Positions 1 through 64,000 of a stretch of DNA of 64,000 nucleotides are shown here, one piece after another. The number at the start of each line of letters is the position of its first letter. Positions within the stretch are counted from its first letter, which is position 1. The translations under genes and the position numbers were made by a program. The notes under the pieces are model-generated. The model was not told the DNA's origin and searched no databases. It was given only the letters and a program-made list of their open reading frames with translations. This stretch comes from Solirubrobacteraceae bacterium (lineage in GTDB: Bacteria; Actinomycetota; Thermoleophilia; Solirubrobacterales; Solirubrobacteraceae): positions 58,699 to 122,698 of the forward strand of contig JAJCYD010000024.1 in NCBI GenBank assembly GCA_029263125.1. Reading direction: 5' to 3'.

Positions 1-86
1 CGCCGGTCCCGAGCACGCCCACGAGCGCGAACCCGACCCGCGCTGGGCGAAGCTCTCAAACCTGAAGCTCCAATAGCCCGGTCTCC

Positions 87-521
87 GTGCCCGAACGCGA
101 GATGCTGGTCGATGCCCTCGCGGCAGGCGCCGTCGCGGCGGTGCTCAGCGGCGTGCCCTCGACGGCTCATGCCCTGCTGCACCGTGAGAACCCGCTGGAG
201 GCCTCGCTGGCGGCGGGGACGCTGCTGCTCGCCGACGAGGACCGGATCTCGCGGCTGCTGCCCGCTGCGATGCTGGCTCACGGCGCGCTGTCGCTCGGCT
301 GGGCGCTCGTGCTCGCCGCCGCCCTACCGCGCCGCCGCGCCGTGGCATGGTCGCTACCGGCGGGTCTCGCCATCGCCGCCCTCGATCTCGGCGTCGTCGG
401 CCGCCGTTACCCGCGCATCCGGGCGCTGGCGACCGCACCGCAGGTGCTCGACCACCTGGCGTATGCCGCGACCGTCGCCGTGGTGATCAGCCGCCGGCGG
501 TCTCGGCGGCCGGCACGCTGA
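87..521 (+). CDS. hypothetical membrane protein
   Basis: ORF 144 aa with several hydrophobic segments; GTG start. Confidence 0.6.
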   Translation: MPEREMLVDALAAGAVAAVLSGVPSTAHALLHRENPLEASLAAGTLLLADEDRISRLLPAAMLAHGALSLGWALVLAAALPRRRAVAWSLPAGLAIAALDLGVVGRRYPRIRALATAPQVLDHLAYAATVAVVISRRRSRRPAR

Positions 522-1482
522 GGCGCGCCATCGTCGCGTCGAGCGCGCCGGCATCGACGGAGCCCGCAAGCCCGATGATCACCAGGCGCGAGCTCGGCTG
601 CTCGTCGCCCCACGATCCCTGCGCCTCGATGCTGTAGCGCCGGCCGACCAGCTGCAGCAGGTAGCGCCGCTCTCCGTCCTCGGCCAGGTGCAGGAACCCC
701 TTGGCCCGCACGATCCCCTCCGGCAGGGCCTCCAGCGCCGCGACGAGCCCCGCGCCGCTCACCGGCGCCTCGCCGCTGAAGCTCCACGTCTCATATCGCG
801 GATGCCCGTGGTCGTGCTCGCCCCGATCGTGACCGGCGTGGTCGTGCGCCGGCCGCGACGGCGCCGAGCCCGCGCCCGCGCCCGGACCGACGCCGATCAG
901 CACGTCGGCCGGCACCTCCCCGAACGCCGCGTCGACCATGCTCGTCGACGGCCCGACGATCTCGCGCAGCCAGCGGCGCAGCGATCCCAGCGCATCCGGC
1001 TCGACGAGATCGGTCTTGTTGACGACGAGCAGGTCGGCCGAGCGCAGCTGTGCGATCACCTGGGACGCGGTCGCCTCGTCCTCGGCGCGAGCGCGCACCG
1101 CCTCGGCATCGACGACGATCACGACCGCGTCGCGGGCATAGCCGGGCATCTCGCCGAGCACCGCGATCTGCGTCGGATCCGCCACGCCGCTGGCCTCGAC
1201 GACGACGTGCTCGGGCGCGTGATCGCCGTCGCGGAAGTTCGCGAGCGCCGCGATGAAGTCCTTGCCGATCCCACAGCAGATGCAGCCGTTGGAGAGGTTG
1301 ACCATGTCGCCGTCGCGCGACTGGATGAGCTCCTCGTCGATGTTGATCGCGCCGAAGTCGTTGACGAGCACGGCGAGGCGGCGCTCGCCGGCCCCGCTGA
1401 GCAGGTGGTTGAGCAACGTGGTCTTGCCGGCGCCCAGGTAGCCGCCGATCACCGTCAGCTGGATCGCGGAGGTCACGGCCAT
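487..1482 (-). CDS. CobW/CobP47K-family GTP-binding metallochaperone-like protein
   Basis: GYLGAGKTTLLNHLL P-loop, GCICCGIG CxCC motif, His-rich linker HDHAGHDRGEHDHGH; start MAVTSAIQ rather than the longest ORF. Confidence 0.9.
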   Translation of the reverse strand: MAVTSAIQLTVIGGYLGAGKTTLLNHLLSGAGERRLAVLVNDFGAINIDEELIQSRDGDMVNLSNGCICCGIGKDFIAALANFRDGDHAPEHVVVEASGVADPTQIAVLGEMPGYARDAVVIVVDAEAVRARAEDEATASQVIAQLRSADLLVVNKTDLVEPDALGSLRRWLREIVGPSTSMVDAAFGEVPADVLIGVGPGAGAGSAPSRPAHDHAGHDRGEHDHGHPRYETWSFSGEAPVSGAGLVAALEALPEGIVRAKGFLHLAEDGERRYLLQLVGRRYSIEAQGSWGDEQPSSRLVIIGLAGSVDAGALDATMARLSVPAAETAGG

Positions 1483-1492
1483 CGACACAAAT

Positions 1493-2116
1493 CTAGTGGT
1501 CCATCCGCTCGTCCAGGCGCTGCGCGACGATCGCCGCCAGCCCACGTAACTCCCCGCGGCGCTCGACGACGCCCTCGCGGTAGTGGCGTACGTGCAGTCC
1601 TTCGAAGGCTCGCAGCAGCTCGTTGCGTTCCAGGACGTAGTCGGGATTGAACGCCTTGCCGAGCTCGTCGACGTGCGCGCGAGAGAAGGTCTCGTAGAGC
1701 AGCAGGCCGCCCGGCGCCAGCGCGCTGGCGAGCGCGGCGAAGAGGTCGCGCTGGAGGTAGTGCATGCAGATGACGACGTCGTATCCGTCCGCGGGCAGCG
1801 GGTCGCGCTCGAGATCGCTCACGCGGGCGTCGATCGCCAGGCCGAAGCGCGCGGCGGCCGATCCGATCGCGTTCACGGCGACGTCGGAGACGTCGAGCGC
1901 GACCACCTCGAAGCCGATCTGCGCGAGCAGGCGCGCGTCGCTGGCATCGCCGCACGCGACATCGAGCGCTCGCGGGCGCTGAGCGGCGCCACACACCTCC
2001 ACCAGCTCGGAGCGGTGTTCCACGAGCCACGCGCCGGGCTCCCCTCCAAGCGCCCGGAACCCGTCCTTGGAGTAGCGGGCGTTCCAGCGCTCACGCGCGG
2101 GCGGGCGGTCGCTCAT
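1493..2116 (-). CDS. class I SAM-dependent methyltransferase
   Basis: ALDVACGDASDARLLA motif I and downstream YDVVICMHYLQRDLF. Confidence 0.85.
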   Translation of the reverse strand: MSDRPPARERWNARYSKDGFRALGGEPGAWLVEHRSELVEVCGAAQRPRALDVACGDASDARLLAQIGFEVVALDVSDVAVNAIGSAAARFGLAIDARVSDLERDPLPADGYDVVICMHYLQRDLFAALASALAPGGLLLYETFSRAHVDELGKAFNPDYVLERNELLRAFEGLHVRHYREGVVERRGELRGLAAIVAQRLDERMDH

Positions 2117-2211
2117 GCGCCGGGCACGCTACTACGACGACACCCGGCTCATGTCCGGTGCTGCGGCCGGGTACGCGGGCTCAGACGCGCACAACGAGCA
2201 GGAGGAAGCGC

Positions 2212-2517
2212 ATGTCCGAGAAGGAGATGGCAGATCCGCAGACCTACCGCGGGGGCGTAGAGGAGCCCGCCGACGCCAAGGCCGGTGCCCCCGGCGGACT
2301 CGTGCCTCGCGAGATGGTCGACGAGGAGACCAGCGAGCGCGCCGACGAGCAGGAGATGAGCGACGCGGCACTCGGCGGCTTTGCGACCGAGGAGCCTTCG
2401 ACGCAGGTGCCGCGCGACGGCGGCGACGATGCCGACGCCACGCGCGACGGCGGCCCCGACCCCGACTCCCCCAGCCGCACGGGCTCGGGCTCCGTGCCCG
2501 ATCCCGGGCGCACCTGA
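2212..2517 (+). CDS. small acidic hypothetical protein
   Basis: ATG preceded by GGAGGAAG SD; MSEKEMADPQTYRGG..., acidic low complexity. Confidence 0.55.
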   Translation: MSEKEMADPQTYRGGVEEPADAKAGAPGGLVPREMVDEETSERADEQEMSDAALGGFATEEPSTQVPRDGGDDADATRDGGPDPDSPSRTGSGSVPDPGRT

Positions 2518-2577
2518 GCGACCCCGGTGGCGTGGCGTCGTTGAACGGTTGTCGCCGATCGCCGATCGCGCGATGAT

Positions 2578-2979
2578 GTGCGCATGGCCAAGATCCGGAT
2601 AGACCAGGCGGACGACCTCGCGGTACGCGATGTCGTGCACGCAAAGCTCAGCACCGTCGAGGCGACGTCGACGATCGGCGACGTTCGTGCGTACTTCGCG
2701 GCGAGCGCCAGCCGCCGGCAGGCGTTCGTCGTGGACGGTGGACGCTACGTCGGGGCGCTCACGCCGGACGACCTCGCCGGCAAGGCCGCGGACCGCCTCG
2801 CCGTGGAGGTCGCCGATCGCGGAACGACGATCGGCCTCGACGAGCCGGCGACGACCGGCCGCGACCTGGCGCTGCGAACCGATGCCCGGCGCGTGGCGGT
2901 GATCGACGACGACGGCAGGCTCGTCGGCGTGGTCGCCGTCACCGGCGATCTCACGTCGTTCTGCGGTACGGCCGCCTGA
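2578..2979 (+). CDS. CBS-domain-like protein
   Basis: VRDVVHAKLSTVEATSTIGDVRAYF...VAVIDDDGRLVGVVAV CBS-like pattern. Confidence 0.75.
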   Translation: MRMAKIRIDQADDLAVRDVVHAKLSTVEATSTIGDVRAYFAASASRRQAFVVDGGRYVGALTPDDLAGKAADRLAVEVADRGTTIGLDEPATTGRDLALRTDARRVAVIDDDGRLVGVVAVTGDLTSFCGTAA

Positions 2980-2987
2980 AGCCCCGG

Positions 2988-3782
2988 TCAGCCCTCGTCG
3001 AGGATCTTCTGCGCGCCGACGGTCGCCGGATGATCGGCGCCGAAGAGTCGCTCGAGATCGGCGACAAGCTGGCGCTGGATGACCGTCGCCTCATCGGCGC
3101 GTCCCGCGGCTCGGTATGAGGACGCGAGGTCGCGGCGGGCCGTCAGGACGTCCTCGTGATCGTCGCCGTGGATCCGGGCGGCCTCGCTGACCATCGTCTC
3201 CTCGACGGCAATCGACTCGTCATGGCGATCGGCCGACCACAGCGAGGACCCGAGGTTCGAGCGGGCGTCGAGCGTCTCCTCGTCGTCGGGTCCGAGGACG
3301 CGGACGCGGTCTTCGAGCACCTGCGCCAGCACGGTGATGGCGTCGGCCGCGCGGCCAGCCGAGGCATAGGAGAAGGACAGGTTCGAACGAGCCGTGAGCG
3401 TGTCGAGGTGATCTGGTCCGAGCACCCGCAGGGTCGCCTCGAGCACCTCTTCCTCGATTCGGATCGCCTCGTCGAGGCGACCATTCGACCAGTAGGACGC
3501 GGCCAGGTTGACGCGGGCGCGCAGCGTCGAGGGTGAGTCGGCTCCGAGCGTGCGCTCGGAGATCTCAAGCACCTCCTCCTCGATCGTGATGGCGTCCTCG
3601 GAGCGGCCGGACTGCCAGTAGGAGTACGCGAGCTCACTGCGCATCGCCAGCGTCTCGGCATGCTCGGGACCGAAGGCGGCGACGTGCTCGTCGACCTGGC
3701 GCTCCTGGCGCTCGATCGCCTTCTTGACGACGTCCTTGACGGCCTGCTGCTGCTCATGCTCGGTCTGCACCTGCTCGTCCAT
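2988..3782 (-). CDS. tetratricopeptide (TPR_12-like) repeat protein
   Basis: About five ~42-aa repeats with LGPDHxxTLxARxNLAxSYxxxGRxDEAI. Confidence 0.9.
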   Translation of the reverse strand: MDEQVQTEHEQQQAVKDVVKKAIERQERQVDEHVAAFGPEHAETLAMRSELAYSYWQSGRSEDAITIEEEVLEISERTLGADSPSTLRARVNLAASYWSNGRLDEAIRIEEEVLEATLRVLGPDHLDTLTARSNLSFSYASAGRAADAITVLAQVLEDRVRVLGPDDEETLDARSNLGSSLWSADRHDESIAVEETMVSEAARIHGDDHEDVLTARRDLASSYRAAGRADEATVIQRQLVADLERLFGADHPATVGAQKILDEG

Positions 3783-3878
3783 CTCGCACCCTCCTCGCAC
3801 AACCACTCGGCGAGAGAGCGTACCGAGGCCACAGCTGCCGGTCAGGGCTTGGCGCGTGGGCGTGGACGCCGGCGCCGC

Positions 3879-4319
3879 TCAGCGCAGCGACGGCTCGCGC
3901 ACCTCGTCCTGCGCGGCGGCGAACTCACAGCAGCAGTCGATCAGCGGGCCCGAGATGGCGCGCAGGGCGCCGATGCGCTCCCGCTCCTGGAGCGGCTGAT
4001 AGCTCTCGACGTCGCGCTCGGTGACATAGGTCGCGGCGAGCTCGCACAGCATCAGCGCCTGCTCACGAGTGAGGGTCAACGGCGCTTCGTCGCCGAAGAC
4101 GCTCGTGGAGAGCAGCAGGTCGTCGAGGCCGATCCATGCGCGCAGCGCGAGCACCGCATCGGCCTCGTCGTAGTCCGCGCGAGCCATGCTCTCGCGCTTC
4201 CATGCCAGCGCCTCGCGGAGCACGTCGATCTCGGCGCGAACCATGGTCGCGTCGCAGACGACGGTCTTGCCGTCGCGTCCTATGCGGTAGCTGCGATTCA
4301 TGAGAGTGCCTATACCCAT
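3879..4319 (-). CDS. hypothetical protein
   Basis: 146-aa ORF with good codon periodicity; start may be MNRSYRIG. Confidence 0.6.
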   Translation of the reverse strand: MGIGTLMNRSYRIGRDGKTVVCDATMVRAEIDVLREALAWKRESMARADYDEADAVLALRAWIGLDDLLLSTSVFGDEAPLTLTREQALMLCELAATYVTERDVESYQPLQERERIGALRAISGPLIDCCCEFAAAQDEVREPSLR

Positions 4320-4380
4320 ACTTCTATGTTCGGCACGACAGGTGTGTGACGTTACCTACGCACGGCCAGAATTCGACGGA

Positions 4381-5421
4381 TCAGCATGGCCCCGGAGTTG
4401 ACGCGCATGCCTGCCGGACCGCGGCCGCGAACGCGTCGACCTCCTCGGCCGTCGTGTCCCAGGAGCACATCCAGCGTACCGAGCCGCTCGGCGGGTCCCA
4501 CACGTAGAAGCGCCAATCGGCCTGCAGGATCCGCGTGGCGGCCGCGGGGATGACGGCGAACACGCCGTTGGCCTCGACGCGCTCGACGATCCGCACTCCC
4601 GCCGCGCCGTCCAGCGCGGCAGCCAGGCGCGCGGCCATCGCGTTGGCGTGGGCGGCGTTGCGGCGCCAGAGATCGCCCTCCAGCAGGGCGATGAACTGCG
4701 CCGCGAGGAAGCGGCTCTTGGACGCCAGCTGCATCGTCTGCTTGCGCAGGTAGACGAACCCCTCGGCGAGTTGCGGGCGCAGCAGGACGACCGCCTCGCC
4801 CAGCAGCAGGCCGTTCTTCGTGCCACCGTAGGACACGGCGTCGACGCCCGCGTCGCTGGCGAGGGCGCGCAGCGGCACGCCGAGCGCGGCGGCGGCGTTG
4901 GACAGCCGCGCGCCGTCGACGTGCAGCAGCATGTCGTGCTCGTGAGCGACGTCGGCGAGCGCCGACAGCTCGTCCACGCTGTAGCACGTGCCGACCTCGG
5001 TGCTCTGAGCGATCGAGACCACGCGCGGCTGCACGGCATGCTCGTCGCCACGGCGCCCGAGCCGAGCCGCCACGAGCTCCGGCGTCAGCTTGCCGGCGGG
5101 AGCGGCGACCGCGTCCAGCTTCACGCCGGCGACGTGCTCGGGCGCTCCGCCCTCGTCGACGTCGATGTGTGCTCCCGCAGCGCACACGACTGACTCCCAC
5201 GGCCGGCACATCGCCCGCAGGCACAGGACGTTGGCCGCGGTCCCGTTGAAGACGAGAAACCCGACCGCGTGCTCGCCGAAGTGCTGACGCAGCAGCTCCT
5301 CGGCGCGGGCCGTCCACCGATCGGCGCCGTAGGACGCGGCATGTCCGGCGTTGGCCTCGGCGACCGCCGCCAGGACGTCAGGGTGCGCTGATGCGTAGTT
5401 GTCGGAGGCAAAGCCCTTCAC
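4381..5421 (-). CDS. ltaE: threonine aldolase / beta-eliminating lyase family PLP enzyme
   Basis: SDNYASAHPDVL, HVDGARLSNAAAALGV, SYGGTKNG PLP-lysine region. Confidence 0.85.
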   Translation of the reverse strand: MKGFASDNYASAHPDVLAAVAEANAGHAASYGADRWTARAEELLRQHFGEHAVGFLVFNGTAANVLCLRAMCRPWESVVCAAGAHIDVDEGGAPEHVAGVKLDAVAAPAGKLTPELVAARLGRRGDEHAVQPRVVSIAQSTEVGTCYSVDELSALADVAHEHDMLLHVDGARLSNAAAALGVPLRALASDAGVDAVSYGGTKNGLLLGEAVVLLRPQLAEGFVYLRKQTMQLASKSRFLAAQFIALLEGDLWRRNAAHANAMAARLAAALDGAAGVRIVERVEANGVFAVIPAAATRILQADWRFYVWDPPSGSVRWMCSWDTTAEEVDAFAAAVRQACASTPGPC

Positions 5422-5535
5422 GCCGCGACCAGGCTAGTTCCAGCGCGCATTGGACGCCTCCGCGGGCATAGACCATGCGTCCAGACGCCTCAAGATGGGC
5501 TTGCAGGGACCGCAGGCGGCGCCGAAGAGTGCCCC

Positions 5536-7443
5536 GTGAGGATTTCATCTTTGCTTCCCGACGGAGGTCTCCGTCTAGGAACGCGTCGATCGTCAGCCAC
5601 GGTCGCCCTCGACATCGGGCCCGACGCCATCGTCGTGCTGCAGTCGTCGGGAACCGAGCGCGCACGTGTACGTCGCGCCATCGTCCATCCACTACCCGTC
5701 GGACTCGTCGTCGACGGCGAGGTCGTCAACGCCGACCAGCTCGCCGTCGAGCTGCGCGCGCTCTTCACCGAGCACAAGCTGCCACGCGACGTTCGCGTCG
5801 GACTCGCCCACCCGCGCCTGATGGTGCGGATGGTGGAGCTTCCGGCGTCGCTCAGCGGGCGCGACCTCGATGGCGCGGTGCACCACATGGCCAGCGACCT
5901 GCTGCCGGTGGCGCTCGACCAGCTCGTGGTCGACTACCGCTGCGTCGGCAAGTCTCCCGCCGGCGACGGCCCGCCGATGCAGCGCGTCCTGATGGCCGCT
6001 GCACGCGCCGACGGCATCGAGCGCCTGACGCAGGCCCTCGCGGGCGCCCACCTCAAGGCCGAGCGCATCCAGCTCTCGGGTCTCGCGATGCTTGGCGCCT
6101 TCGACCATCCGCCGCTCGGCGGCGAGGCGATCCTCTACGTCCAGGCCGGCGCGCTGACGAACGTCGTCATCGCCGAGGACGACGAGCCGCTGCTGGTGCG
6201 CGCCGCGTCCGCCGGCTCCGAGTCGATCGCCCAGAGCCTCGCCGAGCGCACGGGCATCACCCACGAGGAGGCTCGCACGCACATCGCCGCGATGGGCGTG
6301 CAGGGCGCCGTCGCGCCGGGCGCTCGCGCTCTGGACCCCGAGCTGGAGGCCGCGGTCTCCCAGCAGGTCAGCGAGGGGCTGCGCCGCGTCATCGCGGAGA
6401 TCGAGTCCTCGCGCGGGTTCTACTCCGCGCGGCCCGACGCTCGTCCGATCGGCGGCGTCGTGCTGACCGGCGCGATGACCACGTGGCCCGGCGTCGCGGA
6501 GGTCATGCGCGAGGAGCTCAACGTGCCGGTCCTGCCCGCCGGGCGTGACGCCTGGCCGGATCTCGGAACGGTGTCGGTTCCCCCCGAGCGCCTCGACGTC
6601 GCCGTCGGGCTCGCGCTCGACGTCGGCAGCCAGCGCCCCGACCTGCGGCCGGCGAAGGCTGGGTCGACCGCGAGCTCTGGCGTCAAGGTTGCCTCCTCGG
6701 ACTCCGGCGGCCGCGTCGCGCAGGTCGCGTGCGGTGTCACGGCGCTCGTCGCGGCTGCCATGGTGTACGCGGTCGTCGTCTCCAACCAGGTCAGCTCCGG
6801 CCAGGAGCGCCTCGCCGACATCCGCACCGAGCTCGTGCAGTCCGAGCAGCAGGCAGCGGCGCTCAAGCCCTACGCCGACTTCGCTCAGACCACGACGAGT
6901 CGCAGAGCAGCGGTGAAGACGATCTCCACCGCACGCTTCAACTGGGACCGCTCGCTGACCGAGCTCGCGAAGGTCGCACCCGGCGACGTCTGGTTGAAGT
7001 CCGCCAAGGCGACGATCGACCCGAAGACCACCGTCGAGGGAGGCGCGAGCGCCGACACCAGCGCTCTGCGCGGCGCACTGCCCGGACCCGCAATCGAGCT
7101 GGCAGGTTGCGCGCAGAAGGAGAGCGACGTGCCGAAGTACATGGACCGTCTCTACTCGATGACGGGCGTCTCGGAGGTCGGCTTCAGCAAGACCGAGCGC
7201 CCCGTCAAGGGCAAGAACGGCGCCGCCACCGGGAGCGCGCAGTGTGCCGGCAACGACACATCGGCCTTCTCGCTGGTGACCTACTTCAAGCAGAGCGCCG
7301 CACTCGCGGCACTCAACGCTCCCGCTCCCGCTCCCGCCGCCGGCGGCTCCGGTTCGGCGGCGGTCGCGCCGACGACACCCCCAGCCGCGGCGACCGCCCC
7401 GGCAGCACAGACAGCCACCAACGGCACAGGAGCCCCGAAATGA
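5536..7443 (+). CDS. type IV pilus assembly PilM-like actin-fold protein fused to a PilN-like C-terminal membrane domain
   Basis: N-terminal actin-like GPDAIVVLQ...DYRCVG...LYVQAGALTNVVI; C-terminal TM helix VACGVTALVAAAMVYAVVV followed by PilN-like coiled coil and periplasmic domain; ATGA overlap with PilO-like gene. Confidence 0.8.
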   Translation: MRISSLLPDGGLRLGTRRSSATVALDIGPDAIVVLQSSGTERARVRRAIVHPLPVGLVVDGEVVNADQLAVELRALFTEHKLPRDVRVGLAHPRLMVRMVELPASLSGRDLDGAVHHMASDLLPVALDQLVVDYRCVGKSPAGDGPPMQRVLMAAARADGIERLTQALAGAHLKAERIQLSGLAMLGAFDHPPLGGEAILYVQAGALTNVVIAEDDEPLLVRAASAGSESIAQSLAERTGITHEEARTHIAAMGVQGAVAPGARALDPELEAAVSQQVSEGLRRVIAEIESSRGFYSARPDARPIGGVVLTGAMTTWPGVAEVMREELNVPVLPAGRDAWPDLGTVSVPPERLDVAVGLALDVGSQRPDLRPAKAGSTASSGVKVASSDSGGRVAQVACGVTALVAAAMVYAVVVSNQVSSGQERLADIRTELVQSEQQAAALKPYADFAQTTTSRRAAVKTISTARFNWDRSLTELAKVAPGDVWLKSAKATIDPKTTVEGGASADTSALRGALPGPAIELAGCAQKESDVPKYMDRLYSMTGVSEVGFSKTERPVKGKNGAATGSAQCAGNDTSAFSLVTYFKQSAALAALNAPAPAPAAGGSGSAAVAPTTPPAAATAPAAQTATNGTGAPK

Positions 7444-8138
7444 TCAAGTCGGCTTCTCCGCACCAGAAGATCATCGCGGTGACCGTGCTCGTGGGCGTGG
7501 CGCTGATTGGCGCCCTGTGGCTCATGGTGATCTCGCCGAAGCGCACCGAGAGCGCCGAGGTGCGCGACAACGTCGCCGCGCAGGAGCTGCGTCTCAGCTC
7601 GGCCACGGCACAGCTCGCCAGCTACCAACAGGCCAAGAAGGACTACCCGAAGAACCTGCGGGTGCTCAAGCGCCTCGACAAGGCCGTTCCGTCACGGGGT
7701 GAGATCTCCAAGCTCCTGCGCCAGCTGCAGACCCGCGCCCAGGCTCGCAACAGCGATCTGCGGCTCGCAGCCCTCAAGCCGGCCCGAGCCGCTCCGGCCG
7801 CGGCCGGAGCGGTCGCATCGACCTCGACGTTGACGCCGGGCGCAACCGCCCCCGGTGCCAGCGGACTGGCGACGCTGCCATTCACGTTCACCTACACGGG
7901 CAAGTACTTCGATCTGGTCAAGGTCCTGAAGGCGGCTCGCCGCGCGGTCACGACGCGCTCGGGCAACCTCACGATCGACGGTCGGCTGGTGACGATCGAG
8001 GGTGTGAGCTTCGAGCGCACCGAGCCCGACGATCCGCTCATCACGGCGCAGATCAGCGCCACCGCCTACATCGCCGCTGCGCCGGCGACACCACCGTCCG
8101 CGGATCCCGCGGCCGCCACGACGCAGGGAGGGTCATGA
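7440..8138 (+). CDS. type IV pilus inner membrane component PilO-like
   Basis: Single N-terminal TM, coiled coil, PSRGEISKLLRQLQTRA, position after PilM/N. Confidence 0.75.
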   Translation: MIKSASPHQKIIAVTVLVGVALIGALWLMVISPKRTESAEVRDNVAAQELRLSSATAQLASYQQAKKDYPKNLRVLKRLDKAVPSRGEISKLLRQLQTRAQARNSDLRLAALKPARAAPAAAGAVASTSTLTPGATAPGASGLATLPFTFTYTGKYFDLVKVLKAARRAVTTRSGNLTIDGRLVTIEGVSFERTEPDDPLITAQISATAYIAAAPATPPSADPAAATTQGGS

Positions 8139-9094
8139 TGCTCCGCGGTCTTGTCGACGATCTGGTCCGGCGGCGCCTGTGGCCGATCATGGCTCTCGCC
8201 GTCCTGGTGATCCTCGTAGCACCACTGCTGTTCCTGAAGTCCGCTCCCGACAACGCCCCGGCCGCCTCCGACGCGCCGCCGGCGGCACAGCCGGGCGAGC
8301 TTCCCACCGGCGGTGAGCGCCTGGTGACCGAGAGCAACAAGGCGACGACGCCTCGCTACAAGGGCGGCTCCAGCTCCGATCCGTTCGCCCCGCCGGCTTC
8401 GGCGATCGCGGCCACCAAGGCCGCCAACGCACCGGCCGCGACGAAGTCGCCGTCGAACGCGAAGTCGTCGAATGGCGCGACGAGCGCTGGCAAGCTCCCG
8501 TCGAAGGCCGTCATCACCAACGCGGACGGATCGAAGACGACGATCACGACGCAGAAGCCGTCGACGAGCAAGAAGCCGACGCCGAAGGCGAAGTCCGCCC
8601 CGCAGCCCAAGGCCACGCCCCCCGCGCGGTCGAAGACGACGTACGCATCGGTCAGCGTCCGCTTCGCCAAGAAGCAGGACAGCAAGGCCCGCCGCAACAT
8701 CCCGCGCCTGCAGACCTTCAAGGCCGGCGACACCGTCGCGGCGATGTTCGTCAAGTACTCGCCGGCGCGCAAGAAGGCGGTCTTCGCGATCGCCCCGAGC
8801 ACGAAGGTCTCGGGCGATGTGAAGTGCCGGCGCAAGAAGGGCGTGTGCCGCTACGTCGACATCCCCGAGGGCAAGAGCGTGCGACTGACGGTGCTCAAGG
8901 CCAACGGCGCCAAAATCACCCGCCGCCTGGACGTCGTCAAGGTCCTGACCACATCCGAGATCGCCGCATCGTCGGCCCCGGCGCCCACCGTCGCCGCCCG
9001 CACCGCGCCGCTCGCCCAAGCAACATGCCTGCTGAAGGGCATGCTGGTACTGCCGGTGTTCTACCCCTCGCTGCCGGCCGACGCCTGTGGGTAG
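8135..9094 (+). CDS. hypothetical membrane-anchored Lys/Ser/Ala-rich protein at the PilP position
   Basis: N-terminal TM LWPIMALAVLVILVAPLLFL, low-complexity linker, C-terminal globular region; overlaps neighbours. Confidence 0.65.
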   Translation: MMLRGLVDDLVRRRLWPIMALAVLVILVAPLLFLKSAPDNAPAASDAPPAAQPGELPTGGERLVTESNKATTPRYKGGSSSDPFAPPASAIAATKAANAPAATKSPSNAKSSNGATSAGKLPSKAVITNADGSKTTITTQKPSTSKKPTPKAKSAPQPKATPPARSKTTYASVSVRFAKKQDSKARRNIPRLQTFKAGDTVAAMFVKYSPARKKAVFAIAPSTKVSGDVKCRRKKGVCRYVDIPEGKSVRLTVLKANGAKITRRLDVVKVLTTSEIAASSAPAPTVAARTAPLAQATCLLKGMLVLPVFYPSLPADACG

Positions 9095-9818
9095 GGATCC
9101 GCACCCAGCCTCGGATGGTGGCTTCACGATCATCGAGGTCATGGTCGCGATGCTGATCCTGATCGTCGGGGTGCTGGGCACGCTCGTCCTCGTCGAGGGC
9201 GGCCTGTCCAGCACTAGCCGCACGACTGCTCGCGAGCAGGGGACCAACCTCGCTCGCGACCTCGTGGAGCGCAGCCGGCAGGCTGCCTACACCGACATGG
9301 CGGTGAACACCGCGCCGCAGACGCTGCACGACCTGCTGCCGGGCTCCGACAGCGCGACGGCGGTGACGGGCTCGGCCCCGAGCTCCACCTTTCAGATGAC
9401 GCGTCGCAACGTCGTCTACACCGTCAAGGTCTTCTCCTGCGCGGTCGACGACCCGTCGGACGGCATCGGAATCGGTACCGCAGGGTTCTGTGTCCCTCCA
9501 TCCACGCCGGGACCCAACCCGGACCCAATTCCCCCGACTGTCGGGGCCAACGTCCTGGGCATCAGCGTCGCGGCCGGCGGATCCCTGCTGAACACGGTCT
9601 GCAACGCCCTCGGCAATCCGGCTGTCATCGGTCAGCTCACCGCTACGGTCAGCACGCTGGTTCCCGTCAGCGTGTGCCCCCCAGGCTCTTCCGTCACCGA
9701 CGCCAACCTCGATTCAAACGCCGACGACTTCCACCGGGTGCGCATCGACGTGAGCTGGTCCAGCGGCGGCCCCAACCGAACGTTGACCCAGACAACCCTA
9801 CTGCCCAACCCGTCCTAG
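9087..9818 (+). CDS. prepilin-like minor pilin (PilV-like)
   Basis: Class III prepilin signal GGFTIIEVMVAMLILIVGVLGTLVL. Confidence 0.85.
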   Translation: MGRDPHPASDGGFTIIEVMVAMLILIVGVLGTLVLVEGGLSSTSRTTAREQGTNLARDLVERSRQAAYTDMAVNTAPQTLHDLLPGSDSATAVTGSAPSSTFQMTRRNVVYTVKVFSCAVDDPSDGIGIGTAGFCVPPSTPGPNPDPIPPTVGANVLGISVAAGGSLLNTVCNALGNPAVIGQLTATVSTLVPVSVCPPGSSVTDANLDSNADDFHRVRIDVSWSSGGPNRTLTQTTLLPNPS

Positions 9819-9829
9819 GTGTGATTTCC

Positions 9830-10660
9830 ATGATGTCCAAGACGCTGAGCCAGGAAGACGGATTCACACTCGTCGAAATCCTCGTCGCGCTATCGCTGTC
9901 GATCATCGTGCTGTTCGCGACGCTGCAGAGCCTCGACCTCTTCAGCTCCAACGCAGCATCACAGACGCGCGTCACCGACGCCAACGAAAAGGTGCGCTTG
10001 ACGATGGACCGCACAGTGCGCGACCTGCGCGGAGCATCTACCATCTTGATCGCCACCAGCAACGACTTGGCCTACGCGGTGCCTGAGACCTCTGGCGTGC
10101 GCATCGCGCGACTCTGCGTGGACGGCACCGATGTCTACAGCTTCTCGGCCCCGGCCGCGGCAGCGGTTGCGCCAACGGCTACCTGCGCAAGCGGCTCCAA
10201 GATCGCCAAGGTGCGCACGACCGACCCGACGGCGTTCACATACGACGGAGCAGCCTCCGCTGCGGGGGCAGCTGCCGCGCTGGTCCGCAACGTTGGCCTC
10301 AAGCTCAGCGTGGATGCGAGCGGCGGCGGACGGACCGGAGGCAGCACGCTTACGGCCAGTGCGGCGGTCCGGCGGACTGCCGCCACGGTACCTGGAGGCG
10401 AGAACCCCATCCGCGTGGTGTGCGGCCAGACCGGTCCTCTGGTCACACTCGGGGTCGCGCTGCCGGTAGAGCTCGGTCAGCTCACGGTGACCTACCTGGT
10501 GAACGGCAACGTCACCGTGGCCGGCGGCACGGTGACGCCGGGCGGATCGGGTTCCTTGACCCTGCTCCCGCCGACGGCCACCCAGGTCGTCGCGATCGTC
10601 ACCGACTCGCTCGGGATCACCCGCGCGCTTTTCAACGACACCGTGGGGTGCGTCGCATGA
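9830..10660 (+). CDS. prepilin-like minor pilin (PilW-like)
   Basis: DGFTLVEILVALSLSIIVLFATLQSL. Confidence 0.85.
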   Translation: MMSKTLSQEDGFTLVEILVALSLSIIVLFATLQSLDLFSSNAASQTRVTDANEKVRLTMDRTVRDLRGASTILIATSNDLAYAVPETSGVRIARLCVDGTDVYSFSAPAAAAVAPTATCASGSKIAKVRTTDPTAFTYDGAASAAGAAAALVRNVGLKLSVDASGGGRTGGSTLTASAAVRRTAATVPGGENPIRVVCGQTGPLVTLGVALPVELGQLTVTYLVNGNVTVAGGTVTPGGSGSLTLLPPTATQVVAIVTDSLGITRALFNDTVGCVA

Positions 10661-12414
10661 TTCGCAGACTGAAGTCCGGTGAAGACGGCTCCGCGATGAT
10701 CACGGCGCTGCTGGCGACCATCATGCTGCTCGCTCTCGGCATGGCGCTGCTGTCGATCGTCGACACGCAGGCCGATCAGTCAGCCCAGGAGCGCACCCGC
10801 GACCGCGCCTTCAACGTCAGCGAGACGGTGCTCAACAGCGAGGCCTTCGTGTTGGGACGCAACTGGCCCACGACGGCTCCGGCAGGAGATCCCACCTGTT
10901 CTGCGGCTGGCGCCGGCTTCGACGACCCGATCGGCATCGCCGCCGGGTCGACGCCGGCGTCAGAGCGGCTGCGCCGCAACCTCACAGAAAGCTACAACCC
11001 CGCCACGGACCCCGCCTACGCGGGAGCGACATGGCAGGTCAACATCTGCGACGACGATGATCCCGACGGCTCGGGCCCCCTTCCAGGTCCGACCGTCTGG
11101 AACGATTCGATGCTCGGCCATAAGGCCTGGGATTCGGAGAACAACGGCCCGGGCAAGCCGAAGGGAAACGGACGTGTGTGGGTCCGCGCACAAGCCACGG
11201 TGGCCGGCAAGACCCGCGTGCTCGCCGGACTCGTCAGAGTCACCAAGAGTCCGGTCGTGGATTCGCGCTACGCGCTCGTGGCGGGCGGGATATCCGATGA
11301 TCTCGGAGCATCGCTCAACACCATCACCAACCAGGGTGTGCTTGGCCAGGTCGTCACCGACCTGTTCGGTTCCACGAAGACCGTGGAGGTCGATCCGACA
11401 GCGGGCGCGCCAACGCCGAACGGAATCACGGGTCTGCGCTGCGGCGCCGCGGACATCATCGGCGGCGGGTCGCCCTGCGTAAGCGGCACCTTGGGTGCCG
11501 CAGCCGCCGTCCCGGTGGTCGCCAGCCTCGTGACCGGCGACAAGATCGAGAACTTCCCCCGCACGACCTCGACACCGAATCGCACCATCGAGCAGTTGCG
11601 CAATCAGGCTCGGACGTCGGGCACCTATACCGCGGTCTCAGCGGGCACTGCCCCCATAACGAGTTCGAACCCGCTGAACCTCACGGACACCGCGCCCGCA
11701 AGCGTGACAGCGTGCACCATCACCGGGGCACCCGATCAGAACACCGTCGCCTTCGTCGAACAGGTCGGAAACACGGGCGCCGAGAACGCGGTTGGTGGTC
11801 GCGGTGACCAGTACTGCGCAATCGACGTCACGGTCGCCAAGCGCTACAAAGCCATTGTTGTCGCCAGCGGGCGCGTCGTGATCCGCGGTGACAACACCAC
11901 GACCGCCTCGACGGACACGGCTCGCAACAACTTCACCGGCGTGGTCTACGGCCTCAACCTCCAGCGCCTTGACGTCGACAAGGGAGGGCGTGGACTGGGT
12001 GACGTCACGGCGCGCGAGGTGGTCCGCATCGACCGAGGCGCCCACATTCAGGGAGCGGTCCACGCAGACGGCCGCAGCGCAAGGGTGGGGAGCTATCCCC
12101 CGCCACTCACGATCAACACGAACACGCTCGTGGACGCGCTGATTCCATGCGTGATCGTGCTCGGCCTACCCGTCTGCATCCTGCGAGACACGATCAAGGC
12201 CCTCACCACCGGACTGACGGGGATCGTCGACAGCCTCCTGAACAACGGCGTCAGCGTCACGAACCTGGCTAATGCGCTACTGACGCAGGTCAGGCCGCAG
12301 CGCGCGAGCTACGGCCCGGCGATCACCGCCAACGTGGCGGCGATCAACGCACTCACGACATATGGACCTTCCGCGGTCGTCCCCGGCACCTTCCGCGACC
12401 TCCAGGCGCGGTAG
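10657..12414 (+). CDS. large prepilin-like pilus assembly protein (PilX-like)
   Basis: EDGSAMITALLATIMLLALGMALLSIVDTQ N-terminus; ATGA overlap with upstream gene. Confidence 0.7.
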   Translation: MIRRLKSGEDGSAMITALLATIMLLALGMALLSIVDTQADQSAQERTRDRAFNVSETVLNSEAFVLGRNWPTTAPAGDPTCSAAGAGFDDPIGIAAGSTPASERLRRNLTESYNPATDPAYAGATWQVNICDDDDPDGSGPLPGPTVWNDSMLGHKAWDSENNGPGKPKGNGRVWVRAQATVAGKTRVLAGLVRVTKSPVVDSRYALVAGGISDDLGASLNTITNQGVLGQVVTDLFGSTKTVEVDPTAGAPTPNGITGLRCGAADIIGGGSPCVSGTLGAAAAVPVVASLVTGDKIENFPRTTSTPNRTIEQLRNQARTSGTYTAVSAGTAPITSSNPLNLTDTAPASVTACTITGAPDQNTVAFVEQVGNTGAENAVGGRGDQYCAIDVTVAKRYKAIVVASGRVVIRGDNTTTASTDTARNNFTGVVYGLNLQRLDVDKGGRGLGDVTAREVVRIDRGAHIQGAVHADGRSARVGSYPPPLTINTNTLVDALIPCVIVLGLPVCILRDTIKALTTGLTGIVDSLLNNGVSVTNLANALLTQVRPQRASYGPAITANVAAINALTTYGPSAVVPGTFRDLQAR

Positions 12415-12436
12415 GGCCGCGAAGCACCCCCAACGT

Positions 12437-12472
12437 CCTGTCCAGGGGCTCACCTCACCGCCCCTGGACAGG
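12437..12472. terminator. bidirectional terminator-like hairpin between convergent genes
   Basis: Perfect 13-bp inverted repeat CCTGTCCAGGGGC / GCCCCTGGACAGG, 10-nt loop. Confidence 0.7.
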
Positions 12473-13348
12473 GCCGCTGCGTCCTCCCAGCAGCGCCGCG
12501 AGCTCGGCGAGCATGTACGCCGGCCGCTCGATGACGTCGCCGTAGGTGTAGCGGCGGAACTCGTCGCCGCGGGCGCGCGCCTCGCGCTCGCGCCGGCGGT
12601 CCTGCTCCCAGGCATGGCGTGAGCGGTGGTAGCGGTAGCCGTCGAGCTCGACGGTGAGGCGATGGTCAGGCCAGCGGCAGTCCACGCGGCGCCCGCCGGC
12701 CGGCCGATTGGTCAGCGGCTGCGGAAGGCCGGCGTCAGCCAACCGCGCCAGGAAGCGGCGCTCCAGCGGGCTGAGCGTGACCTGCGCGTCACCGCGCATG
12801 ATCGCACGCAGCTTCGCCGCGCCCGGCCGGTTCGGACACCGTGCCAGCACCCGCTCGACATGGCGGGGAGTCGTGTCGTGACGCACTCCCGCCTCGTGGC
12901 ACGCTCGCGCCAGGTCGTCGACGCTCAGCGTCGCCGCAAGATCGACGAGCGTACGCGCGGGGGTCGTGACGGGGATCGCCAGCCACGTCATGACGTCACG
13001 GCGATCGACGCGACGCGTTCGCCGCGTGCGGATGCCGGGAATCCGGCGTTCGGTCGTCGTCAGCACCTGCGGCGCCGGCACCGACCCCTTCAGGATTCCA
13101 AGCAGGTGCGCCGCCGCCCGACCGCGGAGCCACGCCCCCGCCCCACAGGCCCACACGGCGGCCAGGTAGCGCGCCTCGACGCTCGCCGCACGGTGCCCGA
13201 CGCGGTACATCCCGTGGTGCAGGCGCAGGAGCGACCCGATCTGCGACCGGTGCCTGCTCTCCGCGTCGGTGATCCCCGCGTCCAGGAGCTGCGCCCGTGT
13301 GACCACGCCGTGCGCCGCGCTCGCCAACCGCACCAGCTCCTGCTCCAC
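12455..13348 (-). CDS. AbiEi-antitoxin-like N-terminus + DUF559-like C-terminal nuclease-fold protein
   Basis: VVTRAQLLDAGITDAE...HHGMYRVG; C-terminal RRVDCRWPDHRLTVELDGYRYHRSRHAWEQDRRRE; GTG start at 13348 preferred. Confidence 0.75.
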   Translation of the reverse strand: MEQELVRLASAAHGVVTRAQLLDAGITDAESRHRSQIGSLLRLHHGMYRVGHRAASVEARYLAAVWACGAGAWLRGRAAAHLLGILKGSVPAPQVLTTTERRIPGIRTRRTRRVDRRDVMTWLAIPVTTPARTLVDLAATLSVDDLARACHEAGVRHDTTPRHVERVLARCPNRPGAAKLRAIMRGDAQVTLSPLERRFLARLADAGLPQPLTNRPAGGRRVDCRWPDHRLTVELDGYRYHRSRHAWEQDRRREREARARGDEFRRYTYGDVIERPAYMLAELAALLGGRSGPVQGR

Positions 13349-13375
13349 TGTCCTGTCCTGTGGTGCCACCACCAC

Positions 13376-13409
13376 CAATAGGCAGGACAGTGCCGAAACT
13401 CGCCCCCCC
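13376..13409 (-). promoter_or_regulatory. recurrent promoter-like motif, copy 1
   Basis: Minus: GGGGGGGCGAGTTTCGGCACTGTCCTGCCTATTG. Confidence 0.5.
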
Positions 13410-13446
13410 GTTGATCCGAAACCGCTCGGGCCACGATGAAGCTCGC

Positions 13447-13827
13447 ATGAGACACGCGATCCTCCTCACGCTGTTGGGCGCCGCGCTGCTGGTCGGCTGC
13501 GGCGACGACAAGGCGAGCCAAAGCGCCGATGCGCCCGCCGAGACGCAGCAGGCGGGCGCGGGGCCGGCCATCGACACGATCCAGATCAAGGACTTCACCT
13601 TCATCCCGCCGAACGCCACGGTCAAGGTCGGCGAGAAGATCACGATCCCCAACGAGGACACGGCGCCTCATACGCTGACCGAGGACGACACGTCGTCGCC
13701 CACCTTCGACAGTGGCACGATCCGCGGCAAGCAGACCGGTTCGGTCACCTTCGCGAAGACCGGAACCTTCAAGTACTACTGCGAGTTTCATCCGACGATG
13801 AAGGGCACCGTCACCGTCACGAAGTAG
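13447..13827 (+). CDS. cupredoxin/plastocyanin-like lipoprotein
   Basis: Lipobox LLVGCGDD; PHTLTEDD ... YYCEFHPTMKGTVTV copper-site pattern. Confidence 0.9.
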   Translation: MRHAILLTLLGAALLVGCGDDKASQSADAPAETQQAGAGPAIDTIQIKDFTFIPPNATVKVGEKITIPNEDTAPHTLTEDDTSSPTFDSGTIRGKQTGSVTFAKTGTFKYYCEFHPTMKGTVTVTK

Positions 13828-13834
13828 CGCCCGA

Positions 13835-14896
13835 CTATGCGGCTTCGCGCAGTGCGTCGAGCTCGCGCAGGCTGGCAAGGCGCTCCAGGGCACGCTGCTC
13901 GAGCTTGCGCGTCTCGGGCTGGGTGATACCCAGCCGCCTGCTGGTCTCACGCAGGCCGACCGGCCCGTCCATGCCGTCGACGCCGTAGCGCAGCTCGACG
14001 ACCTTGCGCTCCTCGTCGGGCAGCCCGGCAAGCGCAAGGTGCAGTGCCTGATCGCGCAGCGCGACCTCGACCTCCTCCGCCGGGCCGGCGCGGTCGTCAC
14101 CGAGCAGCTCGCCGAGAGCGGTGTCGCCCTCCTCGCCGACGGGGCGATCCAAGCTCGTGACCGTGCGCGCGATGGAGCCCATCGCCACGACCTGGGCCAG
14201 CGGCAACTCCGCCTCGACGGCGACTTCCTCGTCGGTCGGCTCGCGTCCGAGGCGGGTGTTGAGCGCTCGCCTCGCGCGCTGGATCTTGCGCTCGCGCTGG
14301 GCGATGTTCGTCGGGACGCGGATCGTGCGTGACTTGTTCTCGATGCCCCGCTGAATCGCCTGGCGAATCCAGTAGGTCGCATACGTGGAGAACTTGAAGC
14401 CCCGGCGCCAGTCGAACTTCTCACTCGCGCGGATCAGCCCGAAGATGCCCTCCTGGATGAGGTCGAGCAGCGGCAGCTCGTTCTGCGGGTACTTCTTGGC
14501 GATCGAGACGACCAGCGCGAGGTTGGAGTTGATCATCCGCTCCTTCGCCGCGGTGTCTCCCTGCTCGATGCGCTTGGCCAGCTCGACCTCCTCGGCGGCG
14601 GTCAGCAGCGGGTGGCGGCGGATCTCGTTGAGAAACAGTCCCAGCGCGTCCGTCGTGACGGTCGCCAGGCTGCCGTTGCCGTAGTCGGTCGCGGGGACGT
14701 CGCTGCGGCCGCAGTCGTCGGAGACCGTGATGCCCCGCGCCTCGACCGCTTCGTGCAGCGCCGGCAGGTCGTCGTCGTCACATTCCAGCTTGCGGGCGAG
14801 CGCGTCGAGCTCGGAGAGGTTGACGCAGCCGCTCTCCTCCCCGCTCTCGAGGAGCTGGGCCAGCGAGACGGGCGGGCTGTCGAGATCGAGATCCAT
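13835..14896 (-). CDS. RNA polymerase sigma-70 family factor (RpoD/SigA-like)
   Basis: [51 protein letters not shown]; region 4 [23 protein letters not shown]. Confidence 0.95.
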
Positions 14897-15017
14897 GTCA
14901 GCGGCTCCTACCCCGTGGGCACCGCGCGCGAACGACGAGCGGCGCAGCGGGACTCGCACCATAGCGCGCAGCCATGACCCCGCCGATCGGTTTGGTCATC
15001 CGGGTACGCTGCCCAGC

Positions 15018-15290
15018 ATGGACGAACCGACGTGCACCTTGCGCGTACTCGTTCAGCCACGCTCCAGGCGCGAGGAGATCGTCGGGATGCGCGACGACGC
15101 GCTGGTCGTGCGAGTGAAGGCGCCGCCGACCGACGGGCGCGCCAACCACGCGCTCTGCCGGCTCATCGCAGCGAGCGCCGGCCTTGCTCCATCGCGGGTG
15201 TCGGTGCGCCACGGCGCGGGGTCGCGCAACAAGCTCCTGGCATGTGAGGGGATCGACGCAGCGGGTCTGCGGCGCGCGCTGAATCTGTGA
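15018..15290 (+). CDS. DUF167/YggU family protein
   Basis: LRVLVQPRSRREEIVGMRDDALVVRVKAPPTDGRANHALCRLIAASAG...VRHGAGSRNKLL. Confidence 0.9.
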   Translation: MDEPTCTLRVLVQPRSRREEIVGMRDDALVVRVKAPPTDGRANHALCRLIAASAGLAPSRVSVRHGAGSRNKLLACEGIDAAGLRRALNL

Positions 15291-15412
15291 CGACAAGGCG
15301 ATCAAGCGCCGGCCGCGATGGCGGACGTTGCAGGTCAACGCACGCCCCCTCCGGCGCTCCCGCGGCCGCGTCCCATTCGCCGGGGCGTCGTGCTGCCCGG
15401 GTCGACGTCGCG

Positions 15413-18400
15413 CTATGGGGCCACGGCCTTGGCGAGCTGCTCGCCGCGGATGCCGCGTGGCTCGTAGCCGGTGTACTGGATCGACAGCTGGCCCCCCGGT
15501 CCTTGCCGCGGTAGCTGGCAGCGTCCTGGTGAGCAACCACCTGCCGTTATCGATCGTCGCGGTGTAGTTGAGGAACCTCACGGTGGCGTTGCCCGCGGTG
15601 TATCCGAGGCGGATGCGCACGACCCCTCGTGCGCGTCGGCTGGTCGTCCCCGACACATGCAGCCGGCCCTTCTTCTGGATCCGGGTCGTGCCGCGCCGGA
15701 GCAGCGCCTTGCCCGGCGCCGCGCGAAGACGCACGTCGTCGCGGCGCACGCGATCGTTGCCTGCGTAGGTCATCGACAGGATGCCGGTCGTCTTGCGCCG
15801 CTGAGAGGACGGGAGACGACGGTTGATGCGGATCGTCCCGTTGCGTATCGGTGCCGTGAATCGTGTGGTGCGCCCGGCCGATCGATAGCTGACGCTGACG
15901 CGTCCTGTCGCACGTCCCGTGATCCGGGCCAGCACGTCGAGGCTTCCGCGACGTACTTCGGCGCGCTGAACCTGCAGCTTGGCGGGGAGGGACTGCGACG
16001 CCGGCGAGGGCGGCGCCGGCGCCGATGGCCGTCGCGTCAGCGGCGCCGGCGCTGCCGGAGGTGATGCCACCGGCGAAGACGGAGGCGGCGGAGACGGCGG
16101 AGACGGCGCAGGCGGCGGCGGAGACGACGGAGACGGCGGAGGAGGCGGCGGAGGCGGCGGGAGCGGAGGCGGCGAGTCCGCGGGCACGGGCACGGGCACG
16201 GCCGTGCTGCGTGCGGTTGTCGCGCCATCCGCGCTGGTGGCACGCACCTCGCAACCGACCGCATGCCCGGCGTCGGCGGAGGCGAGGACGTAGGTATCGC
16301 CCTCGGCTCCCGTGATCACCGCGCCGTCGCGCAGCCAGCGGCGCGCGTAGCTGGTGGGCGTGAAGCGCCAGCGACCGCGGGTGCAGCGCAGCGGCGATCC
16401 GACCACGGCGTGGCCGATCAGCTCAGGCGCGTCGAGCAGCTCGGGTGCCGGGCGTGTTCCGGCTGAGAGCGTGAACCGCGCATGGTGGGCCAGTGGATCG
16501 GTGCCGGTACCGCCCGGGCGATACCACTCGTTGATCTCGCCGCTTGCGACGTGCAGGGCCGTGCCGTCCGGGGTCACCGCGAGATCGCTGATCTGGCCGA
16601 CCCGGCCGACGTCCAGCGGGGAATACCGATCGCTCCCACGCGGCGCCCACGCCAGCACGTCGGCGCTCGCGACCGAAATCGCGGCAAGCTGCCAGCGCGC
16701 CACCCCGCCGATCAGCGTCTGGTTGCCTTCTCGGCCGACGAACAGGGTCTCGCCGTCCGGCGTCACCACGAGCGCCGTGACGAACGCGTAGACGTTCGTG
16801 TCGGCCCCCCACGCCGTCGCGCGGCCGTCCGAGGTGCGCAAGGCCGCCAGGCCGAGGCGCTCCGCGCCGCCGATCGACGGCGCGCCCCGGGGGCGCTCGG
16901 CGTCGAAGCCGAAGGCGCCGCCGGCGAACACCGTCGTGCCGTCGGGCGTCACCGCGAGATCGCTCACGGTGGTGTCGGCGTCGGGTGCGAAGGCCCGGAC
17001 GGATCCGCTGGCGCTGGAGATCGCCGCGATGTTCGCTCGCGGTGTGCCGGCCACCGTGGCGAAGTCTCCACCCAGGTAGAGCGTCGCGCCATCGGGCGAG
17101 TACTCGAGCGCTCGCACCGCTGGAGCGACGATTGGGCCGACATCGCTTGCGCCGAGGTCGGCTCGGACGTCGGTCACGGCCCCATCGGACGTGCGCAGGA
17201 CGGCGAGCCGTTCACGCGCCACGCCACCGATCGCCTCGAAGTAGCCGCCGACAGCCAGGTGGGTTTCGTCCGGCGACAACGCGACCGCAGATACCGATCG
17301 CGGAAGGTGATGCTCCCACAGCAGCGTTCCGTCTGAGGCGATCGCGCGCACCGCCGACGCCGTACTCCAGGACTGGCTGACGCCGCCGGCGAGGTAGACC
17401 GTGCCGTCGGATGCGATCGCGCTGTCGACGATGACGTTCTCCCCGCTGCCCGGCACGCTCAGGTCGGGCGGCGTCCACGCCGAGACCTCGCCGTCGCGCC
17501 CGACCACCATCGCGCTGCGGCGCCGGCGCGACTCGATCCCGAGGCCGTTGCCGTTGAACAGCAACTGCTCGCCGTCGGCGGAGATCGCGATGACCGCACC
17601 GGATTCCGTGCCGGTCATCACGGCGCCCGGAAGCACGCTGCCATCGTCCGGGTCCACGGGAACGGCCGCAGGTCCTCCCTCCGAACGCGGGGTCAGCCAG
17701 AGCCGGTCACCGGAGCGATCCAGTCGCGCGGAGCTGGCATCGACCGCTGTGCTCCACGGCAGCCGCGAGCCGTCGGAGGCTCGCAGCAGCACCGGCCCGT
17801 CGAACGCCTCGCCGCCGAGCAGCGTCCCGGTACCAGCGCCGAGCCCGCGGTCGTCGCGCGCGATCAGGGAGGTCACCCCAAAGGAGCTGCTCTGGGGTCG
17901 CGAGCCGCCGATCGACCAGCGTGTCGCGAGCGTCCCGGCATCCAGCGCGAGGACACCATTCAACTCGGCGAGGTAGAGCGTGCCCCCGTCAGCCGACACA
18001 GCGACGGGGCCACCGCCGCCGGCCGGGCCGCGTCGCAGCAGCGCTCCCGTCGTCGTATCGAGGGCTCCGACCGACAGCAGCTGCGAATGGTCCACCGATC
18101 CGAACGACCCGCCGACGTACAGCGTCGCGCCGTCCGGTGCGAGCACGATGCCCTGGGCGCCGATCACGCCCTGCGGTCGCCAGTCCGACAGCGCGCCGCT
18201 CTGCGGATCGACGGCGCCGAGATGCCACTGCGAGCGCGCGTCGATCTCTTCGAACTGGCCGGCGATGTACAGCCGCGAGCGATCGGGCGTCAGCAGCAAC
18301 TGGTGGACCCGGCCCTCGCTGCCGTTCTGGGTCAGCAGCACCGGATCGAAGCCGGGGTCCAGCTCGTAATCGGCGTCGAGGCGTACGACGCGGCCGTCGT

Positions 18401-18767
18401 ATCCGACATACCAGCCGCCCTGCCCGTCGGCGACGGTGACGGCGGGAGGGGGGTAGAAGCTGTTGGCTTTGACGAACGAAGCCTGCTCGGCCAGCGGCCG
18501 GCCGCTGCGCACGGAGACCGGAAACGGTCCCGTCAGCGGCCGTGCGGCGCGAAAGAAGGCGCCCGCGACGACCGTCGCGTCGCCGTTGGTGGCCACCGTC
18601 CCGGCGCCGCCATCCAGGACGGCCACGCCGTCATCGGGAAGGCTTGAGATCGGAACGCTCGCCGTGGCAGGACACGCCAGCACCGCGAGCGCAAGCACCC
18701 CCAGCAGCACCAGTCGCCCCATACGACCGCAGCGCCCGTCCAGCCTTCGATTACCGCCGCGCCCCAT
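15413..18767 (-). pseudogene. secreted beta-propeller (PQQ/WD-like) protein with Pro-rich linker and C-terminal module; apparent frameshift at a G6 tract near the 3' end
   Basis: Repeated LALSPDGxxLYLGGxF blades, signal peptide LVLLGVLALAVLACPATASV. Frame -1 at C6 (15492-15497, + strand) restores ...TGGQLSIQYTGYEPRGIRGEQLAKAVAP-stop. Could instead be a sequencing error in an intact gene. Confidence 0.75.
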
Positions 18768-18816
18768 ACGGCACTATCGGCGCAGCAACCGGGACACTTG
18801 ACCGCGAGCATCGGCG

Positions 18817-20136
18817 TTACGCGCGACCCCTCAATCTGGCGAGATCCTGCTGAAAGCCCGGGTAGGACACGGCCGCAGCATCGATCCCGACGACCTGCAC
18901 CCCCTCGTGTGAGGCCAGGCCCGCCACCGCCCCGAGCATGGCCATGCGGTGATCGCCTGCGGCGTCGATCGTGCCGCCACGCAGCCCACGGCATCCGGCG
19001 CCCGAGACCACGAAGCCGTCATCGGTCGCCTCGATCTCAGCGCCCAGGCCGCGCAGCCCGTCGACGACCCCGGCGATGCGGTCGGACTCCTTGACACGCA
19101 GCTCCTGCGCGCCACGCACCACGGTTTCGCCCTCGGCGAAGCAGCCCAGCAACGCGACCAGCGGCAGCTCGTCGATCGCGAGGGGCACCTCCTCCGCGGC
19201 CACGGCCGTGCCACGCAACGGGCCCGCCGCGACGGCGAGGTCACAGATCGGCTCGGCCGAAGCGACCGCTGCGCCGGTCCCGGGGACCGCTTCGAGCTCA
19301 CCCTGCACCGCGGCTCCCATCCGCTCGAGAATCCGCAGGAATCCGGTGCGCGTCCAGTTCACCCCGACATCGCGGACGGTGACCCGCGATCCCGCGACGA
19401 GCACGGCCGCGGCGATCATGAACGCCGCCGACGAGAGATCGCCGGGCACGACGATGTGCTGCGCGTGTAGCGAATCGACCGGCTGCAGGCTGACGTCGAG
19501 GCCGTCCCGAGCAATCCGAACGCCCGCTCCGGCGAGCATCCGCTCGGTGTGATCGCGGCTTGGCGCGGGCTCGGTCACCGTCGTCGTGGCGTCGGCGCAC
19601 ATCCCCGCGATCAGCACGCACGACTTCACCTGCGCGCTGGCGACCGGCAGGACGTAGGAGATCGCGCGCAGGGCACGCCCACGAACGAGAAACGGCGGGT
19701 AGCGGCCGTCCGTCGCCTCGATGACGCCCCCCATCCTGCGCAGCGGCTGCGCGATGCGATCGACCGGGCGCCGGCGGATCGAGGCGTCGCCGTCGAGCTG
19801 GAACGTGCTCCCCTCCTGCGCGGCAAGCCAGCCCGGCAGCAGGCGCATCAGCGTGCCAGCGTTGCCGACGTCGATCATCGCCCCGTCCCCCGCGCCGCGC
19901 AGGCCGACGCCCTCGACGACGACATCGTCGCCCTCCAGCCTGACGCGAGCCCCGAGCACGCGGATGGCATCCAGCGTCGACGTCGTGTCCTGCGCGTGCA
20001 GGTAGTTGACGATCCGCGCGGTGCCGCTGGACATCGCGCCGAAGAGCGCGGCGCGATGGGAGATCGACTTGTCGGCCGGGGCCGTGACCGACCCCTGCAG
20101 CCCGGCCGTGGCCGGCGCGAAGAACGCGTCGCTCAT
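18817..20136 (-). CDS. aroA: 3-phosphoshikimate 1-carboxyvinyltransferase (EPSP synthase)
   Basis: APADKSISHRAALFGAMSSGTARI; GNAGTLMRLLPG; ELRVKESDRIAG. Confidence 0.97.
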   Translation of the reverse strand: MSDAFFAPATAGLQGSVTAPADKSISHRAALFGAMSSGTARIVNYLHAQDTTSTLDAIRVLGARVRLEGDDVVVEGVGLRGAGDGAMIDVGNAGTLMRLLPGWLAAQEGSTFQLDGDASIRRRPVDRIAQPLRRMGGVIEATDGRYPPFLVRGRALRAISYVLPVASAQVKSCVLIAGMCADATTTVTEPAPSRDHTERMLAGAGVRIARDGLDVSLQPVDSLHAQHIVVPGDLSSAAFMIAAAVLVAGSRVTVRDVGVNWTRTGFLRILERMGAAVQGELEAVPGTGAAVASAEPICDLAVAAGPLRGTAVAAEEVPLAIDELPLVALLGCFAEGETVVRGAQELRVKESDRIAGVVDGLRGLGAEIEATDDGFVVSGAGCRGLRGGTIDAAGDHRMAMLGAVAGLASHEGVQVVGIDAAAVSYPGFQQDLARLRGRA

Positions 20137-21185
20137 GCGGCCGGGTAGCCCAGGCCGCTCACCAGTTCGATCGCGCGAGCGGCGTCGCCGTCACAGACCC
20201 ACAGCGCGATGACCCCCGTCCGGTTGTCGGGCTCGGGGGCCAGGGTCATGTCGGCGATGTTGATGCCCGCACGACCGAGCTGCAGCGCGATCTGCGCCAC
20301 CGTCCCCGGCTTGTTGGGCACCGACACGCGGATCTCGCGCGAGCTGTCACCCTGCATGCCGACCTTCAACAGCGCGGCGCGGTGCAGCGCCGCCTGCGCC
20401 TGCCAGCCGCTGAGATCGCCGTCCTCGCGCAGCAGGTCGCGCACCTCCCCCAGGCGCAGCAGAAGCTCGTCGATCTGCGCGCCGAGCGCGGCCGCGTTCG
20501 CCCGATAGATCTGCCCCCACAACGGCGGGTTGGATCCCGCGACGCGGGTCGCGTCGCGAAAGCTCGGACCGGTCGCGGGCAGCGTCGCGCCACCGAGCGC
20601 CTGTGCGGCCTGCTCGACGAGCAGGTTCGCCACGACGTGTGGCAGGTGTGAGACCGCGGCCATCAGGCGATCGTGCTCGGCCGCGTCGATCGCGGTCGGG
20701 ACCGCGCCGAGCCCGGCGACGAAGCGTGCGAGGCGTTCGTAGAGCACTCCGGGCGTTCGCTCGCGCGGGGTGAGATACCACGTCGCGCCGTCGAACAGGT
20801 CCTCTCGCGCATGCGCGACGCCGACCGATTCCGCGCCCGCGAGCGGGTGCCCGCCGACGAACTGCTCGCGGTCGACCGCCTCCACGAGCGCCTGCTTCGT
20901 CGAGCCGACGTCGCTGACGACGGCGTCCGGCAGCCGTTCGCAGAGGTCACAGACCGCGCCCTGCAGCGCATCGACCGACACCGACGCGATGGCGACGTCG
21001 GCCGGCCCGAGATCGTCGAGGCTGTCGACGGCCTCGTCGATCGCGCCGCGCCGCAGCGCGATCTCCAGCGCCGCAGGGCTGCGGTTCCAGCCGACGACAT
21101 GTGCTCCGAGCCGCGCGCGGGCCGCGAGACCGATCGAGCCGCCGATCAGGCCGACGCCGAGCAGCGCGACCCGCGGCGCGCTCAC
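20133..21185 (-). CDS. tyrA: prephenate dehydrogenase with C-terminal ACT domain
   Basis: LLGVGLIGGSIGLAAR; VGGHPLAGAESVG; VSVPNKPGTVAQIALQLGRAGINIADM. Confidence 0.95.
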   Translation of the reverse strand: MSAPRVALLGVGLIGGSIGLAARARLGAHVVGWNRSPAALEIALRRGAIDEAVDSLDDLGPADVAIASVSVDALQGAVCDLCERLPDAVVSDVGSTKQALVEAVDREQFVGGHPLAGAESVGVAHAREDLFDGATWYLTPRERTPGVLYERLARFVAGLGAVPTAIDAAEHDRLMAAVSHLPHVVANLLVEQAAQALGGATLPATGPSFRDATRVAGSNPPLWGQIYRANAAALGAQIDELLLRLGEVRDLLREDGDLSGWQAQAALHRAALLKVGMQGDSSREIRVSVPNKPGTVAQIALQLGRAGINIADMTLAPEPDNRTGVIALWVCDGDAARAIELVSGLGYPAA

Positions 21186-22261
21186 GCCACCGCGCGCCGG
21201 GCTCGCACCGCTGCGGCGAGCTCGTCGAGCACGTCGACCGTCGTCTCCCAGTCCATGCAGGCGTCGGTGATCGACTGTCCGTAGGTCAGCTCACCGCCAA
21301 GGTTCTGGCGACCGGCGACAAGGAAGGACTCCAGCATGACGCCGACGATCGCCGTGCTGCCGGCGGCGACCTGCTCGCCGATCCCTGCGGCGACCTGGGG
21401 CTGGCGCTCGTGGTCCTTGGCGCTGTTGGCATGCGAGGCGTCGACGACGACGCGCTCTGGCAGCCCGGCCGCGCGCAGCCGTGCGAGCGCTCCCGCGACA
21501 CCATCCGGTCCGTGGTTGGGCGCACCGTCGCCGCCGCGCAGGATCACGTGGCCGTCGGGGTTGCCGCTGGTGTGCAGGATCGCCGGCGTGCCGCTGAAGT
21601 CCACGCCGGCGAATGAGTGCTTGCCCGCGGCCGCCCGAACGGCGTCGACGGCGACCTGGACGTCGCCGTCGGTGCGGTTCTTGAAGCCGACGGGCATCGA
21701 CAGTCCCGACCCGAGCTGGCGGTGGATCTGGCTCTCGGTCGTGCGGGCGCCGATCGCCCCCCACGCCACGGTGTCGGAGATGTACTGCGGCGTCACCGGG
21801 TCGAGGAACTCGCAGCCGACGGGCAGCTTGAACGCCAGCACCTCGAGCAGCAGGGCCCGTGCCGTGCGCAACCCGAAGTCGACGTCGCGCGAGTCATCGA
21901 GGTGCGGGTCGTTGATGAGGCCCTTCCAGCCCGTCGTCGTGCGCGGCTTCTCGAAGTACACGCGCATCGCGATGCAGAGGTCGGCCGACAGGTCGCTGGC
22001 CTGCTCGCTCAGGCGCTGTGCGTACTCCAGTGCCGCGACGGGGTCGTGCACGCTGCACGGCCCGACGACGACGAGCAGCCGGTCGTCTGTGCCCTGAAGG
22101 ATCGCGTGCGTCGCGGCGCGGCCCGAGACGACGACCTCGGCCAGCTGCGGCTCCAGCGGCAGGCTCGCGATCAGGCTCTGCGGCGTTGTGAGCGAGGAGA
22201 CCCGCTCGATGCGACGGTCGCGAATTCCCGACGCGAGCTCGGCGGCGGTTGCGGGAACCAT
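21182..22261 (-). CDS. aroF: 3-deoxy-7-phosphoheptulonate synthase, class I (AroF/G/H type)
   Basis: VVVGPCSVHDPVAALEYAQRL; FEKPRTTTGWKGLINDP; GARTTESQIHRQLGSGLSMPVGFKN. Confidence 0.97.
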   Translation of the reverse strand: MVPATAAELASGIRDRRIERVSSLTTPQSLIASLPLEPQLAEVVVSGRAATHAILQGTDDRLLVVVGPCSVHDPVAALEYAQRLSEQASDLSADLCIAMRVYFEKPRTTTGWKGLINDPHLDDSRDVDFGLRTARALLLEVLAFKLPVGCEFLDPVTPQYISDTVAWGAIGARTTESQIHRQLGSGLSMPVGFKNRTDGDVQVAVDAVRAAAGKHSFAGVDFSGTPAILHTSGNPDGHVILRGGDGAPNHGPDGVAGALARLRAAGLPERVVVDASHANSAKDHERQPQVAAGIGEQVAAGSTAIVGVMLESFLVAGRQNLGGELTYGQSITDACMDWETTVDVLDELAAAVRARRAVA

Positions 22262-22263
22262 GG

Positions 22264-22308
22264 TCAGGCTCCCGGGCGAGACGGTCGTCGTGTCATGCCG
22301 ATCATCAC
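22264..22308 (-). CDS. possible 14-aa uORF immediately upstream of aroF (MMIGMTRRPSRPGA)
   Basis: AAAGGACTTG SD-like sequence then GTG ATG ATC...; TGA ends 2 nt before the aroF ATG. Confidence 0.35.
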   Translation of the reverse strand: MMIGMTRRPSRPGA

Positions 22309-22353
22309 TGCAAGTCCTTTCGAGAAGACGCCTGGAGACGGATGGTCCTGCGG

Positions 22354-22401
22354 GGCGCTCGGCGGGAAGGGCGGTGAGACAGGGGTGGTGAGCCGAGCGC
22401 C
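22354..22401 (-). promoter_or_regulatory. hairpin between leader ORF and DAHP synthase (candidate attenuator)
   Basis: Perfect 10-bp inverted repeat GGCGCTCGGC / GCCGAGCGCC with 28-nt loop; 5' arm overlaps the leader stop codon. Confidence 0.65.
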
Positions 22402-22475
22402 TAGATAAATCGCCAGGCGAAATAGCGACGAGCGAACCAGAAGGTGGTACGGCTGCTGTCGCTCGTGCGGCTCAT
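22401..22475 (-). CDS. aromatic-rich leader peptide MSRTSDSSRTTFWFARRYFAWRFI
   Basis: 24 codons, 7 of the last 13 residues are F/W/Y (FWF..YF.W.F); lies between hisC stop and the DAHP synthase hairpin. Confidence 0.7.
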   Translation of the reverse strand: MSRTSDSSRTTFWFARRYFAWRFI

Positions 22476-22488
22476 TCGGATGCCAATG

Positions 22489-23568
22489 CTAGAGCACGTC
22501 GCCCAGCGCGTCGAGAAAGCGGACGTTCTGCGTAGGCGTGCCGTAGGTCACGCGCAGCGCCCCCGGACGCCCGAGCGCCCCTCCGGCTCGCACGATCACG
22601 CCGCGCTCGGCGAGCCCGGCGACGACCTCGGACTCGTCCACGTCGCCGGGGAGATCGAACCAGCAGAAGTTCGCCTGCGACGCGGCCGGCTCGATGCCCA
22701 GGTCATTCAGCCCGCTCTCGATCTCCACGCGCGCGACGACGGCGCGCTCGACGCGTTCCGCGACGGCGTCCTGGTGGCGCAGCGCCTCCACGGCCGCCGC
22801 CTGCGCGGCGACGTTGCAGAAGAACGGCTGGCGCACCTGGTCGACGGCGCGCGGGAAGTCCTCCGAGCCGCACAGCGCGAAGCCGACGCGCATCCCGCAC
22901 AGGCCATAGACCTTGGAGAAGGTGCGCAGCAGGACCAGGTTGGAATGCTTGGCCAGCAGATCGAGCGTCGTATCGGGGTCGTCGAGCAGGTTGAACTCGC
23001 AGTAGGCCTCGTCGACGATCAGCGCGATGTGGCGCGGGACGCGCTCGACGAACGCCGCGATGTCGGCGAACGCCAACGCGGTCGACGTCGGGTTGTTGGG
23101 GTTGCAGACGATCACCAGGCGCGTGGCGGCCGTGATCTCCGTGGCCATGGCGTCGAGGTCGTGGCACTGCTCGTCGTCGAGCGCGACGGTGATCGCCCGC
23201 GCGCCCGACGCCGCCGCGAGGTGCGGATAGACGCTGAACGACGGCCACGCGTAGACGAGCTCGGCACCGGGCTCCAGCAGCGCCTCGCCCGCCGCGAGCA
23301 AAACGTCGCACGAGCCGTTCCCGATCGCGATGCGCGCGGATGGCACGCCGTAGCGGTTGCTCAGCGCCCGCTTGAGCTCGGAGTTGGAGGGGTCCGGGTA
23401 GCGGTTGGCTCCCGCGACGGCGCGCTGGGCGGCGGCGACGACGGCGTCCAGCGGCGGGTCTGGCGACTCGTTGGAGGCGAGCATCGCGACGTCGTCGCCG
23501 AGCGCGTAGGCGCCGGCCGTCGGGTAGACGGGAATCCGTCGGATGCGCTCGGAGAACTCGATGGCCAT
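22489..23568 (-). CDS. hisC: histidinol-phosphate / aromatic aminotransferase (HisC-like)
   Basis: LASNESPDPPLDAV; NPNNPTSTAL; VLLRTFSKVYGLCGMRVGFAL. Confidence 0.9.
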   Translation of the reverse strand: MAIEFSERIRRIPVYPTAGAYALGDDVAMLASNESPDPPLDAVVAAAQRAVAGANRYPDPSNSELKRALSNRYGVPSARIAIGNGSCDVLLAAGEALLEPGAELVYAWPSFSVYPHLAAASGARAITVALDDEQCHDLDAMATEITAATRLVIVCNPNNPTSTALAFADIAAFVERVPRHIALIVDEAYCEFNLLDDPDTTLDLLAKHSNLVLLRTFSKVYGLCGMRVGFALCGSEDFPRAVDQVRQPFFCNVAAQAAAVEALRHQDAVAERVERAVVARVEIESGLNDLGIEPAASQANFCWFDLPGDVDESEVVAGLAERGVIVRAGGALGRPGALRVTYGTPTQNVRFLDALGDVL

Positions 23569-23601
23569 GTCAGCGATTGTGGCGCACGCCGACGCCGCGA
23601 C

Positions 23602-24180
23602 TCACGCCGGGCGGGCGTAGCACTCCACGAGCGCGCTGCCGCGCAGCTCGCGAAGCTGGTTCTTGCACCACCACGACCAGTCGTCGGCGCGGTCCTCCAG
23701 CGCGCTGCGCACGAACGTCTCCCAAGCCATCCAGGCGCAGGCCTCGACCTCCACGGGGTTGGGCCGCGGCTGGCCGGCCGCGCGCGCCACGTACACCGGG
23801 CAGAACTCGTGCTCGACGACCCCGCGGAACGCCGGCGCGCGGTAGCGGTGGTCGGCCACCGCGAGCTCGATGTCGCTCGCGGCCATGCCCAGCTCGTAGT
23901 CCAGGCGCCGGAGGATCGCGTCGGGGATGCTCTCCCCCGGGCCGGGGTGCCCGCACACCGTGTTGCTCCACACCCCCGGCCAGACCGTCTTGCCAAGCGC
24001 CCGTCGCGTCACGAGAAACGCGCCGTCGTCGTCGAAGACGTAACAGGAGAACGCCAGGTGCAACGGGGTGTCGGCGTGATGGGACGTGCGCTTGGAGGCG
24101 GTGCCCGTCGGCGTGCCATTCTCGTCGACGAGCACGATCAGCTCGTCGCCGACGGTCGTGATGGCATCGATCGCGCTCAT
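23602..24180 (-). CDS. idi: isopentenyl-diphosphate delta-isomerase
   Basis: KRTSHHADTPLHLAFSCYVFDDDGAFLVTRRALGKTVWPGVWSNTVCGHPGPGE. Confidence 0.95.
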   Translation of the reverse strand: MSAIDAITTVGDELIVLVDENGTPTGTASKRTSHHADTPLHLAFSCYVFDDDGAFLVTRRALGKTVWPGVWSNTVCGHPGPGESIPDAILRRLDYELGMAASDIELAVADHRYRAPAFRGVVEHEFCPVYVARAAGQPRPNPVEVEACAWMAWETFVRSALEDRADDWSWWCKNQLRELRGSALVECYARPA

Positions 24181-24236
24181 GACATGACGTACGCGCGCGC
24201 GGGCGGATCGGTCCACCCGGCGTGCGAAGCCGGGCG

Positions 24237-24602
24237 CTACTGCGCGCCCTCGAGATCCTGGCGCAGCGCGCGCGCCTCGCCGAGGTACACGTGGCGCGCG
24301 ACGTGCGCGTCAGGTGCGTGGTAGTGCATCAGCACGCGGATGATCTGCGGCAGCGATCCGGGCACGGGCACCTCGCGAGCGCACAGCAGCGGCACCTCGG
24401 AGAATCCCATGTTGCGCGCCGCCACAGCCGGAAACTCCGCGTTGAGGTCGTCGGTCAGCGTGAAGATGCAGCTGACGACATCGCTGGGATGCAGGTCGTT
24501 GCGCTTGAGGATCTCGCGCAGCAGCCACTCCGTCGACCCGAGGATCGCCTGGGCCTCGTTGCGGTCGACCGACGAGGCCCCGCGCAGTGCGAAGAGCCGC
24601 AT
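24237..24602 (-). CDS. aroH: chorismate mutase, AroH class
   Basis: MRLFALRGASSVDRNEAQAILGSTEWLLREILKRNDL; AARNMGFSEVPLLCAREVPVPGSLPQIIRVLMH. Confidence 0.95.
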   Translation of the reverse strand: MRLFALRGASSVDRNEAQAILGSTEWLLREILKRNDLHPSDVVSCIFTLTDDLNAEFPAVAARNMGFSEVPLLCAREVPVPGSLPQIIRVLMHYHAPDAHVARHVYLGEARALRQDLEGAQ

Positions 24603-24613
24603 GGCGGACGATG

Positions 24614-25186
24614 CTAGTGCTCTGTGTCGGCGAACAGCGTGTCGAGCGCCAACGAGAAGCCGGGCATTGCCGGCGACGTGAGCGTGTCGCCACGCCCGAC
24701 CTCGAGCGCGACATCGAACGTCGGCGCCGCGGGCACGCTGCGGCGGAACACGAGCACGACGTCGGCGGCGGTGTCCACGAGCCACAGCTCGGGCAGGCCG
24801 TACTGCTCGTAGTGGCGCAGCTTGGCCCCGATGTCATAGCGCCACGTCGATGGCGAGCGCACTTCCACGGCGAGGTCTGGGATCGGCGACGGGCGACCGC
24901 CGTCTCGGCGCGGACCCGTTCCTTCGGTGTACCAGAGCAGGTCAGGGGCGAAGACGTTGAAATCGTCCATGCGCACGTCCAGCGGCAGCCACGAGTGGCC
25001 GCGTCCGCAAGCGGCACGCCGCCAATCGCCGATGGCGAAGAACAGCTCACCCAGAACCCCTTGGTGCAGCGGCAGCGGCTCCTCCACGACGATCACCCCA
25101 TCTATGAGGTGCGTCTTGCGGTCCTCCAGATCGAGCGCGAGGTACTCGTCTGCGGTCATGAGCGCGGCAACCGGCACAGCGGTCAT
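24614..25186 (-). CDS. Uma2-family (DUF820) PD-(D/E)XK-like protein
   Basis: MTADEYLALDLEDRKTHLIDGVIVVEEP; PDLAVEVRSPSTWRYDIGAKLRHYEQYGLPELWLVDT. Confidence 0.9.
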   Translation of the reverse strand: MTAVPVAALMTADEYLALDLEDRKTHLIDGVIVVEEPLPLHQGVLGELFFAIGDWRRAACGRGHSWLPLDVRMDDFNVFAPDLLWYTEGTGPRRDGGRPSPIPDLAVEVRSPSTWRYDIGAKLRHYEQYGLPELWLVDTAADVVLVFRRSVPAAPTFDVALEVGRGDTLTSPAMPGFSLALDTLFADTEH

Positions 25187-25230
25187 CGTACTCGCCTCCT
25201 GACGTCCGGTCGATGGCCTTCATCGACTGT

Positions 25231-25263
25231 CATAGGCCCTGGCGACCCGAAGTTCGCCCCCCC
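25231..25263 (-). promoter_or_regulatory. recurrent promoter-like motif, copy 2
   Basis: Minus: GGGGGGGCGAACTTCGGGTCGCCAGGGCCTATG. Confidence 0.55.
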
Positions 25264-25265
25264 AG

Positions 25266-25979
25266 TCAGCGCCCGGTCGGCGCCCCGCCCTGACGCAGCC
25301 CCTCGACCTCCGACGCCTTCAGCCGCCGGTGCGCCCCCTCGGGCAGCTCGTCCAGGCGCAGCGCGCCGAAGCGGATGCGCTGAAGCGTCCGCACGCGGTG
25401 GCCGACGGCCTCGCACATGCGCTTGACCTGATGGTTTCGCCCCTCGCGGATCGTCAGCTCCAGCAGGCCCGGCTTGACCTGACGGACCTTCGCCGGCAGC
25501 GTGCGGCCATCGTCGAGATCGACGCCCTCGCGCAGCGTCCGCAGCGCATGCTCGGGCACGGGCGACGGGCGGACCGTCGCGCGGTAGGTGCGCGGCACCT
25601 CGAAGGACGGGTGGGTCATGCGCTGGGCGAGGTCGCCGTCGTTGGTGACAAGGATCAGGCCGGTGCTGTCGACGTCCAGCCGCCCGACCGGGTACAGCCG
25701 CGCGCCGGCCGCCGGCACGAGGTCGATCACCGTCCGCCGGCCATGGGTGTCGCGCGCGGTCGAGAGGACGCCCGGCGGCTTGTGGACGATGAAAACCATG
25801 CGCTCCTCGGGACCTTCGAGGAAGCGCCCGTCGACGGCGACGCCGCTGTCGGCGTCCACGTCGCGCGCGGGGTCGGTCACGCGCTCGTCGGCGATCGTGA
25901 CGCGACCGGCGCGGATGATCTCCTCCGCGCCACGCCTCGACGCGACGCCCGCGTGAGCGAGGAATTTGGCCAAACGCAC
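25266..25979 (-). CDS. rluB: ribosomal large-subunit pseudouridine synthase (RluB/RsuA family)
   Basis: S4 domain MRLAKFLAHAGVASRRGAEEIIRAGRV; PVGRLDVDSTGLILVTNDGDLAQRMTHP. Confidence 0.92.
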   Translation of the reverse strand: MRLAKFLAHAGVASRRGAEEIIRAGRVTIADERVTDPARDVDADSGVAVDGRFLEGPEERMVFIVHKPPGVLSTARDTHGRRTVIDLVPAAGARLYPVGRLDVDSTGLILVTNDGDLAQRMTHPSFEVPRTYRATVRPSPVPEHALRTLREGVDLDDGRTLPAKVRQVKPGLLELTIREGRNHQVKRMCEAVGHRVRTLQRIRFGALRLDELPEGAHRRLKASEVEGLRQGGAPTGR

Positions 25980-25993
25980 CTTACGATGGTCGC

Positions 25994-26566
25994 ATGGTGG
26001 CGCCCAACCCGTTTCTGCCGGAGCTGTTGTCCTTCGCGCTGCCGCTGCACGCGCTGCGCGAGGAGCTCGTGCGGATCGTCGCCGGTTGGGCCGACGAGCA
26101 CGAGCTGTACGTCGCGGCCGAGCGCTTCTTTCCGACCTACGCCGTCACCGCGCTGCCGCGGGGAGCCGACATCGCGCAGGCCTTGTCCGAGCTGGAGCCG
26201 GTGCGGCGGCTGTGCCTGCGCCGCGGCGAGTTCTTCGAGGGCGCGATCGACGAGCGCCAGCACCTCGTGCGCAACCCCGAGTGCCTCGCGATCGTGCTGG
26301 AGCCCGTCAGCGAGGACGGGCTGCGCGCGACCGCGATGACCTGCAAGATGGGCGACGAAGACGGATTGCGCGAATGGGCGGCGCTCGTGCGCGAGTCCGC
26401 CTACAAGCTGCACCGCGGCGCCGATGCGATCGATCCCGCGGACGGCAGCCGACAGGACGTGCCCGACCACTTCCATACACCCGGCGCCCACGACCTCGCC
26501 GCGGGCGGCGTGCCGATGCTGTCGGCCGCCGGCTCGGCGACGTTTGAGTTCTGGGACCTGAGCTGA
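25994..26566 (+). CDS. hypothetical protein, paralog A of tandem pair
   Basis: Extensive similarity to the next ORF (AHDLAAGGVPMLSAAGSATFEFWDL). Confidence 0.85.
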   Translation: MVAPNPFLPELLSFALPLHALREELVRIVAGWADEHELYVAAERFFPTYAVTALPRGADIAQALSELEPVRRLCLRRGEFFEGAIDERQHLVRNPECLAIVLEPVSEDGLRATAMTCKMGDEDGLREWAALVRESAYKLHRGADAIDPADGSRQDVPDHFHTPGAHDLAAGGVPMLSAAGSATFEFWDLS

Positions 26567-26572
26567 GCGCCG

Positions 26573-27136
26573 ATGCCGCTGTTCGTTCCGGAGATGACGA
26601 ACTTCCTGCTGCCCTTCCACGGCACGCGCGAGGAGCTCATCGCGCTCGCGCAACGATGGTCAGACGAGCATGGCGTCTTCCTCGCCGTCGAGCGCTTCTA
26701 CCCCCGCTATGACGCGGCGGCGGTGCCCGCCACAGTGAAGCTCGCGCGGGCCGTCGAGGAGTTCGATCCGGTGCGGCGGATGTGCCTGTGCAAGCGCGCG
26801 TTCGACCTCACCGCGGCGAACGCCTCCGAGTTCCTGCAGCGCAACCCCGAGTCGCTGGTGATCATCCTCGAGCCGCTCACCGAGGACGGCCTGCGATCGA
26901 CGGCGATCTCTGCGCGCATGGCCAATGTCGACGAGCTGCGCTGGTGGATCTCGATCGTCCGCGACGAAGCGTTTGCGATGCACGAGGGCGCGTGGTCGAC
27001 GGACCCCGACAGCGGGCGGCGCGTGCACGTCCCCGACCATCGCCACATGCAGGGAGCGCACGACCTCGCCGCCGGCGGCGTTCGGATGCTCGCCGCCGCC
27101 GGCAGCGCGGTGTTCGAATTCGACGATCTGGCCTGA
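26573..27136 (+). CDS. hypothetical protein, paralog B of tandem pair
   Basis: AHDLAAGGVRMLAAAGSAVFEFDDL shared with preceding ORF. Confidence 0.85.
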   Translation: MPLFVPEMTNFLLPFHGTREELIALAQRWSDEHGVFLAVERFYPRYDAAAVPATVKLARAVEEFDPVRRMCLCKRAFDLTAANASEFLQRNPESLVIILEPLTEDGLRSTAISARMANVDELRWWISIVRDEAFAMHEGAWSTDPDSGRRVHVPDHRHMQGAHDLAAGGVRMLAAAGSAVFEFDDLA

Positions 27137-27160
27137 CGGCCCGCGTCCTACGATGGGCCG

Positions 27161-28144
27161 ATGGATCTGGCCCTCCTGCAACGCACGCTGACCGACGCCG
27201 GGCAGCCGTCCTTCCGAGCCGGGCAGGTCTGGTCATGGGCGGCGCGCGGAGCCGCCGGCTACGCGGACATGACCAACGTGCCGGCGGCCCTGCGCGACGA
27301 GCTCGACGAGCGCGTCCCGTTCTCGACGCTGGCCGTCTCACATCAGGCGCAGTCAAGCGACGGGACCGTCAAGGCACTCTTTCACACCCATGACGGGCGG
27401 CCGGTCGAGGCGGTGCTCATGCGCTATCGCGACGGCCGGCGGTCGCTGTGCGTCTCCTCGCAGTCGGGCTGCCCGTTGACCTGCACATTCTGCGCCACCG
27501 GCTCGATGGCCTATGGACGCAACCTCACGACATCGGAGATCCTCGACCAGGCGCTGCACTTCCGCCGCATCGAGGACGTCGACCACCTCGTGTTCATGGG
27601 CATGGGCGAGCCGATGATGAACCTCGACAACGTGCTCGCCGCCTGCCGTCGGCTGCCGGACATCGGCATCACCAACCGCCGCACGACGATCTCGACCGTC
27701 GGCTGGGTGCCCGGCATCGACCGGCTCGCACAGACCGGCATGCCGCTGCGCCTCGCCTTCTCGCTGCACGCCGCAGACGACGCCCTGCGCTCGCAGATCA
27801 TGCCCGTCAACGACCGCTATCCGCTGCTGGACGTCCTCGCCGCCTGCCGGCGCTGGCATCACGCCAAGCGCCAGCCGGTGTACATCGAGTACGTCATGCT
27901 CGCCGGCGTCAACGACCGCCATGAGCAGGCCGTCGCGCTCGCTGGGCTGTTGGACCGCAAGTCCTTCAAGGTGAACCTCATTCCCTACAACCCGAGCGGC
28001 TCACCGTATGACGGCTCGGGGCCCGACGCGATCGAGGCCTTCCGCGCGGCGCTGGAGCAGCACGGAATGCGGGTGACCGTGCGACTCACTCGCGGGCGTG
28101 ACATCGCGGCCGCCTGCGGGCAGCTTGCCGCCGCGACCGGCTGA
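27161..28144 (+). CDS. rlmN: radical-SAM rRNA/tRNA adenine-C2 methyltransferase (RlmN family)
   Basis: CVSSQSGCPLTCTFCATG; FMGMGEPMMNLDNV; SLHAADDALRSQIMPVN. Confidence 0.95.
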   Translation: MDLALLQRTLTDAGQPSFRAGQVWSWAARGAAGYADMTNVPAALRDELDERVPFSTLAVSHQAQSSDGTVKALFHTHDGRPVEAVLMRYRDGRRSLCVSSQSGCPLTCTFCATGSMAYGRNLTTSEILDQALHFRRIEDVDHLVFMGMGEPMMNLDNVLAACRRLPDIGITNRRTTISTVGWVPGIDRLAQTGMPLRLAFSLHAADDALRSQIMPVNDRYPLLDVLAACRRWHHAKRQPVYIEYVMLAGVNDRHEQAVALAGLLDRKSFKVNLIPYNPSGSPYDGSGPDAIEAFRAALEQHGMRVTVRLTRGRDIAAACGQLAAATG

Positions 28145-28172
28145 GCGGTGATCGCGACATGACCGCGTGCGG

Positions 28173-28844
28173 CTACCCCTCGCAGCCGACACCGTCGCCG
28201 TCGCGGTCCAGCTGAAACGGATCGCTGCCGACGCTGCGCACACGGCCCGTGTAGTCCGGGCCGTCGCCGCTGCCGCCCTCGCAGTCGTAGTCGGGCGATT
28301 GCGCGTTCAGGCAGGCGCCCTCGTAGTTGGGGTCGCAGGCGCCGTCCGTTGCAGCCTTGGCCTTCGCGCCGGCGCGCACCGTGCGCTGTCCAGCGCGGAC
28401 GGCGTTCGCCTTGGCGCGCTTGTAGGTCGCGTGCGCCCGGCGGGTGCGCTTCGTGGACGGATACGCCTTCGCGGCGATGACCAGCTCGCGCGCCCGTTCG
28501 CGGTCTCCCGCCTGCACGGCCGCGATCGCACGGCCGGCGAGCCGGTTGGCGATGCGTCGAAGGATCGAGCTCAGCTCGTCGGCGTCCAGCGCCGAGACCA
28601 TCTCGGTCGCCCGGTCATAGTCATCGTTCTTGACCGCGCGGCGAGCCGCTGCGATCGTCGCCTGCTCACCGCCGGCAGCGTCCGCTGACAGCGCGCTTCG
28701 CGTTGCGGCGCCCTCACCGCCGGCCGGCGTGCCGCTGTGACCCGACAGCACGGCGGTCGCGGTCACCGCGACGATCGCCAGCAGTGCCCACACCCACCCC
28801 GGCGGCTTCACGTGCGTTGCTCTTGAACCGTTCTCAGCGTTCAC
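28173..28844 (-). CDS. membrane-anchored protein with C-terminal Excalibur-like Ca-binding motif
   Basis: CDPNYEGACL...DYDCEGG...DPFQLDRDGDGVGCEG; N-terminal TM. Confidence 0.8.
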   Translation of the reverse strand: MNAENGSRATHVKPPGWVWALLAIVAVTATAVLSGHSGTPAGGEGAATRSALSADAAGGEQATIAAARRAVKNDDYDRATEMVSALDADELSSILRRIANRLAGRAIAAVQAGDRERARELVIAAKAYPSTKRTRRAHATYKRAKANAVRAGQRTVRAGAKAKAATDGACDPNYEGACLNAQSPDYDCEGGSGDGPDYTGRVRSVGSDPFQLDRDGDGVGCEG

Positions 28845-28978
28845 TCGCGGTTCTCGTCGGCCTCTGCCGGCATCACCTTGAGCGCTGGCATCGCGGGCTC
28901 GTCACATGGTCGGTCGCTTGGTCTCTCCCAGCGCCGCCGCTCGGCGCGGGCTCGGCCGGGATCCCCGCTCTGGCGTCG

Positions 28979-29452
28979 TCAGCGGCCGAGCCGTTCGTCC
29001 TCGTCGACCGGCTGCACCCAGTCCTCGGCGCGTCGGCCGTCGTAGCCGCGATCGTCGTAGTCCGCCGGGAGCTCGGTGCCTGAGGCGCGCTGATCGATCG
29101 GCGTGTCGGCGGGAGCGAGCGTCGACGGGGGCACGGCGTAGCCGGCGTCACCCACCGCGCCATCCCCGGCGCCGGACGGCGGGCCCGTGGCCGCGCCACC
29201 CTGCATGCCGGCGGCGACCTGGCCGGCCTGAGCTCGCAGCCGCCGCTCGGCCAGCGCAGCGTCCTGCGGACTTGTCGCCTGCGCATGTTCAGCGACGGCC
29301 GCGGCCATCGGATCGCGTGACGCGGATGCGCGGCTGCGGCGTGGGAGCGGGGAGCCAGGTCGGCGCGCCGGGCCAGCGCGACGTCGCTGCATGACGGCGA
29401 ATGCGATCGCGGCGATCAGGGCGACGGCGAGGATGACGACGAGGATCTCCAT
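28979..29452 (-). CDS. hypothetical single-pass membrane protein
   Basis: MEILVVILAVALIAAIAFAVMQRRR TM, acidic tail. Confidence 0.6.
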   Translation of the reverse strand: MEILVVILAVALIAAIAFAVMQRRRAGPARRPGSPLPRRSRASASRDPMAAAVAEHAQATSPQDAALAERRLRAQAGQVAAGMQGGAATGPPSGAGDGAVGDAGYAVPPSTLAPADTPIDQRASGTELPADYDDRGYDGRRAEDWVQPVDEDERLGR

Positions 29453-29530
29453 GGCGGGTCGATACCCGTGCCGGCACGTCGCCAACCGCCGCAGCGACGG
29501 CGCCGGTCGGCGGAGGCGAGCCCGCGGCGC

Positions 29531-30112
29531 TCAGCCCTCCGTCGCCCCGGCGCGCTGCTCCCCGGCGCGCAGCAGGCGGTCGCGCAGGTCGGCCTCCTCC
29601 TCCGGCGTCGGATCCCACTCGCCGACGCTCGGCAGCGCCTTGAGCGTGTCGAGGCCGAAGAGCTTGAGGAACAGGTCGGTCGTGCGGTACAGCACCGCGC
29701 CGAACTGCGAGCGCCCGGCCTCCTCGACGAACCCGCGCTCCAGCAGCGTCGCCGACGCCGAGTCGGCCGACACGCCGCGAATGCGGGTGATCTCCGGCCG
29801 CGAGACCGGCTGCAGGTAGGCGACGATCGCCAGCGTCTCGGCCTGGGCGGGCGTCAGCGGCGGCGTGCGCGGCTTGGCCAGCAGCCGGCGCGCGGCCTCC
29901 TCGGCGACGGGGTCGGTTCCCAGCGCGATCCCACCCGCCACGCGCTTGAGCTGCAGGCCGCGCTCGCCGGGGGCGTAGGCGCGATCCAACTCCGCCAGCG
30001 CCTCCGCCAGCTCGCCGGCCTCGCAGTCCGCCGCCTCGGCGAGGTCCTCGACGGCCACGGGGTCCGCGCTGAGAAACAGCAGCGCCTCGACGATCCGGGC
30101 AAGCTCGGTCAT
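29531..30112 (-). CDS. scpB: segregation and condensation protein B
   Basis: ELARIVEALLFLSADPVAVEDLAEA; LTPAQAETLAIVAYLQPVSRPEITRIRGVSADSA. Confidence 0.95.
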   Translation of the reverse strand: MTELARIVEALLFLSADPVAVEDLAEAADCEAGELAEALAELDRAYAPGERGLQLKRVAGGIALGTDPVAEEAARRLLAKPRTPPLTPAQAETLAIVAYLQPVSRPEITRIRGVSADSASATLLERGFVEEAGRSQFGAVLYRTTDLFLKLFGLDTLKALPSVGEWDPTPEEEADLRDRLLRAGEQRAGATEG

Positions 30113-30861
30113 GCGAAGACCCGATCGCGGGCGGGGCGCTGGAAGGCAGCGATCTCGATCGCGCCGAAGGGCTCGTCCTGCGTCCATGTCGCCTCGCCCT
30201 GCTTGTACAGCTCCAGCAGCGCGAACAGCGTCACGGCGACCGTCACGCGATCGGCGCCGCGCACGGCCTCGTCGAACGAGCAGCCTCCGCCGCGCAACAG
30301 CAGCTTGCGCAGGTGGGTGAGCCGCTCGCCGACGGTGATCGTCGGGACGGTGACGTGCCCGAGGTTCAGCTGGGCCGGCACGCGCAGCAGTCCGGCGAGC
30401 GCGGTGCCGAGCCGGCGCGGGTCGTAGACGGCCCCGGCATCGGCCAGCGTGGTGCGGCGCAGCGCCGGCGGCAGCGCTGCGGAGCGATAGCGCACGCCGT
30501 CCTCCCCCGCGAGCCGATCGCTCAGGTGCTCGGCGGCGCGGCGGTAGCGCCGCGCTTCGAGCATGCGCGCCAGCAGCTCCTCGGCCGCCTCGCCGGGTTC
30601 CAGATCCAACGGATCGTCCTCGGCGCGCGGGAGCATCATCCGCGACTTGAGCTCCAGCAGGGCGGCGATCAGCACGAGGAACTCGGTCGCGACCTCGAGG
30701 TCGAGCTCGCCGCGCGCGTGGAGGTGGTCGAGATAGGCGATGACGACCTCGGCGAGCTGCACCTCCAGCAGGTCGACCTCCTCGCGCAGCACGAGCGTCA
30801 GCAGCAGGTCAAACGGCCCGGAGAAGACGTCCAGGTCGAGCTCGAGCGAGGCGGCGTTCAC
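30109..30861 (-). CDS. scpA: segregation and condensation protein A
   Basis: LDVFSGPFDLLLTLVLREEVDLLEVQLAEVV; ATEFLVLIAALLELKSRMMLP. Confidence 0.95.
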   Translation of the reverse strand: MNAASLELDLDVFSGPFDLLLTLVLREEVDLLEVQLAEVVIAYLDHLHARGELDLEVATEFLVLIAALLELKSRMMLPRAEDDPLDLEPGEAAEELLARMLEARRYRRAAEHLSDRLAGEDGVRYRSAALPPALRRTTLADAGAVYDPRRLGTALAGLLRVPAQLNLGHVTVPTITVGERLTHLRKLLLRGGGCSFDEAVRGADRVTVAVTLFALLELYKQGEATWTQDEPFGAIEIAAFQRPARDRVFA

Positions 30862-30901
30862 GTCGCGCAGGCTAGCGGCGGCGGGAGACGTCCCGGCGCC
30901 G

Positions 30902-31912
30902 TCAGCCGCGCGGTGGGCCGACGCCCATCGCCGCGCGCACGTCGGCGAGCGTCACCGACGCGATCGCGCGCGCCTTCGCCGCGCCCGCGGCGAGGATCGC
31001 CTCCAGCGCGACCTCGTCGTCGCGCAGCCCGCGATAGCGCTCCTGCAGCGGCGCGAGCTCCGCCGCCACGGCTTCACCGACGGCGACCTTCAGATCGCCA
31101 TAGCCACGAGCGCTCGCCAGCTCCTGGACCACCGAGTCCGACGACACGCCCGAAACAGCCGCCAGGATCTCGACGAGGTTCGTCACGCCGGGCTTGTCCT
31201 CGTCGCAGCGGATCACCGGCGGATCGTCCGAATCGGTCACGGCACGCTTGAACTTCTTCATGATCGTCGTGGCGTCGTCGAGCACGTAGACCGTTCCCTG
31301 CTCGCTGCCGCCGGTCGTCGACATCTTGCGCTCGGGGCTCTGCAGATCTCGCACGCGCGCGCCGACCGCCGGGATCCGCTGCTCGGGAACGACGAGCAGG
31401 CCCTCGCCGAAACGGGCGTTGAAGCGCGTCGCGATGTCGCGCATGAGCTCGAGGTGCTCGCGCTGGTCCTCGCCCACGGGCACCTCCCCCGCCCGGTAGG
31501 CGAGCACGTCGGCGGCCATCAGCACCGGGTACAGCAGCAACCCGGCGGACACGAGCTCGCGCTGGGCGGCGGACTTGTCCCGGAACTGATGCATGCGGTT
31601 CAGCTCGCCGAGCGCGGTCACCGACGTCAGCAGCCAGCACAGCTCGGTGTGCTCGGCGACGTCGCCCTGTCGAAAGAGGATGCAGCGCTCGGGATCCAGG
31701 CCCGCCGCGAGCAGGATCGCGGTCGTGTCGAGCACGCGCGCGCGCAGCTCGGCGGGGTCGTAGGCGACGGTCGTCGCGTGCAGGTCGACAATGCAGTAGA
31801 TCGCGGGCTCGCCGCGATCCTGACCGGCGACGTACTGCGTGATCGCCCCGATGTAGTTGCCCAGGTGCTTGCGCCCGGTGGGCTGGATGCCGCTGAAGAT
31901 GATCGGAGCCAC
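30902..31912 (-). CDS. trpS: tryptophanyl-tRNA synthetase
   Basis: FSGIQPTGRKHLGNYIGAI; KMSTTGGSEQGTVYVLDD (KMSxS-like). Confidence 0.95.
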   Translation of the reverse strand: MAPIIFSGIQPTGRKHLGNYIGAITQYVAGQDRGEPAIYCIVDLHATTVAYDPAELRARVLDTTAILLAAGLDPERCILFRQGDVAEHTELCWLLTSVTALGELNRMHQFRDKSAAQRELVSAGLLLYPVLMAADVLAYRAGEVPVGEDQREHLELMRDIATRFNARFGEGLLVVPEQRIPAVGARVRDLQSPERKMSTTGGSEQGTVYVLDDATTIMKKFKRAVTDSDDPPVIRCDEDKPGVTNLVEILAAVSGVSSDSVVQELASARGYGDLKVAVGEAVAAELAPLQERYRGLRDDEVALEAILAAGAAKARAIASVTLADVRAAMGVGPPRG

Positions 31913-31946
31913 GGAGGCGGAGGCTATCCGTCTACTCTCTGAATGG

Positions 31947-32170
31947 ATGTCGACAGATACGATCGACGTGGAGATCGCGATCGCCTGCGATCCGCAGGAG
32001 CTGTGGCGGCGCACCCAACAACCGGCGCTGCATCAGCGATGGGGTGCGCTTTCTCACCCGCTATGACTACGAGCCGCGCTGGGGCACGATCGGCCGACTG
32101 GTGGATCGGGCGCTCGTTCGCCCGCTGCTGAGCTGGGGTACGGCGTGGAGCTTTGACGAGCTGGGCCTGA
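31947..32170 (+). pseudogene. internally deleted SRPBCC-family gene remnant
   Basis: N-term MSTDTIDVEIAIACDPQELWRRTQQPALHQRW joined out of frame to C-term-like DGVRFLTRYDYEPRWGTIGRLVDRALVRPLLSWGTAWSFDEL. Confidence 0.6.
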
Positions 32171-32346
32171 CAGGGCATCGTGCCCAAGCTGCTGGTTCGC
32201 GACACGGCGGAGTGTGCTCGAAGTCCGCCAACAGCAGGCGCTAGTCCACATCGCGCGAATCACGTCGCGAGTTACGTTCAGATGGCACGGTGAGTCCAGA
32301 GCGTCTCTCGGCGCGAAATGCGGTAGTCCGTATCGCGGGGCACTCG

Positions 32347-32457
32347 TGCACAACTGACGGATCGACACCGCTTGATCTTCGACACGGCACTCATGCATCA
32401 CCTGGATGCACAACTGCCGGATCCGGCGTTGGCATCGAACGAGACGTCAGTTGTGCA
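32347..32457. repeat. cluster of direct and inverted TGCACAACTGACG repeats
   Basis: TGCACAACTGACG (32347-32359), TGCACAACTGCCGG (32407-32420), exact reverse complement CGTCAGTTGTGCA (32445-32457). Confidence 0.6.
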
Positions 32458-32599
32458 TGGGTCCGAAGACCCTGTGACGCGGGCGATGCCCGTTGCGAGT
32501 CCGATCAGTTCGTTTCTCCACGATTCCCGACACGCTCGCGCGGACTGCCGCTTTCAGACGAGTGTCAACGGCCATCGGTTTCTCCCCAGCTAGCCACCG

Positions 32600-32851
32600 A
32601 TGGTCGGCTCGCCGCACAGGCCGAGCAGGTCGCGACGAAGCTCGGGATCGAAGCGGCAACGGATTCCGATCGACATCTTCCGCTGGGCGATCGATCGTCT
32701 CCTCGCCGGCGAGATCGTCACCCGTCAGGACGTGCGAGATCGGCACGCCGGACGCTTCGCCTCCGGCGTCATGGACATCCTCGCGGCGGTACCGGACTTC
32801 GAAGCCGTCACGTTGGGACGCGGACGCGCCGTTCGCATGCGCGCTGCTTGA
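32600..32851 (+). CDS. short hypothetical ORF, possibly a gene remnant
   Basis: IPIDIFRWAIDRLLAGEIVTRQDVRDRHAGRFASGVMDILAAV looks protein-like; N-terminus low quality. Confidence 0.4.
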   Translation: MVGSPHRPSRSRRSSGSKRQRIPIDIFRWAIDRLLAGEIVTRQDVRDRHAGRFASGVMDILAAVPDFEAVTLGRGRAVRMRAA

Positions 32852-32855
32852 GATC

Positions 32856-33275
32856 TCAGCGCTTGGTCAGAGGAGGCCGATGCTCGGTCTTGAGCGCCGC
32901 CTCCAAGGCGACCGCAGCGGACTCATCGGCGCACGTCTGCCATGCGATCTCGCAGCCCTTCAACCACGCGCGGACGCGTTGCGCGTCCGCGACGGAAGTT
33001 TGGTGTCGGCGAGCCTTGATGTCCGCCGCAGTCGCGATCCCGAGATGCTCGGCGACGTTGCGCCGCATCGCGGAGTTGGTCATCGACGCGCCGCGCGCGC
33101 TGTGGTTCTTCCACACGCGATCGCGCAGGCACCCCGCCTTGCCCACGTACTGACGCACCCCGTCGCGATACACCGAGTAGACACCGGGATCGGTGGGCAG
33201 GTCCTCGCGGCGCAGCGCGCTCATAGTGCGACGGGCCTGCGCGTCCATCGCGTCCCACCGAGAGCTGGATTCCAT
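32856..33275 (-). CDS. GIY-YIG nuclease superfamily-like protein
   Basis: LPTDPGVYSVYRDGVRQYVGKAGCLRDRVWKNH. Confidence 0.7.
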   Translation of the reverse strand: MESSSRWDAMDAQARRTMSALRREDLPTDPGVYSVYRDGVRQYVGKAGCLRDRVWKNHSARGASMTNSAMRRNVAEHLGIATAADIKARRHQTSVADAQRVRAWLKGCEIAWQTCADESAAVALEAALKTEHRPPLTKR

Positions 33276-33657
33276 AGTCCTGGGTCGTATCGGCAGCAGC
33301 CTCTCAAACCACAAGTGCAGCAGCGAACGCCGACCCCCTCGGCCAGTGCAGTTGGGGAACCGCTGCCCGATTCTCCACCGGACGGCGCGGTGCGGCTTTC
33401 GCGCGAGAACCCGCGCACTCGCGGCTTGGCGACATGTTCTTACAGGATGGGTAGCGGGTGCTAGCACCAGTGCTATCCGGGGCTACTCATCCGCGGAAAA
33501 GATGACCGGGCGACTGCCCGTTTTCGACGAACTGAGCGCTCCGCCACGCTTCTCAGCGCATGCGGCGCGCGTGTTTCGTCCCGCGGCTGCCCAGCGGGCT
33601 GGCGGGGACGCCAGCACGCTGCGACTGCTGGCGACCCTGGCGGCTCGTTCTCGGCCG

Positions 33658-35169
33658 CTACAGCTCCTGGCGCACGCGCGGCTTGCGCGCGGCACCCGCT
33701 TCGTCCAAGCGCCGCACGGGCGTCGTGTACGGGGCGTTGAGCGCGACATCCGGGTCCTTCGCCGCCTCGCGGACGATCGCGACGATCGCCTCGACGAACT
33801 CGTCGAGCGTCTCGCGCGTCTCGGTCTCGGTCGGCTCGATCAGCAGCGCCTCCTCGACGACGAGCGGGAAGTACACCGTCGGCGGGTGCATCCCGTGGTC
33901 CAGCAGGCGCTTGGCGAGATCCAGCGTGCGGATGCCGAGCTCCTTCTTCATCGGGGCGCCGCTGAGCACGAACTCGTGCATGCAGCGCTCGCCGAACGCC
34001 AGCGGCAGCAGCTCGCCGACCTCCTCGCGCAACCGCGCCAGGAGGTAGTTGGCATTGAGCACCGCGACCTCCGACAGGTCCTTCAACCCCTCCGCGCCAA
34101 GGGAGCGGATATAGGCGTATGTGCGAACGAAAACGCCGTAGTTGCCCTGAAAGCCGCGCAGCTTGCCGATCGACTTCGGCCGATCGACATCGAGGTCGAA
34201 CGTCGGCGGACCGCCATTGTCCGGCGGGCGGCAGACGACCTGCGGGCGCGGCAGGTAGGGCTCGATCCGCTCGGACACCGCGATCGGCCCGGCTCCCGGG
34301 CCACCGCCGCCGTGCGGCTGGGTGAACGTCTTGTGCAGGTTGAAGTGCACGATGTCAAAGCCCATGTCACCGGGCCGCGAGTACCCCATGATCGCGTTGA
34401 GGTTCGCGCCGTCGTAGTACAGCGTCGCGCCGACCCCATGCACGATCGCGGCGATCTCCTCGATGTTGGGATCGAAGATCCCCAGCGTGCTCGGATTGGT
34501 GAGCATCAGGCAGGCGCACTGCTCGTCGGCCTTGGCGCGCAGATCCTCCACGTCCACGCCACCGTCGGCGTCCAGCGCGACCTTAACGACCTCATAGCCG
34601 GCCATCGTCACCGTCGCCGGGTTGGTCCCGTGCGCGGAGTCGGGCGTCAGCACCTTCGTGCGATGCTCGCCGCGGTCCTCGTGGAAGGCGCGCGTGAGCA
34701 GCACGCCCGCAAGCTCGCCATGCGATCCGGCCGAGGGCTGCAGCGAGACGTGCGGCAGGCCGGCGATCTCACCGAGCGCCACCTGCAGCGCGAACATGAG
34801 CTCCAGGGCGCCCTGTGCGCGTCGCGGGTGCTGGAGCGGATGCAGGCGGCAATGCCCGGGCAGGGCCGCCACGCGCTCGTGCAGGCGCGGGTTGTGCTTC
34901 ATCGTGCAGGATCCGAGCGGATAGAAGCCCGAGTCCAGGTCGAAGTTGCGCTTGGAGAGGTTGACGTAGTGGCGCACGATCTCCGGCTCGGATGCCTCGG
35001 GCAGGCGCGGCTTTTCAGCGCGGCGCATGCTCGCCGGAATCAGGCCGCCGACCTCGGGCACGTCCAGCGCGGGCGCGACGAACGCGCGCCGCCCCGGCGA
35101 GCCCTTCTCGAAGATCGTCGTCGCGCGCTCGCGCTGCTGCGGCGTGCTGCCGCCATCCAGCCGCGTCAT
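33658..35169 (-). CDS. gcvPB: glycine dehydrogenase (decarboxylating) subunit 2
   Basis: LSKRNFDLDSGFYPLGSCTMKHNPRLHE; FNLHKTFTQPHGGGGPGAGP. Confidence 0.97.
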   Translation of the reverse strand: MTRLDGGSTPQQRERATTIFEKGSPGRRAFVAPALDVPEVGGLIPASMRRAEKPRLPEASEPEIVRHYVNLSKRNFDLDSGFYPLGSCTMKHNPRLHERVAALPGHCRLHPLQHPRRAQGALELMFALQVALGEIAGLPHVSLQPSAGSHGELAGVLLTRAFHEDRGEHRTKVLTPDSAHGTNPATVTMAGYEVVKVALDADGGVDVEDLRAKADEQCACLMLTNPSTLGIFDPNIEEIAAIVHGVGATLYYDGANLNAIMGYSRPGDMGFDIVHFNLHKTFTQPHGGGGPGAGPIAVSERIEPYLPRPQVVCRPPDNGGPPTFDLDVDRPKSIGKLRGFQGNYGVFVRTYAYIRSLGAEGLKDLSEVAVLNANYLLARLREEVGELLPLAFGERCMHEFVLSGAPMKKELGIRTLDLAKRLLDHGMHPPTVYFPLVVEEALLIEPTETETRETLDEFVEAIVAIVREAAKDPDVALNAPYTTPVRRLDEAGAARKPRVRQEL

Positions 35170-36548
35170 GCGACCGCCCCCGCGTCGGCGAGCGCCCGCT
35201 CGGCCGCGACGGCGTTGCCGAGCACGTCGGCGAAACGGTCGATGTCCGCCCGCGAGCGCTGCTCGGTGATCGCCACCAGCAGCCCGTCGGGATGCTCGTC
35301 GTAGGAGCGTCCCAGCGCGTAGCCGGCGTTGACCCCCGCGGCGGCGCAGCGCTCCAGCACGCGGTCCACCGGCGCATCGATCGACAGCGCGAACTCGCGC
35401 ACGACCGGCTGGTCGTGCAGCGCGCTGACGCCGTCAAGCGCCGACAGCGTCTGGCGCGCGTAATGGGTGCGCTGCAGCATCAGCTCGCCGAGCTCGACGA
35501 GGCCACGACGCCCCAGCCAGCTGAGGTACACCACGCCGCCGAGCGCGTTGAGCGCCTGCGACGTGCAGATGTTCGACGTCGCCTTCTCGCGGCGGATGTG
35601 CTGCTCGCGCGTCTGCAGCGTCAGCACGAACCCGCGCCGTCCGTCGGCGTCGGTGGTCTCGCCCGCGATCCGGCCGGGCATGTTGCGGATGTGCTTCTCG
35701 GTCGCGGCGAAGAAGCCGAACGACGGGCCGCCGAAGTCCAGCCGGTTGCCGAGCGTCTGGCCCTCGCCGACGCAGACGTCCACGCCCTGGTTGCCGGGCG
35801 CCTCGATCACGCCGAGCGTCAGCGGATCGGCGGCGCAGACGACGAGCGCGCCATGCTCGTGCGCGGCGTCGCAGAGGGCCCGCACGTCCTCGATCGACCC
35901 GAGGAAGTTCGGCTGCTGGATGATCACGGCGCTGACGTCGTCGCCGAGTCCGCCGGCCAGCGCCTCCGCGTCGGTCACGCCATCCTCCAGCGCGATCTCC
36001 TCCACGGTCATGGCGTAGCCGACCGCCAGCGTGCGCAGCGTCTCGCGGCTGTCTGGGTGCACGCCGCGGCTGACGAGCAGGCGCGAGCGCTTGTTGACGG
36101 CCTTCGCCAGGTACGCGGCGGCGGCGACGGCGCTCGGCCCTTCATAGACCGAGGCGTTGGACACCGCCAGGCCCGTCAGCTCGGAGATCGCCGTCTGGTA
36201 CTCGAACATCACCTGCAGGCCACCCTGGCTGACCTCGGGCTGGTAGGGCGTGTAGGGCGTCAGGAACTCCGAGCGCGACATCAGCATGTCGATGATCGAC
36301 GGCACGTAGTGGTCATACATCCCGGCGCCGAGGAAGCAGAGCTCGTCCTCGGTGCTGACGTTGCGGGCGGCGAGCCGGCGCAGCTCGGCGTAGACGGCCT
36401 GCTCGGGCTCGCCCGCCGGCAGGTCGATCGGGCCGTCCAGGCGCACGCCGGCTGGAATCCCGTCGAAGAGCTGCTCGATCGATTCCACACCGATCACCCC
36501 GAGCATGTGCTCGAGGTCCTGCTCGGTGACCGCCGTGTAACCGCTCAA
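35166..36548 (-). CDS. gcvPA: glycine dehydrogenase (decarboxylating) subunit 1
   Basis: YTPYQPEVSQGGLQVMFEYQTAISELTGLAVSNASVYEG; probable TTG start overlapping gcvH stop (TTGA). Confidence 0.95.
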   Translation of the reverse strand: MSGYTAVTEQDLEHMLGVIGVESIEQLFDGIPAGVRLDGPIDLPAGEPEQAVYAELRRLAARNVSTEDELCFLGAGMYDHYVPSIIDMLMSRSEFLTPYTPYQPEVSQGGLQVMFEYQTAISELTGLAVSNASVYEGPSAVAAAAYLAKAVNKRSRLLVSRGVHPDSRETLRTLAVGYAMTVEEIALEDGVTDAEALAGGLGDDVSAVIIQQPNFLGSIEDVRALCDAAHEHGALVVCAADPLTLGVIEAPGNQGVDVCVGEGQTLGNRLDFGGPSFGFFAATEKHIRNMPGRIAGETTDADGRRGFVLTLQTREQHIRREKATSNICTSQALNALGGVVYLSWLGRRGLVELGELMLQRTHYARQTLSALDGVSALHDQPVVREFALSIDAPVDRVLERCAAAGVNAGYALGRSYDEHPDGLLVAITEQRSRADIDRFADVLGNAVAAERALADAGAVA

Positions 36549-36931
36549 GAGAGCGTCGCCTGGTAGTCGTCGCGCTTGAGCAGGCTGTCGGCCTCCTTGG
36601 GGTCTGACAGCTTGACCCTCACCATCCACCCGTCGCCGTAGGGGTCGCCGTTGATCGCCTCGGGCGCGTCGGCGAGCGCCACGTTGACCTCGACGATCTC
36701 CCCCGACAGCGGGGCGACGACCTCCGACACGGCCTTGACGGACTCCACCTCGGCATAGAACTCGTTCGCGGCCACCGTCGAGCCGACCCCGGGAGGGTCG
36801 AAGAAGACCACCTCGCCGAGCGCCTCCTGCGCAAACCACGTGATGCCGAACGTCGCGGTGTCGCCCTCGACGCTGGCCCAGTCGTGCTCGGGGTGGTAGA
36901 GCAGCCCGTCGGGATAGGACTCGTCAGCCAT
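36545..36931 (-). CDS. gcvH: glycine cleavage system protein H
   Basis: FAQEALGEVVFFDPPGVGSTVAANEFYAEVESVKAVSEVVAPLSGE lipoyl-lysine ESVKA. Confidence 0.97.
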   Translation of the reverse strand: MADESYPDGLLYHPEHDWASVEGDTATFGITWFAQEALGEVVFFDPPGVGSTVAANEFYAEVESVKAVSEVVAPLSGEIVEVNVALADAPEAINGDPYGDGWMVRVKLSDPKEADSLLKRDDYQATLS

Positions 36932-38003
36932 CGGTCTCCTTGTCATACAGCGGCTTGGACGCGACGACGGCGTGCCGCGCCTTGCCGCGAACGTCGATCT
37001 CGATGTGCTCGCCGACGGTGGCGCCGGCGGAGGGCAGGTATGCCATCCCGATGCCGATACCCAGGCACGGCGAATGGGTACCGCTGGTCACCTCGCCCCC
37101 GCCGACGACGGCGTTGCCGGGCCGCGGGATGCCCGGGCCGGTGAGCTTGAACGGGACGAGGCGCTGCGCCGGGCCCGCCGCGCGCTGCGCGCGCACGGCG
37201 TCGGCGCCGATGAAGTGCGTGTCCTCCTTGCAGGCCCAGCCAAGGCCGGCCTCGATCGGGCCGCGGTCGGCTGACAGGTCGTTGCCGTAGAGGTGAAAGC
37301 AGGCTTCGAGGCGCAGCGTGTCGCGCGCGGCCAGTCCCGCGGGAACGGCGCCGCGACGCACGATCTCGTCCCACAGCGCGGGGGCGTCCCCGGGGTCGAC
37401 GAGCAGCTCGACGCCGTCCTCGCCGGTGTAGCCCGTGCCGCAGACGATCGCGTCGCGCCCGAAGACGATGCCGCGCGCGGCGGTCATGCGAGCTGGCAGC
37501 GGGGTGTCGGCGACCGCCTGGACGATCTCGCGGGCGACCGGCCCCTGCACCGCGATCATCGCGTACTCGTCGTGCACGTCGCGCAGCTCGACGTCGAAGT
37601 CGTCGGCGTGCGAGCGCAGCCATGCGACGTCGCTGTCGTGGTTGGCGGCGTTGGTCACCGTGAGGTAGCGCTCGGCACCCAGGCGGTAGGTGAAGAGGTC
37701 GTCGAGCACGCCACCGTCCTCGGCGCACAGCATCGAGTATTGCGCGCTGCCGATCGCCATCTTGGAGATGTCGTTGCTGTAGACGCGCTGCAGGAAGGCC
37801 TCCGCGCCCGGCCCCTCGAAGTCGACCTCGCCCATGTGCGAGACGTCGAAGATGCCCGCGGTGCGGCGGACGGCGAGGTGCTCGGAGCTGATGCCCTCGG
37901 CGTACTGGATCGGCATCTCCCAGCCGGCGAAGGCGCCCGTCTTCGCGCCAGCCGCGCGGTGGCATTCAAAGAGGGATGTGCGCTTCTGCGTACTGGACGA
38001 CAC
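36924..38003 (-). CDS. gcvT: glycine cleavage system aminomethyltransferase T
   Basis: SSEHLAVRRTAGIFDVSHMGEVDFEG; GYTGEDGVELLVDP; probable GTG start. Confidence 0.96.
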   Translation of the reverse strand: MSSSTQKRTSLFECHRAAGAKTGAFAGWEMPIQYAEGISSEHLAVRRTAGIFDVSHMGEVDFEGPGAEAFLQRVYSNDISKMAIGSAQYSMLCAEDGGVLDDLFTYRLGAERYLTVTNAANHDSDVAWLRSHADDFDVELRDVHDEYAMIAVQGPVAREIVQAVADTPLPARMTAARGIVFGRDAIVCGTGYTGEDGVELLVDPGDAPALWDEIVRRGAVPAGLAARDTLRLEACFHLYGNDLSADRGPIEAGLGWACKEDTHFIGADAVRAQRAAGPAQRLVPFKLTGPGIPRPGNAVVGGGEVTSGTHSPCLGIGIGMAYLPSAGATVGEHIEIDVRGKARHAVVASKPLYDKETDG

Positions 38004-38146
38004 TCCGACGAGGCTATCGGAGCCCCTGGTGCGCCCACGGGCGCCGAGCCTTGAAATTTCCTGCCGTCTCATCGGGCCGACCTTAGAGTCGCGCGAGCGC
38101 CATGCGTCACCCGAAATCGGCGATGCGCGGCGGCTAGGATCGCGAC

Positions 38147-38632
38147 ATGGCCTCGCCCGGCAGATCCGGTCCTCGGCGCGCAGCGGGCTGGTATCCCGAC
38201 GAGAGCGGCGCGGCGGGGTGGCGCTACTGGGACGGCGCCCGCTGGACCGAGGCGCAGTCAGCGGCGATCCCGCCGGCAGGTCCGCACCTGCAACGCGACG
38301 ACATTCGCAGCTGGGCGCTCGCCGCCCATCTGTGCGCCATCCTCTCAATCCTCACGACCGGCCTGTCGTTCGTCGGTCCGCTCATCGCCTACCTCGCCAA
38401 CCGCGACAAGCCGTTCGTTCGCGATCACGCACGGGAGGCGCTGAACTTCAACCTCTCGTTCCTGCTGGTGCTCGTCGCCGTCCTGCTCGGGCTGCTGCTC
38501 GCGGACCTCCCCCTGACGGCGGTGCTGATCGCGCTCGTGAGCGGCTGGCTGCTGCTCGTCTGCGCGGCGGCGATCAAGGCCGGACAGGGCGAGGACTTCC
38601 GCTACCCGATCTCGATCCGCTTCGTCCGCTGA
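38147..38632 (+). CDS. DUF2510 + DUF4870 membrane protein
   Basis: AGWYPDESGAAGWRYWDGARWTE; FVRDHAREALNFNLSFLLV. Confidence 0.9.
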   Translation: MASPGRSGPRRAAGWYPDESGAAGWRYWDGARWTEAQSAAIPPAGPHLQRDDIRSWALAAHLCAILSILTTGLSFVGPLIAYLANRDKPFVRDHAREALNFNLSFLLVLVAVLLGLLLADLPLTAVLIALVSGWLLLVCAAAIKAGQGEDFRYPISIRFVR

Positions 38633-38633
38633 G

Positions 38634-38654
38634 CCGTCGACCTCAGGTCGACGG
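38634..38654. promoter_or_regulatory. perfect 21-bp palindrome between convergent genes
   Basis: CCGTCGACCT-C-AGGTCGACGG, 2 nt after the DUF4870 stop codon. Confidence 0.6.
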
Positions 38655-38704
38655 TACAGCCGACATCCAGACTCTAAACCTCACGTCGACGCTGAGGAAC
38701 CGGG

Positions 38705-39826
38705 TCAGCGCAGGAAGGGCGGAATCTCGATGTCGTCATCGGAGATCTCCAGTGACGAACGCTCGCGATCGTCATACCGCGGCCCACGGTCGCGCGGCGC
38801 CGGCGGCGGGTTGGGCTGCCGGTCGCGCTCGGGACGCCCGCGGTAGCCGCTTGGCTGGCTCGGAGCAGGCGCCGGACGGCCGTGATCGAAGCCGGTCGCG
38901 ATCACCGTGACGCGGACCTCGTCGCCCTGCGCCTCGTCGATCACGGCGCCGAAGATGATGTTGGCGTTGGTGGCCGCGGCCTCCTTCACGATCTCTGCCG
39001 CCTCGTTGACCTCGAAGAGGCCGAGCTCGCGGCCACCGGTCATGTTCAGCAGGATCCCGGTCGCCCCCTCGACGCTCTCCTCGAGCAGTGGGCTGGAGAT
39101 CGCGATCCGCGCAGCCTCGGCCGCGCGGTTCTCTCCGTTGGACGTCCCGATGCCCATCAGCGCCGAGCCCGCGTCCTGCATGATCGTGCGCACGTCGGCG
39201 AAGTCGAGGTTGATCAGGCCGGGGATCGTGATCAGGTCGGTGATGCCCTGCACGCCCTGGCGCAGGACGTTGTCGGCCTCGCGGAAGGCGTCGAGCATCG
39301 TCGTGCGCCGTTCGACGACCGACAGCAGCTTCTCGTTGGGGATCACGATCAGCGTGTCGACGACCTCGCGCAGGCGGGCGATGCCCTCCTCCGCCTGGCG
39401 CGTGCGCTGGGTTCCCTCGAACTCGAAGGGCTTCGTGACGACCCCGACGGTCAGCGCGCCGATCTCCTGCTTGGCGATCTCGGCGATGACGGGGGCAGCG
39501 CCGGTGCCGGTTCCACCGCCCTCGCCCGCGGTCACGAACACCATGTCCGCGCCCTTCAACGCCTCCTTGATGTCGTCGCGCGACTCCGCGGCGGCACCGA
39601 AACCGATGTCGGGGCTGGCGCCCGCGCCGAGGCCCTTGGTCAGCTCGTGGCCGATGTTGAGCTTGATGTCGGCGTCGGTCATCTGCAGCGCCTGGGCATC
39701 GGTGTTGGCCGAGATGAACTCCACGCCACGCAGACCCGCGTCGACCATGCGGTTGACCGCATTGGTGCCGCCGCCTCCGACGCCGACGACCTTGATGACC
39801 GCGAGATAGCTGCTGCTGGATTCCAT
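38705..39826 (-). CDS. ftsZ: cell division GTPase FtsZ
   Basis: [31 protein letters not shown] tubulin signature. Confidence 0.99.
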
Positions 39827-40010
39827 GAGAGAGGCGTCCGACCCTTGAGTTAGCGTTGAGAGTTTTCGGCTCCCCGGACCATTGCTGCGCAAACCACAGT
39901 AAGCACGGGCCAGAACCGATGTCAACGAAAAGTCTACTCCCGCAACTTGTCTTGCAGATTGCAAGACTCTCGACCTGTGCAGGAGAAATGGATTTGCGTT
40001 GCCATCAACC

Positions 40011-40748
40011 TCAAGTCAAGCCTGAGGCTTCGTCGGTGCGGGGCTTGAAGCCACCGGCGACCGGCCGATCGGGAAGCCTGAGGTCGACATAGCTCGCCCC
40101 GCGCGAACTGCTCTGCCTCAGCACCTCGGCGGCTGCCGCCCATTTCGCCCGGGCGCGCTCGTCGCCGCCGAAGTAGAGCTTCGGTCCGTCCTGCAGCGCG
40201 GCCGAGATGCCGCGGCTGCTGCGGAACACGCGATCGATACGAGCCCGTAGCGCCGCGGGCGCGGCGGCCATCAGACCGATCGCTCGCATCGCATCGGCGT
40301 CGCGCACGCGGTCGCCGGCCGGCATCCGCTTCAGCCCGACCACCGGCAGACCGCGGGTGGGCGCGCCGCGCAGGAGTACGCCGTCGAAGGCGACGGCCAG
40401 CGCACTGCCTCCCGCCGTCACGGTCGCGACGGGGACGTAGGCGTTGACATCGATGCGCAGACCGTGAGGGAAGTCGGTCGTCGTGCGCAGGTTGCGCACG
40501 ATCGGGTAGGCCGAGACCGCGTCTTGGAGCGCCGCCTTGTCGAGAGCGAGGGTCGTCATGTCCAGGCCCGCGGTGGTCAGCGCCCCGCGGATCTGCTTGG
40601 CCTGATGTCCCTGGATCCCGCTGACCTCGACGCGCTCCACGGCGACCAGCGAGCTTGTGCGCAGCCACAGGCCCGCGGACGCCAGCACGGCGGCCAGGAC
40701 GGCCACCGCGAGGACGAGGCGCAGGTGTCGTCGTGCGAAGGTCCTCAT
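40011..40748 (-). CDS. ftsQ: cell division protein FtsQ/DivIB
   Basis: Single TM then POTRA-like [21 protein letters not shown]; position upstream of ftsZ. Confidence 0.9.
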
Positions 40749-40813
40749 CGACTCGGTTCTTCGGCGCGACCCGCGCGGCCCCTGCCGAGGATGGCCGACT
40801 AGCCTGCGCGTCC

Positions 40814-41887
<1,074 letters not shown>

Positions 41888-41905
41888 GGCTGAGCGCCCA
41901 CCGTC

Positions 41906-43240
41906 TCAGCTCGCCACGAGCCTGCGTCCGAGCGCGTCGATGTCGCCCGCGCCCAGCACGAGGCACAGGTCGCCGTCGCGCAGCGTCGCCTCCAGCAGCG
42001 TCTGTGCCGCATCGAAGTCCGGCGCCCATGCGACCGTGCGACCGCGGCCGGCGTCGGCCGCGGCCTCGGCGACGATCAGCCCCGTGACGCCTTCGTGGTC
42101 CCGCGCGCGCTCGCGTGAGGGATAGATGTCGAGCACGCAGGCGACGTCGGCCAGCGCCAGGGCGGCGCCGAACTCACGCCCCAGCAGCTGCGTGCGCGAG
42201 AACAGGTGCGGCTGGAAGGCCGCGACCACGCGTCGAGGGTTCAGTGTCCGCGCGGCGAGGATCGCCGCGCGAACCTCGGTCGGGTGATGGGCGTAGTCGT
42301 CGACCACGAGCGCGCCCGACGCCGTCCTGCCGAGATGCTCGAAGCGCCGGCCCGCGCCTGCGAAGTCTCCGAGCGCCGGCGCCAGGTCGGCGGGATCGGC
42401 GCCCGCGACGACGCAGGCGGTCAGCGCCGCCGCGGCATTGGCGACGTTGTGCGCTCCGGGAACCGACAGCGCGACGCCCTGCCCGGCCCAGGTGAAGCGC
42501 GCACCGTCGGGATGAAGCTCGATCTCCGACGCGCCGAAGAAGGCGGCGTCGACGATCTCCCAGCGGTCCAGGAACGCCTCGCTCTGCTCGCGATCGGCCA
42601 CGACCGCGCGCAGGCTGCCGCGCAGGAACTCAGCGAAGGCCCGTTCGAGCTCGGCGTGCGAGGCGTAGGTCGTGTGGTGGTCGAGCTCGATGTTCGTCAC
42701 CACGCCCACCTCTGGCGAGAGCGCCAGGAACGAGCGGTCGGACTCGTCGGCCTCGACGACGAGCCACTCGCCGTCGCCCCAGCCGGCGTTGGCGCCCGTC
42801 GTGCTCAGCGCCCCGCCGATGACGTATGACGGCTCCCATCCGATCCGCATCAACGCGTGGGTCGCCATCGAGGCGGTGGTCGTCTTGCCGTGCGTGCCGG
42901 CGATCGCGATCGTCCGCCGCTGGCGGCTGAGCTCACCGAGCAGCTCGCCGCGATGGATCTCCCGCAGGCCGCGCCGGCGTGCGGCCACCCGCTCAAGGTT
43001 GTCGGCGCCGATCGCCGTCGACACGACGAGCTCGACGTCATCGCCCGCCGGGACGTTCGTCGCGTCGTGACCGATCGCCGGCTCGACGCCCGCCTCCCGC
43101 ACGCGCGCGAGGTAGGGCGACTCAGCCTGATCGGAGCCGGTCACCGCCGCGCCGAGCCGTCGCGCGATCAGCGCCAACCCGCTCATTCCCGCGCCACCGA
43201 GGCCGACGAAGTGCAGCCGCCGCTGCTGCCAGGCGGTCAT
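41906..43240 (-). CDS. murC: UDP-N-acetylmuramate-L-alanine ligase
   Basis: FVGLGGAGMSGLALIARRLGAAVTGSDQ; IAGTHGKTTTASM. Confidence 0.98.
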   Translation of the reverse strand: MTAWQQRRLHFVGLGGAGMSGLALIARRLGAAVTGSDQAESPYLARVREAGVEPAIGHDATNVPAGDDVELVVSTAIGADNLERVAARRRGLREIHRGELLGELSRQRRTIAIAGTHGKTTTASMATHALMRIGWEPSYVIGGALSTTGANAGWGDGEWLVVEADESDRSFLALSPEVGVVTNIELDHHTTYASHAELERAFAEFLRGSLRAVVADREQSEAFLDRWEIVDAAFFGASEIELHPDGARFTWAGQGVALSVPGAHNVANAAAALTACVVAGADPADLAPALGDFAGAGRRFEHLGRTASGALVVDDYAHHPTEVRAAILAARTLNPRRVVAAFQPHLFSRTQLLGREFGAALALADVACVLDIYPSRERARDHEGVTGLIVAEAAADAGRGRTVAWAPDFDAAQTLLEATLRDGDLCLVLGAGDIDALGRRLVAS

Positions 43241-44298
43241 CCCGACGAGGCTCGCGCGGCGGCGAGCAGCTCGTTGGCGACGGTCTGCGCTGCGTCGGGG
43301 CGAGCGATCGCCGCCGACGCCGATGCCATCGCCGCGAGTCCGACCGGGTCGGCGAGCAGCGCGCCGACCTCCTCACCCAGGCGAGCGGGCGTGAGCTCCT
43401 CGTCGGGCACGACGATCGCGGCGCCCGCGTCGGCCATCCAGCGCGCGTTGGAGGTCTGATGGTCGGCACTGGCGTGCGGGTAGGGCACCAGCAGCGCGGG
43501 CTTGCCCGCCGCGGCGATCTCGAAGATCGACCCTCCGGAGCGCGCGACGCACAGGTCGCATGCCGCGAGCGCCTCGGCGAAGTCGTCGATGTATGCCCGC
43601 AGGTCGTAGTGCTCCCCGGGCACGCGATCGGCCAGATCGTCGTAGTCGCGCCTGCCCGACGCGTGCAGGACGCGAAAGGGCGCGTCGCGGAAGGCGTCGA
43701 TCGCGGCCTCGTTGATGCGCTGAGCGCCCAGTGACCCGCCGAAGACGAGCACGCAGGTGTCATCGTCTGAGAGATCGAAGCGCGCGCGTGCCGCGGCACG
43801 GTCGGTGGCGGGCGGCGAGACCGGGCGGCCCGTGACGCGATAGCGCTCTCCGCGCCGGCCGTCGATCGGGAAGGCGAGGCACACGCGCTTGGCGCGCCGA
43901 GCGAGCAGCCGGTTGGTGATGCCGAGGTGGCTGTCGGCCTCGGTGAGCACGAGCGGGATGCGCTTGCGGACGGCGGCCAGCCCCACGGGCCCTGCGACGT
44001 ACCCGCCGGCCCCCAGCACCGCGGCCGGCTGCAGCTCGGACAGGATCCGGCCCGCGCTGCGCACCGCGAGGGCCGCCAAGCCGACCGCGCGTGCCGCGCG
44101 CAGCGGATTGGTGCGGCTCAGGCCGGCGACGCCGATCGTTCGCAGCTCATACCCGGCCGCCGGGACGAGCCTCGCCTCCGCACGCTCGCCTCCGACGAAG
44201 ACGACCTCGGCGCCGGCATCCTGCAGGCGCTCGGCAACCGCGAGCGCCGGCACCACATGCCCGGCCGTCCCTCCCGCGGCGATCAGGATCCTGAACAT
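43237..44298 (-). CDS. murG: MurG glycosyltransferase
   Basis: ILIAAGGTAGHVVPALAVAERL; LVFGGSLGAQRINEA; CVARSGGSIFEIAAAGKPALLVPYP. Confidence 0.97.
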   Translation of the reverse strand: MFRILIAAGGTAGHVVPALAVAERLQDAGAEVVFVGGERAEARLVPAAGYELRTIGVAGLSRTNPLRAARAVGLAALAVRSAGRILSELQPAAVLGAGGYVAGPVGLAAVRKRIPLVLTEADSHLGITNRLLARRAKRVCLAFPIDGRRGERYRVTGRPVSPPATDRAAARARFDLSDDDTCVLVFGGSLGAQRINEAAIDAFRDAPFRVLHASGRRDYDDLADRVPGEHYDLRAYIDDFAEALAACDLCVARSGGSIFEIAAAGKPALLVPYPHASADHQTSNARWMADAGAAIVVPDEELTPARLGEEVGALLADPVGLAAMASASAAIARPDAAQTVANELLAAARASSG

Positions 44299-44322
44299 CG
44301 ATGCACCGGCGGTCGTGGGCGC

Positions 44323-45642
44323 CTAGGACGCCGAGGCGCCGCGCGGTTCGGCGGATCTGCTCGGCCGGGCACGGCGGGATCCTCGCGCATCCGCGCGATC
44401 GCCGGTCGGCGGGGGCAGGACGGCGAGATGGCTCGTGCTGCGCGCCGCGATGTTCAGCAGCAGGCCCATCGCCGCGAGCAGGACGAGCAGGCTCGTTCCT
44501 CCCGAGGAGATGAACGGCAGTGGGACCCCGGTCACGGGCGCGATGCCGAGGACGGCGAAGACGTTGAGCAGCGCCTGACACAGGATCAGCCCGGTGACAC
44601 CCGCGGCCAGCAGCTGCTGATGCAGCGTTGCCGCCGACCTCGCCGTGCGCAGGCCCGCGTAGCCGATCATCCCGTAGAGCAGCAGCAGCGCGCCGATGCC
44701 GGCGACGCCCAGCTCTTCGCCGATGACGGCGAGGATGAAGTCCGTGTGCGCCTCGGGCAGGTAGAAGACCTTCTGCACCGATTCGCCGATGCCGACGCCG
44801 AACAGCCCGCCCGAGCCGAGCGCGATCTGACCCTGAACGGCCTGAAGACCGGTGTCGGTCGGGTCGGCCCACGGGTTGATGAAGGCCGTCAGCCGCGAGA
44901 CGCGCTCGGGGTCCACGAGGGCGAACAGCACCACGAGCGCCGTTCCGCAGATAGCGAGCAGTCCGAGGATCCGCACCGGGACGCCCGCGACGAGCAGTAG
45001 CGAGCCGAGCGTGAAGGCGATCACGAGCGTCGTCCCCAGATCCGGCTGGGACGCCACGAGCACCATCGCCGCGCCCGCGACGAGCAGCAGCGGCCGGATG
45101 ACGCCACGCGTCGTCTGAAGCCGCGCGGGCCGCGTCGCCAGTACGCCGGCGGCATGCAGCACGAGCGCCAGCTTCATGAGCTCCGAAGGCTGAAACTGCA
45201 CCGGCCCGGCCCCGATCCAGCGGCGTGCGCCGTTGATGTCCACGCCGATCCCCGGGATCTTGACGGCGACGAGCAGCACGAAGGCGAGCCCCAGTAGCGC
45301 CGGCGTGATCCGCGACAGCAGCGTCAATCCGCTGCGTGACAGAAACAGCATCACGACGAGCCCGAGCGCGCCATAGGCGAGGTAGCGGACGAGGTAGGTC
45401 GTGCCGTCGCCCTGGCCTTCGAGCAGGGTCCGCGCGGAGGACGCGCTGTAGACCATCACCGCGCCCGCCGCCAGCAGGCAGAACGTCGCGGTCAGCAGGA
45501 TGTTGTACTCGACGGGCCTGGTCTTTGGCCGCGTCCGCGGCGTGGACTCGGGACGAGCCTGGGCGGCGACAGCCATCCCTGCGCTGTTCGACGCGCGAAC
45601 GCGTCTTCCTCGCTTCGACGGTCCTAGGCGTCCCAACGACAT
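44323..45642 (-). CDS. ftsW: SEDS peptidoglycan polymerase FtsW
   Basis: MVYSASSARTLLEGQG; QFQPSELMKLALVL; AVIGEELGVAGIGALLLLYG; start may be MAVAAQ (45576). Confidence 0.95.
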   Translation of the reverse strand: MSLGRLGPSKRGRRVRASNSAGMAVAAQARPESTPRTRPKTRPVEYNILLTATFCLLAAGAVMVYSASSARTLLEGQGDGTTYLVRYLAYGALGLVVMLFLSRSGLTLLSRITPALLGLAFVLLVAVKIPGIGVDINGARRWIGAGPVQFQPSELMKLALVLHAAGVLATRPARLQTTRGVIRPLLLVAGAAMVLVASQPDLGTTLVIAFTLGSLLLVAGVPVRILGLLAICGTALVVLFALVDPERVSRLTAFINPWADPTDTGLQAVQGQIALGSGGLFGVGIGESVQKVFYLPEAHTDFILAVIGEELGVAGIGALLLLYGMIGYAGLRTARSAATLHQQLLAAGVTGLILCQALLNVFAVLGIAPVTGVPLPFISSGGTSLLVLLAAMGLLLNIAARSTSHLAVLPPPTGDRADARGSRRARPSRSAEPRGASAS

Positions 45643-45735
45643 CGGCGTCTGGCGCGCGAACGCCTCGACGACCGCGCGACCGGTCCGTGCTCGTCATTCT
45701 CGGGGTGCCGCTGCTGGATCGACCCGTACTGGGCG

Positions 45736-47016
45736 CTACCGCAGCAGCGCCTTGAACGCCCGGCCGCGCGCCTCGTAATCGGTGAACTGGTCGAAGCTCG
45801 CACAGGCGGGCGACAGCAGCACGACCTCGCCGTCGCGCGCCGCCGCGCGCGCCTCGCCGACCGCGTCGTGCAGCGTGCTGCACGCCACGCCGCCGACCTC
45901 TGCCTGCAGCTGTGGCGTCGCCTCGCCGATCAGGTAGACGCGGTGCGCGCGATCGCGCAGCGCGGTGAAGTCCTGGCCCTTGCCCCGGCCGCCCAGGATC
46001 AGGTGCACGGGCGCGTCAAAGCTCGCCAGCGCGACGAGCGACGAGGCGACGTTCGTGGCCTTGGAGTCGTTGACATAGAGCACGCCGTCGATCGTCGCGA
46101 CGTCCTCCAGGCGGTGCTCGACGCCCGCGAACCCCCGCAGGCCGGCACGCACCGCGTCGGGGTCGATCCCGCGCGCCAGCGCGATCGCCGCAGCCGCCGC
46201 GGCGTTGGCGCGGTTGTGCGCGCCGCGCAGCCCGATCTCGTCGTGGGCGATCAGCGGCTCGTCGTCCCACCACAGGTGGCCGGCGCGATCGTCAAGATCG
46301 CCGCCGGAACCGAAGCGGACGCGACGCGCGCAGCCGCCGAGGTCCTCGATCCCCAAGCCCGCGGGCGCGACCGCCACGTCGTCGGTGCCCTGGCGCGCGA
46401 ACATCCGCAGCTTCGCGCCGACGTAGTCCTCAAATGTGCCGTGACGGTCCAGGTGATCGGGCTGCACGTTGAGCAGCACCGCACCCTCCGGAGCGAAGTC
46501 GATCACGTCCTCAAGCTGAAAGGAGCTGACCTCACAGACGATCACCGTGCCGGCCGCAAGTGACCCCACGAGCCCGCTCAGCGCGTCGCCGACGTTGCCG
46601 GCGACGGCGACGGGCAGCCCGGCCTCGCGGTGGATGTGACCGAGCAGTTGCACGGTCGTCGTCTTGCCGTTGGTACCGGTGACCGCGACGAACGGGTGCT
46701 CGCCGAGCAGCCGCCAACCCAGCTCGATCTCGCCCAGGACGGCAATCCCGCGCGAGCGCGCCGCCGCGATCACCGCGGCCTCGCGCGGCACGCCGGGCGA
46801 CTTGACGACCGCTCGTGCGTGGTCGAGCTGCGCCAGGCCGTCGCAGCGCACGTGCGCATCGAGGCCGTCGGGAAGGCCGGCGGGCGAACCGGCGTCGACG
46901 GCCACGACCGACTCGCCACGCGCCTGCAGCGCCCGGGCGGCGGCGACGCCCGACCGGGCCAGGCCGACGACGAGCCACGGCCCCGGCGGCAGCGGCGGAC
47001 GGGGGCGCTCAGACAA
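45736..47016 (-). CDS. murD: UDP-N-acetylmuramoyl-L-alanine-D-glutamate ligase
   Basis: VTGTNGKTTTVQLLGHIHREAG; VNDSKATNVASSLVALASF. Confidence 0.97.
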   Translation of the reverse strand: MSERPRPPLPPGPWLVVGLARSGVAAARALQARGESVVAVDAGSPAGLPDGLDAHVRCDGLAQLDHARAVVKSPGVPREAAVIAAARSRGIAVLGEIELGWRLLGEHPFVAVTGTNGKTTTVQLLGHIHREAGLPVAVAGNVGDALSGLVGSLAAGTVIVCEVSSFQLEDVIDFAPEGAVLLNVQPDHLDRHGTFEDYVGAKLRMFARQGTDDVAVAPAGLGIEDLGGCARRVRFGSGGDLDDRAGHLWWDDEPLIAHDEIGLRGAHNRANAAAAAAIALARGIDPDAVRAGLRGFAGVEHRLEDVATIDGVLYVNDSKATNVASSLVALASFDAPVHLILGGRGKGQDFTALRDRAHRVYLIGEATPQLQAEVGGVACSTLHDAVGEARAAARDGEVVLLSPACASFDQFTDYEARGRAFKALLR

Positions 47017-47992
47017 CGGAGTACTGATAAAGCGTGAAGCCGATCGCGCTGAAGATCGCGGCCACGATCCAGAAGCGCAGGATGATCTTCGTCTCAGACC
47101 ACGCCATCAGCTCGAAGTGGTGGTGGATCGGCGCCATCAGGAAGACGCGCTTGCGGAAGGTCTGAAACGAGAACACCTGGATCAGCACGCTGAGCGCCTC
47201 GACGACGAAGATCCCGCCGATGAGGATCAGCAGCACCTCGGTCTTCGTCATGATCGCCAACCCGGCGATCGCGCCACCCAAGCCCAGCGAGCCCGTGTCG
47301 CCCATGAAGATCGTTGCCGGGAACGCGTTGAACCACAGAAACCCGACGCACGCTCCCACCAGGCATCCGGACAGCAGCGCGAGGTCGTGCTGGCCGGTCG
47401 TGATGAACGTGATGCCGATGTAGGACAGCAGCACGATTGCCGCGCAGCCTGCCGCCAGGCCGTCGAGGCCGTCGGTGAGGTTCACCGCGCTCGTCGTGCC
47501 CGCCACGACGATGTAGATCATGATCAAGAACGGGATCCCGCCGAGGAAGCTCAGGTCCACCTGGTAGTCGACGACGCGCAGGCGCAGCGTCTGCTGCAGG
47601 CCCACCTTCTCCGTCGCGACGTACCACAGCAGGACCGAGATGAGGATCGTCACCCCGAGCTTCATGCGAGCGCTGATCCCCAGCGAACGGCGCCGCACGA
47701 TCTTGATGAAGTCGTCGGCGAAGCCCAGCAGCGCGCACAGCATCGCCACCCCATAGACCCCGACCGAACGCCAGTCGTAGTCCGACAGGATCAAAAACGG
47801 GATCGAGATCGCCGTGAAGATGATGATCCCGCCCATCGTCGGCGTCCCGGCCTTGACGTGGTGAGCCGCCGGCCCTTCCTCGCGGATGAACTGCCCGAAC
47901 TCGCGCCCCTGCAGGAAGGCGATGAACTTCGGCGACAGGAAGATGCAGATCAGCAGCGCCGCCGTGCCGGCGATCAGCACCTCGCCCATCAC
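47009..47992 (-). CDS. mraY: phospho-N-acetylmuramoyl-pentapeptide-transferase
   Basis: KAGTPTMGGIIIF; AVNLTDGLDGLAAG; FMGDTGSLGLGG; PIHHHFELMAWSETKI. Confidence 0.99.
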   Translation of the reverse strand: MMGEVLIAGTAALLICIFLSPKFIAFLQGREFGQFIREEGPAAHHVKAGTPTMGGIIIFTAISIPFLILSDYDWRSVGVYGVAMLCALLGFADDFIKIVRRRSLGISARMKLGVTILISVLLWYVATEKVGLQQTLRLRVVDYQVDLSFLGGIPFLIMIYIVVAGTTSAVNLTDGLDGLAAGCAAIVLLSYIGITFITTGQHDLALLSGCLVGACVGFLWFNAFPATIFMGDTGSLGLGGAIAGLAIMTKTEVLLILIGGIFVVEALSVLIQVFSFQTFRKRVFLMAPIHHHFELMAWSETKIILRFWIVAAIFSAIGFTLYQYSVV

Positions 47993-49287
47993 GCACCCGC
48001 CACGGCCGCGCGAAGGTGCTCGGCGACGACCTCCAGGCCCACGCCGCGCGAGCCCTTGACGAGCACCGTGTCACCCGGCCGCACGAGCTCGCCCACCAGC
48101 GCGGCGGCCTCTTGGGCATCGCGCGCCGCGTGCGTCTCCCCGCCGAACGCCTCGCCGATGTGCGCACCGAGGGGGCCGACGGCGACCAGCAGGTCCAGCC
48201 CGCCGGCGGCGGCGTGCGCGCCGATCTCCTCGTGAAAGCGCACCTCGTCGGCGCCGAGCTCGAGCATGGCACCGAGCACGGCGACGCGCCGCCCCGAAGC
48301 GGATGCGGCGAGATCGTCAAGGGCGGCGCGCATCGACATCGGGTTGGCGTTGTAGCAGTCGTCGATGACGAGCAGCGAGCCCAGGCGGATCCGCTGGCCG
48401 CGCAGCGCGCTGAGCGTGACGTCGAGCATGCCGCTCGGCTGCGCGCCGAGCGCGCGCGCCGCGGCGAGGGCGGCCAAGGCGTTGGAGCGCATGTGAGCCG
48501 AGTCAAACGGGACCTCCAGCGCGCCGAGATCGCTGACATCGCCGCCCGCGCCGAACGTGACGGTCCGCAGATCCGATCGGCGGTGAGCGTCCAGCAGCGG
48601 CTCGTCGGCCGGCACGACCGCGGTCGCTCCCGGGCGCAGCCCGGCGAGCAGCTCGGCCTTCGCGCCGGCCACCGCCTGCACCGTCCCCAGCAGCTCCAGA
48701 TGCACGGGACCGACGTTGACGATCACGCCGACGTCGGGCTCGGCGATCGCCGCCAGCTCGGCGATCTGCCCGCTGCCGCGCATCGCCATCTCCAGGACGA
48801 GCGCCTGCGTCCCGGGCGGCGCGGCGAGGATCGCCAGCGGCAGCCCGATCTCCGTGTTGTGGTTCTGCTCGCTGGCGACGACGCGCCGGTCCTGGCGCAG
48901 CATGGCCGCAAGCAGGTCCTTCGTCGAGGTCTTGCCGGTCGATCCGGTGATGCCGGCGACCTGCGCTCCGAGATCCCGCCGCCACTGCCGCGCCAGCGCC
49001 TGCATCGCGGCGAGCGCGTCCTCAGCGGCGAGGACCGCGCCACCGGAGGGCAGATCGACCGCGTAGCCGGGGGTGACGAGCACGCCCCACGCGCCGTCCT
49101 GGAGCGCCCTCGCGGCGAAGCGCCCGCCGTCGGTACGGGTGCCCGGGAGCCCGACGAACAGGTCGCCGGGACGCACGTCGCGCGAGTCGATCGTCGCCCG
49201 CGCGGGCCCGCGCGAGCCCTCGATCCCGACGGCCGCGACCGTCGCACCCGCCGCCGCGGCGACACGCTCAGCTGACCAGTCGCGCAC
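47989..49287 (-). CDS. murF: UDP-MurNAc-tripeptide D-Ala-D-Ala ligase
   Basis: ITGSTGKTSTKDLLAAML; VVASEQNHNTEIGLPLAIL. Confidence 0.96.
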   Translation of the reverse strand: MRDWSAERVAAAAGATVAAVGIEGSRGPARATIDSRDVRPGDLFVGLPGTRTDGGRFAARALQDGAWGVLVTPGYAVDLPSGGAVLAAEDALAAMQALARQWRRDLGAQVAGITGSTGKTSTKDLLAAMLRQDRRVVASEQNHNTEIGLPLAILAAPPGTQALVLEMAMRGSGQIAELAAIAEPDVGVIVNVGPVHLELLGTVQAVAGAKAELLAGLRPGATAVVPADEPLLDAHRRSDLRTVTFGAGGDVSDLGALEVPFDSAHMRSNALAALAAARALGAQPSGMLDVTLSALRGQRIRLGSLLVIDDCYNANPMSMRAALDDLAASASGRRVAVLGAMLELGADEVRFHEEIGAHAAAGGLDLLVAVGPLGAHIGEAFGGETHAARDAQEAAALVGELVRPGDTVLVKGSRGVGLEVVAEHLRAAVAGA

Positions 49288-50701
49288 GCAGCGCCTCCGC
49301 GGCCACGGTGACGTCGTCGAAGGGCAGCTTGCGACCGCCCTCGAACTCCTGCCCCTGTTCGTGGCCCTTGCCCGCCAGCACGACGACGTCGCCGTCGCGC
49401 GCGACCGACACGGCCCGCTCGATCGCGGCGCGGCGGTCGACGATCGACTCCGTCGCGGTGCGGTCGGTGATGCCGGCCAGGATCTCGGTGACGATCGCGT
49501 CGGGATCCTCCGATCGCGGGTTGTCGGACGTGACGATCGTGTGGTCGGCCAGGCGCGACGCGATCTCCCCCATCAGCGGGCGCTTGCCGCGATCGCGATC
49601 CCCGCCGCAGCCGAAGACGCAGATCAGGCGTCCACGCGTCAGCGGGCGCGCCGCCGCAAGCACGTTCTCCAGCGAATCGGGCGTATGGGCGTAGTCGACG
49701 AGCAGTGCGAACCCCTGCCCCTCGTCGACGGGCTCAAAGCGGCCGGGCACGCGGCCGGCGCTGGGAAGCGCGGCCACGATCGCGTCGTCGCCGATGCCCA
49801 GTCCGCGGGCCGCCGCGACGGCCCCGAGGACGTTGAGCACGTTGAAGCGGCCCGGCAGCGGCGAGCGCAGCCGCAGGCCGCCGGCGGTGAACGTCGAGCC
49901 GGTGAAGTCGCTCGACAGCTCGGTCGCCCGCAGGTCCGCGCCGGACGCGTCGATGCCGAACGTCACGACGTGCGGAAGGTCCAGCTCGCGCGCCAGGCGC
50001 GCGCCGTAGGGGTCGTCGACGTTGATCACGGCAACGCCCGGCCGTGCGTCGAAGAGCCGGCGCTTGGCGGCGAAGTAGTCCTCCATCGTCGGATGGAAGT
50101 CGAGGTGATCCTGGGTGAGGTTCGTGAAGATCGCGGCCGCCCAGTGGATCGCGTCGGTGCGCCCGAGCGCCAGCGCGTGGCTGGAGACCTCCATGACGCA
50201 ATGCGAGTCGCCGGCGTCGCGCATCGCCGCGAATGCGGCCTGCAGATCGATCGCCTCCGGGGTCGTGCGCGCGACTTCGTGCTCAGTCCCGCCGATGATC
50301 GACGTGACCGTGCCGAGCAGGCCGGTCGCGTGTCCCGAGCCCTCCAGCAGCGCCCGCACGAGGTAGGCGGTCGTCGTCTTGCCGTTCGTGCCGGTGACCC
50401 CCACCGTGCGCAGCGTCGCCGTCGGATCGCCGTGCAGGCGCGCGGCGGCCGGTGCCATCGCCGCCCGCACGTCGTCGACGACGATCTCGGGAACGCCGAG
50501 GCCGAGCGGATGGTCGACGACGAGCGCCACCGCTCCGCGCCGCACGGCGTCGGCCGCGAAGTCGTGGCCGTCGCGCGTGAATCCCCGGACGCAGAAGAAG
50601 ACGCTTGAAGGCACGACCCGGCGATTGTCGAGCGCCAGCGCGGAGACCTCGACGGTCCTACCGTCCGGTGCGAGCTCTCCGAAGACCTCACGCAGCGTCA
50701 T
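49268..50701 (-). CDS. murE: UDP-MurNAc-L-Ala-D-Glu ligase
   Basis: VTGTNGKTTTAYLVRALLEGSG; VDYAHTPDSLENVL; TSDNPRSEDPDAI. Confidence 0.97.
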   Translation of the reverse strand: MTLREVFGELAPDGRTVEVSALALDNRRVVPSSVFFCVRGFTRDGHDFAADAVRRGAVALVVDHPLGLGVPEIVVDDVRAAMAPAAARLHGDPTATLRTVGVTGTNGKTTTAYLVRALLEGSGHATGLLGTVTSIIGGTEHEVARTTPEAIDLQAAFAAMRDAGDSHCVMEVSSHALALGRTDAIHWAAAIFTNLTQDHLDFHPTMEDYFAAKRRLFDARPGVAVINVDDPYGARLARELDLPHVVTFGIDASGADLRATELSSDFTGSTFTAGGLRLRSPLPGRFNVLNVLGAVAAARGLGIGDDAIVAALPSAGRVPGRFEPVDEGQGFALLVDYAHTPDSLENVLAAARPLTRGRLICVFGCGGDRDRGKRPLMGEIASRLADHTIVTSDNPRSEDPDAIVTEILAGITDRTATESIVDRRAAIERAVSVARDGDVVVLAGKGHEQGQEFEGGRKLPFDDVTVAAEALRARLVS

Positions 50702-50752
50702 GGCGTTCTGACCTCTGTCATCCCCGTCGATGCACGTGAGGATACGGGCGGC

Positions 50753-52411
50753 TCAGCCCGGCGGGATGCTGAGGTACGGCAGCGCGAAGCGCATGATCTC
50801 CTGAAATGCCGGCGCCGCGACCTCGGCCCCGTAGTACTCGCCTTGCGGCTCGTCGACCATCACGGTGACCAGCAGCTTGGGCTTGGATGCGGGGGCGAAG
50901 CCCACGAACGAGCCGATGTAGCGGCTCGTTGAGTACTCCCCGGTCTTGCGGTCGATCTTGTTCGCCGTGCCGGTCTTGCCCGCCAGCGTGTAGCCGTCGA
51001 TCGCCGCTGCCGATCCGGTGCCGTCGGCGCTGACGACGCCCTCGAGCATCGATCGGATCTGCTTGGCGGTCGTGGCGGAGAGCACGCGCTGCCCGGGCTG
51101 CTGCGCGGCGCGCTTTCCGTCGACCGCCGCGATCAGCTGCGGCTTGCGCAGCATGCCGCCGTTGGCGATCGCGGCGTAGGCCCGCGTCAGCTGCAGCGGC
51201 GTCACCGACACGCCCTGGCCGATCGGCAGGTTGCCGATCGACGAGCCGGAGTAGTCCTTGCGGGCGAGCACCTGCCCGGCCTCCTCGCCGGCCAGCTCGA
51301 TGCCCGTCCGCCGGCCGAAGCCAAAGCGCCGAACCCAGCGATCGAAGCGCGTGGCGCCGAGCTTGAGGCCGATCTTCACCGTTCCGACGTTGGAGGACTG
51401 CGCGAGAATCTCAGCCGTGGTCAGGTCGATCGTCCCGCGCTCGTGCGATTCGCCGATCGTGCGGTCGGCGACCTCGATCGTGGGCGGCAGGTTGAAGACG
51501 TCGTCGGGATCGACGACCCCCTCCTCCAGCGCGCCGGAGACCGTGAACGGCTTGAACGTCGAGCCGGGCTCGTAGTTGAAGCCGACCGCGCGGTTCTGGG
51601 CGGCGTACTGCGGCGCGCCGCCGAAGTCGTTGGCATCCACACGCGGCCAGTTGGCCATCGTCAGCACTCCCCCGTTGCGGGGATCCATCACGATCGCCGT
51701 CGCGCCCTTGGGGTGCCACTTCGCACCGATCTCCGCAAGCACGTCCTCGACCTTGGCCTGCAGCGGCGCATCGATCGTCAGGCGCAGCTCCTTGCCGGCG
51801 ACCGCCCGCTTGGGCTCCTGCTGGACGATCGGGTCGCCGACGCCGTCGTTGACGACGCGGCGCGTGCCGTCGCTGCCGCCGAGCACGTCGTCCTGCGCGT
51901 ACTCCAGCCCGCTGAGCCCGTCGCCGTCGACGCCGACGCCGCCGATGACCTGCGAGGCAAGCCAGCGGCGCGGGTACTCGCGGCGCGAGCTGGGCGTGAA
52001 GTCCAGGCCCACGATCTTCAATGCCTTGATCTTCTGGACCTTCGACGCCGACAGGTTGCGCGCGAGGTAGACGAAGCCGCCGCTGCTGCCGAGCTTCTTG
52101 AGCACGTCGGGCTCCGTCGAGCCCAGCAGCGGCGCCAGGCGCGCCGCCGCCCGCTGCGGCGACCGGACGAGGTACGGCGTCGCCGCCACGTCGGAGGCAG
52201 GCTCGGACACCGCCAGGTCGATGCCGCGGCGGTCGGTGATCGAGCCGCGGCGCGCGGGGACCTTGATCTCGTTGACCTGCTGGGTGACGGCAGCGCGCTT
52301 CAACGACGGCGCCTTGACGCCGCCGAGCCACAGGGTGCGCCCACCGGCCAGTGCCAGCAGGCACAGGAAAATCGCGAAGAGCAGCCCGATGCGCCGCTCG
52401 ACCAGGCCCAC
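50753..52411 (-). CDS. ftsI: FtsI/PBP3-like D,D-transpeptidase
   Basis: EPGSTFKPFTVSGAL (SxxK), AQSSNVGTVKI (SxN), LAGKTGTANK (KTG). Confidence 0.97.
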   Translation of the reverse strand: MGLVERRIGLLFAIFLCLLALAGGRTLWLGGVKAPSLKRAAVTQQVNEIKVPARRGSITDRRGIDLAVSEPASDVAATPYLVRSPQRAAARLAPLLGSTEPDVLKKLGSSGGFVYLARNLSASKVQKIKALKIVGLDFTPSSRREYPRRWLASQVIGGVGVDGDGLSGLEYAQDDVLGGSDGTRRVVNDGVGDPIVQQEPKRAVAGKELRLTIDAPLQAKVEDVLAEIGAKWHPKGATAIVMDPRNGGVLTMANWPRVDANDFGGAPQYAAQNRAVGFNYEPGSTFKPFTVSGALEEGVVDPDDVFNLPPTIEVADRTIGESHERGTIDLTTAEILAQSSNVGTVKIGLKLGATRFDRWVRRFGFGRRTGIELAGEEAGQVLARKDYSGSSIGNLPIGQGVSVTPLQLTRAYAAIANGGMLRKPQLIAAVDGKRAAQQPGQRVLSATTAKQIRSMLEGVVSADGTGSAAAIDGYTLAGKTGTANKIDRKTGEYSTSRYIGSFVGFAPASKPKLLVTVMVDEPQGEYYGAEVAAPAFQEIMRFALPYLSIPPG

Positions 52412-53331
52412 TACCCGACCGCTGACGGCGTTGCCTGCGCTGCCGCGCCGCCGGCCTGGGCGGCCGGCGCAGGTGCTGCCGGCGGGGGCGATCCGACGGG
52501 CGCTGGCGTCGCGCCGGCAGCCGGAGCCGGCTGGGCCGGTGGAGTGCTCGCGACGGGTGCGGGCTGTGGCGGCGGGACCGTGGATGGCGCCGGTGACGCC
52601 GGTGCGCCGTCAGCACCGGGTGCGGCCGCCCCGTCCACCGTCGTCGTCGCGGTCAGCGTGCCGGCGGGTCCGGCGACCGCGCGATCCGGTGCCTGGATGC
52701 TGACGGCGGCGCGCTTGGCGGCGGCGCGGGTGTCTCGCGTGCGGAGGTATCCGACGTCGGCCGGGGCGGGCATGACCATGCCCTGCGCCTCGGCCATCGG
52801 CCGGATGCGCTCCGGCGAGCTCAGCCGCGAGACCTCGCGGCGCAGCCCGGCATTGCTCTGCTCCAGCGTGCTCGCCGTCTGCACCGCGTTGCTGATGCCG
52901 GTGTTGAGCTTCAGCAGCGACACCTGCGTGGCGACGATCCCCAGCAGGGCGAAGGCGATGATGCCGATCCAGATGCGGCTGCGCACGAGCCGGTCCATCG
53001 CCCGGCTCGACGAGACGTCGAGGGCGACGCCGGCCACGCGCGAGGCGATCGCGACGCCGCCGTAGGCCAGCCGACGCGGGCGTGCCGCAGCCGGGGTGGC
53101 TCGCCGGCGGGGAGCGGGCGCCGGCAGTGCCCGCGATGGCGCCGCCGCGTCGGCGTATGCCAGCGCGGACGCGTCGATCTGCGCGCGCGGCGCGCGAGCG
53201 GGCGGGCCGGCGGCCGGGTCCGAGCCGCTCCTGGGCGGGTTCGCCGGACCCGACACGCGCCGTGGCGCGGCCGGCGTCGCGCTACGCGGGATCTTCCGGC
53301 CGGCGCTGGTTGCTGGCGAGCTTGCACTCAT
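52411..53331 (-). CDS. FtsL-like division protein with extended Ala/Pro-rich termini
   Basis: Single TM IWIGIIAFALLGIVATQVSLLKLNTG followed by coiled coil; position between rsmH and ftsI. Confidence 0.8.
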   Translation of the reverse strand: MSASSPATSAGRKIPRSATPAAPRRVSGPANPPRSGSDPAAGPPARAPRAQIDASALAYADAAAPSRALPAPAPRRRATPAAARPRRLAYGGVAIASRVAGVALDVSSSRAMDRLVRSRIWIGIIAFALLGIVATQVSLLKLNTGISNAVQTASTLEQSNAGLRREVSRLSSPERIRPMAEAQGMVMPAPADVGYLRTRDTRAAAKRAAVSIQAPDRAVAGPAGTLTATTTVDGAAAPGADGAPASPAPSTVPPPQPAPVASTPPAQPAPAAGATPAPVGSPPPAAPAPAAQAGGAAAQATPSAVG

Positions 53332-54275
53332 CCTTGATCCTCCCTCAGCTTCGATGCGACGCGCAGGCGCGCCGATCGGGCTCGCGGGTTGGCGGCGATC
53401 TCCCCGGCTGTCGGGACGATCGAACGGCGGGTGACCAGCTCGGCCTCGGGCTCGCGACCGCAGCCGCAGACCGGCAGGTCGGGAGGGCAGATGCAGCCCT
53501 GCGCGCGTGCGGCGATGAAGCGCTTGACGCGGCGGTCCTCCAGCGAATGGAAGGAGATCGCGGCAAGCCGGCCATGCGTCGCGAGCACGTCCCACGCCAG
53601 CGGCAGCGCCGCGTCGAGCTGGCCGAGCTCGTCGTTGACGGCGATCCGCAACGCCTGGAAGACGCGCTTGGCGGGGTGGCCGGCTGCAAAGCGAGCGGGA
53701 GTCGGGATCGCCTGGGTGATGACGTCGACGAGCTCGATCGTGGAGGCGATCGGCTTGCGATCGCGGGCGCGCACGATCGCGCGTGCGATCTGCCGCGCGT
53801 AGCGCTCCTCGCCGAGCTCGCGGAAGATCGTCTCCAGATGGCGAGGCTCGGCGTCGTTGACGAGCTCGTGCGCACCGCGCTGCAGGCCGGGATCCATGCG
53901 CATGTCCAGCGGCGCGTCGTAGGAGTAGGAGAACCCGCGCTCCCAGGTGTCGATCTGCATCGAGGACATGCCGAGGTCCAGCAGCACGACATCGGCGTGA
54001 ACGCCTTCCTCGCGCAGCTGCGACAACCCGTCGACGAACGACGCGCGGATGAATCGCGTGGTGCACGAGACCTCGTCGGCGAGCTCGGCGAAGCGCTCCG
54101 CGGCGATCGGGTCTCGGTCGATCGCGATCAGCGTGCCGGTGGCGCCGATGCGTCCGGCCAGCAGCCGCGCGTGGCCGCCCGCGCCGAACGTGCAGTCGAC
54201 GACGACCTGGCCGGGCTGCGGATCGAGCAGCTCGATCGCCTCCCCCGCAAGGACGGGCACGTGCGCCATCTTCAT
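53328..54275 (-). CDS. rsmH: 16S rRNA (cytosine1402-N4)-methyltransferase RsmH
   Basis: HVPVLAGEAIELL; DCTFGAGGHARLLAGRIG; ISFHSLEDRRVKRFI. Confidence 0.98.
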   Translation of the reverse strand: MKMAHVPVLAGEAIELLDPQPGQVVVDCTFGAGGHARLLAGRIGATGTLIAIDRDPIAAERFAELADEVSCTTRFIRASFVDGLSQLREEGVHADVVLLDLGMSSMQIDTWERGFSYSYDAPLDMRMDPGLQRGAHELVNDAEPRHLETIFRELGEERYARQIARAIVRARDRKPIASTIELVDVITQAIPTPARFAAGHPAKRVFQALRIAVNDELGQLDAALPLAWDVLATHGRLAAISFHSLEDRRVKRFIAARAQGCICPPDLPVCGCGREPEAELVTRRSIVPTAGEIAANPRARSARLRVASKLREDQG

Positions 54276-54276
54276 C

Positions 54277-54711
54277 TCAAGCAGGGTTGCCAAGGCGTGA
54301 GGTGATGTCGATGACGTCGGATGCCAGCGCGGCGTCGTATGCCGACCACGCGGCACGGCTCCAGATCTCCAGCGCGTCGCCCGAGCCGGTGACGACGACC
54401 TCCTTCTGCAGGCTGGCGTACTCCAGCAGGAACGCCGGGATCATCACGCGGCCCGCCGCGTCGAGCTCGGTGTCCAGCGAGTTCGCGGAGAAGAAGCGCT
54501 TGAGCTTCTGCGCCTCCGGCTGGAGGGGATGAAAGCCGGCCAGCGATGCCGCCGTGTAGGCGTCGTAGCCGCTCGGCGTCCACAGCGCGACGCAGCGCTC
54601 GAGTCCCTTGGCGAGCACGACCCCCTCCGACAGGGCGGCGCGGAAGCGCGCCGGCACCGTGAGCCGGTTCTTTGCGTCGAGGGAATAGTCGAAGGTGCCG
54701 CGAAAGACCAT
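54277..54711 (-). CDS. mraZ: transcriptional regulator MraZ
   Basis: GTFDYSLDAKNRLTVPARFR; LDAAGRVMIPAFL two AbrB-like repeats. Confidence 0.97.
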   Translation of the reverse strand: MVFRGTFDYSLDAKNRLTVPARFRAALSEGVVLAKGLERCVALWTPSGYDAYTAASLAGFHPLQPEAQKLKRFFSANSLDTELDAAGRVMIPAFLLEYASLQKEVVVTGSGDALEIWSRAAWSAYDAALASDVIDITSRLGNPA

Positions 54712-54746
54712 GTGTGCGAGGTGCCGACGTGCATGAGAAAGATCGA

Positions 54747-54789
54747 GAGCCGGGCTGGAGGGGTGGGAGGAGCCCCTCCAGCCCGGCTC
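54747..54789 (-). promoter_or_regulatory. 17-bp perfect hairpin in the mraZ leader
   Basis: GAGCCGGGCTGGAGGGG / CCCCTCCAGCCCGGCTC with 9-nt loop, about 35 nt upstream of mraZ start. Confidence 0.75.
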
Positions 54790-54804
54790 GCTGCGGCGAA
54801 GGTA

Positions 54805-54871
54805 CCCCACTCTCTCCCACAACACAACCTATTCTGCACGCGATCTCCCACAATTCTTCGCTCGGTCCCAC
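54805..54871 (-). promoter_or_regulatory. array of four GTGGGR MraZ-box-like repeats
   Basis: Minus-strand GTGGGA/GTGGGG at 54805, 54815, 54846, 54866; offsets 10, 31 and 20 bp (about integral helical turns). Confidence 0.7.
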
Positions 54872-55063
54872 GATTCCGTGCGAAAACCGAGATTGAGCAG
54901 GGTCTTTGTGGCGATCGCGGACACGGCGCCGGCCGGGCTCCGGATGCAGCCTGGCTTGCAGTGCACGCACCGCGGGCGCGTTCTTGCAGTCCGAGCAGGA
55001 TTCCGCCGCCCCGATGTGCATAGGCGGTGGGGCGTCGTGGGAGGCCCGGCCGGGACCCCGGAT

Positions 55064-55909
55064 TCAGCCCAGCGCCTGGACCAGCACGGCCGCGACGAGC
55101 AGCATCACGGCGGGCACGAGCACGAGCGCGACCACGAGCTGGATCTTCGGCGCCGCACGCGCGCCGTCGTCGCGCAGCAGCCGGGCCTGCTCGGCTCGCG
55201 CCTCGGTGACGAGCGCCTCCAGCGCCGGCGCCAGCGGCGCGCCGTGGCGGTCGGCGCGCGTCACCGCGGCGGTCAGCGTCGCGACGCCGTCAGCGGGGCA
55301 GCGCGCCACCAGCTGCTCGAAGGCTTCGGCGCGCGTGGCGCCGAGCTGCATCCTCCTCGCCGCGGCGCGCAGCTCGCCGGCGAGCACGCCCTGACAGCGC
55401 TCGCCAACCTCAGCCAGAGCGCGGCCGATCGGAAGCCCGGCCTGGACCGCGACGCGCAGCAGATCCAGCACGTCGGCCAGCTCGTGACCGATCCGGGCGG
55501 CGCGAGCGCGAGCGCGGCGCGCCAGGAGGAGATCGGGCGCGAGGAATCCGCCGGCCGGCGCGCACAGCATCGCCACGACGCCCAGGCGCCCCGGGAGCGA
55601 TCCGATGAGCGTGATCGCCAGCAGCAGGCCGGTCAGCGCTCCGACGGCCTTGAGCGCCATGACGTCGGTCGGCCCAAGACCCAGCGGGTCTCCCGCGGCG
55701 GCGATCCGCGCATGCAGGTCGGCCGGCGGCAGCATGCCGGCGCGGCGGCGCGCCAGGCCGGCGAGCGCGACGGTCATCGCTCCGAGCCGGGTGCGGCGCC
55801 GCCCGGCGGGCGAACGGCGGCCGCGTGCTCGCGGGTGAGCGAGCAGTTCGACGATCGCCGCCGCGCCGGCGGCGCCCGCGAGCCCCGCCAACACGGCGGC
55901 GGCGCTCAC
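55064..55909 (-). CDS. tadC: Tad/Flp pilus inner membrane protein (TadC, T2SSF family)
   Basis: ELADVLDLLRVAVQAGLPIGRALAEVGERCQGVLAGELR; multiple TMs. Confidence 0.85.
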   Translation of the reverse strand: MSAAAVLAGLAGAAGAAAIVELLAHPRARGRRSPAGRRRTRLGAMTVALAGLARRRAGMLPPADLHARIAAAGDPLGLGPTDVMALKAVGALTGLLLAITLIGSLPGRLGVVAMLCAPAGGFLAPDLLLARRARARAARIGHELADVLDLLRVAVQAGLPIGRALAEVGERCQGVLAGELRAAARRMQLGATRAEAFEQLVARCPADGVATLTAAVTRADRHGAPLAPALEALVTEARAEQARLLRDDGARAAPKIQLVVALVLVPAVMLLVAAVLVQALG

Positions 55910-56766
55910 CGCATGTCCCCCACTCGCGCGATCCGCCGGACACAGCAATACGCGAGGACCTGAAGTCCCACGGCGCCCGCCACGAGCGCCGCCGTCAACG
56001 GCGAGCCGGCGAGCGTTCGCAGATATCCCGGCGACGCGATCTCACCGAGTGCGAGTCCCGCGAACGGCAGGCCGATCACGAGCAGTGCGGTGAAGCGCGC
56101 CTGCGCGGTCGCCGATCGCGCCTCGGCCACGACGCGGCCGCGCGATTCCAGCGCGGACGCCAGCGAGCGCAGCAGCCCGGCGAGATCGCCGCCCGCGTCG
56201 CGCTGCAGCAGGACCGCGGCGACGAGCGTGTCGCACGGCCCCGGCCCGGCCCACCTGGCGAGCTCGCCCAGCACGTCCTCGGTGCGCTCGCCGAGCTCCA
56301 GTGCCGCCGCCGCGGCTCGCAGCTCCTCGCCGGCGGCGCCCCGGACGCCTCCCCCGTGCGCCGCGGCCCCGATCGCGCCGCGCACCGAGTGCCCGCCGGC
56401 CAGCGCGTCGGCCAGGGCGCGAGCGATCGCCGGCGCCTGCGCCGCGATCGCCTCGCGGCGGCGCCGCGCGCGTGCCCGCAGGACGGCGCGAGCGATCCAC
56501 GGCCCCGCCGCCCCGAGCCCGGCCGCGATCAGCGGGCCGGCGGCCAGCCATCCCGCCGCGGCCAGCGACAGGACCCCGACGAGCGCCAGCCGCCGGCGCT
56601 CCGGGCTCGTCGGCTCGCGCCCGCTGCGCAGGGCATCCAGCGCCGGCGCGAGCCAGCGGCCGGCGCGGCGAACGACCCGCTGCTGCTCGGCGGCGGCGAT
56701 CAGCTCCCACGCCGCCAGCACGGCGCAGGCGGCGGCCAGCCCGGCGAGGAGGGCCGTCGCGCTCAC
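55906..56766 (-). CDS. tadB: Tad/Flp pilus inner membrane protein (TadB, T2SSF family)
   Basis: IARALADALAGGHSVRGAIGAAAH...; TM segments; gene order. Confidence 0.85.
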   Translation of the reverse strand: MSATALLAGLAAACAVLAAWELIAAAEQQRVVRRAGRWLAPALDALRSGREPTSPERRRLALVGVLSLAAAGWLAAGPLIAAGLGAAGPWIARAVLRARARRRREAIAAQAPAIARALADALAGGHSVRGAIGAAAHGGGVRGAAGEELRAAAAALELGERTEDVLGELARWAGPGPCDTLVAAVLLQRDAGGDLAGLLRSLASALESRGRVVAEARSATAQARFTALLVIGLPFAGLALGEIASPGYLRTLAGSPLTAALVAGAVGLQVLAYCCVRRIARVGDMR

Positions 56767-57956
56767 GCCGCGCGGGCAAGGCGCGTGGCGAGCGCGTCGG
56801 CGAGCGGCGCGCGCCAGGTCGGGCGGCCATCCTGCGACAGCGTGTACAGCTCGCGCGTCCCCGCCCCGCCGGCGATCCGCACGATCTCGCTGACGGCCAC
56901 GACGCGGCGCGAGCCGTCGGCCATCCGCGCCTGGTGCACGACGAGGTCCAGCGCACCGGCGACCTGATCGCGGACCGCTTCGTGGGGCAGCCCGAGCCCG
57001 GCCATCAGCGCCAGCGTCTCGACGCGGCGCAGCGCCTCCTCGGGCGACCCGGCATGCACGGTCGACAGCGAGCCGTCGTGGCCGCTTGACATCGCGCTGA
57101 GCATGTCCAGCGCCTCGGCCCCGCGCACCTCGCCGACGACGATCCGGTCGGGTCGCATGCGCAACGCGTTGCGCACGAGCCGCCGCACGGTGACCTCGCC
57201 GCGTCCCTCAAGCGACGCCGGGCGCGCCTCCAGGCGGACGACGTGCGGATGGCGCAGGCGCAGCTCGGCGGCGTCCTCGACGGTCACGATCCGCTCACCG
57301 TCGTCGATGAACTCGGTGAGGGCGTTGAGCGTCGTCGTCTTGCCCGAGCCGGTGCCGCCGCTGATCAGCAGGTTGCAGCGCGCGCGCACCGCCGTGCGCA
57401 GCAGGTCGTGCAGCGGCGCGGCCCACGTGCCGTTGGCGACGAGGTCGTCGGGGCCGAAGCCGCGCGGCCGAAAGCGGCGGATCGTCAGCACCGAGCCGTC
57501 GAGCGCCAGCGGCGCGACGACGACGTTGACGCGCGAGCCGTCGGGCAGGCGCGCGTCGCACAGCGGCTCGGCCTCGTCGACGCGGCGCCCGATCGGCGCG
57601 AGGATGCGCTCGATGGCGTGTCGCAGGTCCGCTTCGCCGGCGAAGCACGCCGCCGTCGGCTCGATGCGTCCGGCGCGCTCGACCCACACCTTGGCGTGCC
57701 CGTTGACCATCACCTCGTCGACCGTTGGATCTGACAGCAACGGCTCCAGCGGCCCCAGGCCGAAGGATCGCTCCGCGACGCGGGCGACCAACCTCGCCCG
57801 CGCGGCGTCGTCCAGCAGCCCGGCCTCCCGGTCGACGAGCGCGCGGATGCGCTCGTGCAGGTCGCCGCCGTCGTGCCGGGCGGCCTCGCCCAGCAGGCGG
57901 TCGCGCAACGAACCGGCGAGCTCGTCGAGCGCCGCGTCGCGGTCGAAGTGGTCCAT
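56763..57956 (-). CDS. cpaF: CpaF/TadA pilus assembly ATPase
   Basis: NLLISGGTGSGKTTTLNALTEFI; RPDRIVVGEVRGAEALDMLSAMSSGHDGSLSTVHA. Confidence 0.97.
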   Translation of the reverse strand: MDHFDRDAALDELAGSLRDRLLGEAARHDGGDLHERIRALVDREAGLLDDAARARLVARVAERSFGLGPLEPLLSDPTVDEVMVNGHAKVWVERAGRIEPTAACFAGEADLRHAIERILAPIGRRVDEAEPLCDARLPDGSRVNVVVAPLALDGSVLTIRRFRPRGFGPDDLVANGTWAAPLHDLLRTAVRARCNLLISGGTGSGKTTTLNALTEFIDDGERIVTVEDAAELRLRHPHVVRLEARPASLEGRGEVTVRRLVRNALRMRPDRIVVGEVRGAEALDMLSAMSSGHDGSLSTVHAGSPEEALRRVETLALMAGLGLPHEAVRDQVAGALDLVVHQARMADGSRRVVAVSEIVRIAGGAGTRELYTLSQDGRPTWRAPLADALATRLARAA

Positions 57957-57960
57957 GCCC

Positions 57961-57994
57961 CTTAGAGGAGCGGGCCGACGGAAGTTCGCCCCCC
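57961..57994 (-). promoter_or_regulatory. recurrent promoter-like motif, copy 3
   Basis: Minus: GGGGGGCGAACTTCCGTCGGCCCGCTCCTCTAAG, abutting the cpaF ATG. Confidence 0.55.
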
Positions 57995-58016
57995 TCGCAG
58001 GACCGCGCGTCGTCGC

Positions 58017-60335
58017 TCAGCCGAGATTGCCGATGCTCTTGCCGTCCTGCTCGCCTCGGTATGGACCTCCGCGCGCACGGAGGTCTCCGGTGAACTGGAT
58101 CGTCAGGTAGGCGTCGGGGTCGTTCGCGGCACTGGACGGGAGCCGCTCGTCGACGCTCCAGCGGCCGTCGCGGATCGTGGCTTTCGCCGTCCACACTTCG
58201 GCCGCGCCGCCAGCGGACCGATAGGTCGCCCTGAGCCTCACCACACCTGAGACGTCGCGATCGACCGTGCCGCCGACCGACAATCGTCCGCCCGAGAAGG
58301 TCAGCCGATCTCGCACCAGGAGGGTCCGGCCGTGCGCGGCCCGCAGCCGCAGTTCGTCGGAGAGCGTCGCGCCGTTGCCCGCATACGACACATTGAGAAT
58401 CCCGCTGGACCGGCCGCGCTGGCGGGCGTGCAGTCTCGCGCTCAGACGAACCGGCTTCTCCCCCTCGCGAGCGGTTCCGACATCGACGGTATAGCGCTCG
58501 AAGCGGCCGGCCGCCTGATAGTCGATCGTCAGCTTGCCGGTGGCGCGGCCCGTGATCGAGAACAGCACATCCAACCGCCCGCCTTTCACGGACGCGCGCT
58601 TGACCTTCAGCTTGGCGGGAAACTTCGCCCCACCCGACGAGCGCGCCGGTAGCTGTGCCGACGACGAGGCCGGCCGAGGTGCGAGCGCCTGCGGCGGCTG
58701 AGCCGTCTGCGGTGCCGGTGCCGGCTGCGGCGCTTGGAACTGCACCACCGCTCCCCCCAAGGATCGGTTACCCGCCACATCCACGGCGACCGCCCGGTAT
58801 CCGTGCGCCCGTCCGTCGGCCGGTCCGGTCTCCGCGAAGGCTTGGGTCGTCGTCTGCGCGACCACGGCACCGTCGCGCTCGATCTCATAGTGGCTGAGTT
58901 CCTCGTCGTCGCTGGCCGCAAACCACGAGAAGTCAACCGTCGTCGCGCTCGTCGCCGAGCTGCGCAAGCGCGGGGCCTCGGGCGGCGTGGCATCTGGTCG
59001 GGGCACGACGATGCTCACGGTCGCCCCGCCCGCATCGATCGCGCCGACGCGAAGCTCGGTGCCCGAGACCGGATCGAGAAACGACGCCCCCGACAGGAGG
59101 GCGGCGTCGCCGAAGCCGCCCGGCGAGCCGGGCGTCATGTCCAAGAGCGCCGACTGCTGTCGTCGCTCGATGGCCTGCACGAGCCTCACCGAGACACCCT
59201 GAACGACCGGCTGACTCGAACCGAATGCGTCGAAGGGCGCGCTCGCACGCCGGAGTTCGAGCGCGAAGAAGTCCTGCGTCGCCTGTCCGGAGACTCGCCG
59301 CGGCACCCTGATCGAGCGCACGCCACTCGTCGATGTCGTCGGCGCCAGACGGATCGTCTGCGACGCGCGCACGTAGGCATCGTCACCTGCCGAGATGTTG
59401 TCAGTCTGCAGCCGGTGCCAGGTCGACATCAGACTCGACCCGAGGGCCATGGTGTCAAACGGATCGCCGTACTCATCGACCGAGCACGACGAACTGCCAG
59501 CGAGGCTGACCGGTGCGCCGGCCTGTGCACAGGCAAGCGTCGACGCGTGGTGAGCTCCCATGTTGTGCCCCAGCTCGTGCGTGATGACCGACACGTCCGG
59601 GCCGCCGTTGTACCAGCTGATCGGACCCGCCACGTCCCCGAGACCGCCATAGGTGCAGTCACGGAGGTTGGGGTGAACGATGGCGACGTGGTCGAAACCG
59701 TCGAGGGAGGAGCCCAGCCGGTTGAACACCTCGCGCTTGAATGCGTCGTAGTCGCATCCTACGCCGCTCACGCTCAGCGCGAGCGGTGCGAAGGTCTCGC
59801 CCGCCAGCGTGACGCGCCCTGCACTCTGCTGTCCGAAGAACCGAGCCGCGGATTGCTCGGCTTCAAAGAAACTCTGCCGTGCTTGGGCTTGCGTCGTCGG
59901 GGCTGCAGGTGCGTCGGACAGTGTCACGATCACGACGGCAACGCGGCGAGGCCCGGCTCCGATCCGTGCCGACGTAGCGGCCGAGTCGTCGAGCGGTTCG
60001 ACACGTCCGCGCAGCGTCGTGCCGTCCCCGCTGCCTACGACCCGCACGAGCCGGCCGAGCAGCGGTCGCGCGTCGTTCGTGGCCTCGACCCTCCAGTCAC
60101 GTCCGTCCCTGCCGCGCAACGTGAGCCGGTCTTCGCTGCTTTCCGCGTCGAAGTCGTCGAGATGCTCGACGATCAACGTCCCCGTCCATGCCGATGGACC
60201 ACCCGCGGCGCTGGCCTGCGACCCTGAGAGCGAGATCAGGCAACTGCCGAGCAGCACGATTCGCAGCCAGTCCTTGATACTCACAGCCGTACCGCCTCGG
60301 TTAAAGAACATGGCCCGATAGATGCGCGCGAACAT
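58017..60335 (-). CDS. secreted zinc metalloprotease (gametolysin/M12-like HExxHxxGxxH) with Fn3-like domain and C-terminal module
   Basis: VITHELGHNMGAHHAS; signal peptide; Fn3-like APRLRSSATSATTVDFSW...; C-terminal module shared with 15413-18767. Confidence 0.9.
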   Translation of the reverse strand: MFARIYRAMFFNRGGTAVSIKDWLRIVLLGSCLISLSGSQASAAGGPSAWTGTLIVEHLDDFDAESSEDRLTLRGRDGRDWRVEATNDARPLLGRLVRVVGSGDGTTLRGRVEPLDDSAATSARIGAGPRRVAVVIVTLSDAPAAPTTQAQARQSFFEAEQSAARFFGQQSAGRVTLAGETFAPLALSVSGVGCDYDAFKREVFNRLGSSLDGFDHVAIVHPNLRDCTYGGLGDVAGPISWYNGGPDVSVITHELGHNMGAHHASTLACAQAGAPVSLAGSSSCSVDEYGDPFDTMALGSSLMSTWHRLQTDNISAGDDAYVRASQTIRLAPTTSTSGVRSIRVPRRVSGQATQDFFALELRRASAPFDAFGSSQPVVQGVSVRLVQAIERRQQSALLDMTPGSPGGFGDAALLSGASFLDPVSGTELRVGAIDAGGATVSIVVPRPDATPPEAPRLRSSATSATTVDFSWFAASDDEELSHYEIERDGAVVAQTTTQAFAETGPADGRAHGYRAVAVDVAGNRSLGGAVVQFQAPQPAPAPQTAQPPQALAPRPASSSAQLPARSSGGAKFPAKLKVKRASVKGGRLDVLFSITGRATGKLTIDYQAAGRFERYTVDVGTAREGEKPVRLSARLHARQRGRSSGILNVSYAGNGATLSDELRLRAAHGRTLLVRDRLTFSGGRLSVGGTVDRDVSGVVRLRATYRSAGGAAEVWTAKATIRDGRWSVDERLPSSAANDPDAYLTIQFTGDLRARGGPYRGEQDGKSIGNLG

Positions 60336-60494
60336 TAGCGCCCTAGTGCGTCGACTATCACCTCGCCATCACATTGACCTGCCGGTGTACTGGTAGTCAC
60401 ATCAGCCCTGGCGATGACGGCACACACTATACGGTCGGGGAGTGCGGCGGACCTCGTCCTGCCTCCCGCGGTGGTGGCTGCCACATGTTCGCAA

Positions 60495-60613
60495 CTCACC
60501 GCCGGCCTTGAGACCGTGAAGTCCCACATCGCGTACGTTCTCACCAAGCTCGGCGCCTGCGACCGCGACCGCGCAGTGATCCGCGCCTACGCGACAGGGT
60601 TGATCATCCCCCC
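60495..60613 (+). pseudogene. LuxR-type HTH C-terminal fragment
   Basis: LETVKSHIAYVLTKLGACDRDRAVIRAYATGLIIP matches the NarL/LuxR recognition helix and tail; no receiver domain or upstream HTH helices. Confidence 0.6.
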
Positions 60614-60821
60614 GCTGATGCGCAGCACCAGGATCGACATCGTTTCATCCGCGCAGGCGACCGTGACACTCCGCAGACAGCGCGTGGCAGCTCCCCAGGG
60701 TCCGCCGACGGGCGCATTCTTGAACACACCGTGGTCGCAGGATCGCGGTAGAGACCTCGCATCTCCGTTCTCATGCCGGTTTGTCCGGCACACGCACGGG
60801 CTACTTCCCTGCGACATCGCC

Positions 60822-61529
60822 CTACCGGAAGTCCGAGCCCATCCGCAGGCCGACCTTGCCGCGAGCGCGATCGCCGTCGGAGCGTGGCAGCAGCCGCAGC
60901 TCGCGCGCGAAGTCCTGTGCCGCCGCCAGGTAGACCGCCTGGCGCAGCGTGACGCGCAGCGACACGGCGACACGGTCGCCGGGCACAGCCTCCGTGCCGC
61001 GGCTGGGGGCCTGCTCGGTCGCGGTGAATGCGGCGGCGTCGAGCACCTCGACGTCCTCGAGCGCGAGCACCGTCTGGCCGCGCTCGTCGGCTTGCGGCTC
61101 GGGCGTGACGAGAATGTCGACGCGGCTGCCCGCGGTGACGAGGTCCGGCGAGCCGAGCGCGACGAGGTGGGCGATGCGCTCGCCGCGGCGAATCGGCGGA
61201 CCGGCGGGGCGAGAGCGCCCGTCGCCGACCATGGCCGCCGACAGGTCGGTGCCCGCGGGAATGTCGACGGATGCCCTCAGTCCCTGAAGCTCATCGGGCG
61301 AGGCGATCCGGCCGTCGGAGGCGAAGCGCTGAGGCACGCGCCGCACCGCGAGCGCCTGGGGCTTGATCTGCATGCCGGCGTCGATCGGCTCCCGCGCCAC
61401 GACGACGTTGACGAGCTCGCCGACGCGGCGTGACAACGACGCCTCCCTGCCGGCGATGCTCGAGGCCGCCAGCCCGCCCAGGATCAGCGCGAGGCCGCCA
61501 AGCAGCAACGCACGACGGCGGTGGCTCAT
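60822..61529 (-). CDS. cpaB: Flp pilus assembly protein CpaB-like (SAF domain)
   Basis: VNVVVAREPIDAGMQIKPQALAVRRVPQRF; DIPAGTDLSAAMV; RVDILVT. Confidence 0.85.
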   Translation of the reverse strand: MSHRRRALLLGGLALILGGLAASSIAGREASLSRRVGELVNVVVAREPIDAGMQIKPQALAVRRVPQRFASDGRIASPDELQGLRASVDIPAGTDLSAAMVGDGRSRPAGPPIRRGERIAHLVALGSPDLVTAGSRVDILVTPEPQADERGQTVLALEDVEVLDAAAFTATEQAPSRGTEAVPGDRVAVSLRVTLRQAVYLAAAQDFARELRLLPRSDGDRARGKVGLRMGSDFR

Positions 61530-62251
61530 CGCTGCCTCCCGCCGGCATGTCGCTGGGGCAGCTCGATCCCGATGCGCGCGCCGCGTTGCGACGGCGCCGC
61601 GACGAGGCGACCGCCATGGCGCTCGGCGATCTCGGCGGCGATCGCCAGACCCCGGCCGCGCCGGCCGCGCCCGCCGCGCGCCCGCCTCGTGAGGTCGCCG
61701 ACGGACGCCGGCAGCCCGGGTCCCTCGTCGCTGACCTCGATGCGCACGTGCCGGTGACCAACCACGCGCGCGGTGAGCTCGACGCGTCCGCTCGCGTGCT
61801 CGAGGGCGTTGGCCACGAGGTTGGAGATCGCCTGCGCGAGCCGGATCCGGTCCGCGTGGACCCTCGCGTCTCTCGCGATCGCGCCCAGCGCGATCTGGCT
61901 GTCGAAGCTCGCGGCCACGGCGCGCCAGCTTTCGAGCTGCTCCTCCAGCAGCTCGGCCACGGCGATCGACTCCGTGCGATCGATCGACCGCTTGCCGCTG
62001 CGAGCGGCCGCGAAGTCGTCGAGCGCGAGGGCGGCGCGGCGCAGCTCGAGATCGATCGCCGCCAGGCGCTCCGGCGGCGCCTCCTCGCGGCGCTCCATCG
62101 TGGCGAGGCTGAGTCGCACGGCCGTCAGCGGCCCCCGCAGCTCATGGCAGGCCCGGGCGACGAGCTCGCGGCGCCGACGCAGCTCATACGCCGCGGCGCC
62201 CGCGACCGCGAGGCCAAGCGCCGCGAGCACCCACGCGAGCGGCACATCCAC
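61526..62251 (-). CDS. small single-TM sensor histidine kinase
   Basis: H-box ACHELRGPLTAVRLSL; N-box QAISNLVANALEHA; DEGPGLP; RRGRGLAIAAEIAERHGG; GTG start overlaps nothing upstream. Confidence 0.9.
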   Translation of the reverse strand: MDVPLAWVLAALGLAVAGAAAYELRRRRELVARACHELRGPLTAVRLSLATMERREEAPPERLAAIDLELRRAALALDDFAAARSGKRSIDRTESIAVAELLEEQLESWRAVAASFDSQIALGAIARDARVHADRIRLAQAISNLVANALEHASGRVELTARVVGHRHVRIEVSDEGPGLPASVGDLTRRARGGRGRRGRGLAIAAEIAERHGGRLVAAPSQRGARIGIELPQRHAGGRQR

Positions 62252-62342
62252 GTCACGCCTCGTTGCATGTTGTCGTCACGTTCATGACCCGCGTTCTTGT
62301 TGGAGGTTCGCCAGCCGCGCCCTGGGGTGGCGTGCCGCACCC

Positions 62343-62375
62343 CATAGAGGGCCGGGAGAGCGAAAGTTCGCCCCC
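62343..62375 (-). promoter_or_regulatory. recurrent promoter-like motif, copy 4
   Basis: Minus: GGGGGCGAACTTTCGCTCTCCCGGCCCTCTATG. Confidence 0.55.
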
Positions 62376-62682
62376 TCGGCCGATCCGACCGGCGGCCGCC
62401 GCCGCGGTGACCTTGGGGTCGCCGTTGACGTACATCGTGCAGACCGCATGCACCCCGGTGTCGGCGATCAGCCTCGCCTTGGCGTCGAAGCGCAGCATCC
62501 GTGTCTCCGCGAGCAGGTCGGCCATCGGTCTTACGTCGTAGACCGGTCGGCGATCCCGGAGAGCACGACCGAGCTGGCCGGAGGCACGATCCGGACCGAC
62601 GAGGGTCCCCGCGGACCTGGAGGCCCGACGGATCGGGCACCGGTCGTGCCTCTCCGTCAACCGGATAGCGCGGGGGGCTTGC

Positions 62683-62850
62683 TCTCACACCTGGCCCAGC
62701 GGCTGGGCGGGTTTGGCATGCCAGACATGCAGAAACCGCCCAGGTCGATGGGATGCGCGTCCGGCTGGCCGTGTTCCCCATGGCATGCATGCACAAGGCG
62801 CCCAACCCGGTGATCGCAGGCGACGACGATCGTCGCCCGAGACCGCTCCG
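62683..62850. repeat. long direct repeat copy A
   Basis: About 168 bp, ~93% identical by eye to 63271-63440. Confidence 0.85.
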
Positions 62851-62902
62851 CTGGGCTACGTCACCCGTCCAGCGCCAGCGGCCTGTCGCGTACGGTCGCG
62901 AG

Positions 62903-63240
62903 ATGAGCTCCATCGACTTCGCGCGCACCCGAGCATTCATCGACGCGATCCCAGAAGGCAGATGGGCCGCCTACAAGGACGTAGCCAGGGCGGGCGGGAA
63001 CGTCAGCGGAGCCCAAGCGGTCGGTACGTGGCTTGGCCGCGAGGGCCATGGGATTCCGCTCGACTATCGCGTGCTCACCGTCCAAGGCCGCATGCCCGAC
63101 ACATTTCGCTCGGCCGGTTGGGATGCCCGGACGACCCCGCCAGCGCCCTCGCAAAGCTCAAGTCCGAGGGCGTCACCATCGACGACCACAACCGCGCCGC
63201 GCAATCACAGCGCTTCTCGGCGACGGACTGGAGCCAGTAG
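62903..63240 (+). pseudogene. alkyltransferase-like (MGMT DNA-binding-domain) gene with a frameshift
   Basis: FIDAIPEGRWAAYKDVARAGGNVSGAQAVGTWLGREGHGIPLDYRVLTVQGRMPDTF then a frame change near 63112-63135 to PDDPASALAKLKSEGVTIDDHNRAAQSQRFSATDW-stop. Confidence 0.7.
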
Positions 63241-63270
63241 CGAGTTCCCCACGGCGCGAGAAGGAGGCGA

Positions 63271-63440
63271 TCTCGCACCTGGCCGAGCGGCTGGGCAGGT
63301 TTGGCATGCCAGACATACAGAAACCGCCCAGCTCGATGGGATGCGCGTCCGGCTGGCCGTGTTCCCCATGACATGCATGCAGAAGGCGCCCAACCCGGCT
63401 CAGATCGCAGGCGACGGCGATCGCCGCCCGAGACCGCCCC
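63271..63440. repeat. long direct repeat copy B
   Basis: See copy A; conserved core TGGCATGCCAGACAT...ATGGGATGCGCGTCCGGCTGGCCGTGTTCCCCATG. Confidence 0.85.
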
Positions 63441-63580
63441 GGTCGACGATTGGGGCGCTGAGCCGCATCCGTCTGGCGCTGAGCGCGCTGCCCACCCAGG
63501 CCGGGAGCCCCCGCGCGTGGAGCGGAGCGCAGCCAGACCACACCGAGGAACGGCCGGAGCACTCCACCGGCCCCCGAACC

Positions 63581-64000
63581 TCAGCTCGCGAACGTTCCTC
63601 CCAGTTTGGGCACTTGCGTCTGATGCAACACCCCATCTACGAGCCGGTACCCCACGCCCCAGACGTTCACCACGTAGCGATCGCCGTGGCGGCCGAGCTT
63701 GGCACGCAGACGGCAGGCGTGGGAATCCAGGGTGCGCGTCGAGCCGGTGGAGCGGTAGCCCCAGATGCCGCGCAGCAGCTCCTCCTTGGTGAAGACCCTC
63801 GTCGGCTCGGACACCAGCGTGCGCAGCAGCGCGAACTCCTTCGCGGACAGGATCACACGATCGCCGCGCAGGCGCACCTCGCGCGACGGCGGATCGACCT
63901 CCAGCTCACCCGCTCGCAGGCAGCCGGTCGCGGTGCGGCGGTTGGCGCGTCGCAGCAATGCCGCGACGCGTCCGCGCAGCTCGGGATAGGAGAAGGGCTT
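63581..64000 (-). CDS. OmpR/PhoB-family response regulator, truncated by the window edge
   Basis: KPFSYPELRGRVAALLRRA; LSAKEFALLRTLVSEPTRVFTKEELLRGIWGYRSTGSTRTLDSHACRLRAKLG. Confidence 0.93.
   Translation of the reverse strand, partial: KPFSYPELRGRVAALLRRANRRTATGCLRAGELEVDPPSREVRLRGDRVILSAKEFALLRTLVSEPTRVFTKEELLRGIWGYRSTGSTRTLDSHACRLRAKLGRHGDRYVVNVWGVGYRLVDGVLHQTQVPKLGGTFAS

Follow-up and report, generated by a model that had tools for sequence, protein, structure and literature searches.

A short reading frame rich in aromatic codons, lying between a gene for a HisC-type aminotransferase and the genes for aromatic biosynthesis, raises the question of whether its translation controls those genes and, if so, through which RNA structures. 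The locus is part of the window, a stretch of 64,000 nt from a Solirubrobacteraceae bacterium. Comparison with related genomes makes it likely that the region is a ribosome-mediated attenuator of the DAHP synthase, tyrA and aroA genes, that it senses the charging of aromatic tRNAs and that it is specific to Solirubrobacterales. The element is near-universal in this order, stands ahead of the entry enzyme of the shikimate pathway and combines Phe, Tyr and Trp codons in a single leader.

The genes that had been named from the sequence alone as hisC, DAHP synthase, tyrA and aroA were confirmed by NCBIfam and Pfam profile matches (Table 1). The aminotransferase matches TIGR01141 (3.2e-82) with 276.2 bits, slightly below the cut-off of 276.55, and Pfam Aminotran_1_2 as well. 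Its TAG stop codon occupies positions 22491-22489 on the minus strand, and the leader ORF begins 13 nt further on. The position and letters of this ORF check out as originally described, including the Phe, Trp and Tyr residues that make up seven of its final 13. The perfect 10-bp stem with a 28-nt loop, which had been proposed to overlap the leader stop, is also present, the first base of the stem being the G of TAG.

Table 1. Features of the leader region and the neighbouring genes in the window.
Feature	Position	Strand	Basis or remark
HisC-type aminotransferase gene	22489..23568	-	ORF and profile matches; 5' neighbour of the element
-10-like hexamer TAGCAT on the hisC stop, 10 nt 5' of the leader ATG	22486..22491	-	weak match
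Leader peptide ORF, MSRTSDSSRTTFWFARRYFAWRFI followed by stop	22401..22475	-	24 codons, predicted coding
Aromatic codon run F W F... Y F. W. F	22407..22442	-	sequence
Conserved core TGG CGA TTT ATC TAG	22401..22415	-	116-locus comparison
P3 hairpin CGCCUGG-[CGAUUUAU]-CUAGGCG	22398..22419	-	predicted minimum-energy fold and third-base constraint
P1 stem-loop, GGCGCTCGGC (22401-22392) / GCCGAGCGCC (22363-22354), 28-nt loop	22354..22401	-	covariation
P2 3' arm CCAGGCG, immediately 5' of the SD; proposed long-range helix with CGCCTGG (22419-22413)	22329..22335	-	permutation tests
Shine-Dalgarno GAAAGGA of the next reading frame	22315..22321	-	sequence; SD-like in relatives
14-codon ORF (GTG ATG ATC GGC ATG ... 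TGA)	22264..22308	-	sequence; start compared with relatives
DAHP synthase type Ia (aroFGH family), regulated gene	21182..22261	-	TIGR00034, 1e-145
tyrA, prephenate dehydrogenase with ACT domain	20133..21185	-	Pfam PDH_N, PDH_C, ACT
aroA, EPSP synthase	18817..20136	-	TIGR01356, 7e-111

The core at the 3' end of the leader reads TGG CGA TTT NNN TAG GCG NNC GG. With at most two mismatches, the pattern TGGCGATTTANNTAGGCGNNCGG occurs in 185 of the 232 genomes of Solirubrobacterales, as opposed to one of 232 for the reversed pattern that served as a control, and the core pattern is found in 95 of the 112 high-quality genomes of the order. This recurrence is far beyond chance. In the relatives whose sequences were read, a near-identical block stands at the same place 5' of the DAHP synthase genes. 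The original prediction had named homologous regions keeping neither the aromatic codons nor the stem as the finding that would speak against it; when such regions were compared, the leader proved to have retained both.

Convincing copies, as judged with a covariance model, are confined to Solirubrobacterales, with the exception of a single contig that was probably misbinned. The ten exact core matches in a phylum-wide sample all belong to this order. When GTDB contigs were scanned with a slightly relaxed pattern, nearly all of the matches listed were from Solirubrobacterales, Thermoleophilaceae, Conexibacter and Solirubrobacter, and the few scattered unrelated records among those listed (Marinimicrobia, Enterobacter, Rheinheimera) are expected by chance. 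The covariance model, run against 399 genomes of the class, gave two matches beyond the order, one of which is weak and lies inside a coding frame. The other is a real full copy (L261, G808:C119) from a genome of 70% completeness that is placed in a different family of the class. The DAHP synthase of that genome shares 74% identity with an in-order enzyme, and the contig was probably misbinned or horizontally acquired. In the other orders of the class, the DAHP synthase gene generally follows directly after hisC, without such a leader. Inside the order, the element is absent from one family (f4) and from several small-genome lineages. The window region matches no family of Rfam 15, either at the gathering threshold or with E up to 5.

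An apparent second copy in the window's own genome (G000:C17, E 0.006) was rejected as a chance match, since its surroundings do not resemble a leader and it falls within open coding frames; weak model matches in four further genomes (G623, G080, G142, G536) are also situated in coding DNA. In one genome (G605) the element is present twice, on separate contigs (L114 and L115), which may reflect duplication or a mixed bin.

The coding properties of the leader were compared at 116 distinct loci, which had been selected by the pattern with two mismatches allowed anywhere. The leader frame stays open for about 20-40 codons back to a start codon, apart from one contig that ends early. In the eight codons preceding the core (-8 to -1), the share of Phe, Tyr and Trp, averaged by genus, is 33% in frame, as opposed to 6% and 1% in the other frames and 3% further upstream. 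All three amino acids are present in 114 of the 116 leaders. The aromatic positions vary and Tyr is encoded by TAT as well as by TAC, which implies that conservation acts on the amino acid and not on the RNA alone. TAT is found 104 times and TAC 94 times in the leaders, while TAT is the minority codon in the genes of the window (8 vs 28).

The last codons of the leader vary far less: CGA is found at 116, TTT at 115, TAG at 114 and TGG at 112 of the 116 loci, counts that are somewhat inflated because the pattern used for selecting the loci includes the core. In the window genes, CGA represents 10 of 197 Arg codons and TTT 6 of 55 Phe codons. The comparison indicates that the core is under constraint at the RNA level besides coding. 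Some lineages drop the Trp codon, with CCG, CTG or CGG in its place, yet retain CGA TTT; in one genome (G541), part of the core is lost and the sequence reads CGAACC. At two loci (L104 in G590 and L116 in G034), the TAG stop has become CAG and the leader is 4-8 codons longer (WRFSQALG and WRFRQALGRSSS, each followed by a stop). In families f1 and f3 (e.g. L131, L043, L067), another conserved stretch, which resembles GUA[GC]A[GU]UU and in part also the core CGAUUU, is located 20-30 nt 5' of the DAHP synthase Shine-Dalgarno (SD) sequence.

Beyond the leader stop, the P1 stem covaries, and this is well supported. Its pairs were tabulated for 103 loci. The covariation test counts 33 cells with double changes, compared with 11.4 +/- 6.8 after shuffling (0 of 500 shuffles as high), and 93% of the cells are paired, a share that drops to 33-47% on sliding. 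An extra hairpin breaks up the stem in some genera. The original prediction had remarked that no U-tract follows the stem, and this was borne out: a T-rich stretch follows none of the 103 P1 stems, and TTTTT occurs in one of 106 loci. A role of P1 as an intrinsic terminator was rejected on these counts. It is most likely a structure of the ON state or a scaffold.

A structure competing with P1 had originally been sought in the 8-bp inverted repeat of the leader (ACGAGCGA/TCGCTCGT), cores of which were to pair with the downstream stem. When congeneric genomes were inspected by eye, this repeat was not kept letter for letter, and it was rejected as a switching arm. The better competitor of P1 would be P3 (CGCCUGG / CUAGGCG), a hairpin that pairs the Trp codon with the stop codon, encloses a conserved octaloop and is incompatible with both P1 and P2. 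It is part of the predicted minimum-energy fold of the window, and at least 4 bp of it are possible in 110 of 116 loci. The base 5' of TGG is a pyrimidine in all 116 loci, and in the codon before TGG none of 62 fourfold codons ends in a purine, as opposed to 15-38% at other positions. No compensatory double changes were found in P3 among the compared loci, so its support is indirect and does not extend to proof by covariation.

In the helix P2, the Tyr and Trp codons would pair with sequence immediately 5' of the next SD or overlapping it. This pairing is only moderately supported by permutation of the sequences. The P2 signal lies 5.5 sd beyond a global permutation, in which control segments were null; when genera were permuted within families it reached only z = -2.5 (5/400), and a swap test within genera gave no signal (p = 0.27). 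Free duplex folding of leaders with their own or swapped downstream regions (-37.7 vs -37.0 kcal/mol) was uninformative in this GC-rich DNA. A pairing of CGATTT with the downstream region was rejected, the control segment spanning the core being without signal.

Transcription of the leader appears to start close by. A -10-like hexamer, mostly 7-10 nt 5' of the leader start, is present at 70 of 116 loci vs 3.4 in shuffled sequence. At the 66 loci with TA[CA]AAN, TG is found in all, giving the extended -10 TGNTA[CA]AAN, and in 55% of these 66 loci a -35-like hexamer matches at four or more of six positions (9% when shuffled). In most relatives, the extended -10 (TGNTACAAA) is situated at the 3' end of hisC. 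An SD-like 4-mer precedes 5 of 66 leader starts, compared with 72 of 77 DAHP synthase starts. Given this promoter signature and the rarity of an SD ahead of the leader, transcription probably begins from within the 3' end of hisC and yields a near-leaderless mRNA. The original idea of an internal attenuator is therefore to be modified. Its sensing part, with three aromatic tRNAs, agrees with the aromatic leader, with the DAHP synthase-tyrA-aroA order behind it and with the joint presence of Phe, Trp and Tyr in 114/116 leaders. An attenuator working merely on read-through from hisC is not what most relatives suggest, since they have an extended -10 of their own.

These elements can be joined into a model of attenuation in which stalling, the assignment of the ON and OFF states and an output on translation initiation or Rho access are inferred. 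The promoter at the end of hisC would initiate transcription, and the leader ORF would be read from an mRNA whose 5' untranslated region is very short or absent. A shortage of Phe-, Tyr- or Trp-tRNA would stall the ribosome in the aromatic codon run, where it would mask segment 1, around the Trp codon, leaving segment 2, from the stop codon onward, free. P1 could then fold from segments 2 and 3, and segment 4, which lies before the DAHP synthase SD, would be released (ON). With charged aromatic tRNAs, the ribosome would reach the stop and depart, upon which segment 1 could pair with segment 2 (P3) or with segment 4 (P2) and expression would fall (OFF). The first base of P1 lies 14 nt after the first base of the Trp codon, and the footprint of a ribosome stalled at this codon would have its edge roughly at the first base of P1. 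In simulations with a ribosome mask, the accessibility of the SD rose on average only from 0.42 in the free RNA to 0.50 with a ribosome stalled at Trp, with almost no change in the window. The attenuator probably works through DAHP synthase translation, the likelier of the two, or through Rho, and not through an intrinsic terminator. That its output is specifically the initiation of DAHP synthase translation is about an even bet.

Rho-dependent transcription attenuation would keep the same sensing, with the ribosome gating access of Rho to a pyrimidine-rich, C-rich stretch past the leader stop. This mode of action is less likely than not. It has been suggested for terminator-less actinobacterial cys leaders (PMC1262725), and it would be in keeping with the absence of an intrinsic terminator here (0/103 T-rich stretches after P1, TTTTT in 1/106) and with the C-rich, G-poor loop of P1 in the window. 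Across the families, however, the alignment reveals no conserved C-rich unpaired tract, the P1 loop often being a GC-rich hairpin of its own, and the P2 signal close to the SD would be left unexplained. The near-invariant CGA TTT has no necessary place in the attenuator model. The near-invariant CGAUUU in the P3 loop could itself be the real sensor, bound by a protein or arresting the ribosome, while the aromatic codons just tune the response. This we regard as unlikely. The strict conservation of CGA (116/116) and TTT (115/116), despite their being minority codons (5% of Arg and 11% of Phe codons in the window genes), argues for it, as do the retention of the core where the Trp codon is lost and the constrained third base before TGG; a pure RNA-binding site would, on the other hand, have no need of an in-frame aromatic enrichment with varying positions and synonymous codons, and a few loci lack parts of the core (CGAACC in G541).

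A further reading is that the hairpin between Trp codon and stop codon, with its near-invariant CGAUUUAN octaloop, serves as a recognition element of its own for a protein, the ribosome or a trans-acting RNA. This proposal is a speculative one, to which a low probability is given; if true, one leader would join codon-based sensing of three aromatic amino acids with a sequence-specific second input. It is, finally, very improbable that the leader ORF is a mere device for translation reinitiation or transcript stability that senses no amino acid. Non-sensing leader ORFs have been proposed to boost translation by reinitiation (PMC4833913), but such a function would explain neither the in-frame aromatic run, nor the occurrence of Phe, Trp and Tyr together in 114/116 leaders, nor the link to aromatic biosynthesis.

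The closest parallels are the LEU element of Actinobacteria and the aroR leader 5' of aroF in Corynebacterium glutamicum (Neshat et al. 2014, cited in PMC11802643), which was detected by RNA-seq in PMC4046766. As described in PMC11802643, aroR contains a Phe-Tyr-Phe run, acts by transcription attenuation in response to Phe and not Tyr, and raises expression when ribosomes stall under Phe limitation. Like aroR, the present leader encodes a short aromatic peptide ahead of a DAHP synthase gene in an actinobacterium. Unlike aroR, it also includes Trp, has up to seven aromatic residues and a near-invariant RNA core, and lacks a terminator with a U-tract; the gene setting, hisC-DAHP synthase-tyrA-aroA, also differs. 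In the LEU element 5' of leuA of Actinobacteria (Seliverstov et al. 2005, PMC1262725), a codon run pairs with the downstream SD region, for which P2 would be an only moderately supported counterpart here, although the amino acids and the gene are different. An internal pseudoknot like that of the LEU element was not seen in the alignments read by eye. With the classical trp and phe attenuators of Proteobacteria and the trp leaders of Streptomyces and Corynebacterium, the element would share the four-segment logic of mutually exclusive hairpins that overlap the leader end. It differs from them in having no intrinsic terminator, three aromatic amino acids instead of one, and near-invariant CGA TTT and TAG codons. 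Rfam Trp_leader (RF00513) is also an aromatic leader RNA, but the window region has no Rfam 15 match.

For the Phe and Tyr genes of Actinobacteria, the survey of 2005 (PMC1262725) had found no upstream RNA structure that is conserved. A text search for leader peptides in Solirubrobacter or Conexibacter returned nothing relevant, and the literature searched describes no attenuator of the common aromatic pathway in Solirubrobacterales. The element probably represents an order-specific form of leader-peptide attenuation that falls outside the intrinsic-terminator class and is absent from Rfam 15. It offers a comparative system for how one leader integrates three amino acids and for attenuation without an intrinsic terminator, with the near-invariant CGA-UUU core as a concrete target for explanation.

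The enzyme encoded behind the leader is not always the same. For 102 of the 116 loci, a DAHP synthase was recognised 3' of the leader. A simple motif count over three families assigns type Ib (TIGR01361, with a ferredoxin-like domain) to at least 65 loci and type Ia (TIGR00034) to about 37. Many type Ia proteins begin with MMIGM or MIIGM, resembling the MMIVM (MMIVMK) of type Ib. Because both types occur behind the same leader and share start motifs, the subclass of DAHP synthase seems to have been exchanged with the leader and the old start region left in place. The 14-codon ORF of the window is likely a remnant of the start of a type Ib DAHP synthase that was replaced by type Ia. This ORF (22308-22264) has a good SD and ends 2 nt 5' of the aroF ATG, so that translational coupling is possible. 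A congener (L039, G006:C85) carries type Ib and type Ia genes in tandem behind a single leader, a possible intermediate of replacement. At another locus (L270, G092:C172), a degenerate leader (W R F V stop, with TTC for TTT) stands directly 5' of tyrA, and the DAHP synthase gene is located elsewhere in the genome.
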